Positions 1 to 39,327 of a DNA stretch of 39,327 bases are shown piece after piece. The DNA comes from an uncultured Alphaproteobacteria bacterium (GTDB lineage Bacteria; Pseudomonadota; Alphaproteobacteria; Rhizobiales; Aestuariivirgaceae). The first letter of the stretch is position 1; the number at the start of each line of letters is the position of its first letter. Below the pieces are notes generated by a model, which was not told where the DNA came from, ran no database searches, and was given only the letters and a program-made list of their open reading frames with translations. Where the stretch lies: positions 1 to 39,327 of the forward strand of contig CALMWF010000023.1 in assembly GCA_937873445.1 (NCBI GenBank). The letters are read 5' to 3'. Position numbers and translations under genes: made by a program.

Positions 1-1581
1 ACCATGCCGCAATGGGCGCAGGGCAAGGAGAACTTCAAGGACTACATCCTCGGCAAATATGACAACACGCCCAAGACGCCGGAATGGGCGGCCGAAATCT
101 GCGGTGTGTCGGCCGATGACATCCGGAAACTGGCCCAGATGTATGCCACCACCAAGCCGGCAGCGCTGAAGGCTTCGTGGGCGCCGGGCCGCAACGCCTA
201 TGGCGAGCAGTATAACCGCATGGCCGCCGCCCTGCAGGCCATGACCGGCAACATCGGCGTGCTTGGCGGCTGCGCTGAAGGCATCGGCAAGGGCTGGCAC
301 CCGGAAGCGGTGGCCTATCCCTACGATCAGAACGCCAATATCTGGTATGCCTCCATCAAGTCCGACCGCTGGGCCCATGTGGTGCTGAATTATCCCAATG
401 TCGGCCGCCACGAAATCGGCCTGTGGCCGCGCGGCGACAATCTGGACGGCGTGATCCCCAATATCCGGGGCATCTTCTGGCAGGGATCGGACTGGCTCAA
501 CCAGCTCACCAACATCAACAAGGAAATCGAGGCGATCCGCAAGCTCGAGGCCGAGGGCGATCAGGAAAGCCTGCTGGTGTGCATGGATTCCACCATCACC
601 CCGACTGGCATCTGGGCTGACTATCTGCTGCCCATCGCCACCCATTTCGAGCGCCACGACGTGGCTCTGCCCTGGTACAAGGGTCATTATTATATCCATC
701 GCCCGCGGGTCATTCAGCCCCTGGGCGAATCCAAGACCGACTTCCAGGTGTTCACCGAATTGGCCTGGCGCCTCGGCTTTGGCCCGCAATACAACCCCAA
801 GGCCAGCCGCGAGTATTTCCTCATCGATGATAACGTCGATGAGGCCTATCTGTCGGAATGGTGGAACAACCGCGTGGTGCCCCATCAGAATCCCGGCATC
901 AGCTGGGAGGAGTTCAAGAAGCGCGGCATCCACAAGTTCATCCTCGGCGAGCCCCATGTCGCCTTCCGTGAACAGGTGGAACAGGGCAGGCCCTTCGAAA
1001 CCCAGTCCGGCAAGATCGAAATCCTGTCGACCGAACTGGCCCAGATCACCGACTGGAAGAAGACCCGCTATGGCGAGGAAATTCCCTATATCCCGAAATG
1101 GGTGGAGCCGTGGGAGTCACTCAACGCCACCGACAAGCTGAAGAAGCATCCCTATCACCTCATCAGCCCGCATCCGCGCTGGCGCACCCACACCATTTTC
1201 AACAACATCGGCTGGCTCAGGGAAACCTTCACCCAGGAGGTCACCATCAACGCCTCCGACGCCGCCAGGCTGGGCATCCGCACCGGCGACACGGTGGAGC
1301 TGTTCAACGACCGTGGCCGCACCATCGTGCCGGCCTATGTGACCGAGCGCTGCATGCCCGGTGTGCTGGTGCTGCATGAAGGCGCCTGGATGGACATTGC
1401 CGAGGACGGCTCCGACCGCTCCGGCAACCCGGACTTCCTGACACTCGACAATCCGAGCCCGGCGGGCGCCTTTGCCTACAACACCGTGCTCTGCGACATC
1501 AAGAAAACCGATCTCGTCCATCGTCCGGTGTGGGATCAGTTGGCCACCGCCCGCAGCTTCATCTTCCGGCGCGACCAGTAA
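1..1581 (+). CDS. DMSO reductase family molybdopterin oxidoreductase, catalytic subunit (5' partial)
   Basis: The reading frame is open at the first base, so this is the C-terminal ~526 residues of a larger enzyme; the ATG at position 4 is internal. The family transfers oxygen atoms or electrons at a bis-MGD molybdenum cofactor. Visible are the middle molybdopterin domain (MTGNIGVLGG near residue 81) and the C-terminal MGD-binding beta-barrel (HPRWRTHT near 396, then VTINASDAARLGIRTGDTVELF). The N-terminal Tat signal, [4Fe-4S] site and Mo ligand lie outside the window, so the substrate cannot be assigned. A DmsB-like subunit and a TorD chaperone follow within 19 bases and by overlap, which favours a DmsA-like, probably exported reductase. 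No DmsC-type membrane anchor is present downstream. Confidence 0.88.
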   Translation, partial: TMPQWAQGKENFKDYILGKYDNTPKTPEWAAEICGVSADDIRKLAQMYATTKPAALKASWAPGRNAYGEQYNRMAAALQAMTGNIGVLGGCAEGIGKGWHPEAVAYPYDQNANIWYASIKSDRWAHVVLNYPNVGRHEIGLWPRGDNLDGVIPNIRGIFWQGSDWLNQLTNINKEIEAIRKLEAEGDQESLLVCMDSTITPTGIWADYLLPIATHFERHDVALPWYKGHYYIHRPRVIQPLGESKTDFQVFTELAWRLGFGPQYNPKASREYFLIDDNVDEAYLSEWWNNRVVPHQNPGISWEEFKKRGIHKFILGEPHVAFREQVEQGRPFETQSGKIEILSTELAQITDWKKTRYGEEIPYIPKWVEPWESLNATDKLKKHPYHLISPHPRWRTHTIFNNIGWLRETFTQEVTINASDAARLGIRTGDTVELFNDRGRTIVPAYVTERCMPGVLVLHEGAWMDIAEDGSDRSGNPDFLTLDNPSPAGAFAYNTVLCDIKKTDLVHRPVWDQLATARSFIFRRDQ

Positions 1582-1599
1582 GGACCGAGGGAAAGAACC

Positions 1600-2268
1600 A
1601 TGGCCCAGACCTACGATAAACAGAAGATCAAGGAAGCCGCCCAGAAGGTGAAGCAGACCGTCTATACGCCGGTCGTTCCCGATGTGCAGTGGGGCTTCAT
1701 CCACAACAATGTGGACTGCATTGGCTGCCGCGCCTGCGAAATCGCCTGCAAGGACAAGAACGGCCTGGCGCCCGGTCCGCGCTTCCGCCGCGTGCAGTAC
1801 ATTGAAGGCGGCACCTATCCGCAGGTGTATGCCTACAAGGTCAACATGTCGTGCAACCACTGCGCCGAGCCGGCCTGTCTGCCCACCTGCCCGACCGGCG
1901 CCATCTTCAAGCGCCAGAAGGACGGCATTGTCGACATCGACTCCACCCTGTGCATCGGCTGCCGCCGCTGCGAGGCCGCCTGTCCCTTCGGCGCCCCGCA
2001 GTATGACCCGGACGAGAACGTGGTCAAGAAGTGCAACATGTGCGTCGATGAAATGGATGCCGGCCGCAGGCCCTATTGCGTCATGGCCTGCATGATGCGC
2101 GTGCTCGACGTCGGCCCCATCGACAAATTGCGCGATGGCACCTATGAAACCAAGGCGCGCGGCCCCAACGATCAGGTGGTGAACCAGGTGCAGCATATGG
2201 CTGACCCGAACCTCACCAACCCGTCCATCGTCTTCGTGCCGCATTCCAAGGGGAGAGTGGACGGTTGA
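1600..2268 (+). CDS. DmsB-like 4Fe-4S ferredoxin subunit of the molybdoenzyme
   Basis: A 222-residue electron-transfer subunit that would carry electrons between the quinone pool or a redox partner and the molybdenum subunit. Four cysteine groups are visible: CIGCRACEIAC, CNHCAEPACLPTCP, CIGCRRCEAACP, and CNMC followed by YCVMAC. This is the four-[4Fe-4S] pattern of DmsB, NrfC and PhsB proteins, and the length fits that family. The start ATG lies 18 bases after the catalytic-subunit stop, with a GAGGGAAAG ribosome site just before it. There is no signal peptide, as expected if it is co-exported with a Tat-signal partner. The stop overlaps the start of the chaperone gene. Confidence 0.9.
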   Translation: MAQTYDKQKIKEAAQKVKQTVYTPVVPDVQWGFIHNNVDCIGCRACEIACKDKNGLAPGPRFRRVQYIEGGTYPQVYAYKVNMSCNHCAEPACLPTCPTGAIFKRQKDGIVDIDSTLCIGCRRCEAACPFGAPQYDPDENVVKKCNMCVDEMDAGRRPYCVMACMMRVLDVGPIDKLRDGTYETKARGPNDQVVNQVQHMADPNLTNPSIVFVPHSKGRVDG

Positions 2269-3020
2269 CGGATCAGGCCAGAACGCCAGACCAGCAGATT
2301 TCGGACGAGGCGGCGGAGACATCTCTCGCCGCCTCGGCTGATTTGGCCCTGCTGTGCCGCCTGCATGACCGCGAACCCACGCCGGACCTGCTGCTCCGGC
2401 TGAAGTCCACCCCGCCGGAACAGTGGTTTTGCCTCAATCTTGCGGGTGAGGACGCCAGGGCGGGCTTCCTGCTGATGACCGATTACTTTGCCACCGTGAC
2501 GCCCGACCAGGCGGCTGCCATGGCCGATGACCTTGCCGTCCACTACGCTGACCTCTACCTCACCTTCACCCAGCGCATAGCCCCCAATGAATCGCACTGG
2601 CTGACCGAAGATCACCTGGAGCGCCAGCAGCCCATGTTCGAAGTGCGCGAATGGTACGCCCATTACGGGCTGGAGGCGTCGGACTGGCGCAACCGCGCCG
2701 ATGACCACCTGGTCCATGAGATGGAATTTGTCGCCGCCCTGCTGCGGCACAACACCCTGGCGGCCCTGGTGGATGCCGGAAAATTCATGGACCGCCACCT
2801 GCTGGTCTGGTCGAAGATGTTTCTGGGCGGCATGGCGAATAAGTCGGAAAGTCCGTTTTATGCCGCGCTGGCGCTGCTCACCGAGGCCACCCTTCAGGCC
2901 ACGCGTGAGTTTATTGCCGCCGCCACCGGTGCCCCGCGTGAAACCTTCGTGCCGAAGCTGTCAACGCAGGCCCAGGACGACACGGCCCCCTATGTGCCGG
3001 GAACGGCTCCGGGCTGGTGA
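2265..3020 (+). CDS. TorD/DmsD family molybdoenzyme maturation chaperone
   Basis: A 251-residue, mostly helical cytoplasmic protein of the TorD/DmsD family. These proteins hold the apo-catalytic subunit for cofactor insertion and proofread its Tat signal. The family core is seen around residues 85-150: an HYADLYLTF-type helix, then the APNESHW segment, then DDHLVHEMEFVA. The ~35-residue N-terminal extension is low in recognisable motifs. The start is a TTG at 2265 overlapping the DmsB-like stop (TTGA), with GGGGAG nine bases upstream; a rarer start plus overlap implies translational coupling. Its position directly after the enzyme subunits indicates a dedicated chaperone for this enzyme. Confidence 0.86.
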   Translation: MTDQARTPDQQISDEAAETSLAASADLALLCRLHDREPTPDLLLRLKSTPPEQWFCLNLAGEDARAGFLLMTDYFATVTPDQAAAMADDLAVHYADLYLTFTQRIAPNESHWLTEDHLERQQPMFEVREWYAHYGLEASDWRNRADDHLVHEMEFVAALLRHNTLAALVDAGKFMDRHLLVWSKMFLGGMANKSESPFYAALALLTEATLQATREFIAAATGAPRETFVPKLSTQAQDDTAPYVPGTAPGW

Positions 3021-3139
3021 GGCGGGACAGCTAGGACTATGCTGTTTCCAATTCCCTTCCCATGGTGCGCAGCGGGGTTGGTTCCGGCCCGCTTCCATGG
3101 GATGATGGCATCCGCGTTCAAGAGGCCCGTGATTTCATC

Positions 3140-3607
3140 ATGACCCCTCCCTCCTGGCTTGCCAGGTTCATGGATTGGCTTGCCGCCCGGCCCACCGGCC
3201 AGGCAGTGGCCGTGTGCTTTCCCTCCTACCGGCCTGACCTGGTCACCGACCTGGCCATGGCCACGGGGCTGAAGCTGCTGGACTTCCGGCAGTCGGTGAT
3301 GCGGCCCATGGGCTGGAACGCCGGACAGCTGCCGCTTTCCAGCCTCAATGAAACGGTGAACGCCATCCATGCCGCAGGGCAAGGCGTGGTGCTGCACAAT
3401 GCCGAAGCGCTGCTGGCCGTGAATGATGCAGGCAGCCGCCGCCGCTGGCTGGCCGAGGCCATGGATCACGCCTGGCCGCAGCGCCTCATCCTGCCCATGG
3501 CACTCTTTGGCCATGAACTGCCGGACAAGCCTGCCGCAATCCACACACTGGCCGCCGCCGAATTGCCGGCCGAGTCGCTGCTCACGCGGCTGGGGAGCCT
3601 GTCATGA
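3140..3607 (+). CDS. Unrecognised 155-residue protein between the chaperone and sensor kinase genes
   Basis: I do not recognise this protein. The chosen ATG (3140) gives 155 residues; an in-frame ATG at 3062 would add 26, but neither has a strong ribosome site (AGAGG lies about 14 bases before 3140). It has no signal peptide, membrane segment or cysteine cluster. Alternating hydrophobic strands and helices (AVAVCFPSY, GVVLHNAEALLAV, RLILPMALFG) suggest an alpha/beta fold. The layout weakly recalls a P-loop ATPase fold that has lost its Walker A motif. The TGA stop overlaps the kinase ATG (ATGA), so it is translationally coupled to the sensor and may act in the signalling or maturation of the reductase. 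That role is inference only. Confidence 0.7.
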   Translation: MTPPSWLARFMDWLAARPTGQAVAVCFPSYRPDLVTDLAMATGLKLLDFRQSVMRPMGWNAGQLPLSSLNETVNAIHAAGQGVVLHNAEALLAVNDAGSRRRWLAEAMDHAWPQRLILPMALFGHELPDKPAAIHTLAAAELPAESLLTRLGSLS

Positions 3608-5493
3608 GCGGGATCAGCGACTTTCTCCGCGCCTGGTCCGGCTCAAAACTGGGCCGCCGCTTCATCCTCGGCCTGTTCACGGCGCTCACCCTCACGTCAC
3701 TCGTCTTTCTCGCCGTCTTCGTGACGGCCTATCGCGCCAGGCTCATCGCCGAACACGCCCGCGCCTCGTCCCAGGTCAACAGCCTGCTGGAAGCGTCGCT
3801 GAAGAACGCCATGCTGAAGCGCGACCTCGACGGCCTGCGCGCCATCATCCACGAGTTGGGCACCCAGCACGAAATCGTCTCGGTGATGATCGTCAACCCG
3901 GACGGCGAGGTACGCTTTTCCACCGCGCCCGAGCGGGTGGGCGGGCAGTTCAGCGCGGTCACCACCGAACCCACGGAGATCCTGAAGCCCTCGGCCAAAT
4001 TCACCACCACGGCCAGCGGGGTTGAGGTGCTGCGCACCATCAACCCCGTCCATAATGAGGAGCGCTGCGGCGGCTGCCACGGCCCGGCGGTCAGCCACCC
4101 CATCAACGGCGTGCTGGTGGTGGACTATGCCGCCCATCAGATTCGCGAGGATGCGCGCAACGGCACCCTTGCCATGGCCCTTTCCGGCGCGGCGGTGCTG
4201 CTGGCCGCCCTTCTGTCGCTCGCCGCCCTGCTCTACCGCTATATTCTGAAACCGGTGAATGCCCTGGCCGGCGCCACGGCGCGCTTTGCCGAGGGCGATT
4301 TTACCTCGCGCGTGGAAACCGTCAGCAAGGATGATGAGCTGGCGGTTCTGGCCGGCCGCTTCAACCTCATGGCCGACCGCATCGGCCAGATGTTTGGCAC
4401 CTTGAAGGGCAGCGAGAATTTCCTGCAGACCGTCATCGATTCCGTGCCCGACGGGGTGCGCGTCATCGCCGATGACTACACCATTCTCAAAGTCAACCAA
4501 GCCTATTGCCGCCAGCTGGGCATCACGCCCGCCGAGGCCATCGGTCAGAAGTGCCACGTTTCCAGCCACCGCCTGGCGGAGCCCTGTTCACCCACCATCG
4601 TCACCTGCCCGCTGGTTGAACTGGCCCGCACCAGCGCCGGCCCCCTCAAGTGCCGCCACCGCCACATCCAGAAGAATGGCGAGGAGCTGTTTGTCGAGGT
4701 CATTGCCGCCCGGGCCGAAATCGTGCTGGACGGGGTGAAGCGCAGCTGCGTCATCGAGTCGATCCGCGATCTGGCCGATCAGGCCTCCATTTCCCATGAG
4801 CAGCGCCTGTCGGAAATTGGCATGCTGGCTACCGGTATCGCCCACGAGATCCACAATCCCCTGTCGTCCATCCACCTGGCGCTGCGGGCCATGCAGGAGG
4901 AGATTACCAAGGCTGCGCCCGGCGCATCGGTGCAGCAGTACCTGGACATTGCCGACCGCGAGATCGACCGCTGCATTGACGTGACCAAACGGCTGCTGCG
5001 CATCAGCGAGCCGGCCTCCCCCGATCTCATGCTCACCGATGTCCGCCACATGCTTGACGATGTGGCCACGCTTCTGGCCTATCAGGCCGAGCAGGCCAAG
5101 GTCACCATTGTCCGGCAATATGACGGATTTCCACGCATTTTGGCCAGCGAAAGCGATCTCGGCATCGTCATTCTGAACCTTTGCCAGAATGCCATTCACG
5201 CCATGCCGGAAGGCGGCACCCTGACCATCACCGCCCGGGAGGAACACGGCCTGGTAAAAACAAGCTTCGCTGACACCGGTGTGGGCATAGCCCCGGAAAA
5301 CCTGCAGCGCATTTTCTGGCCCTTCTGGTCAAAACGGGCCGACGGCAGCATCGGCACGGGCCTCGGCCTGTCTATTTGTCGGGCTACCGTTGAACGCCTT
5401 GGTGGTAGTATCAGCGTTGAAAGTACACCCGGCAGGGGCACCACCTTCCATGTGGTGATCCCCAGTGCCGATTCTGTGGTTAAGGAAGAATGA
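3604..5493 (+). CDS. Membrane sensor histidine kinase with c-type haem motif, HAMP and PAS
   Basis: A 629-residue kinase. An N-terminal TM helix (about 20-42), a periplasmic sensor region and a second TM (about 184-210) flank a CGGCH motif at residues 155-159, a classic CXXCH covalent haem c site. A HAMP domain follows (about 211-265). The PAS domain (about 275-395) holds a dense Cys/His set (KCHVSSH, EPCSP, VTCP, KCRHRH) that could bind an Fe-S cluster or metal. HisKA carries H414 in the AHEIHNPLSS box, and HATPase_c shows NLCQNAIHAMP, DTGVGIAPE and GTGLGLSICR. It overlaps the next gene, its likely partner regulator. Inference: it reads periplasmic redox state or electron flow linked to the adjacent reductase. 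Confidence 0.9.
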   Translation: MSGISDFLRAWSGSKLGRRFILGLFTALTLTSLVFLAVFVTAYRARLIAEHARASSQVNSLLEASLKNAMLKRDLDGLRAIIHELGTQHEIVSVMIVNPDGEVRFSTAPERVGGQFSAVTTEPTEILKPSAKFTTTASGVEVLRTINPVHNEERCGGCHGPAVSHPINGVLVVDYAAHQIREDARNGTLAMALSGAAVLLAALLSLAALLYRYILKPVNALAGATARFAEGDFTSRVETVSKDDELAVLAGRFNLMADRIGQMFGTLKGSENFLQTVIDSVPDGVRVIADDYTILKVNQAYCRQLGITPAEAIGQKCHVSSHRLAEPCSPTIVTCPLVELARTSAGPLKCRHRHIQKNGEELFVEVIAARAEIVLDGVKRSCVIESIRDLADQASISHEQRLSEIGMLATGIAHEIHNPLSSIHLALRAMQEEITKAAPGASVQQYLDIADREIDRCIDVTKRLLRISEPASPDLMLTDVRHMLDDVATLLAYQAEQAKVTIVRQYDGFPRILASESDLGIVILNLCQNAIHAMPEGGTLTITAREEHGLVKTSFADTGVGIAPENLQRIFWPFWSKRADGSIGTGLGLSICRATVERLGGSISVESTPGRGTTFHVVIPSADSVVKEE

Positions 5494-6845
5494 CGGCCGC
5501 CCCCGCCAGAACCATACTTGTGATCGAAGACGACACCACCCTGAATCGCCTTCTGGTGGGGCAACTGAAACGTCTGGGCTTTGAGGCTGTCGGCGTGCGC
5601 AGCATGGCCGAGGCGGAAACCTCCTTCCCCAACGAGGAGCCGCTGCTCATCCTGCTCGACCACCGCCTGCCGGATTCGAGCGGCATGGACGCGGTGGAGC
5701 GGCTTTCCGAAAATTGCCCGGTCATCATCCTCACCGCCTATGGCTCGATTGATCAGGCCGTGCAGGCAGTTCAGGCCGGTGCGTCCGACTATCTCATCAA
5801 GCCGGTCTCGCCCTCGCGCCTTGAACTGGCGGTGAAGCGCGCCATCGAAACCGCCACCATGCGGCGCAAGATCGAATTGCTGGAAACCCAGGTGAAGGGA
5901 AAATCCGGCCCGCGCATGGTGGGCCAGAGCCAGGCCTTCCTGAAAATCCGGGAACTGGTCTCGCTCGTTGCCAAGGCCGATACCACCGTTCTCATTGAAG
6001 GCGAAAGCGGCGTGGGCAAGGAACTGGTGGCCCAGAGCATTCACGCCGAAAGCGAGCGCGGCGCCAGCCAGCTCTTCACCATTGATTGCGCCACCCTTCA
6101 GGAAAATCTGCTCGAAAGCGAATTGTTCGGCCATGAGCGCGGCGCCTTCACCGGCGCGGACCGCAAGAAGGAAGGCCTGATTGAAGTCGCCGACGGCGGC
6201 ACCGTGTTTCTTGATGAAATCGGCGAGATCAGCCCCTCCATTCAGGCCAAGCTGCTGCGCGTTCTCGAAACCGGGCGCTTCCGCCGTCTTGGCGGCACGC
6301 GCGACCTGTCTGCCAATGTGCGCTTCATCGCCGCCACCAACCGCGACCTTGCCGATCTGGTCAAGGAGGGCAAATTCCGCGGCGATCTCTACTATCGCCT
6401 GTCGGCCTTCGTCATCAAGGTGCCGAGCCTGCGCGAGCGGCGCGGCGACATCCTGCTCATCGCCCATACCTTCCTTGAAGGCCGCGCCTTCATGCGCAAT
6501 CTGAAAAAGCAGTTTCATCCCTCAGCGGAACAGGCCCTTCTGGCCTATGACTGGCCCGGCAACATCCGCGAACTGCGCAATGTGGTGGAGCGCGGCCTGC
6601 TCATGTCGGGTGGCGCCATCATGATCCAGCCGCATCACCTGTCCCTGCCGGAAACCCAGGGGTCAAGCCGCGGCGTCTTCGACCTGCGCTTCGACCATGA
6701 GCCGACGCTGGATGAGCTGCGCGCCACCTATCTTAAGCGCATGCTGGAAATCCACGGCGGCAACAAGGCCAAGGCGGCCAAGGCCATGGGCATTTCCGAG
6801 CGCAACATCTATCGCCTCACCAATCCCGAAAAGACTGACAAATAA
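5490..6845 (+). CDS. NtrC-family sigma-54-dependent response regulator
   Basis: A 451-residue activator with three domains. The receiver (1-120) has predicted phospho-acceptor D57 in [11 protein letters not shown]. The AAA+ domain (about 140-370) has Walker A GESGVGKE at 171-178, the sigma-54 contact loop GAFTGA at 218-223 and Walker [13 protein letters not shown] Fis-type helix-turn-helix closes the protein (about 420-447, [21 protein letters not shown]). The ATG overlaps the kinase stop (ATGA), so the two form a two-component pair, and its targets would be sigma-54 promoters. I found no convincing -24/-12 element inside the window. The promoter of the molybdoenzyme operon, its most likely target, lies upstream of the window. 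Confidence 0.93.
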
Positions 6846-6851
6846 CCGGCG

Positions 6852-8147
6852 TCAGTTCTTCATCTGCAGCAGGTCAAGCCGCAGCTGGGCCGCCCGGCGG
6901 TGACCCTCCATGCCCTCGGTGGCGCTCTGGCGCGCCGCCGGCGGAGCCACAGCCCGAACCCCTGCCGGTTCCAGCCACTGGTGGGTGCACACCTTGACAT
7001 AGGAGCCAACCCACAGGCCCCCCGTGTAGCGGCCCGCCGCCATGGTGGGCAGCGTGTGGTTGGTGCCGCAGCACTTGTCGGAATAGACCACGCTGGCCAG
7101 CGGGCCGATGAACAGCGAGCCGTAATTGCTGAGCCTGCCTGCCGTGGCGTGCGGCTCGCGCGTGTGCACCTGCAGGTGCTCGGCGGCAATGAAATCCGAA
7201 TAGTCCAGCATTGCCTGCTCATCGCTGGCTATGGCCACCTGGCCATAGTCGCGCCAGGCCTGGCCCGCCACATCGGCGGTTGAAAGCGTGGCCAGTTGCC
7301 GGCCGATTTCCACCACCACGGCGCGCGCCAGTTCGGCACTGGTGGTGATGAGGCCGACCCTGGTGCGCACGTCATGTTCCGCCTGGGCCAGAAGATCGGT
7401 GGCAATCATGGCGGCATCGCCCGTGTCATCGGCGAGCGTGAAGATTTCCGAGGGACCCGCCAGCTGGTCAATGCCCACCTGACCGAAGACCTGGCGCTTG
7501 GCCTCATTCACAAAGGCATTGCCCGGCCCCACCACCTTGTCCACCGCCGGAATGGTCTCGGTGCCATGGGCCATGGCGGCAATGGCCTGTGCGCCCCCAA
7601 CCCGGAAGATGCGGTCGGCACCCGACATGTGGCAGCCGGCAATCATGGCGGCATGGGCGCCGGGCGGCAGGCAGGCAATGACCTCGGCACAGCCCGCCAC
7701 CTTGGCCGGCACCAGGGTCATCACCGGAGCGGAAAGAATGGGGTAGCGCCCGCCCGGCACATAGCAGCCCACCCGCGCAATGGGGATGACGCGGTGGCCG
7801 AGGTGGAGGCCCGGCAGGGTTTCCACCTCCAGCGGCAGCATGGTGGCCAACTGGGCCTCGGCAAAGGCCCGCACCTGGGCAATGGCAAATTCCGTGTCGG
7901 CCCGGGTCTGCGGGTCCAGCGCTGCCACCGCCGCGTTGCGCTCCGCCATGGAGACTTCCAGTTGCTCCGGCACCATCCTGTCAAAGGCCTGCGAATAATC
8001 GGCCAGCGCGGCGTCGCCACGTGCCCTGACCTGGGCAATGATTTCTTTCACCGTGCCCTCGATGGCCGAGGCATCGCCCTCGGCCGAGCGGCTGGGCGCC
8101 TTGAGCAGGCGGATGCGATCGGCAAATCCGGCAGGCAGCGATGACAT
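6852..8147 (-). CDS. Histidinol dehydrogenase family NAD-dependent dehydrogenase (catabolic HisD/HpsN-like)
   Basis: A 431-residue zinc- and NAD-dependent alcohol dehydrogenase of the HisD family. The family's zinc ligands and catalytic pair are seen: Gln and His in LLAQAEHDVR, Glu-His in AAEHLQVH, Asp in YSDKCCGTNHTLPT, and a C-terminal His in EGMEGHRRA. The start at 8147 follows GGGGAG by seven bases; 16 extra in-frame upstream codons lack support. No other his gene is near. It is divergent from an XRE-cupin regulator and close to an ABC importer, the usual context of catabolic paralogues such as sulfopropanediol dehydrogenase HpsN. True biosynthetic HisD cannot be excluded. The stop lies six bases from the convergent response regulator stop. 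Confidence 0.85.
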   Translation of the reverse strand: MSSLPAGFADRIRLLKAPSRSAEGDASAIEGTVKEIIAQVRARGDAALADYSQAFDRMVPEQLEVSMAERNAAVAALDPQTRADTEFAIAQVRAFAEAQLATMLPLEVETLPGLHLGHRVIPIARVGCYVPGGRYPILSAPVMTLVPAKVAGCAEVIACLPPGAHAAMIAGCHMSGADRIFRVGGAQAIAAMAHGTETIPAVDKVVGPGNAFVNEAKRQVFGQVGIDQLAGPSEIFTLADDTGDAAMIATDLLAQAEHDVRTRVGLITTSAELARAVVVEIGRQLATLSTADVAGQAWRDYGQVAIASDEQAMLDYSDFIAAEHLQVHTREPHATAGRLSNYGSLFIGPLASVVYSDKCCGTNHTLPTMAAGRYTGGLWVGSYVKVCTHQWLEPAGVRAVAPPAARQSATEGMEGHRRAAQLRLDLLQMKN

Positions 8148-8171
8148 GACATTCTCCCCTTTTTTCGAATC

Positions 8172-8267
8172 TTCTGTCCTGCCGCGCAGCGCCACAAGCG
8201 CCCGTCAGGGCTTGTTTAGTATTTTTAACACTCCTATTCTGCCCCGGTTGCAGAAGGAGACAGGCCC
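8172..8267. promoter_or_regulatory. Divergent promoter/operator region between the HisD-like and XRE-cupin genes
   Basis: A short divergent control region. Its central A/T-rich stretch, TTTAGTATTTTTAACACTCC near 8215-8234, is an imperfect inverted repeat that stands out from the GC-rich surroundings. It is a candidate binding site for the XRE-cupin regulator encoded next to it. AGAAGGAGA precedes the XRE start. Confidence 0.35.
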
Positions 8268-8816
8268 ATGCCCAAGATTGGCGACAAGCTCAGGGAATTG
8301 CGGCGACGGCGCGATCTCTCAGGCCGCGAACTGGCGCTCCGTTCCGGCATTTCCCACGCCGCCATTTCCCTGATCGAGCGTGATCACATGTCGCCCTCCA
8401 TCGACACGCTGACGGCCATTCTGGACGCCCTCGGCACCACGCTCACCGGCTTCTTCATGGATCTGCCCTCGCGCCTGCCCTACACACCCTTCTATGGCGC
8501 GTCAGAACTGGTGGAAATTGGCAAACCACAAGCCATTTCCTACCGCATGATCGGCATGAACCACCCCAACCGCCAGCTTCTCATGCTCCATGAAACCTAC
8601 ACCGAAGGCGCCGACACAGGCCTTGCCTTCACCCACACCGCCCAGGAGGCAGGCATGGTCACGCGCGGCGCCATTGAACTGACGGTGGGCAGTGAATGCC
8701 GCGTGCTGCACAGCGGCGACGGCTATTATTTCGACAGCCGCCTGCCCCACCGCTTTCGCAATGTGGCCCCCGGCAAGAGCGAAATTCTCTCCGCCATCAC
8801 ACCGCCCACCTATTGA
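8268..8816 (+). CDS. XRE family transcriptional regulator with C-terminal cupin domain
   Basis: A 182-residue regulator. Residues 5-62 form a lambda-Cro-type helix-turn-helix (LRELRRRRDLSGRELALRSGISHAAISLIERD). Residues about 105-178 form a small cupin barrel (GMVTRGAIELTVGSECRVLHSGDGYYFDSRLPHRFRN), the ligand-sensing module of PuuR-type repressors. A strong ribosome site (AGAAGGAGA) sits ten bases before the ATG. Proteins of this architecture commonly control amine, amino-acid or sulfonate catabolism genes beside them. Here the divergent HisD-like dehydrogenase and the downstream ABC importer are the likely targets. The effector is unknown. Confidence 0.9.
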   Translation: MPKIGDKLRELRRRRDLSGRELALRSGISHAAISLIERDHMSPSIDTLTAILDALGTTLTGFFMDLPSRLPYTPFYGASELVEIGKPQAISYRMIGMNHPNRQLLMLHETYTEGADTGLAFTHTAQEAGMVTRGAIELTVGSECRVLHSGDGYYFDSRLPHRFRNVAPGKSEILSAITPPTY

Positions 8817-8848
8817 GGCGGCTCTCGCTGTTGATTATTCTGTCCAGG

Positions 8849-8881
8849 TCGTAACTGACCCCATGCATTGGCTCGTAACTG
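8849..8881. repeat. Direct repeat TCGTAACTG x2 upstream of the ABC importer operon
   Basis: Two identical 9-base copies (8849-8857 and 8873-8881) start 24 bases apart in the gap before the binding-protein gene. The first also sits in a small inverted element, GGTC-N6-GACC. This is a candidate regulator site for the transporter promoter; nothing else in the gap suggests a gene. Confidence 0.3.
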
Positions 8882-8941
8882 TGCTTGGCTGGGGCTTAAA
8901 AATTCCCCCAATCTAGCTGAACCATAACAGGAGGACGTCCC

Positions 8942-9988
8942 ATGAAACTGACCAAATCTCTCATTTTCGCTTCCGCCCTGGCGGCCCTGACGCTCGGCAG
9001 CATGGCGGCCCAGGCCCGCGACCTCACCGTCGTGTCCTGGGGCGGCAACTATCAGGACGCCCAGCGCGAAATCTATTTCAAGCCCTTCTCGGAAAAGCTC
9101 GGCAAGCCGGTGCTGGACGAAAGCTGGGACGGTGGCGTGGGCACGCTGCAGGCCAAGGTGAAGGCCGGTGCGCCCAACTGGGATGCCGTGCAGGTGGAAA
9201 CCGAGGAACTGGCCCTGGGCTGCGCCGATGGCATCTATGAAAAGATCGACTGGGCCAAGCTTGGCGGCAAGGAAAAGTTCATTGACTCGGCTGTGTCCGA
9301 TTGCGGCGTCGGCGCCATCGTCTGGTCCACCGCCATTGCCTTTGACGGCGACAAGCTGAAGGAAGGCCCGCAGAGCTGGGCTGACTTCTGGGACGTCAAG
9401 AAGTTCCCCGGCAAGCGCGGCCTGCGCAAGGGCCCCAAGTATAACCTCGAGTTCGCGCTTCAGGCCGATGGCGTGCCGGCAGCCGATGTCTACAAGGTTC
9501 TGGCCACGCCGGAGGGTGTGGACCGGGCCTTCAAGAAGCTCGACGAGCTGAAGCCCAACATTGTGTGGTGGGAAGCCGGCGCCCAGCCGCTGCAGCTCAT
9601 CTCCTCGGGCGAAGTGGCCATGTCCTCGGCCTATAACGGCCGCATCAGCGGCATCAACCGCACCGAAAAGAAGAACTTCAAGGTGGTCTGGCCGGGCTCC
9701 ATTTATGCGGTGGACAGCTGGGTCATTCTGAAGGGGGCGGAAAACGCCGCCGCCGCCATGGACTTCATCGCCTTCGCCTCGCAGGCCGACAATCAGTCCA
9801 AGCTGCCGGCCAAGATCGCCTATGGTCTGCCCAACAAGGAAGCGGCCGCCATGGTGCCCGCCGAATTCCAGGCCGAACTGCCGACCACGCCCGCCAACAT
9901 GACGGGTTCCATCGCGCTCGACGGCAACTTCTGGATCGACAATTCGGAAGCCCTGACCCAGCGCTTCAACGCCTGGCTCGGCCAGTAA
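8942..9988 (+). CDS. ABC importer periplasmic binding protein, polyamine/opine type (PotD-like)
   Basis: A 348-residue extracytoplasmic solute receptor. The N-terminus is a clear Sec signal peptide (K-rich start, hydrophobic core, likely cleavage AQA|RD at 25/26). The mature protein begins DLTVVSWGGNYQDAQRE, the typical first strand of the spermidine/putrescine binding-protein family (SBP_bac_8 type). AGGAGG lies seven bases before the ATG. It heads a four-gene import operon with an ATPase and two permeases. The ligand is not predictable from sequence: polyamines, opines and other small charged compounds are all bound in this family. The neighbouring HisD-like enzyme hints at an alcohol or sulfonate-type compound. 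Confidence 0.9.
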   Translation: MKLTKSLIFASALAALTLGSMAAQARDLTVVSWGGNYQDAQREIYFKPFSEKLGKPVLDESWDGGVGTLQAKVKAGAPNWDAVQVETEELALGCADGIYEKIDWAKLGGKEKFIDSAVSDCGVGAIVWSTAIAFDGDKLKEGPQSWADFWDVKKFPGKRGLRKGPKYNLEFALQADGVPAADVYKVLATPEGVDRAFKKLDELKPNIVWWEAGAQPLQLISSGEVAMSSAYNGRISGINRTEKKNFKVVWPGSIYAVDSWVILKGAENAAAAMDFIAFASQADNQSKLPAKIAYGLPNKEAAAMVPAEFQAELPTTPANMTGSIALDGNFWIDNSEALTQRFNAWLGQ

Positions 9989-10103
9989 GCGCCACACCAT
10001 TGCGTCACACGGGAGGATCCGTCCTTCCGTGTGGCGCAGTCATAAAGCCGTAGCCGACCAGCTTCTGGTTCTGCATGAAGACTGAAGAGACGGGATTGCG
10101 CCG

Positions 10104-11168
10104 GTGAGTGACCCCTACATTCTGTTCCAGAACGTGAGCAAGTCCTTCGGGCCGCTCACCGTCATCAAGGACCTCGACCTCGCCATCGACAAGGGCGAAT
10201 TCGTGAGCCTGCTTGGCCCCTCCGGCTCCGGCAAGACCACCATTCTGATGATGCTGGCGGGCTTTGAAAACCCCACCAGCGGGGCGGTCATCGTTGGCGG
10301 CCAGCATGTTGAAAAGCTGCCGCCCCACAAGCGCAACATGGGCGTGGTGTTCCAGTCCTATGCGCTGTTTCCCCACATGACCGTGGCCGAGAACGTGGCC
10401 TTTCCACTGAACATGCGCGGCGTGGCCAAACCCGACAGCGCCGCCCGCGTTCAGCGCGCCCTCGATATGGTGCAACTGGGCGCCTACAAGGAGCGCAAGC
10501 CCAGCCAGCTTTCCGGCGGCCAGCAGCAGCGCGTGGCGCTGGCCCGCGCCCTGGTGTTTGAACCTGCCGTGGTGCTGATGGATGAGCCGCTGGGCGCGCT
10601 TGACAAGCAGTTGCGCGAGCAGATGCAGCTTGACATCCGCGACCTCCACAAGCGCCTTGGCCTCACCATCGTGTTCGTCACCCATGACCAGTCGGAAGCG
10701 CTCACCATGTCCGACCGCATTGCCGTGTTCAACCACGGCAAGATCGAGCAGATCGGCAAGCCTTCCGACATCTACGATCATCCAAAGACCCGGTTTGTCG
10801 CCGAATTCATCGGCGAGACCAATCTGGTGGAGGGCACCATCACCAAGGTGGGCAAGGACCGCACCACCATCACCCTGAAACAGGGTGGCAAGCTCGTGGT
10901 GGATACCCGCCCCGGCCTGGAAGCGGGGGCAGCCGCCACCATTTCCATTCGTCCCGAGCGCATTCACTTCGACCGCACCGCCGAGCGCGAGAATGATTTT
11001 CCCGGCACAGTGCTGGACCGCGTCTATCACGGCGACCACATCCGCGTCGTGCTGGAAACCAGGGACCAGCGCTTCATTGTCAAGACCGACCGGCGCATGG
11101 CCGTGCTTGACGAGGGCGACAAGGCCTCCGCCTCCTTCACCGCCAATGCCTGCTGGGTGGTGGGATGA
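10104..11168 (+). CDS. ABC importer ATP-binding protein, PotA type
   Basis: A 354-residue ATPase that powers the importer. Walker A is GPSGSGKT at residues 38-45; the signature LSGGQQQR, Walker [13 protein letters not shown] and switch His in FVTHDQSEA are intact. The C-terminal ~110 residues form a TOBE regulatory domain ([11 protein letters not shown]). The start is GTG at 10104. An 115-base gap separates it from the binding-protein gene, and its stop overlaps the first permease start (ATGA). The length matches PotA/FbpC-type subunits. Confidence 0.93.
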
Positions 11169-12349
11169 GGGGCGGCACTCCACTCCGCCGCCACCTCGCG
11201 GCAGCGCTGATGCTGATGCCGCTGGTGGTGTTTCTCGGCCTGTTTTTCGTCTGGCCCATCATCACCATGCTGTCCGAGGCGGTGTCCGATCCGGTGGTGG
11301 TAAAAACCCTGCCGGCCACCACCGAAGCCGCCCGCGCCTGGGACCGGCAGACGCCGGGGGCCGGAGCCCTGGGCCAGGCACTGGTGGATGACATTCGCGC
11401 CACCACTGACGATCAGGCCATGGGCGACGTGGTGCGGCGGCTGAACAGCGCCAAGTCCGGCTTCCGCACCCTGATGATGAAAACCCTGTCGGCGGCGCGC
11501 GGCTCCACCGGTCCGCTTGATCTCACCACCGTTGATGAACGCTGGAAGGACAACGGCTATTGGGAGGCCATCGCGGCGGCGGCCCAGTCGCGCTATACCG
11601 ACCGCAATCTGCTTGCCGCCCTCGACTATGCCCGCAATCCGCAGGGGTCGATTGAGGCGCTGCCGCCCGCGGCTTCCAACAACGCCGACATTTTCAAGCG
11701 CACCTTCGTCATCTCCGGCCTTGTCACGCTCATGTGCATCGCCCTTGGTTATCCCTTTGCCATGCTGGCCGCATCCGTCACCGGCTGGAAGCGCCAATTG
11801 CTGCTGGGGGCGGTGCTGCTGCCGCTGTGGACCTCGCTTCTGGTGCGCACCGCCGCCTGGTTCATCCTGTTGCAGGACCGCGGCATGATCAATTCCACCC
11901 TGCTGGGTCTCGGCATCATTTCCGAGCCGCTGCCGCTGCTGTTCAACCGGCTGGGCGTGGTCATCGCCATGACCCATGTGCTGCTGCCCTTCATGGTGCT
12001 GCCCATCTTCTCGGTGCTCATCGGCATTCCTGGCAACCTCATGCCGGCCGCCCAGTCGCTGGGGGCCAGCAAGCTCAGGGCTTTCTGGCATGTGCTGCTG
12101 CCGCTATCGCTGCGCGGGGTTGCCTCCGGCGCGCTCCTCGTTTTCATGTCGGCCATCGGCTATTACATCACCCCGGCCCTCATCGGCGGCCCAAGGGACC
12201 AGATGATCTCCTCCATCATCGCCTTCTACGCCACCGGCACGGCCAACTGGGGCATGGCGGGCGCCCTGGGCATCATCCTGCTCGCTGCCACTCTGGCCCT
12301 CTATGCGGTCTATCACCGCCTCACCTCTGACCGGGCGCTCAGGGTGTGA
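11165..12349 (+). CDS. ABC importer permease, PotB type, with a large periplasmic insertion
   Basis: A 394-residue membrane permease, about 100 residues longer than typical PotB. TM1 (about 9-37) is followed by a ~135-residue hydrophilic stretch (about 40-175, rich in Ala, Asp, Arg and Thr) before the conserved five-helix permease core begins at FKRTFVISGLVTLMC. The cytoplasmic coupling loop (AAQSLGASKLRAFWHVLLPLSL) is intact, so transport function is expected. The insertion should lie on the periplasmic side, where it could contact the binding protein. Long versions like this occur in some amine/opine-type importers. It overlaps the ATPase gene and the second permease gene closely. Confidence 0.9.
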   Translation: MRGGTPLRRHLAAALMLMPLVVFLGLFFVWPIITMLSEAVSDPVVVKTLPATTEAARAWDRQTPGAGALGQALVDDIRATTDDQAMGDVVRRLNSAKSGFRTLMMKTLSAARGSTGPLDLTTVDERWKDNGYWEAIAAAAQSRYTDRNLLAALDYARNPQGSIEALPPAASNNADIFKRTFVISGLVTLMCIALGYPFAMLAASVTGWKRQLLLGAVLLPLWTSLLVRTAAWFILLQDRGMINSTLLGLGIISEPLPLLFNRLGVVIAMTHVLLPFMVLPIFSVLIGIPGNLMPAAQSLGASKLRAFWHVLLPLSLRGVASGALLVFMSAIGYYITPALIGGPRDQMISSIIAFYATGTANWGMAGALGIILLAATLALYAVYHRLTSDRALRV

Positions 12350-12351
12350 CC

Positions 12352-13143
12352 ATGTTCAAGGCCGCGCGCATCCTCTTCGGCATCATGGTGGTGAGCTTCC
12401 TCATCGCCCCGCTGCTGGTGATCCTGCCGCTGGGCTTCACCGATTCCATCTTCCTGTCCTATCCCATTCCCGGCTTCTCCTGGCGCTGGTTCCATGAGCT
12501 GTTCACCGCCGACGCCTGGCGCCGCTCCATCATCAACAGCCTCATCGTCGGGTCTGGCACCACCATATTGGCCACCGTGCTGGGCACGCTGGCAGCACTT
12601 GGCCTGCGCGACCGGCTGGTGCCCTTCTCCGGCTTCTTCAAGACGGCCTTTCTGTTGCCCATGGTGGTGCCCGCGGTGGTGCTGGGGGTGGGCATGCAGA
12701 TCCTCTTCGTCAAGCTCGGTGTGGCCTACACCTATCCCGGCGTCATCATCGCCCACACCGTGCTTGCCATTCCCTTTGTGGTGGTGAATGTGTCAGCCAG
12801 CCTTGACGGCATTGACCGCCGCATTGAGCGCGCCGCCGCCAGCCTCGGCGCACCGCCCCATGTGGTGTTCCAGAAGGTGACCCTGCCGCTGGCCATTCCC
12901 GGCGTATTGTCGGGGGCGGTTTTTGCCTTTGCCACTTCGCTGGATGAGGTGGTGCTGACCCTGTTCGTGGCTGGCCCCAACCAGCGCACCCTGGCCCGCC
13001 AGATGTTCTCCACCATCCGCGAGAACATCAGCCCGGCCATTGCCTCTGCCGCCTTCCTGTTCATCACCGGCACCATCATCCTGGCGCTGATCACCGTCTA
13101 TGTGCGCAGCCAGACACAGCGTTCGGCCCGGCGCCCCAATTGA
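12352..13143 (+). CDS. ABC importer permease, PotC type
   Basis: A 263-residue permease with six predicted TM helices and the coupling motif RAAASLGAPPHVVFQKVTLPLA. It pairs with the preceding permease to form the membrane channel. I chose ATG 12352 because AGGG lies seven bases upstream; an in-frame GTG at 12346, overlapping the previous stop, would add two residues. The C-terminal end is followed at once by a hairpin shared with the convergent cysK. Confidence 0.91.
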   Translation: MFKAARILFGIMVVSFLIAPLLVILPLGFTDSIFLSYPIPGFSWRWFHELFTADAWRRSIINSLIVGSGTTILATVLGTLAALGLRDRLVPFSGFFKTAFLLPMVVPAVVLGVGMQILFVKLGVAYTYPGVIIAHTVLAIPFVVVNVSASLDGIDRRIERAAASLGAPPHVVFQKVTLPLAIPGVLSGAVFAFATSLDEVVLTLFVAGPNQRTLARQMFSTIRENISPAIASAAFLFITGTIILALITVYVRSQTQRSARRPN

Positions 13144-13170
13144 AAAAGCCCAGGCGCCGGGCCTGGGCTT
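13143..13170 (-). terminator. Rho-independent terminator of cysK
   Basis: A perfect 10-bp stem AAGCCCAGGC/GCCTGGGCTT (13146-13155 and 13161-13170) with a five-base loop. Read on the - strand it is followed by a T-run, which fits termination of cysK. On the + strand it lacks a T-run and may only weakly end the importer operon. Confidence 0.75.
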
Positions 13171-13191
13171 CTCCCTTGCCGTATTGGACGA

Positions 13192-14154
13192 TTACAGCCC
13201 GTCGAACAGCGCCGTGGACAGATAGCGCTCGGCGAAGGACGACACCACGACAACAATGGTCTTGTTGGCATATTCCGGCCGTTTGCCCAGTTCCAGCGCC
13301 GCCGCCACCGCCGCGCCGGAGCTGATGCCGGCCGGAATGCCTTCCCGCCGGGCCATGGCACGCGCCGTGGCAAAGGCGGTTTCATTGCTGATGGTTATCA
13401 CCTCGTCGATCAGGGCGCGGTCGAGAATGGCCGGCACAAAGCCCGCCCCGATGCCCTGAATCTTGTGCGGGCCGGGCTGGCCGCCCGACAGAACCGGCGA
13501 ATCCGCTGGCTCCACCGCCACGATTTTGATCCCCGGCTTGCGCGCCTTCAAAACACTGCCCACGCCGGTGATGGTGCCGCCGGTTCCCACCCCGGCCACC
13601 AAAACGTCAACCGTGCCGTCGGTATCGTTCCAGATTTCCTCCGCCGTGGTGGCCCGGTGAATGGCCGGGTTGGCAGGGTTTTCAAACTGCTGCGGAATGA
13701 TGGCATTGGGATTGGCAGCGCGCAGCTCCTCGGCCTTGGCCACCGCCCCCTTCATGCCCTTGGCGGCCTCCGTCAGCACCAGTTCAGCCCCCAGCAGGGA
13801 CAGCATCTTGCGCCGTTCCATTGACATGGATTCCGGCATGACCAGGGTGAGCTTGATGCCCTTGGCGGCGGCGGCAAAGGCCAGCGCAATGCCGGTGTTG
13901 CCAGAGGTCGGCTCAACCAGCACCGTGTCCGGCCCGATCTTGCCCGCCTTTTCCAGGGCCTCGATCATGGCCAGGCCGATGCGATCCTTCACCGAGGCCA
14001 GGGGATTGAAGAACTCAAGCTTGGCCAAAATCCTGGCCTTGACGCCATGGGTGGCAGCCAGCCGTTCAATATGAACCAGCGGTGTGTCGCCGATGGTTTC
14101 GGTGATCGACTGGTAGATCCGGCCACGGCCGGGCTTCTTGGTTTGGGCGGTCAT
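13192..14154 (-). CDS. cysK: Cysteine synthase A (O-acetylserine sulfhydrylase)
   Basis: A 320-residue PLP enzyme that makes L-cysteine from O-acetylserine and sulfide in the cytoplasm. Motifs seen: the PLP lysine in [11 protein letters not shown], the substrate loop [12 protein letters not shown], the phosphate-binding [10 protein letters not shown] loop, and the C-terminal [18 protein letters not shown] lies eight bases before ATG 14154; a GTG two codons earlier is less likely. Length and motifs fit CysK better than CysM. It is a single gene with its own terminator; the region upstream is divergent to an HWE kinase. Confidence 0.93.
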
Positions 14155-14476
14155 GGGCACTTCCTTCCGCTATGGTGGCACCGGGAGGGACATTCCCGGC
14201 GCGGCCTTCCGTTACGCTTCGGCCGGAGGCACCGGCCCGTTCCTGTCACATAGAGAAGCCACAGCCCCGCCACAGCTTAGAAATCCTCAATCGGCCGGTG
14301 AAGGAAGCTCAAGCCAGGGCCTGGCGAAAAGACCGCGGCCGTGATGGAACCTGCGGCAATTTCTGGCATTATAGCCAAATCTGGCAAGTTTGGGGGCTGC
14401 AATGCGTGGACAGGACGGCAAACGGCATCATCCTGCAACCGTGCTTCGATATGGGGTGACCGGTTCATAAAACAGC
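14155..14476. other. 322-base gap between divergent cysK and HWE kinase genes
   Basis: No gene is supported here. It holds the cysK ribosome site at its left end and, at 14346-14370, a GGAAC-N16-CATT element pointing at the kinase (listed separately). The rest shows no repeat or hairpin of note. Confidence 0.5.
14346..14370 (+). promoter_or_regulatory. Candidate EcfG (sigma-GSR) promoter of the HWE kinase, CATT variant
   Basis: GGAAC (14346-14350), 16 bases, then CATTAT (from 14367). This is the alphaproteobacterial EcfG -35 with a one-base variant of the CGTT -10. The same variant precedes nepR. The leader to the kinase ATG would be about 100 bases. Confidence 0.55.
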
Positions 14477-15706
14477 ATGCGACAGTCCTATTGGAATAAC
14501 CGGCGCCTGTTTGCGGGCGGCGTGCTGCTGAGCGGTGTTGCCGCCCTTGCCACCTATGGCATCGAGCATCAGACCGCCCATGCGGCAATCCCCCATCTGA
14601 CCTGGCTCATCATTCTGGCGCTTGGCCTGATGCTGACCCTGGTGCTCGTCACCTTCCGGGCGGGATCCATGGTGGGCCAGCGCGCCACGACTCTTGGCCG
14701 TGAACTGGCAACCACCGCCACGGAACTGTCCAATGTCCGCCTGATGGAGGAGGCGCTGTTCAACAATGCCGGTGCGGCCATGTGTGAAACCAGCCACGGA
14801 ACCGGCCGATTTATACGCGTCAACGACCGCATGTGCGAGCTGATGGGCTATGGCCGCGACCAGCTTCTGAGCCGTAATTTCGCTGACATCACCCACCCTG
14901 ACGACGTGGCCGTGACCCAGGCCGCCATTACCAGCACAGCGGATCCTGCCAACCCCATCGCCCAGTTTGAGAAGCGCTATGTGCGCAGCGATGGAACGGT
15001 ATTCTGGGCGCTCGTCAACACCCGCATGGTGCGCAACGCCCTGGGTCAGCCCATTTCCTTTGCCACCATCATTGTAGACATTACCGACCGCAAGCAGGCC
15101 GAAGACGTCAAGGCCGCCCTGCTCAGGGAGCTGGCCCACCGGGTGCGCAATACGGTGCAGCTCACCGCAAGCCTGGCCCGCCAGACCGCGCGCAACGCCC
15201 GCTCGGTCAAGGACTATGAACTGAAATTCCAGCGGCGCCTGAGTGCCCTGAAAAACACCCATGACATCCTGTTTGACTCCGACTGGCACAGCGCATCCCT
15301 CAAAGCCCTGTCGCAGCGGGTTCTGGCTCCCTTCATGTCAGGCCAGGGCGACAAGCAGGTGATCACTCTTGACTTGCCCGCTGTGGCCTTGCCGCCGCAG
15401 CACGCCCAGACCTTTGCCATCGCCCTCATGGAACTGGCCGCCAATTCCGCCGCCCATGGGGCTCTTGCCCATGGCGGCACCGTCACCATCACCGCCGACA
15501 TAAAGAGTGGCGCTGCCGGTGAACCCCAGCTTGATTTCCAATGGACGGAACAATCGCCGGTCCGCGTGCAGCGGCCACGGCGCGAAGGCTTTGGCAGTTC
15601 CATTCTGTTCAGCGCATTGCCAAACCAGTTCAGTGGCACCGCCGAAGCACACTGGCCACGCACCGGCCTTGTCTATCACGCCAGTCTGCCGCTCTCCGGC
15701 CTTTGA
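14477..15706 (+). CDS. HWE-type sensor histidine kinase with PAS domain
   Basis: A 409-residue kinase. Two N-terminal TM helices (about 11-28 and 41-60) with almost no periplasmic loop are followed by a PAS domain (about 88-208, ending FATIIVDITDRKQAED). The kinase core has H221 in the ELAHRVRNTVQL box, and RRLSALKNTHDILFDSDWHSASL, the pattern of the HWE family that feeds PhyR in many alphaproteobacteria. The HATPase region shows ELAANSAAHGAL and GFGSSIL. An in-frame TAA lies nine bases before the ATG, so this is the first possible start; the ribosome site is weak. No receiver partner is adjacent. The EcfG-like promoter upstream suggests it belongs to the stress regulon. Confidence 0.87.
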   Translation: MRQSYWNNRRLFAGGVLLSGVAALATYGIEHQTAHAAIPHLTWLIILALGLMLTLVLVTFRAGSMVGQRATTLGRELATTATELSNVRLMEEALFNNAGAAMCETSHGTGRFIRVNDRMCELMGYGRDQLLSRNFADITHPDDVAVTQAAITSTADPANPIAQFEKRYVRSDGTVFWALVNTRMVRNALGQPISFATIIVDITDRKQAEDVKAALLRELAHRVRNTVQLTASLARQTARNARSVKDYELKFQRRLSALKNTHDILFDSDWHSASLKALSQRVLAPFMSGQGDKQVITLDLPAVALPPQHAQTFAIALMELAANSAAHGALAHGGTVTITADIKSGAAGEPQLDFQWTEQSPVRVQRPRREGFGSSILFSALPNQFSGTAEAHWPRTGLVYHASLPLSGL

Positions 15707-15709
15707 CGA

Positions 15710-17509
15710 TCAGTCATTCCGGTCCTGCGACAGGATGACAAAGGAATAGGGCGGGATTGTCACTTGGGCCGCCGCGGGCATGCCGTCATAGGCCTGGGCC
15801 TGGGCCACCAGATCGGCCAGCGGCGCATTGCCGAAGTCACGGCTATAATGATGTGAATCACTGTTGAGCCGCACCCGCCAGCGCCCGGCCACGGGCATGC
15901 CAATCATGTAATTCTCGCGCGTGGCATTGCTGAAATTCATCACCACCACAACATCATCGCCGTGACCATGCTTCTCCCAGCGCTGAAAGGCCAGCATGTT
16001 CATGTCGTCATTGATGTGGTGGACCGTCACAAACTGGCCCATGAGACCCGCTGTGACTCCACCCAGGTTGCGGCGCAGGTGAATGAGATCACGATAGAGC
16101 CGGACGATGCCGGAAAATTCCTCATTCAGATCCCAATCCAGCGGCACATCATCGCGGAACCATTCGCCCTGCAGAAATTCCTGACCCTGAAAGATCATCG
16201 GAATGCCGGGAACCGTGAACACCAGTGCTGCCGCCAGTGTCGACCGTTTCTGCGAAAACCACGACGTGGCATTGCCGGGGTCGATTTCATAGGGCACACG
16301 CGCCCGGCCATTGGCCACCTCATCGTGGCTTTCGCTATAGACCACGCGCCGAAAACCATCATCATTATAACGCTGGGTGATGGCCTGCTGCACCGCCAGC
16401 ATCGACCGCCGCTCATCCGATTGCTCAATCACTGCCGCCCGCACCGGATGAACAAAACTGGCATCCCACTGCGTGTTGAACCCTGCTCCGCCATGCGCCG
16501 TATCCGCCGTCATCCCGGCATAATTGCGCAGGTCCTCGGCAATGGTGATGTGGCGGCCGGGCAGTTTCCGCACTTCGTCATTCACCCACTGCATCAGGCG
16601 CCAGCCGTCGGGAAGGTCATCACCGCCCGCGCCGCCGATGCTGCGGATGTAAAGTGTCATGTCAAGGCGCAGGCCATCGATGTGATAGTCGGAAAGCCAC
16701 ATCAGCGCGTTGTCACGGATGAACTGGCGCACTTCGGGGCGGCCATAGTCAGGCCGGGTTTTGCCCCAGGGGGTTTCCCCGCGATGGTCATTGTAGAAAT
16801 AAATGCCCCCGCCGCCGTTCTCGCTCCAGCCGTCAAACTGCCAGAGATCAAGGTCGGAGGGGCCGAAATGATTGTAAACCACATCAAGAATGACGGCGAT
16901 GCCATGGCAATGGCAGGCCCGCACAAAGCGCTTCAGCGCGTCAGGCCCGCCATAGCTGCTTTCCACGGCGAAAATGTGAGCCGGGTTATAACCCCAGGAC
17001 AGATCACCGGCGAATTCAGCCACCGGCATGATCTGAACTGCATTGATGCCCAGGCGTTTCAAATGGGCAAGCTGGCCTTGTGCATCGTGCAGCGTGCCAG
17101 GACCATCGCCCTCCGGCGCGAAGGAACCCACATGCAGTTCATAGATCACCAGTTCATTGTGCGGCGCCATGTCAAAATCGTCGCCGCGCCAGTCAAAGCA
17201 GTCATGATCGACGACCACACCCTCGCCTGCGGAATGGGTCACGTCCATGGCATAGGGATCAATGCGCTCGCGGCTTTCGCCACCCGGCAAAGACAAGACG
17301 AACCTGTAGCGGGCACCGGCCTTCACCCCCGCCACGTCACCCGCCCAATAGCCATTGCCCTCCTGTGCCAGGGGCGTCTCACGGGGACTTTCATTGTCTC
17401 CCGTGACGCGCACGGTCACAGCCTCGGCATGGGGCGCCCAGACCCGGAAACTGCATCCATGCTCATGCACTTGGGCGCCCATTCCGGGCTTTGGCCCGCT
17501 TCCGTTCAT
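15710..17509 (-). CDS. GH13 alpha-amylase superfamily enzyme, branching-enzyme/TreZ-like
   Basis: A ~599-residue alpha-glucan enzyme. Residues about 12-105 form a CBM48-type N-terminal domain (CSFRVWAPHAEAVTV). The TIM barrel follows with the GH13 regions: DVVYNHFGP, DGLRLDMT (nucleophile D284, counted from the ATG at 17512), ITIAEDL (acid/base E326) and SESHDE (D397). A beta C-terminal domain ends the protein. The order resembles GlgB and malto-oligosyltrehalose trehalohydrolase (TreZ). No treY, treS or glg gene is in the window, so the exact reaction is open. Two adjacent ATGs (17512, 17509) exist; AAGGAG is better spaced for the second. The stop is three bases from the convergent kinase stop. 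Confidence 0.82.
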   Translation of the reverse strand: MNGSGPKPGMGAQVHEHGCSFRVWAPHAEAVTVRVTGDNESPRETPLAQEGNGYWAGDVAGVKAGARYRFVLSLPGGESRERIDPYAMDVTHSAGEGVVVDHDCFDWRGDDFDMAPHNELVIYELHVGSFAPEGDGPGTLHDAQGQLAHLKRLGINAVQIMPVAEFAGDLSWGYNPAHIFAVESSYGGPDALKRFVRACHCHGIAVILDVVYNHFGPSDLDLWQFDGWSENGGGGIYFYNDHRGETPWGKTRPDYGRPEVRQFIRDNALMWLSDYHIDGLRLDMTLYIRSIGGAGGDDLPDGWRLMQWVNDEVRKLPGRHITIAEDLRNYAGMTADTAHGGAGFNTQWDASFVHPVRAAVIEQSDERRSMLAVQQAITQRYNDDGFRRVVYSESHDEVANGRARVPYEIDPGNATSWFSQKRSTLAAALVFTVPGIPMIFQGQEFLQGEWFRDDVPLDWDLNEEFSGIVRLYRDLIHLRRNLGGVTAGLMGQFVTVHHINDDMNMLAFQRWEKHGHGDDVVVVMNFSNATRENYMIGMPVAGRWRVRLNSDSHHYSRDFGNAPLADLVAQAQAYDGMPAAAQVTIPPYSFVILSQDRND

Positions 17510-17563
17510 CATCTCTCCTTGCCCTGCGGGGTTAACACCGCACCCAGCGAATGGCTTTTGCCC

Positions 17564-17902
17564 TCAATCCAGCATTCTGGCACCTGACAGACAAGGGCAA
17601 CCGCCGTATTGCGGGCAATTGCGCCCCTCCGCCTCCTCCAGGATGCCTTCGGGACCTTTGATGAGACCCTCGATGGCCTCGCACCATTTGCCCTCCGGCT
17701 TCTTGCCGATGGAATTTAATACCTGACCCAGCAGTGAAATCTGCTGCTCCGTTTCCGCGAGATGATCGCACAGCGCCTGCTAAAGCCTGCTCTGGCTCAC
17801 CCCCCTGATCACCTTCGGCAGCGCCTTGGTCAGCGCGTTCTCGGCGTACTGCATGTCCTTCAATGTGCTCAAAGCATCGGCAAGCGTCTTCGATTGCTCA
17901 GT
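17564..17902 (-). pseudogene. Decayed DUF892 (YciE/YciF-type ferritin-like) gene
   Basis: The - strand frame from 17902 reads KTLADALSTLKDMQYAENAL and TKALPKV, then reaches a TAG at 17782-17780, and continues HLAETEQQISLLGQVLNSIG, KKPEGKWCEAIEGLIKGPEG. These are the first two helices of the DUF892 stress ferritin-like family, including its KKPxGKxCEAxEGLI stretch. There is no start codon (a TGA lies just upstream), one internal stop, and the second half (helices 3-4 with the remaining metal ligands) is replaced by unrelated residues before a TGA at 17566-17564. About 113 codons remain of a normal ~165. It is a remnant inside the stress island. Confidence 0.8.
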
Positions 17903-17981
17903 TCAGCCGGCTCAATCCTACTTCGCGTTCAGAAGGTGCACATCCTCATTCTGTGAGGCGGACCCACAGCATGGCGGCAGG

Positions 17982-18062
17982 TCATACAAGAATAACCACG
18001 CCCAGAGCGGCAACCCACATGGCGGCCAGCACCAGGTGCATATGATCACGAGCCTTCAGCAT
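17982..18062 (-). CDS. Putative 26-residue hydrophobic mini-protein
   Basis: The frame codes for a short basic head (MLKARDHMH) followed by one hydrophobic helix (LVLAAMWVAALGVVILV), so it could be a single-pass inner-membrane peptide. AGGA lies six bases ahead of the ATG. A GGAAC-N16-CATT element is placed about 38 bases upstream, giving it the parts of an independent transcription unit. The remnant DUF892 gene follows on the same strand. I do not recognise the protein; it is too short to assign by motif. An alternative is that the promoter once served the now broken ferritin-like gene and this frame is incidental. Confidence 0.45.
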   Translation of the reverse strand: MLKARDHMHLVLAAMWVAALGVVILV

Positions 18063-18099
18063 GACTTGTCCTGTGTCAAAGCAGTGAAACCATAGTGTC

Positions 18100-18124
18100 A
18101 ATGCGCCAGTCGCGATTTTGTTCC
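18100..18124 (-). promoter_or_regulatory. Candidate EcfG promoter, CATT variant, upstream of the 26-residue frame
   Basis: On the - strand: GGAAC (18124-18120), 16 bases, CATT (18103-18100). Spacing equals that of the canonical sites nearby. It is back to back with the + strand site at 18169. Confidence 0.5.
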
Positions 18125-18168
18125 TCTGCGCTCTCCCCGCCTCACAATCTGTTCATTTCCAGCTCTGT

Positions 18169-18193
18169 GGAACCCAGGCAGCGTCAGGCCGTT
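18169..18193 (+). promoter_or_regulatory. EcfG-type promoter of the small secreted protein
   Basis: GGAAC (18169-18173), 16 bases, CGTTAT (from 18190). It is a full match to the alphaproteobacterial stress sigma factor consensus, and the start codon lies 23 bases after the -10. Confidence 0.75.
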
Positions 18194-18216
18194 ATCTCAC
18201 CACAAGGAGATCACCC

Positions 18217-18441
18217 ATGCGCATTGCCGCTGTTCTCATTCTCGCCGCCTCGCAGCTCACCGCTGTGCCCTTTGTGTCGGCCCTGGCAATGAATCAGGCC
18301 CGGCAGGCGGACACAGCCAGGCTGGCGGTGACGCAGCTCTCCCCGTCTGAGAATAATCTCAGCGTATTTTATATGACGCCCTCATCACCCGCCGTGACGG
18401 CGGCGGTTGAACTGCGGGAGAACAACCGCACCCCCCTCTGA
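18217..18441 (+). CDS. Small secreted protein of unknown function (74 residues)
   Basis: I do not recognise the family. The protein starts MRIAAVLILAASQLTAVPFV, a signal peptide with likely cleavage near residue 24 (SALA). The mature part is about 50 polar residues with no cysteine (NQARQADTARLAVTQL, then AAVELRENNRTPL). AAGGAGA lies six bases before ATG 18217. A canonical EcfG promoter sits just upstream and a strong terminator 40 bases downstream, so it is a complete single-gene stress unit. An upstream in-frame ATG at 18118 is ruled out because it precedes the promoter. Confidence 0.75.
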   Translation: MRIAAVLILAASQLTAVPFVSALAMNQARQADTARLAVTQLSPSENNLSVFYMTPSSPAVTAAVELRENNRTPL

Positions 18442-18481
18442 ATTCCCTTGAAGCCGATCCCCTGCAAGGCACGCTTCATCA

Positions 18482-18504
18482 ACCCCGCTTCGGCGGGGTT
18501 TTTT
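18482..18504 (+). terminator. Rho-independent terminator after the small secreted protein gene
   Basis: Stem ACCCCGC/GCGGGGT with a TTCG tetraloop (18482-18499) and a following T-run: a textbook intrinsic terminator on the + strand. Confidence 0.85.
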
Positions 18505-18545
18505 CATCCCCTCACCGTGACCCTCCTTTTCCGGAACCAACAGAA

Positions 18546-18573
18546 AAGGCCGGTCTGTTTCCAGACCGGCCTT
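18546..18573 (-). terminator. Rho-independent terminator after the UPF0391 gene
   Basis: A perfect 12-bp stem AAGGCCGGTCTG/CAGACCGGCCTT with a four-base loop. On the - strand it is followed by TTTTCTG. It lies 20 bases beyond the stop of the UPF0391 gene. Confidence 0.8.
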
Positions 18574-18593
18574 GTCATTGGGCGCGCAGCACC

Positions 18594-18773
18594 TCAGGCG
18601 CGGCGCAGAACGCCCAGAACCGCCATGACGATGCCAATGATGATGGCCGCCCAGAAGACGATCTTGGCGCCGCCCATGGCGGTGCCGGCAATGCCGCCGA
18701 AGCCCAGGAAGGCGGCCACAATGGCCACCACAAACAGGACGACAGCCCAGTACAGCAGATTGTTCATGGTCAT
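18594..18773 (-). CDS. UPF0391 (DUF1328) small membrane protein
   Basis: A 59-residue protein ([20 protein letters not shown] start) with two TM helices around a glycine-rich turn ([17 protein letters not shown]), then a basic end (LRRA). This is the DUF1328/YtjA family pattern and length. Its function is not established, and such genes are frequent in general stress regulons. GGAG lies eight bases before the first ATG (18773); ATG 18767 is an alternative. It has its own EcfG promoter and its own terminator, so it is monocistronic. Confidence 0.88.
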
Positions 18774-18824
18774 GATGTGTACTCCAAATCCATGATGCAG
18801 GGGTGAAGTTGCCTTCGCTGAAAT

Positions 18825-18849
18825 AACGTGATGTCACTCACCGGGTTCC
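18825..18849 (-). promoter_or_regulatory. EcfG-type promoter of the UPF0391 gene
   Basis: On the - strand: GGAAC (18849-18845), 16 bases, CGTTAT (from 18828). Full consensus; about 50 bases from -10 to the ATG. Confidence 0.75.
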
Positions 18850-18895
18850 ATGGCGGTGGCATTTTCCGCACCTTGTGGAGAAGACAAAAGGAAAA

Positions 18896-18922
18896 CCCCC
18901 AGGCACCATGGGCGTCCGGGGG
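18896..18922 (-). terminator. Likely terminator after the holin-like gene
   Basis: An imperfect stem with CCCCC/GGGGG ends (18896-18900 and 18918-18922). On the - strand it is followed by TTTTCCTTTTG, 22 bases beyond the stop of the membrane protein gene. Confidence 0.65.
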
Positions 18923-18944
18923 CGGTTGCAATGAAAGCTGATGC

Positions 18945-19379
18945 TCAGCGCCGGCGCAGCATGCGCCCTGCAACAAAGCCAATGGCCCCAATGGCGGCCG
19001 CCGTCTGCATGGCAGTCTTTGGTTCATTCAATGTCGAGCGCACCGACTGCGCAGTTGAGTCCACCAGATTGACCAGCGGCTGCAAACCAAGGTCCTGCGG
19101 CGACAGATCCCTTTGCGGACGCGCGGTGCGCACCATGACCAGCCACAATCCGGCCACCACGACCAATGCGCCACCTATAACCGCGTCGGCGATGCCGGTT
19201 CCCAGCGCCAGTTCCACCGCCAGGTAATGGCGGAGAGCCGACAGCAGGAAACCCGTTGCCGCCAAAGTGATGACGCCGATCACCGCATAGTGGGCGCCTG
19301 AAACCGTGGCGTTGCGAAGCTGCTGCTGCAGCCGCGCCAGACCGAGGGACGAAATGGCGAGTTGGACAAGCCGCATCAT
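18945..19379 (-). CDS. Phage-holin-family-like small membrane protein (stress operon)
   Basis: A 144-residue protein with two central TM helices (about 31-55 and 62-84, AVIGGALVVVAGLWLVMV) and a weaker C-terminal hydrophobic stretch ending in MLRRR. The layout fits the holin superfamily III/DUF1469-like proteins that sit after DUF883 genes in many proteobacteria; despite the name they are chromosomal, not phage. It starts four bases after the DUF883-like stop, with GGAAA seven bases before ATG 19379, so the two are co-translated from the EcfG promoter at 19817-19841. Its role, probably in the envelope, is not established. Confidence 0.72.
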   Translation of the reverse strand: MMRLVQLAISSLGLARLQQQLRNATVSGAHYAVIGVITLAATGFLLSALRHYLAVELALGTGIADAVIGGALVVVAGLWLVMVRTARPQRDLSPQDLGLQPLVNLVDSTAQSVRSTLNEPKTAMQTAAAIGAIGFVAGRMLRRR

Positions 19380-19383
19380 GGCG

Positions 19384-19782
19384 TCATTTCCGGGTCATGA
19401 AGCCAAGCACAACGCCGATGCCCAGCGCGGCCACAACCGCACCCACCGGGTTGCGCGCCACAAAGCGCTCGACATCGGCAAGTGTCTGGCTGGCGCGGCT
19501 CTGCGCCTGGTCCACACCGCGGTTGCCAAGGTCAGATGCATTGGCCATCAGGCGATCGGTGCCTTCCGCCACGTCACCGGCACTGCGCTTCACCCGATCG
19601 GCAACGTCATCGGCAACACGTTTGACCTTTTCACTGGCACCATAGGCCATGTCCTTGACGCTGTCGGCCGCTTCATCAGCCATGCTGCCAATGCGCTCGC
19701 CCATGCGTTCGCTCATGTCAGCAGCGGCGCGGCGCGTCTTGTCCAGAGTCTCAGAAGCAGATGGGTAGTTGGAACGGCCCAT
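19384..19782 (-). CDS. DUF883/YqjD-ElaB-like tail-anchored protein
   Basis: A 132-residue protein. Residues 1-108 form a long, charged amphipathic helix rich in Ala, Asp, Lys and Arg with heptad-like repeats (DEAADSVKDMAYGASEKVKR). Residues 109-132 form a C-terminal anchor (ARNPVGAVVAALGIGVVLGF, MTRK). This is the DUF883 pattern; E. coli relatives YqjD and ElaB bind ribosomes at the membrane in stationary phase. GAGGAG lies six bases before ATG 19782. A longer frame from 19818 is rejected because that codon falls inside the EcfG promoter. It leads a two-gene operon with the holin-like gene. Confidence 0.8.
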   Translation of the reverse strand: MGRSNYPSASETLDKTRRAAADMSERMGERIGSMADEAADSVKDMAYGASEKVKRVADDVADRVKRSAGDVAEGTDRLMANASDLGNRGVDQAQSRASQTLADVERFVARNPVGAVVAALGIGVVLGFMTRK

Positions 19783-19816
19783 GGCGGTCTCCTCGGTTGC
19801 GTGGTTGTAGCCAGAC

Positions 19817-19841
19817 AACGGGCAGGATCATCGCCGGTTCC
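19817..19841 (-). promoter_or_regulatory. EcfG-type promoter of the DUF883-like/holin-like operon
   Basis: On the - strand: GGAAC (19841-19837), 16 bases, CGTTGT (from 19820). It also fixes the DUF883-like start at 19782. Confidence 0.75.
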
Positions 19842-19868
19842 ACGGCGTGACGACGAGAAATCAGAAAA

Positions 19869-20414
19869 TTACGGCCGTTGATTGGTAAGCGCCGCCATGG
19901 TGCCGGCGTCGGGTCCATAGACACTGCCGTCGGTAAGATGAAGCAGATCAGCCAGCTTGGCGCGCGCCCTGTTCACCCTGCTCTTGATGGTGCCCACGGC
20001 AACACCGCAAATGGCGGCCGCCTCCTCGTAGGACATGTCGGAAGCGCTGACCAGCAGCAGGGCTTCGCGCTGGTCGGCGGGCAGTTTGGCCAGTGCGCTC
20101 TTCATGTCGTTCATGTCCATGTGTCCGTCCTGAGACGGATGAACCCCGACATTGAGGGCTATCTCGCCATCGGCATCTTCAACCTCACGGCCGCGCTTGC
20201 GCAGGGTGGTGTAGAATTCATTGCGCAAAATGGTGAACAGCCAGGCGCGCAGATTGGTGCCCGGCGTGTAGGAATTCTGATGAGCCCAGGCCTTGGTTAG
20301 TGTCTCCTGTACCAGATCATCAGCCCGGTCCACCTTGCCGGCCAGAGAAATGGCAAAAGCACGCAGCGACGGCATGGCCGCCAGAAGATCGCGCTTGAAG
20401 TCATGTGAACTCAT
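19869..20414 (-). CDS. ecfG: EcfG-type ECF sigma factor (general stress response)
   Basis: A ~181-residue sigma factor of the ECF15/EcfG group, which directs RNA polymerase to GGAAC-N16-CGTT promoters. Region 2 (about 12-80) includes DDLVQETLTKAWAH and the -10 recognition helix NLRAWLFTILRNEFYTTLRKR. Region 4 (about 110-160) includes LPADQREALLLVSASDMSYE and GVAVGTIKSRVNRARAKL. ATG 20414 is preferred because GGA lies six bases upstream; ATG 20420 would add two residues. It follows nepR on the same strand by 32 bases and is divergent from phyR, the standard alphaproteobacterial arrangement. Under stress, phosphorylated PhyR draws NepR away and frees EcfG. Confidence 0.94.
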   Translation of the reverse strand: MSSHDFKRDLLAAMPSLRAFAISLAGKVDRADDLVQETLTKAWAHQNSYTPGTNLRAWLFTILRNEFYTTLRKRGREVEDADGEIALNVGVHPSQDGHMDMNDMKSALAKLPADQREALLLVSASDMSYEEAAAICGVAVGTIKSRVNRARAKLADLLHLTDGSVYGPDAGTMAALTNQRP

Positions 20415-20446
20415 GGTCATTCCATGCCGGCAAAAAGTGCTGAACC

Positions 20447-20623
20447 CTAGGACGTCTTCTCATCCAGTTCCTGCAGAAGCTGCAGAAAGCGGTCTGGTAT
20501 CTCCTGGTTGGTAATGCCGTCGTAATAGGTCTTGAGCTGCTGACCAAGCGACCTCTCCACCGTCGTGGGAACACGCGCGGCAGTTTTGCTTTTGGTGTGA
20601 GGTTTGGTCGGTTTGCTGGTCAT
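20447..20623 (-). CDS. nepR: NepR anti-sigma factor
   Basis: A 58-residue protein with a charged, disordered N-terminus (MTSKPTKPHTKSKTAARV) and the conserved NepR core (LGQQLKTYYDGITNQEIPDR followed by FLQLLQELD). NepR holds EcfG inactive by spanning its two domains and is bound instead by phosphorylated PhyR. It lies directly upstream of ecfG on the same strand, so anti-sigma and sigma share the promoter at 20670-20694. It is easy to miss because of its length. Confidence 0.93.
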   Translation of the reverse strand: MTSKPTKPHTKSKTAARVPTTVERSLGQQLKTYYDGITNQEIPDRFLQLLQELDEKTS

Positions 20624-20669
20624 GATCGTCTCTCGTTCGCCCGGTGGGGCGGGGGTCTATAGCCTCCAT

Positions 20670-20694
20670 AATGCTGTAATCCGAAAACGGTTCC
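20670..20694 (-). promoter_or_regulatory. Candidate EcfG autoregulatory promoter of nepR-ecfG, CATT variant
   Basis: On the - strand: GGAAC (20694-20690), 16 bases, CATTAT (from 20673). It has one mismatch to the canonical -10. It is placed back to back with the phyR promoter, with 16 bases between the two elements. Confidence 0.65.
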
Positions 20695-20710
20695 GCTGAC
20701 AAAAAATAAT

Positions 20711-20735
20711 GGAACCCGTCCCGGCAAATTGCGTT
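20711..20735 (+). promoter_or_regulatory. EcfG-type promoter of phyR
   Basis: GGAAC (20711-20715), 16 bases, CGTTAA (from 20732). Full consensus; a positive feedback site for the stress response. Confidence 0.78.
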
Positions 20736-20788
20736 AATAAGAGCTTGAGTGATGATGCGGGGCCACAGCCCCGGGGCTATACAGGGAG

Positions 20789-20805
20789 GGTTGGCTAAGC
20801 CAACC
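20789..20805 (+). promoter_or_regulatory. Inverted repeat between the phyR ribosome site and start codon
   Basis: GGTTGGCTAAGCCAACC, with perfect arms around one central base. It sits between GGGAGGG (20784-20790) and the ATG at 20816. As RNA it could form a 7-bp hairpin with a TAA loop. Folding would shorten the otherwise too-long distance from ribosome site to start. As DNA it could be a protein site. Confidence 0.45.
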
Positions 20806-20815
20806 ATTTGATTTT

Positions 20816-21610
20816 ATGACACTTTCTTCTGTCGTTGCGCCGCACTTGCCCTATCTTCGCCGCTATGCCCGGGCACTGACCGGCTGGCAGTCCTCAGGGG
20901 ACGCCTACGTTGCCGCGCTGATGGAAACCCTGATTGCCGATCCCTCCCTCATCAAGGCAAAGGCAGATCCGCGCATTTCCCTGTTTCATGCGCTGAGTCG
21001 CCTGTGGGGGGCTGTTGCCATAAACAACCGCAGTGAGGCGTCCCGTCCCGGCTGGGAGGAAACCGTTCAGGACCGTCTGGCCGCCATTCCCGGCACCGCC
21101 CGCCAGGCCTTTCTGCTCATGGCAGTCGAGGATTTCTCCCTCGACGATACGGCGGCCATTCTCGGCCTGACCCCGGAAGAGGTGTCGGAAAAATATGACG
21201 AGGCCAACCGCCAGATCTCGGAAATGATCGCCAGTGACATTCTGATCATCGAGGATGAACCGCTCATCGCCATGGATCTGGAGGAAATTGTCACCTCCCT
21301 CGGCCACAGCCTGGTGGGCGTGGCCCGCACCCGCGACGAAGCAGCCAGGATTGTCGCCCGGCGCAAACCGCAATTGGTGCTGTCTGATATCCAGCTGGCC
21401 GATGGCAGTTCCGGCATTGATGCCGTCAATGACATTCTGAAGGATCAGGATGTTCCGGTCATTTTCATCACCGCCTTCCCGGAGCGCCTGCTCACCGGTC
21501 TGAGGCCGGAACCCACCTTCCTCATCACCAAGCCCTTCTCGCCCGAAATGGTGAAGGCCCTCATTGCCCAGGCCCTGTTCTTTGACATGAAGGCGGGGTC
21601 CGCTGTCTGA
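20816..21610 (+). CDS. phyR: PhyR anti-anti-sigma response regulator
   Basis: A 264-residue switch protein of the general stress response. The N-terminal ~135 residues mimic an ECF sigma factor (APHLPYLRRYARALTG, then IPGTARQAFLLMAVEDFSLD and TPEEVSEKYDEANRQI). The C-terminal receiver has predicted phosphorylation site D191 in LVLSDIQLADGSSG and a conserved Lys in LITKPFSPE. Once phosphorylated by an HWE-type kinase, the sigma-like domain binds NepR. The start matches the family N-terminus. It is divergent from nepR-ecfG. The ribosome site is distant, with a hairpin in between. Confidence 0.95.
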   Translation: MTLSSVVAPHLPYLRRYARALTGWQSSGDAYVAALMETLIADPSLIKAKADPRISLFHALSRLWGAVAINNRSEASRPGWEETVQDRLAAIPGTARQAFLLMAVEDFSLDDTAAILGLTPEEVSEKYDEANRQISEMIASDILIIEDEPLIAMDLEEIVTSLGHSLVGVARTRDEAARIVARRKPQLVLSDIQLADGSSGIDAVNDILKDQDVPVIFITAFPERLLTGLRPEPTFLITKPFSPEMVKALIAQALFFDMKAGSAV

Positions 21611-21632
21611 TATTAGTTGCAGCTGCAAAGCA

Positions 21633-21660
21633 AAAGGCCCTCCGTTTCCGGAGGGCCTTT
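21633..21660. terminator. Bidirectional terminator between phyR and dps
   Basis: A 12-bp perfect stem AAAGGCCCTCCG/CGGAGGGCCTTT with a TTTC loop between two convergent genes. A/T-rich flanks lie on both sides, so it can end transcription both ways. Confidence 0.82.
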
Positions 21661-21684
21661 CTCGTTTCTGGTGGCTGGCCGGGC

Positions 21685-22167
21685 TTAGCCGTTGGTGGCG
21701 CGCAGCATCCAGATCGCCTTTTCGTGGAACTTGATGCAATCCACCAGCATGTCGCTGGTCACGATGTCATCGGCGTCGTCGGCCTTGCCCGCCAGCTCGC
21801 GGGCCGCGCGCGCCCCGTCCTCGTTCATCTTGGCCAGCTCTTCAACCATTGCGGCAATGTCCTTGCCGGTGACCCGCGCCGACACAGTGAATTCCCTGGT
21901 CGGACCATTGGCCGGAACGAAGCTGCCCAGGGCCCGCATGCGCTCGGCCAGAAGGTCCACCGTCTCGAACAGGGCGCTGTAATGCTCATCCGTAAGCTTG
22001 TGGATGGGATAGAACAGATCGCCCTTGAGGTTCCAGTGCACCAGCTGGGTGGTCAGAAGAAGCTCATAGGTGGAAACCAGATACTTCCCCAGGCCGGCCG
22101 CAATGGCAGCGCGGTCCTTGGCGGCAAGGTCGGTGTTCACGGGTTCGATCATCTTGGTCACGGTCAT
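21685..22167 (-). CDS. dps: Dps family DNA-protecting ferritin-like protein
   Basis: A 160-residue four-helix protein that stores iron by oxidising Fe(II) with peroxide and can coat DNA. The inter-subunit ferroxidase residues are present: His in LVHWNLKGDLFY, the second His in PIHKLTDEHY, and the Asp/Glu pair around ALFETVDLLAERMRALG. AAAGGA lies six bases before ATG 22167; an ATG five codons earlier has no ribosome site. It follows the 25-residue gene at 22212 on the same strand and is probably read from the EcfG promoter at 22349-22373, making it a stress-regulon member. Confidence 0.9.
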   Translation of the reverse strand: MTVTKMIEPVNTDLAAKDRAAIAAGLGKYLVSTYELLLTTQLVHWNLKGDLFYPIHKLTDEHYSALFETVDLLAERMRALGSFVPANGPTREFTVSARVTGKDIAAMVEELAKMNEDGARAARELAGKADDADDIVTSDMLVDCIKFHEKAIWMLRATNG

Positions 22168-22211
22168 GATTTTTCCTTTCAATTTTACGGGGGTAGCCGC
22201 CGGAGCGCGGT

Positions 22212-22289
22212 TCAGATCACGTTGAAGACATAGAGAAGGATGATGAGCGGAATGGGCAGTCCAAGCAGCCAGAGTGCGGCACCTTTCAT
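22212..22289 (-). CDS. 25-residue hydrophobic mini-protein upstream of dps
   Basis: The frame codes for MKGAALWLLGLPIPLIILLY plus a five-residue tail ending at an Ile: a single membrane helix broken by a Pro pair. AGGAGA lies six bases before the ATG, one of the best ribosome sites in the window. A full-consensus EcfG promoter lies about 60 bases upstream. The next gene, dps, begins 44 bases after the stop. Translation is well supported; function is unknown. A role in the membrane under stress is only an inference. Confidence 0.7.
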   Translation of the reverse strand: MKGAALWLLGLPIPLIILLYVFNVI

Positions 22290-22348
22290 GATGTATCTCC
22301 TGATGGGGGAATTTGGTTGAGGATCACGGCGGCGTTCAGTTCCCCGGT

Positions 22349-22373
22349 AACGGGCCAGGGTGGGCGCAGTTCC
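22349..22373 (-). promoter_or_regulatory. EcfG-type promoter of the mini-protein/dps operon
   Basis: On the - strand: GGAAC (22373-22369), 16 bases, CGTTAC (from 22352). Full consensus. It is back to back with the kinase promoter at 22407. Confidence 0.75.
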
Positions 22374-22406
22374 ACCATTTCGTGAAAGAAATATTTTCGC
22401 GGCCAA

Positions 22407-22431
22407 GGAACCGTCCGTCCCAGGCCCCGTT
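22407..22431 (+). promoter_or_regulatory. EcfG-type promoter of the CHASE3 hybrid kinase operon
   Basis: GGAAC (22407-22411), 16 bases, CGTTCT (from 22428). The kinase ATG at 22469 lies 38 bases past the -10, which supports that start over the longer open frame. Confidence 0.75.
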
Positions 22432-22468
22432 CTGTCGCCATTGCGCCTGGGCCAGGGAGACTGCGACG

Positions 22469-25036
22469 ATGATTACCAAAGCCGTCATGTCTCCGGTGCT
22501 TCGCGGTATTGTTTATTTTCTTCTGACACTCTCTTTGCTGGCATTGCTGACCGGCCTTATGCAGATTGTGCGGGCCCAGATCGGCCTTGCCGCGCAGAAC
22601 ACCTTCCTGCAGGCCGCCGACCGCCATCAGGCCGCGCTCGCAGATGTGGAAACCTCCTACCGCGGCTATGTCATCACGGCGAGCGAGTCCTATTTGCAGC
22701 CCTATCGTGAAGCCGCCGATGCCATTGGCAGTCTGACCATGACCCTTGAGCAGAGCGCTGCTGCCGCCGGCATTCCCGACCAGGCCCTGACCAGCATCAA
22801 GGACTATGCCTCGGCCCTCTTCGGCTTTGCCGAGGAGGTGACAACAGCCCGCAACACCTCTTTCGAATTGGCCAAGGGGATCATCAACACCAACCGCGGC
22901 AAACAGTTGATGGACGGCGTGCGCTCAAACACGGCGCTGATGCACAACATGGCTGATGCCACCATCGCCCGCTTGACCCGTCAGCAATATTCTCTCTGGC
23001 TGCCGGTGGCCTTGGCGGGCCTGGTGGGAACCCTCATGATGACGGGTCTCATACTGGCCATGGTGCGGCGCAGCCGCGATGCCTCGCTGCGGGCCCGATC
23101 CCTGCTCACGGATGTTCTCGACCGCGCGCCCGTTGGCCTCGCCCTGATCGATCAGAACAACGCCATCCAGCAACAGAATCCGGCCTTCGCCCGCCTCATG
23201 GGGCGCAGCGCTTCTGCTCTGGTGGGAGCGCCCATGGCCGCCGTGGTGCCGGAACTCCACCAGATCATCAGCCCGCGCATGACCGAGGCCCTGGCCTTCC
23301 GGCGCATCCCCGCCCAGGGAGACGAGGACAAGCCCTTCGAGATTGATACACCGGAAGGCACGAAATATTTCAAGGCCGAAGTCTTTCCGGTCACCCTGGT
23401 GGATAATGAAGGGCGCCACACAGCCGGCGCCGGTCTGGTTCTGTCCGATCTGACGCGCCAGCGTGAAGGCGAGCTGCAATTGGAGCAGGCGCGCGATGAA
23501 GCTCAGTCAGCCAACCGCGCCAAGTCGGCCTTCATTGCCAATATGAGCCATGAACTGCGCACCCCCCTCACCGCAGTGCTGGGCTATTGCGAGCTGATCG
23601 AGGAAGAGCTTCGTGACAAGGGTGAGGAAGCCATTCTTTCCGACCTTAACAAGATCGGCGTCAATGCTCGGCATCTCCTTGGTCTCATCAACGACGTACT
23701 CGACCTGTCCAAGGTTGAGGCCCAGAAAATGGACGTTCACGCCGTCGATTTCACCGTTGCAACCCTTCTGGACGAGGTCGAAGCCGCCACCGGCAGCCTG
23801 ATGATGCGCAACAACAACCGCCTCACCCTTGCTGCTGCCGACCGTAACCATGTCCTGTCCACCGATGATCTGAAAGTGAAGCAGATCCTGCTCAACCTCA
23901 TCGGCAATGCCGCCAAGTTCACCCGTGATGGTGAGATCACCCTCAGCGTCAGCCATCAGCAGCAGGAAGGCAAGGCGCTGACCCGCCTGGAAGTGTCGGA
24001 CAACGGCATCGGCATGACTGCCGAGCAGGTCGATAATCTGTTCAAGCGCTTCACCCAGGCCGATGAGACCACCACCCGCAAATATGGCGGCACCGGTCTT
24101 GGCCTGGCGCTCACCAGCGCGCTCGCCATCATGCTGGGGGGAGAAATCACCGTGGAAAGCACACCCGGCGTGGGCAGCCGCTTTGTTGTCACCATTCCAA
24201 GCCGATATGAAAAGCCGGTGGCAACCGTGGCCGAAGCAGGACCGGAAAATGCCCCCGCCACGGCGGGTCCGCTTGCCCGGTCCACCCGTGGCACTGTTCT
24301 GGTGGTGGATGATGAGGCTTCGGCCCGCGACCTGCTGCAGCGTCATCTGAGCCGGGAAGGTTTCTCCGTGGTCACGGCCGCCACCGGCGCAGAGGCGCTG
24401 GACAAGCTCAAGACCGGCGATCCCGCTGCTGTGCTTCTGGATGTCATGATGCCGGGCATGGACGGCTGGCACGTGCTGCGCGCCATCCGCCAGAACCCCG
24501 CCACCAGAACCATACCGGTCATCATGCAGACGGTGCTGGACGAACAGCACTTTGCCTACACCCTGGGCGCCTCCGGTTACCTGCAAAAGCCGGTGAAGCG
24601 GCCGCAGCTCGCCGAGGCGCTGGCCAGCGTGCTGGCCAGCCATGACGGCAAAAGCGTTCTCATTGTTGATGATGACGCCGCCGCCAACAGCCGCCTCAAA
24701 ACCATGTTTGAAAAGCAGGGCTGGCGCGTGCGGCTGGCCCGTGACGGCGCCGAAGGCCTTGACGCCATGGTGCGCAGCCGCCCGTCGCTGGTTCTGGTTG
24801 ATCTCATCATGCCGGGCATGAACGGTTACGAATTCGTGCGCCAGGTGCGCGCCCATGACGAATGGTCCGCCATCCCCCTGGTGGTGATGACCGCCGAGGA
24901 TGTGAAATCAGCCAAGGTTCGCACCCTTGCGCCTGAAGCCAAAGCCATTGTTCAGAAGGGTGCCATGTCCATGGCTGACCTTGTGGCTGACCTGCGCCGT
25001 TTTGTTGACCAGCCGCCCAACCCCCCATCCGCATGA
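22469..25036 (+). CDS. CHASE3-PAS hybrid histidine kinase with two receiver domains
   Basis: An 855-residue membrane kinase. TM1 (about 11-33) and TM2 (about 173-195) enclose a CHASE3-type periplasmic sensor (ADVETSYRGYVITASESYLQ is its hallmark). A PAS domain follows (about 210-330). HisKA has H361 in NMSHELRTPLTAVLGYCEL, and HATPase_c shows NLIGNAAKFTRDG and GGTGLGLALTSALA. Two C-terminal receivers have predicted sites D658 (LLDVMMPGMDGW) and D778 (LVDLIMPGMNGYEF). AGGGAGA precedes ATG 22469; 52 further in-frame upstream codons overlap the promoter and are rejected. It heads an operon with a one-domain receiver and a transporter-like gene. Confidence 0.92.
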   Translation: MITKAVMSPVLRGIVYFLLTLSLLALLTGLMQIVRAQIGLAAQNTFLQAADRHQAALADVETSYRGYVITASESYLQPYREAADAIGSLTMTLEQSAAAAGIPDQALTSIKDYASALFGFAEEVTTARNTSFELAKGIINTNRGKQLMDGVRSNTALMHNMADATIARLTRQQYSLWLPVALAGLVGTLMMTGLILAMVRRSRDASLRARSLLTDVLDRAPVGLALIDQNNAIQQQNPAFARLMGRSASALVGAPMAAVVPELHQIISPRMTEALAFRRIPAQGDEDKPFEIDTPEGTKYFKAEVFPVTLVDNEGRHTAGAGLVLSDLTRQREGELQLEQARDEAQSANRAKSAFIANMSHELRTPLTAVLGYCELIEEELRDKGEEAILSDLNKIGVNARHLLGLINDVLDLSKVEAQKMDVHAVDFTVATLLDEVEAATGSLMMRNNNRLTLAAADRNHVLSTDDLKVKQILLNLIGNAAKFTRDGEITLSVSHQQQEGKALTRLEVSDNGIGMTAEQVDNLFKRFTQADETTTRKYGGTGLGLALTSALAIMLGGEITVESTPGVGSRFVVTIPSRYEKPVATVAEAGPENAPATAGPLARSTRGTVLVVDDEASARDLLQRHLSREGFSVVTAATGAEALDKLKTGDPAAVLLDVMMPGMDGWHVLRAIRQNPATRTIPVIMQTVLDEQHFAYTLGASGYLQKPVKRPQLAEALASVLASHDGKSVLIVDDDAAANSRLKTMFEKQGWRVRLARDGAEGLDAMVRSRPSLVLVDLIMPGMNGYEFVRQVRAHDEWSAIPLVVMTAEDVKSAKVRTLAPEAKAIVQKGAMSMADLVADLRRFVDQPPNPPSA

Positions 25037-25044
25037 GGAACACC

Positions 25045-25416
25045 ATGGCCAAGATACTTCTCGTCGAAGACAGCGAACAGATATGGGATTTCCTTGCCCG
25101 CCGTCTGGAACGGCGCGGCCACAGTGTCATCCTCGCCCATGATGGTGAACAGGGGCTGGAAAATGCCAGGGCATCACTGCCTGATGTCATTCTGCTGGAT
25201 ATGAACCTTCCGGTGATGGATGGCTGGACGGCAGCGCGCGCCCTCAAGGGCGAAGGGGCTACCCGCCAGATTCCCATCATCGCCCTGACCGCCCATGCCA
25301 TGGCCGGTGACCGCGACAAGGCGTTGCAGGCGGGTTGCGATGACTATCACCCCAAGCCCATCGACTTTGCCAAGCTGTTGGCCCAGATTGACGTCGTCAC
25401 GACGCGTGCCGGCTGA
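25045..25416 (+). CDS. Single-domain response regulator (CheY/DivK-like)
   Basis: A 123-residue stand-alone receiver. Acidic pocket residues follow the first strand (LLVEDSEQ), with phospho-acceptor D52 (LLDMNLPVMDGW), Thr in ALTAHAMAGD and Lys in DDYHPKPIDF. This sequence type is close to DivK and to receivers that pair with hybrid kinases. GAGGA lies five bases before ATG 25045; an ATG at 25033 overlapping the kinase stop would add four residues. There is no output domain, so it likely passes phosphate on or binds a partner protein. Confidence 0.9.
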   Translation: MAKILLVEDSEQIWDFLARRLERRGHSVILAHDGEQGLENARASLPDVILLDMNLPVMDGWTAARALKGEGATRQIPIIALTAHAMAGDRDKALQAGCDDYHPKPIDFAKLLAQIDVVTTRAG

Positions 25417-25438
25417 TTGACCAGAGAGAGCAGCCGCC

Positions 25439-27328
25439 ATGGATATCCTGACCAACCGCATGGTGCGTAATGCCGTGCCGCTGTTTTCGGTTACGGCGGC
25501 TGTTCTGCTCGTTCTCGGCATCGGCGCCATCCTGTTCCTCGCCAAGGATGTGCTGGTGCATCTGGCACTTGCCCTGCTGCTGAGCTTTGCCCTGTCGCCC
25601 ATCGTTTCCTGGCTGATGCGCGCCAGCCTGCCCAAGAGTTTGGCAGTGGCCGGTGCGGTTCTGTTTGCACTCGGCATCATCACGGCAATTTCGCTTGTGG
25701 CCTACCGTCAAAGCGCCAAGCTGGCGGAGAAAATCCCCTCCTATGAGCCGACCATCCGGGCCAAGCTCGACTTTCTCTCGGAGGCCCTCACTGCGTCATC
25801 GGTGTTCTCCCGTGCCGGTGATGTTTTTTTCCGTGTGCTGACCGATTTTCATGTCATCGGGGCTGCCCCCGTGGCTGAGAACGGCACCATCATTCCCACC
25901 GTGCGGGTGGATGCAGCCAGCCACGGACTGGAGGCCGTTCTGGGTTATCTTGAGCCGCTGCTGCACCCTGTGGCCACACTTGTGGTGGTGCTGCTGCTTG
26001 CGGCCTTCATGCTGGCCCAGCGCGAGGACCTGCGCAATCGCTTCATCCGCCTGGCGGGCACCGACGACATTCAAACCACCACCAACGCCCTGGATGATGC
26101 CGCGCGCCGCGTTGGCCGCATGTTGCTGACCCAGCTTGCCGTCAACGCCAGCTTTGGCGTGGTGATCGGCGCGGGCCTGTGGCTCATCGGCCTGCCCAGC
26201 CCGTTTCTGTGGGGAATTTTCGCCGGTGTCATGCGATTTGTCCCCTATATCGGCGCCTTCATCGGCCTCATTCCGCCGCTGCTGGTGGCCTTTGCTGCCG
26301 ACCCCGGCTGGTGGAGCCTGATGGCCACCGTCGGTCTGTTTGCCATGATCGAACCCCTGGTCGGTCATGTTCTGGAACCGCTGCTTTATGGCCACTCCTC
26401 CGGCATGTCGCCGGTTGCCATCATCATCGCGGCACTCACCTGGGCATTCCTCTGGGGACCCATCGGCCTTGTGCTGGCAACACCGCTCACCATCTGCCTC
26501 GTTGTGCTGGGGCGCCATGTGCCACGCCTTAAATTTCTTGATGTGCTGTTGGGGGACAGGCCGGTTCTGGCCCCGCACGAGATTTTCTACCAGCGCATGC
26601 TGGCCGGTGATCCGCGCGAGGCCGCTGATCAGGCCCGTCAGTTTCTCAAGGGCCGCGGCCTTGCCACCTATTACGATGAGATTGCGCTGGAGGCGGTGCG
26701 CCGCGCTCATCTGGACATTGTGCGCGGTCATCTGGATGACGAGCGCCTCGGCCGGCTGGTTGCTTCCAGCGAAAGCCTGGTGTCGTCTCTTGACGCCCTG
26801 CCCCAGCCCCTGGCGGTGGGTGGCTCTGCCAATGCAGAGGCCGAAGCCGCTTTTGATGTGATTGCACCCGATCGGGCTTCGGCCCGCCACATTTTTGCAG
26901 GTGACCGGCTGCAGTCGGCCTGGTCGGTAGCACACCCCATTGCAGTGCTGCATGGCAACCATCCGCTGGACCGTGCCGCCGCCATGATGCTGGGACAGAT
27001 CTTCACCAAATATGGTCTCAATGCCCGCATTGCCAGCCTGACTGAAGCCGAAACTCAGTCCCCGAAAGCCGGTGATGTGCCGGCGCTGGTGTTTCTTTCC
27101 TTCGTGGAACCGCTGAGCACCCTGCACTTGCGTGCCCTGAAAATGCGGGTCAGCCGGGCGCTGCCGCAGGCGCGCGTGGCCCTTGCCCTGTGGCAGGAGG
27201 CCGACCCCGCGCTGAAGGCCGAGCTGCGCCACAAGACAACTGTTGATGCCGTGGTGACGCGCACCGCTGAAGCCTTGCAGGTGGCCATCGACATGAGGCC
27301 CGAGGGCGAGCAGAACAGCCAGATGTGA
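25439..27328 (+). CDS. AI-2E/PerM family transporter with a long C-terminal domain
   Basis: A 629-residue protein. Residues 1-365 form the AI-2E (PerM/TqsA) membrane domain with about eight TM helices, including the conserved PSPFLWGIFAGVMRFVPYIG and the GHVLEPLLYGHSSGMSPVAI region. The remaining ~260 residues are soluble; a stretch of about 480-600 (AVLHGNHPLDRAAAMMLGQI, then ALVFLSFVEPLSTLHLRALK) looks like a Rossmann-type alpha/beta domain. Family members export small molecules or act as Na+/H+ antiporters; the substrate here is unknown. It starts 22 bases after the receiver gene, so it is probably co-transcribed with the stress kinase from the EcfG promoter. The tail may be a regulatory module. 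Confidence 0.85.
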   Translation: MDILTNRMVRNAVPLFSVTAAVLLVLGIGAILFLAKDVLVHLALALLLSFALSPIVSWLMRASLPKSLAVAGAVLFALGIITAISLVAYRQSAKLAEKIPSYEPTIRAKLDFLSEALTASSVFSRAGDVFFRVLTDFHVIGAAPVAENGTIIPTVRVDAASHGLEAVLGYLEPLLHPVATLVVVLLLAAFMLAQREDLRNRFIRLAGTDDIQTTTNALDDAARRVGRMLLTQLAVNASFGVVIGAGLWLIGLPSPFLWGIFAGVMRFVPYIGAFIGLIPPLLVAFAADPGWWSLMATVGLFAMIEPLVGHVLEPLLYGHSSGMSPVAIIIAALTWAFLWGPIGLVLATPLTICLVVLGRHVPRLKFLDVLLGDRPVLAPHEIFYQRMLAGDPREAADQARQFLKGRGLATYYDEIALEAVRRAHLDIVRGHLDDERLGRLVASSESLVSSLDALPQPLAVGGSANAEAEAAFDVIAPDRASARHIFAGDRLQSAWSVAHPIAVLHGNHPLDRAAAMMLGQIFTKYGLNARIASLTEAETQSPKAGDVPALVFLSFVEPLSTLHLRALKMRVSRALPQARVALALWQEADPALKAELRHKTTVDAVVTRTAEALQVAIDMRPEGEQNSQM

Positions 27329-27341
27329 CTGGTGCCTCTGC

Positions 27342-27372
27342 CGTCAGAACAATTGACGACAGCGCGCGCTGT
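27342..27372. terminator. Weak hairpins between convergent transporter and HWE kinase genes
   Basis: CGTCA/TGACG (27342-27346 and 27354-27358) is followed by the 14-base palindrome ACAGCGCGCGCTGT (27359-27372). No T-run is present; termination is possible but not certain. Confidence 0.3.
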
Positions 27373-27384
27373 TGACCCTCGGCG

Positions 27385-29028
27385 CTAGGCCTGGTCCGGC
27401 CTTGATGATTGCACCAGTTTTTCCTTCGGCACATTGAAGGTGACCACCACGCCGCTTTGGCTGAACACCCGCTCCACCGCACCATTGAGATCACCGCGGA
27501 TGGTGGCTTCCATCAGCCGGGAACCGAAACCCTTGCGCTCCGGCACCTGCGGCGGCCTGTCATGGTGTTCGCGCCACTCCAGCACTAGCCGACCATCCGG
27601 CGTGAATCCCCAATCCACCGCCAGGGCGAACTTCTGTTCGGCTGCTCCCCCATATTTCAGGGCATTGGTCGCCAGCTCGTGGAAGGTGAGGCCGAAGGCC
27701 TGGGCCGCCCTCTCGTCGAGTTCAAAATCAGGCCCGGTCAGGCTCATGTTGTCAGCCTGCGCGCCAAACACCTGCTCCATTTCATTGCGCAGCAGCTGGC
27801 GGAAACTGGCGCGTTCCCAGTGCGAACGGGCCAGCGTGTCCTGGGCTGTTGCCATGGCCTGCAAACGCGCCTGAAAGGTGGTGTTGAACTCCTGCATGTC
27901 GGCTGAGCCATTGGCGGTTGCCCGGGCAATGGCTGTCACCCGCGCCAACAGGTTCTTGATGCGGTGGTTCATCTCCTGCAGCAGCAGATCCTTGTCATCC
28001 AGCGCCTTCTGCGACAGCGCGGACAGGCGGTGGGCCGCGTCGGCCGACCTGAGCTGGGCCCGCGCCAGCCAGCCCAGCGCCCCCGCCAGAACCAGCGAAA
28101 TCAGGGCCAGAAGCGGCCCCAGCGACTTGCGCAGGGTCAGGACAAAATCCTGCCCCTCCACCACATGGAACTGCCATGTCCGGCCGGCAATCCTGACCTC
28201 GGCCGTGGCATCCCGCCCATGTTCAACCTTCTCCTCATCAAAGCCGGGACTGCGGTAAAGCAGCGCCGGAGCGCCCGAGGAGACATCATAACTTTCCACC
28301 GCCGCCGACCTGGCATCGAACCCGGCAAAGGCTGCCGCATGCAGATCGCCAGCCCGGAAGGGCGCATAGACAAAGCCGCTGATTGGCTGGGGCGAACCGG
28401 TTGGCGTGGTCTGGCTCTGACCCTGTGCAAAGACCGGCACATAGATGAGAAAGCCTGGCTGCTTCTCGCTGGTGATTTCCTGCTTGAGCTGCACTGGTGC
28501 GGTTGCCCGCGGCAGGCCGGTGGCCCAGGCATTGTCCATGGCCTGACGCCGGTTGGCTTCGCTGTACATATCATAGCCCAGTGCTGCCCGGTTTCGTTCA
28601 TCATCTGGCTCCAGCATGACGATGCTGGTGCGCAGCGGCTGGGCGCTTTCCGGCCAGACTGTCCGGTCAAGGCCATAGTCGGCCTTGATGCGCGCGCTCA
28701 CCGCCGCTTCGCCGCCGGGCGGAATGACCTCGGCATAACCCACGCCCTGAATGCCAAGATAGGCATCGCGCAGATCAAAATGGGCCACCATATCGCGGAA
28801 GTCAGTCCGGGGCGGTGTGGCCCGCGCCACATCAATGAGGGCCCGGACCCCCTCCAGCACGGCGATGTGGTGATCAACCTTGACCTGAACCCGCTGGGCT
28901 GCCTCGCGCGCCATGCCTTCGATGCGCAGCCGACCAGCCGTGCGGTCGGCGGAGTAGACTGAATAGCTCAACGCCAGACCAAGCGCTGATGTGCCGAGAA
29001 ATACCAATCCCGGAAGGAATCTCTGCAT
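27385..29028 (-). CDS. HWE-type histidine kinase with CHASE-like periplasmic sensor
   Basis: A 547-residue kinase. TM1 (about 5-26) and TM2 (about 303-325) enclose a ~275-residue CHASE-type sensor (AYLGIQGVGYAEVIPPGGEA, then SIVMLEPDDERNRAALGYDM and IYVPVFAQG are typical). The core has H355 in LLLQEMNHRIKNLLARVTAI, ARLQAMATAQDTLARSHWERA and HELATNALKYGG, the HWE family marks, and ends GFGSRLMEATIRGDL. GGGGAC precedes the ATG. No receiver is adjacent. Such orphan HWE kinases often phosphorylate PhyR, whose gene lies 6 kb away, so it is a good candidate input to the stress system. No EcfG promoter is seen upstream; TATACT near 29070 could be a housekeeping -10. Confidence 0.88.
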   Translation of the reverse strand: MQRFLPGLVFLGTSALGLALSYSVYSADRTAGRLRIEGMAREAAQRVQVKVDHHIAVLEGVRALIDVARATPPRTDFRDMVAHFDLRDAYLGIQGVGYAEVIPPGGEAAVSARIKADYGLDRTVWPESAQPLRTSIVMLEPDDERNRAALGYDMYSEANRRQAMDNAWATGLPRATAPVQLKQEITSEKQPGFLIYVPVFAQGQSQTTPTGSPQPISGFVYAPFRAGDLHAAAFAGFDARSAAVESYDVSSGAPALLYRSPGFDEEKVEHGRDATAEVRIAGRTWQFHVVEGQDFVLTLRKSLGPLLALISLVLAGALGWLARAQLRSADAAHRLSALSQKALDDKDLLLQEMNHRIKNLLARVTAIARATANGSADMQEFNTTFQARLQAMATAQDTLARSHWERASFRQLLRNEMEQVFGAQADNMSLTGPDFELDERAAQAFGLTFHELATNALKYGGAAEQKFALAVDWGFTPDGRLVLEWREHHDRPPQVPERKGFGSRLMEATIRGDLNGAVERVFSQSGVVVTFNVPKEKLVQSSRPDQA

Positions 29029-29214
29029 TGGGTCCCCAAGTCAGCCGCCAGCCATTTCTTATGCGTAGTATAACCCTTAGGCAAGACGGTTTCATGCTGG
29101 CCACAGGCGAAGGCATAGCCGTCACCAACTGCGCCTGCTTGCCGGCGGCACCAGCCGCGCCCCGACCCAGCCCCGCACCGCCACACGAGCCAGGCCTGCG
29201 CTCTCTGTGCCGGC

Positions 29215-30045
29215 CTAGGCCAGCAAGGCCCTGGCGTGGTGCGCCATGTGCTCGGCCATGAAGCTGGCTATGAAATAATAGGAATGGTCATAGCCGGGCC
29301 GCAGATTGAGCGTCAGCGGATGACCCGCCTGCCTGCACGCCGCCGCCAGCAGATCGGCGCGCAGTTGCTTGTCCAGAAACTCATCATCCGTGCCCTGATC
29401 AATGAGCAGGGGCAGGCGCTCGGCAGCCGCCGGAATGAGGGCGCAGGCGTCCCACGCCTGCCAGGTGGTGCGATCAGCGCCGAGATAGGCGGAAAACGCC
29501 TTCTCGCCCCAGGGCACCTGCGACGGCGCCACGATGGGTGAAAAGGCGGACACGCTTTTGAACCGTCCCGGATTGCGCAAGGCCAGAACCAGCGCCCCGT
29601 GCCCGCCCATGGAATGACCGGAAATGGCGCGCGCCGCCGTGACCGGAAAATGCGCCTCCACCAATGCGGGCAGTTCGCGCAGCACATAATCATACATGCG
29701 GAAATGGGCCGCCCACGGCTCCTCCGTGGCGTTGACATAAAACCCCGCCCCCTGCCCCAGATCATAGGCGGGATCATTGGCCACCAGTTCACCGCGCGGG
29801 CTGGTGTCCGGTGCCACCACAATGAGACCGTGGCGCGCGGCATGGGCCTGGGCGCCGGCCTTGGTGATGAAGTTCTGCTCCGTGCAGGTCAGGCCGGACA
29901 GCCAATAGACCACCGGGCATTTCTGCACCGCGGCCTGCGGCGGCAGATAGATGCCGAAACGCATGTCACAGGACAGCGTCTCCGACCTGTGCTTCCACAC
30001 CTCCTGAAAGCCGCCTGATGCCGCGTGCCGTTCGATCCGTTCCAT
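29215..30045 (-). CDS. fghA: S-formylglutathione hydrolase
   Basis: A 276-residue esterase that splits S-formylglutathione into formate and glutathione, the last step of glutathione-dependent formaldehyde oxidation. The catalytic serine is in [14 protein letters not shown]; the Asp is in IDQGTDDEF and the His in GYDHSYYF. The length matches FrmB/YeiG/human esterase D. GGAGGA sits four bases before ATG 30045; 44 more in-frame codons upstream would overlap the region before gfa's stop and lack support. It is the last gene of the frmR-adhC-gfa-fghA cluster. Confidence 0.95.
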
Positions 30046-30088
30046 GATTCCTCCAGAACAGGGGCGGGCCGCAACCCGCCCCCTCACA

Positions 30089-30667
30089 TCAAGCCGAACG
30101 ATAGGTGCCCTTGGCCTTGGCCGCATGGGTGGCCAGCACATCCATGAGCACCGGCGACAGGCAGTCATAGGGTTCAAGCCCCGCCGTCTTCAGCTTCTTG
30201 CGAATGCCGGGAACCTTGTCGGGCGGTGTGCCGGACTCGATGATGGACGACACGAAGGCGGCAAAGCCCGGCGGTGCCCAGCCCTTGTCATCGGACAGTT
30301 CCGTGTGGATGAAATCCAGACCGTGGAAGGCGTGGTCCTTGTTTTCAATGCGTCCGAACATGTGCGTGCCGCACACCTTGCAGGCGTGGCGCTGGATCAG
30401 CGCCTTGTCGTCGACAATGTGCAGCTTTTCCGGATGCGCCACCACCTTCACCGTGTCGCGCGGCACCACGCCGACAACCGAGAAGGTGGCCCCCTCCGGC
30501 TTCCAGCATTTGCTGCAGCCGCAGGCGTGGTTGTGCAGCACCTGCGAACCCACCGTCACTTCCACCGCTTCATGGGTGCAGTGACAGCGCAGCGTTCCGC
30601 CCTTGAAGGTTTTGGAGGCACGTTTCAAGCCATTATCAATGGCAGGATGGAGAGACAGTTTGGCCAT
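30089..30667 (-). CDS. gfa: S-(hydroxymethyl)glutathione synthase (glutathione-dependent formaldehyde-activating enzyme)
   Basis: A 192-residue zinc protein that speeds the joining of formaldehyde to glutathione. The zinc-binding cysteine groups are intact: [21 protein letters not shown] and [21 protein letters not shown] lies about seven bases before ATG 30667; the open frame continues upstream but without a start signal. It lies between the dehydrogenase and hydrolase genes that act on its product. Gfa is well known from Paracoccus and relatives, which fits an alphaproteobacterial host. Confidence 0.94.
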
Positions 30668-30717
30668 GGCCGTTTCCTCATGTGTTTGGCGCGGATGAAA
30701 TTGCCCCACGCGCGGCA

Positions 30718-30733
30718 GCTCCGGTCCCGGAGC
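30718..30733 (-). other. Intercistronic inverted repeat between adhC and gfa
   Basis: GCTCCGGTCCCGGAGC: 7-bp arms with a two-base centre in the 95-base spacer. It could form a processing hairpin or a weak attenuator inside the operon. Confidence 0.3.
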
Positions 30734-30762
30734 AGGCAGGCACAGCACTTCGGCAGGAAACG

Positions 30763-31923
<1,161 letters not shown>

Positions 31924-32220
31924 CTATTTCAGATAGGCGCGCACCAGCCCCACCGCCTCGGCGATGGAGGCATGGAGCTTTTCGTGGTCCGGTTCGCGGC
32001 AGTCGGGCGGGCAATCGGCATGGCCGAAACTTTCCAGCAAATGGCCCTCCAGCACATCACTCATCAGCCCCGTCACCGCGCCGCGCATGGCGGAAAGCTG
32101 CTGCAGTACATCACCGCAGGATGAGCCCTCGGCAATCTGGCGTTCCAGCGCCTCGGCCTGGCCGCGAATGCGCCGTAGCCTGGTGATGGCGCGCTTTTTG
32201 TCTTCCGGCGAATGGGGCAT
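31924..32220 (-). CDS. frmR: FrmR-type formaldehyde-sensing repressor (CsoR/RcnR family)
   Basis: A 98-residue all-helical repressor without a classic helix-turn-helix. It begins MPHSPEDKKRAITRLRRIRG and keeps Pro2, Cys35 and His60. In studied FrmR proteins, Pro2 and Cys35 are the pair cross-linked by formaldehyde to release DNA. A short insertion with extra Cys residues (HADCPPDCREPDH, about 68-80) is unusual and could bind metal. ATG 32220 gives the conserved N-terminus; an in-frame extension to 32280 would run through the operator. It heads the operon it should repress. Confidence 0.9.
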   Translation of the reverse strand: MPHSPEDKKRAITRLRRIRGQAEALERQIAEGSSCGDVLQQLSAMRGAVTGLMSDVLEGHLLESFGHADCPPDCREPDHEKLHASIAEAVGLVRAYLK

Positions 32221-32234
32221 TTCACAATCCGCTA

Positions 32235-32273
32235 ATACTCCATAGGAGTATACGCTATACCCTGTGGGAGTAT
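32235..32273. promoter_or_regulatory. Operator array upstream of frmR (overlapping palindromes)
   Basis: Three overlapping inverted repeats: ATACTCCATAGGAGTAT (32235-32251, perfect 7-base arms), GTATACGCTATAC (32248-32260) and the imperfect ATACCCTGTGGGAGTAT (32257-32273). C/G tracts flanked by ATAC/GTAT are the form of CsoR/RcnR/FrmR family operators, so this is the likely binding site of the adjacent repressor. Confidence 0.75.
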
Positions 32274-32526
32274 CTGTCAAAAGCGTCCGGACGGGCGCTG
32301 ATCACTTCCGCTTGAAATACCTTTGGCCTCCCGCCGGCCTGTGGAGGGATTTCACATGGACAACAGGCGGTTCCCCGCTGCGCAAGATTTGAGCGGGCGT
32401 GAACTCTCGACACATCGCCCCATCGGGGGGAACCAGGGGGCCGATGCAGGCTTAACCCCGCGACGGCTGCAACCGGCGCCAACCATCACCGGCGTCACCA
32501 CTTGAACCCAAAGAGGAGGTGTTCCG
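32274..32526. other. Gap between the frmR operator and csbD
   Basis: This gap holds the csbD leader. A 49-codon open frame (32356-32505) has GGAGG before its ATG but no recognisable protein features, and it overlaps the putative csbD promoter. I do not call it. Confidence 0.4.
32429..32453 (+). promoter_or_regulatory. Weak EcfG-like promoter upstream of csbD
   Basis: GGAAC (32429-32433), 16 bases, GCTTAA. The -35 and spacing match, but the -10 differs from CGTT at two positions. The leader would be about 75 bases. Confidence 0.35.
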
Positions 32527-32724
32527 ATGAACTGGGACCGCATTGAAGGCAATTGGAAGCAGATCAAGGGCCAGGCCAAGATCCAGTGGGGGAAGCTCAC
32601 CGACGATGACCTTGACCTCATCGAGGGCAACCGCGACCAGCTGGAAGGCAAGCTGCAGGAACGCTACGGCTATGCCAAGGACAAGGCCAGGTCCGAGGTC
32701 GATGGCTGGATGAATCGCATGTAA
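32527..32724 (+). CDS. CsbD family stress protein
   Basis: A 65-residue hydrophilic protein (MNWDRIEGNWKQIKGQAKIQ, then WGKLTDDDLDLIEGNRDQLE and GKLQERYGYAKDKA). This is the complete CsbD/YjbJ domain, a small helical protein abundant under general stress whose function is not known. AGAGGAGG precedes the ATG. It stands alone on the + strand, with a GC-rich hairpin after its stop. In many alphaproteobacteria csbD genes belong to the EcfG regulon; here the promoter match is imperfect. Confidence 0.93.
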   Translation: MNWDRIEGNWKQIKGQAKIQWGKLTDDDLDLIEGNRDQLEGKLQERYGYAKDKARSEVDGWMNRM

Positions 32725-32730
32725 CCGGGC

Positions 32731-32759
32731 GGGGCCGCACGCTCAACCCGTGCGGCCCC
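32731..32759. terminator. GC-rich hairpin between convergent csbD and mtlK
   Basis: An 11-bp perfect stem GGGGCCGCACG/CGTGCGGCCCC with a seven-base loop. T-runs are absent, but the stem is very stable and lies between two stop codons. Confidence 0.6.
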
Positions 32760-32764
32760 AACCT

Positions 32765-34237
32765 TCAGCTGTTGAGGTAGGCGGTCAGCGTCTTCACGGT
32801 GCCGTCGCGCCACAGCGCTTGAAGCGCCGTGGTGAAGGCGGTGCGAAACCGCTTGTTTTCCGCCACATCGCCGTAGATGTCCTTCATGGTGAGCCACGCG
32901 CCCGGATCATCCCTGGCCTGTTTCGCCAGGGCTGAAAGCCGGTCCCAGTTGGGGTCGTTGGCCGCGATCACCGCCCCGCTTTCGCTCACCCCATAGCAGT
33001 AGCGGCACCACAGCGCCGACTCCAGCGCCAGCCCGGCAATGGGCAGATTTTTCTTCAGCCGGTCGGCAATGGAAGGCACAATGAATTTCGGCTGCCGGTT
33101 GGAACCGTCAAGACACAGCCGCCGCACCGTGTCACCAATGGCGGGATTGGCGAAGCGCTCCGCCGTCTGAACATAATAATCAGCAAGATTGGTGTTGGGC
33201 ACCGGCGGCACAATGGGAATGATCTCGGTCCGCTCCACCCTGTCGAGGAAGGCGTTAATCAGCGGGTGCGCCATCGCCTCATGGACGAAATGCACATCAA
33301 GCAGACCGCCCGGATAGGCAATGACCGCATGGCCGCCATTGAGAATGCGGATCTTCATGTTCTCATAGGGCGTCACATCCGGCACAAACTGCGCCCCGGC
33401 CCTTTCCCAGCGTGGGCGGCCGAGCGGGAAGTGATCCTCCACCACCCATTGCTTGAAGCTTTCGCAGAACACCGGCCAATGGTCCCTGATGCCGAATGTC
33501 TCCGCCGTGATCCTGCGCTCGCGGTCGGAGGTGGCGGGCGTGATCCGGTCCACCATGGCATTGGGGAAGGCCACCTTCTCCTCCACCCAGTCCGCCAGAT
33601 CACTGTCCATAAGCCGCGCCAGACCGGCCACCGCATTGCGCGTCACCACGCCATTGTGGGGGACATTGTCACAGGACATGACCGTGTAGGGCGGTATGCC
33701 CCTTTCGCGGCGCTGCCGCAGGCCCGCCAGAATAAGGCCGAACACGGAAGTGGGATCATCAGGATTCGCTGCATCATGCCGGATGGCGGAATGGTTGGGG
33801 TCAAATTTCTGGGTGGCCGGATCAATGAGATAGCCACCCTCGGTGATGGTCAGCGACACGATGCGGATTTTGGGGTCAACCAGTGTCTTGAGCAGGCGCT
33901 GGCGGTCAGTGGGCGGAATGAAATCCACCATCACCCCCGTCACCCGTGCGGCGCTCATTGCCGCATCCTGCTCCACCACCGTGGTCAGCCAGTCCTGCGG
34001 CTCCAGGGTTGCCCGCATCTGTTCATCAAAGGGCAGAATACCCGCCCCGATGATGGCCCAGTCATGGTCAAGCCCGTGGTTGAACAGGTCATCAAGATAG
34101 ATGGCAAGGTGGGCGCGATGAAAATTGCCAACCCCGAAATGGACAATGCCCGGAGACAGCGACGAACGCGCATAATGCGGCCTGCCCACGCCCTTGGGCA
34201 GATCAGGCAACGTCTTGAGTGACAGCGCAACAGCCAT
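32765..34237 (-). CDS. mtlK: Mannitol 2-dehydrogenase family polyol dehydrogenase
   Basis: A ~490-residue long-chain dehydrogenase that oxidises D-mannitol (and often D-arabinitol or D-sorbitol) to the ketose with NAD. The N-terminal Rossmann domain has GIVHFGVGNFHRAHLAIYLD. Family motifs are TVMSCDNVPHNG, PNAMVDRITPAT and the catalytic lysine region MKIRILNGGHAVIAYPGG. ATG 34237 has GAGG six bases upstream; ATG 34249 is possible but too close to its ribosome site. It is the last gene of the smo operon, as in Rhodobacter sphaeroides, where mtlK ends the smoEFGK-smoS-mtlK set. Confidence 0.9.
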   Translation of the reverse strand: MAVALSLKTLPDLPKGVGRPHYARSSLSPGIVHFGVGNFHRAHLAIYLDDLFNHGLDHDWAIIGAGILPFDEQMRATLEPQDWLTTVVEQDAAMSAARVTGVMVDFIPPTDRQRLLKTLVDPKIRIVSLTITEGGYLIDPATQKFDPNHSAIRHDAANPDDPTSVFGLILAGLRQRRERGIPPYTVMSCDNVPHNGVVTRNAVAGLARLMDSDLADWVEEKVAFPNAMVDRITPATSDRERRITAETFGIRDHWPVFCESFKQWVVEDHFPLGRPRWERAGAQFVPDVTPYENMKIRILNGGHAVIAYPGGLLDVHFVHEAMAHPLINAFLDRVERTEIIPIVPPVPNTNLADYYVQTAERFANPAIGDTVRRLCLDGSNRQPKFIVPSIADRLKKNLPIAGLALESALWCRYCYGVSESGAVIAANDPNWDRLSALAKQARDDPGAWLTMKDIYGDVAENKRFRTAFTTALQALWRDGTVKTLTAYLNS

Positions 34238-34252
34238 GGCCAACCTCATTCC

Positions 34253-35038
34253 TCAAATTGTCTTCAGCATGCCGCCATCAACAAAGAAGCTCGCCCCCAC
34301 CGCATAGGAGGCGCGCGGCGAACACAGGAAGACAAAGAAATCCGCCAGTTCCTCCACCGTGCCGAAGCGCTTGATCGGCGCATGTTCATCGGCCACCGAT
34401 TGCAGATAGTCTTCGGCCTTGTCCGGGCCTGCCAGCTGGGTGGCGGTCTTGACCCAGTCCGGGGTGCGGATGAGCCCCGGATTGATGGCATTGACCCTGA
34501 TGTTGAGAGGGATGAATTCCGTGGCCATGGTCTTGGACAGCATGACCAGGGCCGCCTTGGTGACGTTGTAGATGGGTTCATACCACAGGGGCTGCACCGC
34601 GCAGATGGAGGCATTGTTCAGAATGGCGCCGCCGCCGCGCTTTGCCATCAGCGGTGCAAGGCCGCGCGCCAGACGCACCGCCGCCATCACATGAAGGTCC
34701 CAATAGGCCTGCCACTTCGCGTCCGGCGCCGCCAATATGGTCTCGTTGGAGCCGGTGCCGGCATTGTTCACCAGAATATCGCAACCGCCGAAATTCCTCT
34801 CCGCCGCCGCAATGAGTGCGGCACAGCCCGCGGCGGTCGCCACATCACAGGCCTGTGCCACGGCCTTCACGCCATGGTCAGCGGCAATTTTCCGGGCCTC
34901 GCTGTCGGCGCGGGTGCCGTCACGCGCCGCAATCAGCACATGCGCCCCCTCGCGCGCAAAGGCCCGCGCCACGCCAAGGCCGATGCCCACACTGCCGCCG
35001 GTGATGACGGCCACCTTGTCCTTGAGCCCCAGGTCCAT
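34253..35038 (-). CDS. Short-chain dehydrogenase/reductase inserted in the smo operon
   Basis: A 261-residue SDR. Nucleotide-binding glycines are in VITGGSVGIGLGVARAFARE, the strand motif is ILVNNAG, and the C-terminal part shows NPGLIRTPDWV and VDGGMLKTI. At the catalytic position the family's YxxxK is YEPIYNVTKAALVML, with Tyr and Lys present (YNVTK) and a Ser upstream (NNASICAVQP). The stop lies 15 bases before mtlK, and its start is one base beyond the smoS stop. This gene is not part of the classic Rhodobacter smo set. It may widen the substrate range to other polyols or sugars; the substrate is not predictable. Confidence 0.85.
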   Translation of the reverse strand: MDLGLKDKVAVITGGSVGIGLGVARAFAREGAHVLIAARDGTRADSEARKIAADHGVKAVAQACDVATAAGCAALIAAAERNFGGCDILVNNAGTGSNETILAAPDAKWQAYWDLHVMAAVRLARGLAPLMAKRGGGAILNNASICAVQPLWYEPIYNVTKAALVMLSKTMATEFIPLNIRVNAINPGLIRTPDWVKTATQLAGPDKAEDYLQSVADEHAPIKRFGTVEELADFFVFLCSPRASYAVGASFFVDGGMLKTI

Positions 35039-35039
35039 C

Positions 35040-35813
35040 TCAGCTCATCCACTGTCCGCCATCGACATTATAGGTCTGGGCGACGATGTATTGGGCCTCG
35101 TCACTGGCCAGAAACACCGCCATGCCCGTAAGGTCCTCCGCCGTGCCCATGCGGCCGAAGGGAACACCCTCGCCCACCAGCCTCTTTTTCTCGCCCAGCG
35201 GTCGCTGCTCATATTTCGCAAACAGCGCATCAACGCCGTCCCAATGCTCGCCATCCACCACGCCGGGAGCAATGGCATTCACATTGATCCTGTGCGGAAT
35301 GAGATTGAGAGCAGCCGACTGGGTGAGGCTGATGATGGCGGCTTTGGTGGCACAATAAACCGCCACCAGCGCCTCGCCCCGCCGCCCCGCCTGCGAGGCC
35401 ATGTTGATGATCCTGCCGCCCTTGCCCTGGGCGATCATTTGCTTTGCCGCCGCCTGCATCATGAACAGCGTACCCGCCACATTGATGGCAAACAGCCGGT
35501 CATAGCTTGCCCGCGTGATCTCGGTGAGCGGTGCCATGTCGAACACGGCGGCATTGTTGATGAGAATATCCAGACCGCCCAGACGCTGCACCGTTTCGGC
35601 CATGGCAGCGTCAATGGACTCCTGCTTTGTCACATCAAGCGTCACCGCCATGCAGGCGGGTCCGATCTGCCCAGCCGTCTCCTCGGCGCGGGCACTGTCA
35701 ATGTCCCCGATCATCACCGTGGCCCCCTCGCGCACATAGGCCTGCGCGAAGGCCGCGCCAATTCCCCGCGCCGCACCGGTAATGAGCGCCCGCTTTCCCT
35801 GCAGCCGTTTCAT
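35040..35813 (-). CDS. smoS: Sorbitol (glucitol) dehydrogenase, SDR family
   Basis: A 257-residue SDR that oxidises D-sorbitol to D-fructose (also galactitol to tagatose in the Rhodobacter homologue). Motifs: [19 protein letters not shown] for [14 protein letters not shown], the catalytic triad Ser ([20 protein letters not shown]) with Tyr and Lys in YCATK, and [20 protein letters not shown], a stretch highly typical of SmoS. Its ATG overlaps the stop of smoK (ATGA). Order and identity match the smo operon. Confidence 0.93.
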
Positions 35814-36811
35814 CTGATGGCCAATCCCTTCTCGTCAAAGCGATGCATCCGCACCGTCTCCGGTTTCAGGGCGATGGCCTCACCCGGCCTGCCCTCGAAA
35901 TCGCCCGGTGCCCGCACCGTGAGCCGTCCGGCCTGCACCGTATCAACATGCAGGAATGAATCAGCCCCCAGATGTTCGGCAAAGTGAATGGTGCCCTGCC
36001 ATTCGCCCTTGCCCTTCACAACATTGATGTGCTCCGGCCTGATGCCCAGTGTCGCCGCCTTGTGCGCCGCTGCCACCGGGCCGGTGATGAAGTTCATCTT
36101 GGGTGAGCCGATGAAGCCCGCCACGAACAGCGAATCCGGCTTGTTGTAGAGCTCGAGCGGCGAACCCACCTGCTCGATATTGCCCTTGTTCAGCACCACG
36201 ATGCGGTTTGCCATGGTCATGGCTTCCACCTGGTCGTGGGTCACATAGATCATGGTTGTGCCGAGATCCTGATGGAGCTGCATGATCTCCACCCGCATGT
36301 TGACGCGCAGTGCTGCATCAAGATTGGACAGCGGCTCGTCAAACAGAAAGGCCTTGGGCTGGCGCACAATGGCGCGCCCGATGGCCACGCGCTGGCGCTG
36401 GCCGCCGGACAGCTGGCGCGGCTTGCGCTCAAGATAGTCGGTGAGATTAAGGGTCGCCGCGGCCTTGGCCACCTTGGCGTCAATCTCATCCTTGGGCAGG
36501 CCTGCCATCTTCAGGCCGAAGCCGATATTGTTCCTCACACTCATATGCGGATAGAGCGCATAGGACTGGAACACCATGGACAGACCGCGCTGGGCGGGCG
36601 GAATGTCGGACACATCCTTACCGTCGATGAAGATCTGCCCCGAGGTCAGATCCTCCAGCCCCGCAATCAGGCGAAGCAGCGTGGACTTGCCGCAGCCGGA
36701 TGGCCCCACGAACACCACGAACTCACCGTTCCTGATGTCCAGGCTGGCGTCGGGAATGATCACCGCATCGCCAAAGGCCTTGCGCACATTCTTGAGGGTA
36801 ATGTTGCCCAT
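35810..36811 (-). CDS. smoK: Polyol ABC importer ATP-binding protein
   Basis: A 333-residue ATPase of the MalK/UgpC type that drives sorbitol/mannitol uptake. Walker A is GPSGCGKST near residue 36, the signature is [14 protein letters not shown], Walker B is [12 protein letters not shown], and the switch His is in [14 protein letters not shown]-terminal TOBE domain follows ([20 protein letters not shown]). The start directly abuts the smoG stop and its own stop overlaps smoS, so the genes are tightly coupled. Confidence 0.93.
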
Positions 36812-37642
36812 CTATTTCACAGCTCCGAAGGTCAGACCACGGACAAGTTGCTTCTGGGCAAACCAGCCCAGCACCAGAATGGGGGCGATTGCCATGGTGG
36901 AGGCGGCGGAAAGCTTGGCCCAGAACAGCCCCTCCGGGCTGGAATAGGAAGCAATGAACTGGGTGAGGGGGGCCGCATCCTTGGTGGTGAGGGACAGCGT
37001 CCAGAATGCCTCATTCCACGCCAGAATGACGTTGAGCAGGATGGTGGAGGCAATGCCGGGCACCGCCATGGGCGCCAGCACATGGATGAGCTCCTTGCCC
37101 ACCGAAGCGCCATCCATGCGTGAGGCTTCCAGAATCTCCCCCGGTATTTCCTTGAAATAGGTGTAGAGCATCCAGATGATGATGGGCAGGTTGAGCAGCA
37201 TCAGCACGGTGATGATGCCGCCCCGCGTGTCGAGCAGGTGAAAGTCGCGGAAGATCAGATAAAGCGGGATGAGCGCCCCCACCGGTGGCATCATCTTGGT
37301 GGACAGCATCCACATCAACAGGTCCTTGGTGCGCTTGCCCGGCGCAAAGGCCATGGCCCAGGCAGCGGGAATGGCGATGATGAGCGCAAAGGCCGTGGAC
37401 CCCAGCGCCAGCACCACCGAGTTCATGGCGAACTTCACATAGTTGGAGCGCTCCTGCACCACGCCATAGTTTTCCGTGGTCCAGTCGAAGAACAGCAGCT
37501 GCGGCGGCCAGGCAATGGCGTCACCCTCGCTCTTGAAACTGGTGAGTATGGTCCACAGGATCGGGAAGAAGATGAGAAATCCCAAGGCCCAGGCCAGTGC
37601 CGTCATCAGCCAGCGCCGTTGCTTTGAGACCGCGCGCGCCAT
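36812..37642 (-). CDS. smoG: Polyol ABC importer permease (MalG type)
   Basis: A 276-residue permease with six TM helices. The coupling-loop sequence EASRMDGASVGKELIHVLAP matches the EAA motif of carbohydrate importers. GGAGGGG is five bases upstream of ATG 37642, and the smoF stop is one base before the start. It works with SmoF as the membrane channel and SmoK as the ATPase. Confidence 0.92.
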   Translation of the reverse strand: MARAVSKQRRWLMTALAWALGFLIFFPILWTILTSFKSEGDAIAWPPQLLFFDWTTENYGVVQERSNYVKFAMNSVVLALGSTAFALIIAIPAAWAMAFAPGKRTKDLLMWMLSTKMMPPVGALIPLYLIFRDFHLLDTRGGIITVLMLLNLPIIIWMLYTYFKEIPGEILEASRMDGASVGKELIHVLAPMAVPGIASTILLNVILAWNEAFWTLSLTTKDAAPLTQFIASYSSPEGLFWAKLSAASTMAIAPILVLGWFAQKQLVRGLTFGAVK

Positions 37643-37643
37643 G

Positions 37644-38507
37644 TCACCCCTCCAGATTCTTGCCGATCATGCGCATCAGGAAAAAGGCCACGATATTGGC
37701 GAGGATGACGGCGATGATGCCGCCCGCCGAAGCCCCGCCCACATCAAAATTCAACAGGCCCTGAAAATAGACCAGATAGGGCATGTTGCCGGCCCGCCCG
37801 CCGGAGCCGGTGACATAGATCTCGGCGAACACGTTGAGCAGGAAGATGGTTTCGATCAGCACAACCACGGTGATGGGCCGCGCCAGATGCGGCAGCACCA
37901 TGTGGCGGAAATAGGAAAGCGGCGGCGTGCCATCCATTTCGGCCGCCTCCTTCTGCTCCTCGTCCATGGACTGCAGAGCGGTGAGCAGAATGAGTGTGGC
38001 AAAGGGCAACCATTGCCAGGCGACAATGATGACCACCGCCGCCAGCGGATAATGGGCAAACCAGTCAATGGGTTCAAAGCCCAGCCGTGTGGTGAGCCAG
38101 GCCAGCAGGCCGGACACCGGATGCATCATCATGTTCTTCCACACCAGCGCCGACACGGTGGGCATGACAAAGAAGGGTGCAATCACCATCAGGCGCACGA
38201 AATTGCGGCCATAGATGGCCTGGTCGAGGAGCAGCGCCAGCAGTGTTCCGCCGATCACCGAAATGGCCAGCACCGAGCCTACGATTTTCAGCGAATTGCC
38301 CAACGCCTTAAGAAAGGCAGGATCCGTGAGAAAATACTGGTAATTGATAAGGCCAATGAAACTCTCATTGCCCGGATCAAGCAGATTGTAGCGCAGGAAG
38401 GAAAAATAGATGGTCATGCCCAGCGGCACGATCATCCACAGAAACAGCGCAATGACGGACGGCGCCACCGCGATCCGCCCGAGGCTTCGCGTGTGTTGGG
38501 TTGCCAT
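37644..38507 (-). CDS. smoF: Polyol ABC importer permease (MalF type)
   Basis: A 287-residue permease with six TM helices. The N-terminus MATQHTRSLGRIAVAPSVIA leads into TM1, and the EAA-type loop reads EEQKEAAEMDGTPPLSYFRH. A strong GGGAGGGAAGG precedes the ATG. The 74-base gap to smoE holds a stable hairpin. The partner permease SmoG follows by one base. Confidence 0.92.
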   Translation of the reverse strand: MATQHTRSLGRIAVAPSVIALFLWMIVPLGMTIYFSFLRYNLLDPGNESFIGLINYQYFLTDPAFLKALGNSLKIVGSVLAISVIGGTLLALLLDQAIYGRNFVRLMVIAPFFVMPTVSALVWKNMMMHPVSGLLAWLTTRLGFEPIDWFAHYPLAAVVIIVAWQWLPFATLILLTALQSMDEEQKEAAEMDGTPPLSYFRHMVLPHLARPITVVVLIETIFLLNVFAEIYVTGSGGRAGNMPYLVYFQGLLNFDVGGASAGGIIAVILANIVAFFLMRMIGKNLEG

Positions 38508-38542
38508 GGCCTTCCCTCCCTGAAACGGCCGTCAAGCAAAAT

Positions 38543-38568
38543 GGCTGCCCGGATTTTTCCGGGCAGCC
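38543..38568 (-). terminator. Intra-operon hairpin between smoE and smoF
   Basis: A 10-bp perfect stem GGCTGCCCGG/CCGGGCAGCC with a six-base loop, followed on the - strand by ATTTTGC. In importer operons such a hairpin after the binding-protein gene commonly gives partial termination or protects the 3' end, so more binding protein than permease is made. Confidence 0.7.
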
Positions 38569-38581
38569 CAGTTTGGGAGAA

Positions 38582-39327
38582 TTACTTGATGTAGCCCGCC
38601 TTGGTCATTTCGCGGGTGGCGGCGTCCTGCGCTTCCGTCAGCGCCTGGTCCAGCGTCTTTTCGCCGGCCAATGCCGCCGAGAAGATCTGGCCCACCGTTG
38701 TGCCCAGGCCCTGGAATTCAGGAATGGCCACAAACTGCACGCCGACATAGGGAACCGGCTTCACAGTGGGGTGGGTTGGATCGGCGGAATTGATGGAGTC
38801 CAGCGTCATCTTGGCGAAGGGCACCTTCTGATATTCCGGATTGGCGTAGAGCGAGGTGCGCGTGCCGGGCGGAACATTGGCCCAGCCTTCCTTGCCCGCC
38901 ACCAGTTCGGTGTAGTGCTTGGAGGTGGCCCAGCCGATGAACTTCTGGGCGGCATCCACCTTCTGCGAACCGGCGGGGATGGCCAGTGACCAGGCCCACA
39001 GCCAGTTGCCGCGCTTGCCCAGGCCATTGTCCGGGGCAAGGGCGAAGCCCACCTTGTCGGCCACCTTGGAGTCCTTCGGGTTGGTCACGAAGGAGGCCGC
39101 CACCGTGGCATCGATCCACATGCCGCACTTGCCCGAGTTGAACAGCGCCAGGTTTTCGTTGAAGCCGTTGGAGGAAGCGCCCGGAGGACCATCGGCCTTC
39201 ATCAGGTCGAGGTAATACTACATGGTAGCCTTCCACTCCGGCTGATCGAACTGGGGTTTCCAGTTTTCATCAAACCAGCGCGCGCCGAAGGAGTTGGACG
39301 TGGCGGTGAGGAACGCCATGTTCTCGC
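38582..39327 (-). pseudogene. smoE: Polyol ABC importer binding protein (SmoE-like), 5' partial, in-frame amber codon
   Basis: The - strand frame from the window edge reads ENMAFLTATSNSFGARWFDE, then QPEWKATM, a TAG at 39220-39218, and YYLDLMKADGPPGASSNGFN, continuing for ~200 residues to TREMTKAGYIK and a stop. Both sides belong to one sugar-alcohol binding protein (SBP_bac_1 type; NSGKCGMWIDATVAASFV and GGKRGNW-like parts are typical), so the frame is unshifted and broken only by one codon. The TAG probably replaces CAG (Gln), a single C-to-T change. A restart at the ATG at 39202 would lack signal peptide and first lobe. Either the gene is newly inactivated or this base is an error; the rest of the operon is intact. 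Confidence 0.8.

Follow-up and report, generated by a model that had tools for sequence, protein, structure and literature searches.

A cluster of strictly spaced EcfG-like promoters at an alphaproteobacterial general stress response locus

Introduction

Many targets of the general stress response (GSR) carry no more than the label hypothetical, as the tables of PMC6599016 illustrate. In the commonest GSR arrangement nepR-ecfG and phyR point away from each other and each is preceded by an EcfG-type promoter (PMC4814048), and the published EcfG consensus is GGAAC-N16-CGTT, where CATT lowers transcription in vitro (PMC7083833). A sequence-only reading of the DNA analysed here, a window of 39,327 nucleotides, had described eight such elements at 18100-22431 as a local EcfG regulon. 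Our analysis indicates that the window very probably contains a GSR control locus, with nine elements as promoters for the EcfG encoded among them and a 25-residue microprotein gene, orf25, among the outputs.

Results

All eight GGAAC-N16-C(G/A)TT elements at 18100-22431 are present with the exact 16-bp spacing claimed for them (Table 1), with CGTT as the -10 word in six and CATT in two, and each precedes, as had also been proposed, a start codon on its own strand, an ATG lying 23-80 bp downstream of the -10 end in every case. The starts used for these distances were named by hand; for PhyR, NepR and the 132-aa gene the gene caller had chosen starts further inside the frame. Besides the divergent pairs reported earlier, 20670-/20711+ and 22349-/22407+, there is an unlisted one, 18100-/18169+, which makes three and not two. 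A ninth element in the window precedes a PAS-HWE histidine kinase, bringing CATT to three of the nine sites, including the nepR-ecfG site, and all nine are intergenic. The GGAAC-Nk-CRTT spacers in the window (k = 8-25) gave nine matches at k = 16, two at k = 20, one each at k = 10 and k = 13 and none at other lengths; N15 and N17 spacings had no match in the window or anywhere on its contig.

Table 1. Genes and EcfG-like elements of the locus, in window coordinates
Feature	Position	Strand	Basis or comment
EcfG-like promoter, ninth (N16, CATT)	14346..14370	+	106 bp before PAS-HWE kinase
PAS-HWE histidine kinase, candidate PhyR phosphodonor	14477..15706	+	Pfam HWE_HK, PAS
26-aa ORF	17982..18062	-	no Pfam or NCBIfam match
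EcfG-like promoter (CATT) for 26-aa ORF	18100..18124	-	motif
EcfG-like promoter (CGTT) for 74-aa ORF	18169..18193	+	motif
74-aa ORF, unknown family	18217..18441	+	57% identical stretch in G014
DUF1328 small membrane protein	18594..18773	-	Pfam PF07043 over cut-off
EcfG-like promoter (CGTT) for DUF1328	18825..18849	-	motif
144-aa protein	18945..19379	-	weak Holin_3_6-like match, below gathering score
132-aa protein	19384..19782	-	weak Rv1893-like match, below gathering score
EcfG-like promoter (CGTT) for 132-aa/144-aa gene pair	19817..19841	-	motif
EcfG-type ECF sigma factor	19869..20420	-	NF009199 270.9 bits, cut-off 219; Sigma70_r2 + r4
NepR anti-sigma factor	20447..20623	-	Pfam PF18557 47.4 bits, cut-off 25.7
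EcfG-like promoter (CATT) for nepR-ecfG	20670..20694	-	motif; retained in G014
EcfG-like promoter (CGTT) for phyR	20711..20735	+	motif; retained in G014
PhyR, sigma-like domain + receiver	20816..21610	+	NF006623 358.7 bits, cut-off 240
Dps/ferritin-like protein	21685..22167	-	Pfam Ferritin
25-aa membrane microprotein (orf25; predicted membrane location)	22212..22289	-	family mostly 23-28 aa
EcfG-like promoter (CGTT) for orf25 + probably Dps	22349..22373	-	motif
EcfG-like promoter (CGTT) for hybrid kinase	22407..22431	+	motif
CHASE3-PAS-HisKA-HATPase-REC-REC hybrid kinase	22469..25036	+	Pfam domains
Single-domain response regulator	25033..25416	+	profile match
CHASE-HWE histidine kinase	27385..29028	-	profile match

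Such matches could be chance words in GC-rich DNA, with true promoters only at nepR-ecfG and phyR. Dinucleotide-preserving shuffles of the window (n = 100) contained 0.47 elements on average and five at most, none reaching nine, which, together with the intergenic position of all nine, argues against chance. In the genome-wide scan that the sequence-only reading had called for, across the whole assembly (2,583,347 bases, 47 contigs), GGAAC-Nk-CRTT matched 51 times at N16 against 24 at N15 and 17 at N17, although GGAAC-N16-CGTT alone showed no genome-wide excess (23 matches against 28 for the reversed pattern), as would be expected of chance words; the reversed CRTT pattern is an uneven control, since it gave 29 matches at N16 against 103 at N15 and 32 at N17. 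Also consistent with chance, 28 of the 40 examined N16 matches outside the window lie inside genes (49 of the 51 were examined, two C44 matches being left out as C42 duplicates). It is the local pile-up, not the genome-wide CGTT count, that stands out. The other 12 of the 40 are intergenic and precede genes for a sigma-70 factor, Fe-SOD, FolE and others, and the predicted regulon is therefore wider than the locus: the cluster proposed as a local regulon is real, but it comprises the regulator locus itself plus its neighbours.

We drew little from the genome-wide GGAAC-N16-CGTT count as a signal of PhyR across relatives, the reversed pattern often being equally common or commoner. Within the genus, genomes with PhyR (n = 14) averaged 32.4 matches and those lacking it (n = 11) 24.8 (Mann-Whitney p 0.04, with no correction for genome size or relatedness), and the reversed pattern was often as common or commoner in the neighbours of 24 of the 25 genus genomes.

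In the closest relative, G014, all nine sites are retained in position, strand and N16 spacing, the counterpart of the ninth lying likewise 106 bp before the kinase, though the spacers are only 42% identical (61/144; 12/16 for the nepR spacer, 29% for shuffled partners). Some spacer similarity is thus left, and part of the site conservation is plain relatedness. CGTT and CATT are exchanged between the window and G014 at three of the nine sites, and further relatives carry sites before PhyR, NepR, CsbD, DUF1328 and orf25. On the conservation of all nine with diverged spacers we rejected the outer sites as chance, and chance words beyond nepR-ecfG and phyR are an extremely improbable account of the cluster.

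The genes form an alphaproteobacterial GSR core, with PhyR (Pfam PhyR_sigma2, PhyR_sigma-like and Response_reg), NepR, an EcfG-type sigma factor, Dps, DUF1328 and kinases, in an overall arrangement that is already known; the sigma factor gene adjoins nepR, and EcfG-type promoter motifs precede both phyR and nepR-ecfG. The identity of EcfG rests on family and context, because NF009199 is named only 'RNA polymerase sigma factor', and NepR scored 23.5 bits against the equivalog model NF051865, below its cut-off of 100. Two HWE/HisKA_2 sensor kinases are present, at 14477-15706 and 27385-29028, either one only a candidate for acting on PhyR, and the second has no EcfG-like site in the 220 bp upstream. 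The 132-aa protein may be YqjD-like and the 144-aa protein YqjE-like. In G014 a 57-aa ORF occupies the place of the 26-aa ORF, and the two look alike by eye over an N-terminal stretch.

GGAAC-type -35 elements are common to several ECF groups, and the sites could accordingly be promoters used chiefly by a different ECF sigma factor in this genome. We regard this as very unlikely, as the EcfG-type gene is clustered with NepR and PhyR, orf25 is associated with PhyR across the order (see below), and the motif is the published EcfG consensus (PMC7083833). Since PhyR, NepR and an EcfG-type sigma factor are encoded here, the spacing is strict and all nine sites are kept in G014 despite spacer divergence, EcfG promoters are the best interpretation of the sites, in agreement with the earlier reading, and we infer from sequence that they depend on EcfG.

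The site at 22349 precedes a hydrophobic 25-aa ORF, orf25, whose residues 4-23 have a mean hydropathy of 2.07. Its family (consensus MxRGxLLWLLGVPIPxIILLxLF) is unnamed but widely conserved, with members in 83 of the 249 genomes sampled from the host's order; from 93 matches, 90 loci were fetched and L162 and L179, lacking an ATG, were left out, giving 88 copies. At E 0.1 none of 26 members matched Pfam, and against NCBIfam there were only chance-level matches, three of 26 to TIGR03024 (best E 0.022) and one to TIGR04561 (E 0.093). No publication recognisably on the family was found in the literature searched, judged by title and start of abstract, nor did four family peptide strings occur in the main text of those papers. 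Three family peptides gave no tblastn match in a plasmid collection, which is not evidence of absence because the low-complexity filter may mask a hydrophobic query.

Compared with the G014 copy, orf25 shows 12 synonymous and no nonsynonymous codon changes, and this bias, being independent of the promoter, supports its coding status; orf25 thus looks to be a coding gene. The proposal that the promoters act as start-site markers proved useful here, having flagged a gene below annotation size. Orf25 could still be no more than a leader peptide or a chance ORF, its promoter serving the gene that follows, here Dps: the two stand in line in the window, 45 bp apart, and 12 of the 88 loci have a ~300-aa protein, similar as judged by eye, that begins 10-16 bp downstream of orf25. 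Its neighbours vary, however, the next gene lying on the opposite strand in 30 of the 76 loci with a called neighbour, and a ribosome-binding-site word stands in front of 83 of the 88 copies. On these grounds, together with the synonymous bias, we rejected orf25 as a mere leader; the promoter-to-orf25 gap noted below also speaks against it, and we consider it improbable.

Of the 88 orf25 copies, 55 have an EcfG-like site, here N16/17 with a C/T-A/G-TT -10 word, in the 200 bp upstream, as against only 11 of 101 other genes at the same loci, a comparison set that excludes genes sharing orf25's own promoter; 38 of these 55 copies show a gap of 30-37 bp. Off-spacing sites occur upstream of four of the 88 copies, and 33 have no EcfG-like site in those 200 bp. 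PhyR was found in 81 of 83 orf25-positive genomes of the order draw against 69 of 166 orf25-negative ones. The link between orf25 and the GSR is not universal, since 18 of 46 orf25-positive genomes in the class draw had no PhyR hit and it also occurs in 11 genomes of other classes. In these wider draws promoters were examined at 30 class-draw loci and 10 loci from other classes; in the 30-locus set L202 was left out for a misplaced start (29/30), and L193, L217-L220, L222 and L223, already counted, are not given. We read orf25 as a recurrent output of the GSR, apparently switched on together with the response.

Discussion

The proposed circuit would run as follows. Under stress an HWE-type kinase would phosphorylate PhyR, which would remove NepR from EcfG, and EcfG-RNA polymerase would then read GGAAC-N16-CGTT/CATT. 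Through the divergent pair 20670/20711, nepR-ecfG and phyR would be self-induced, and site 14346 may bring a candidate sensor kinase into the loop, with the remaining sites predicted to drive Dps, DUF1328, the YqjD/YqjE-like pair, the hybrid kinase and the very small genes. The likeliest target of the 25-residue microprotein is the membrane itself or a partner bound to it.

The cluster would be a compact, apparently self-induced regulon, with promoter, regulator, candidate sensor and effectors side by side. The PhyR-NepR-EcfG loci described in Methylorubrum, Sphingopyxis, Sphingomonas and Caulobacter resemble it in divergent layout, GGAAC-N16-CGTT and nearby HWE kinases, but here eight to nine strict promoters are packed into one locus, where a candidate sensor kinase follows one of them and very small genes follow several. 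The motif fitted in S. melonis, by contrast, is GGAAC-N17-20-GTT (PMC6599016).

The cluster also shows that strict EcfG promoters can flag genes too small for annotation. We lean slightly towards the view that the unnamed 23-28-residue, putatively single-helix membrane microproteins (xRGxLLWLLGxPIPxIILL) are a conserved EcfG GSR output, perhaps a feedback component, across much of the order, a functional counterpart of YohP or Prli42 missed by annotation for its small size. Culturable members of the order allow a direct test of the family, which, if EcfG-driven and affecting stress survival, would add a missing GSR effector or regulator.

Among small proteins already described, SEP6 of S. meliloti resembles orf25 by description, being shorter than 30 aa, found in the membrane/ribosome pellet, conserved in Hyphomicrobiales and predicted to form a transmembrane helix, and RpoE2 does not occur in the main text of that paper (PMC10117765). 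E. coli YohP, a 27-aa stress-linked membrane protein, is like orf25 in length, hydrophobicity and predicted stress induction (PMC12719787), but regulator and bacterial class differ, and the likeness is drawn by analogy. So is that to Listeria Prli42, a membrane miniprotein that likewise has a basic N-terminal end and a link to a general stress response but works on the stressosome/SigB (PMC6614362).

A canonical general stress response locus

Around PhyR, NepR and an EcfG-type sigma factor, the locus encodes Dps, DUF1328, two HWE kinases, a CHASE3-PAS-HisKA-REC-REC hybrid kinase, a receiver gene and a gene pair with weak family matches only, which we take to be YqjD/YqjE-like. The commonest layout in Alphaproteobacteria, as described in an excerpt of PMC4814048, has phyR divergent from nepR-ecfG with EcfG-dependent promoters on both, and an excerpt of PMC7083833 gives the EcfG motif as GGAAC-N16-CGTT and reports that a CGTT to CATT change reduces transcription in vitro; the motif fitted in S. 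melonis differs, GGAAC-N17-20-GTT (excerpt of PMC6599016). Based on these regulators and the published layout and motif, this is a canonical general stress response (GSR) locus, and its promoter cluster is a new instance of an already known arrangement.

Features of the locus
Feature	Coordinates	Strand	Remark
26-aa ORF	17982-18062	-	behind the 18100 site
EcfG-type sigma factor	19869-20420	-	over curated cut-off
NepR	20447-20623	-	over curated cut-off
PhyR	20816-21610	+	over curated cut-off
orf25, 25 aa	22212-22289	-	preceded by the 22349- site

Number, spacing and placement of the sites

A motif scan recovered all eight GGAAC-N16-C(G/A)TT elements that the sequence-only reading had placed at 18100-22431, and a ninth, 14346+, 106 bp upstream of the PAS-HWE kinase. 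None of 100 shuffled windows reached nine matches (mean 0.47, maximum 5), and simple arithmetic at the genome-wide rate predicts ~0.09 matches in 4.3 kb. The claimed exact 16-bp spacing held, as 16 alone stood out among spacers of 8-25 bases (9 matches against 0-2 for the others), and so did the claimed start codon on the matching strand, since all nine sites are intergenic with a same-strand start downstream. By comparison, 12 of the 40 N16 matches examined elsewhere in the assembly are intergenic, as judged with a home-made gene caller and with two rows from a duplicated contig left out. The -10 element lies 23-80 bp from the ATG for the eight 18100-22431 sites, with starts set by hand; the caller took internal starts for PhyR, NepR and a 132-aa gene. 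In addition to the two divergent pairs already described, 18100- and 18169+ form a third. Two motif matches recur in contigs C42 and C44 of the same assembly at a 15-base offset, and these are probably duplicated contigs.

The genome-wide scan with background upheld the local pile-up and the placement but not an excess of the CGTT form. Across the 47 contigs of the assembly (2.58 Mb) the forward pattern gave 51 matches at N16, 24 at N15 and 17 at N17, while the pattern read backwards, an uneven control, gave 29, 103 and 32, respectively. CGTT alone is not over-represented across the genome (23, and 28 for the reversed form), thus the signal is the local pile-up together with placement. Eleven of the 12 intergenic matches elsewhere have a same-strand start downstream, and a scan of each product gave a diacylglycerol-kinase-like enzyme, COX1, a flavodoxin-UbiA fusion, FMN reductase, a HisKA kinase, Fe-SOD, FolE, DUF992, a sigma-70 factor, presumably RpoH-like, a YkuD L,D-transpeptidase and one protein without a family match. 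This one locus therefore holds about nine of ~20 strict intergenic sites, those elsewhere being candidate promoters.

Conservation in relatives

G014 is the closest genome found (PhyR identity 89%), and the 16 kb fetched from it contain exactly nine sites, corresponding one to one to those of the window with strand and N16 kept, and CGTT and CATT are exchanged at three of the nine. Spacers are identical at 61 of 144 bases (42%, against 29% with shuffled partners), 4-8 of 16 at each site except nepR with 12 of 16; by this comparison they are diverged yet still related. Two G014 sites were flagged as intragenic because the caller stretched the hybrid kinase upstream; the hybrid-kinase site is 39 bp upstream of the start homologous to that of the window. 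In other relatives sites again precede PhyR, NepR, CsbD, DUF1328 and orf25; in the lower-GC ones, on which the caller, trained with the genome of the window, failed, many sites lack a named gene downstream. In several relatives csbD lies near phyR behind an EcfG site, whereas the CsbD-like gene at 32527-32724 has no strict or one-mismatch site within 220 bp. Of the 25 genomes of the window's genus, 14 have full-length PhyR and the remaining 11 gave receiver-type matches only, eight of these 11 being 90% complete or better; inside this one genus, the GSR core seems to be patchy.

The G014 counterpart of the 26-aa ORF has 57 aa and a similar N-terminal part, therefore the 26-aa gene may have been truncated, or may simply be very small. 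In G014 a DUF892 gene follows the counterpart of the 18100 promoter, and 17583-17891 shows 70% DNA likeness to it; since no minus-strand ORF >79 aa was found there, this stretch looks like a broken remnant. The same G014 region has a DAO-type oxidoreductase gene, which the window seems to lack.

The orf25 microprotein family

Four relatives have an ORF similar to the hydrophobic orf25, 31-41 bp behind an EcfG-like site, and a profile of four sequences (E 0.01), run on 249 genomes sampled from the order, detected it in 83, belonging to 39 of the 111 genera. Of 93 matches 90 were fetched, and the 88 with an ATG start were used; lengths are 23-28 residues in 86, and the predicted starts of the other two make them longer (36, 37). 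An alignment of 26 members reads MxRGxLLWLLGVPIPxIILLxLF, with one L, one G and one P invariant. By its sequence, orf25 shows a coding pattern. Codon changes between the window and G014 are 12 synonymous and 0 nonsynonymous, at third positions throughout; over 2809 non-independent pairs, single-change codons are 15637 synonymous and 4201 not, with 28% synonymous expected. A ribosome-binding-site word precedes 83 of 88 copies; with the search interval shifted, it is seen in 5 of 88. Pfam and NCBIfam hold no entry for the family, and a text search of a paper library with its peptide strings gave no match. S. meliloti SEP6, as presented in an excerpt of PMC10117765, is a candidate that may belong to the family, hence we do not claim its first detection. 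At 12 of 88 loci orf25 is followed after 10-16 bp by the start of a 284-355-aa protein, similar by eye from locus to locus (as at L126, 1582-2499) and possibly a functional partner; the single one scanned matched neither Pfam nor NCBIfam.

With GGAAC-N16/17-(C/T)(A/G)TT allowed up to 200 bp upstream, 55 of 88 copies have a site, against 4 of 88 at off spacings (14, 19), and the -10 is at 20-60 bp in 48; other genes at the same loci have a site in 11 of 101 cases (off spacings 1 of 101). A site also precedes orf25 at 13 of 29 additional loci, where off spacings gave none. With NF006623 at E up to 1e-40, PhyR is present in 81 of 83 genomes with orf25 and 69 of 166 without, but these genomes are related, so that a Fisher value overstates the evidence for association. 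In a class-wide draw with a second profile (E 0.001), PhyR was found in 28 of the 46 positive genomes and in 28 of the remaining 291. The link to the GSR is not exclusive, given the 33 of 88 copies without a site inside 200 bp, the 18 positives without a PhyR match and, in a phylum-wide draw of 299 genomes, 11 of 41 positives from outside the class.

Mechanism and candidate roles

What the DNA shows is which regulators are encoded, where the promoter motifs lie and how far they are conserved, and a coding pattern in orf25; the partner switch formed by PhyR, NepR and EcfG, like its self-induction, is taken from published work. The locus-encoded EcfG would read the window sites, the PAS-HWE kinase would feed PhyR, and the orf25 product would sit in the membrane. 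Two roles seem most likely for the latter by analogy: general membrane adjustment under stress, modelled on the 27-aa YohP (excerpt of PMC12719787), or tuning of a membrane-bound partner, modelled on Prli42 (excerpt of PMC6614362). We slightly prefer membrane adjustment, because the neighbours are variable and the family is present in genomes without a PhyR match.
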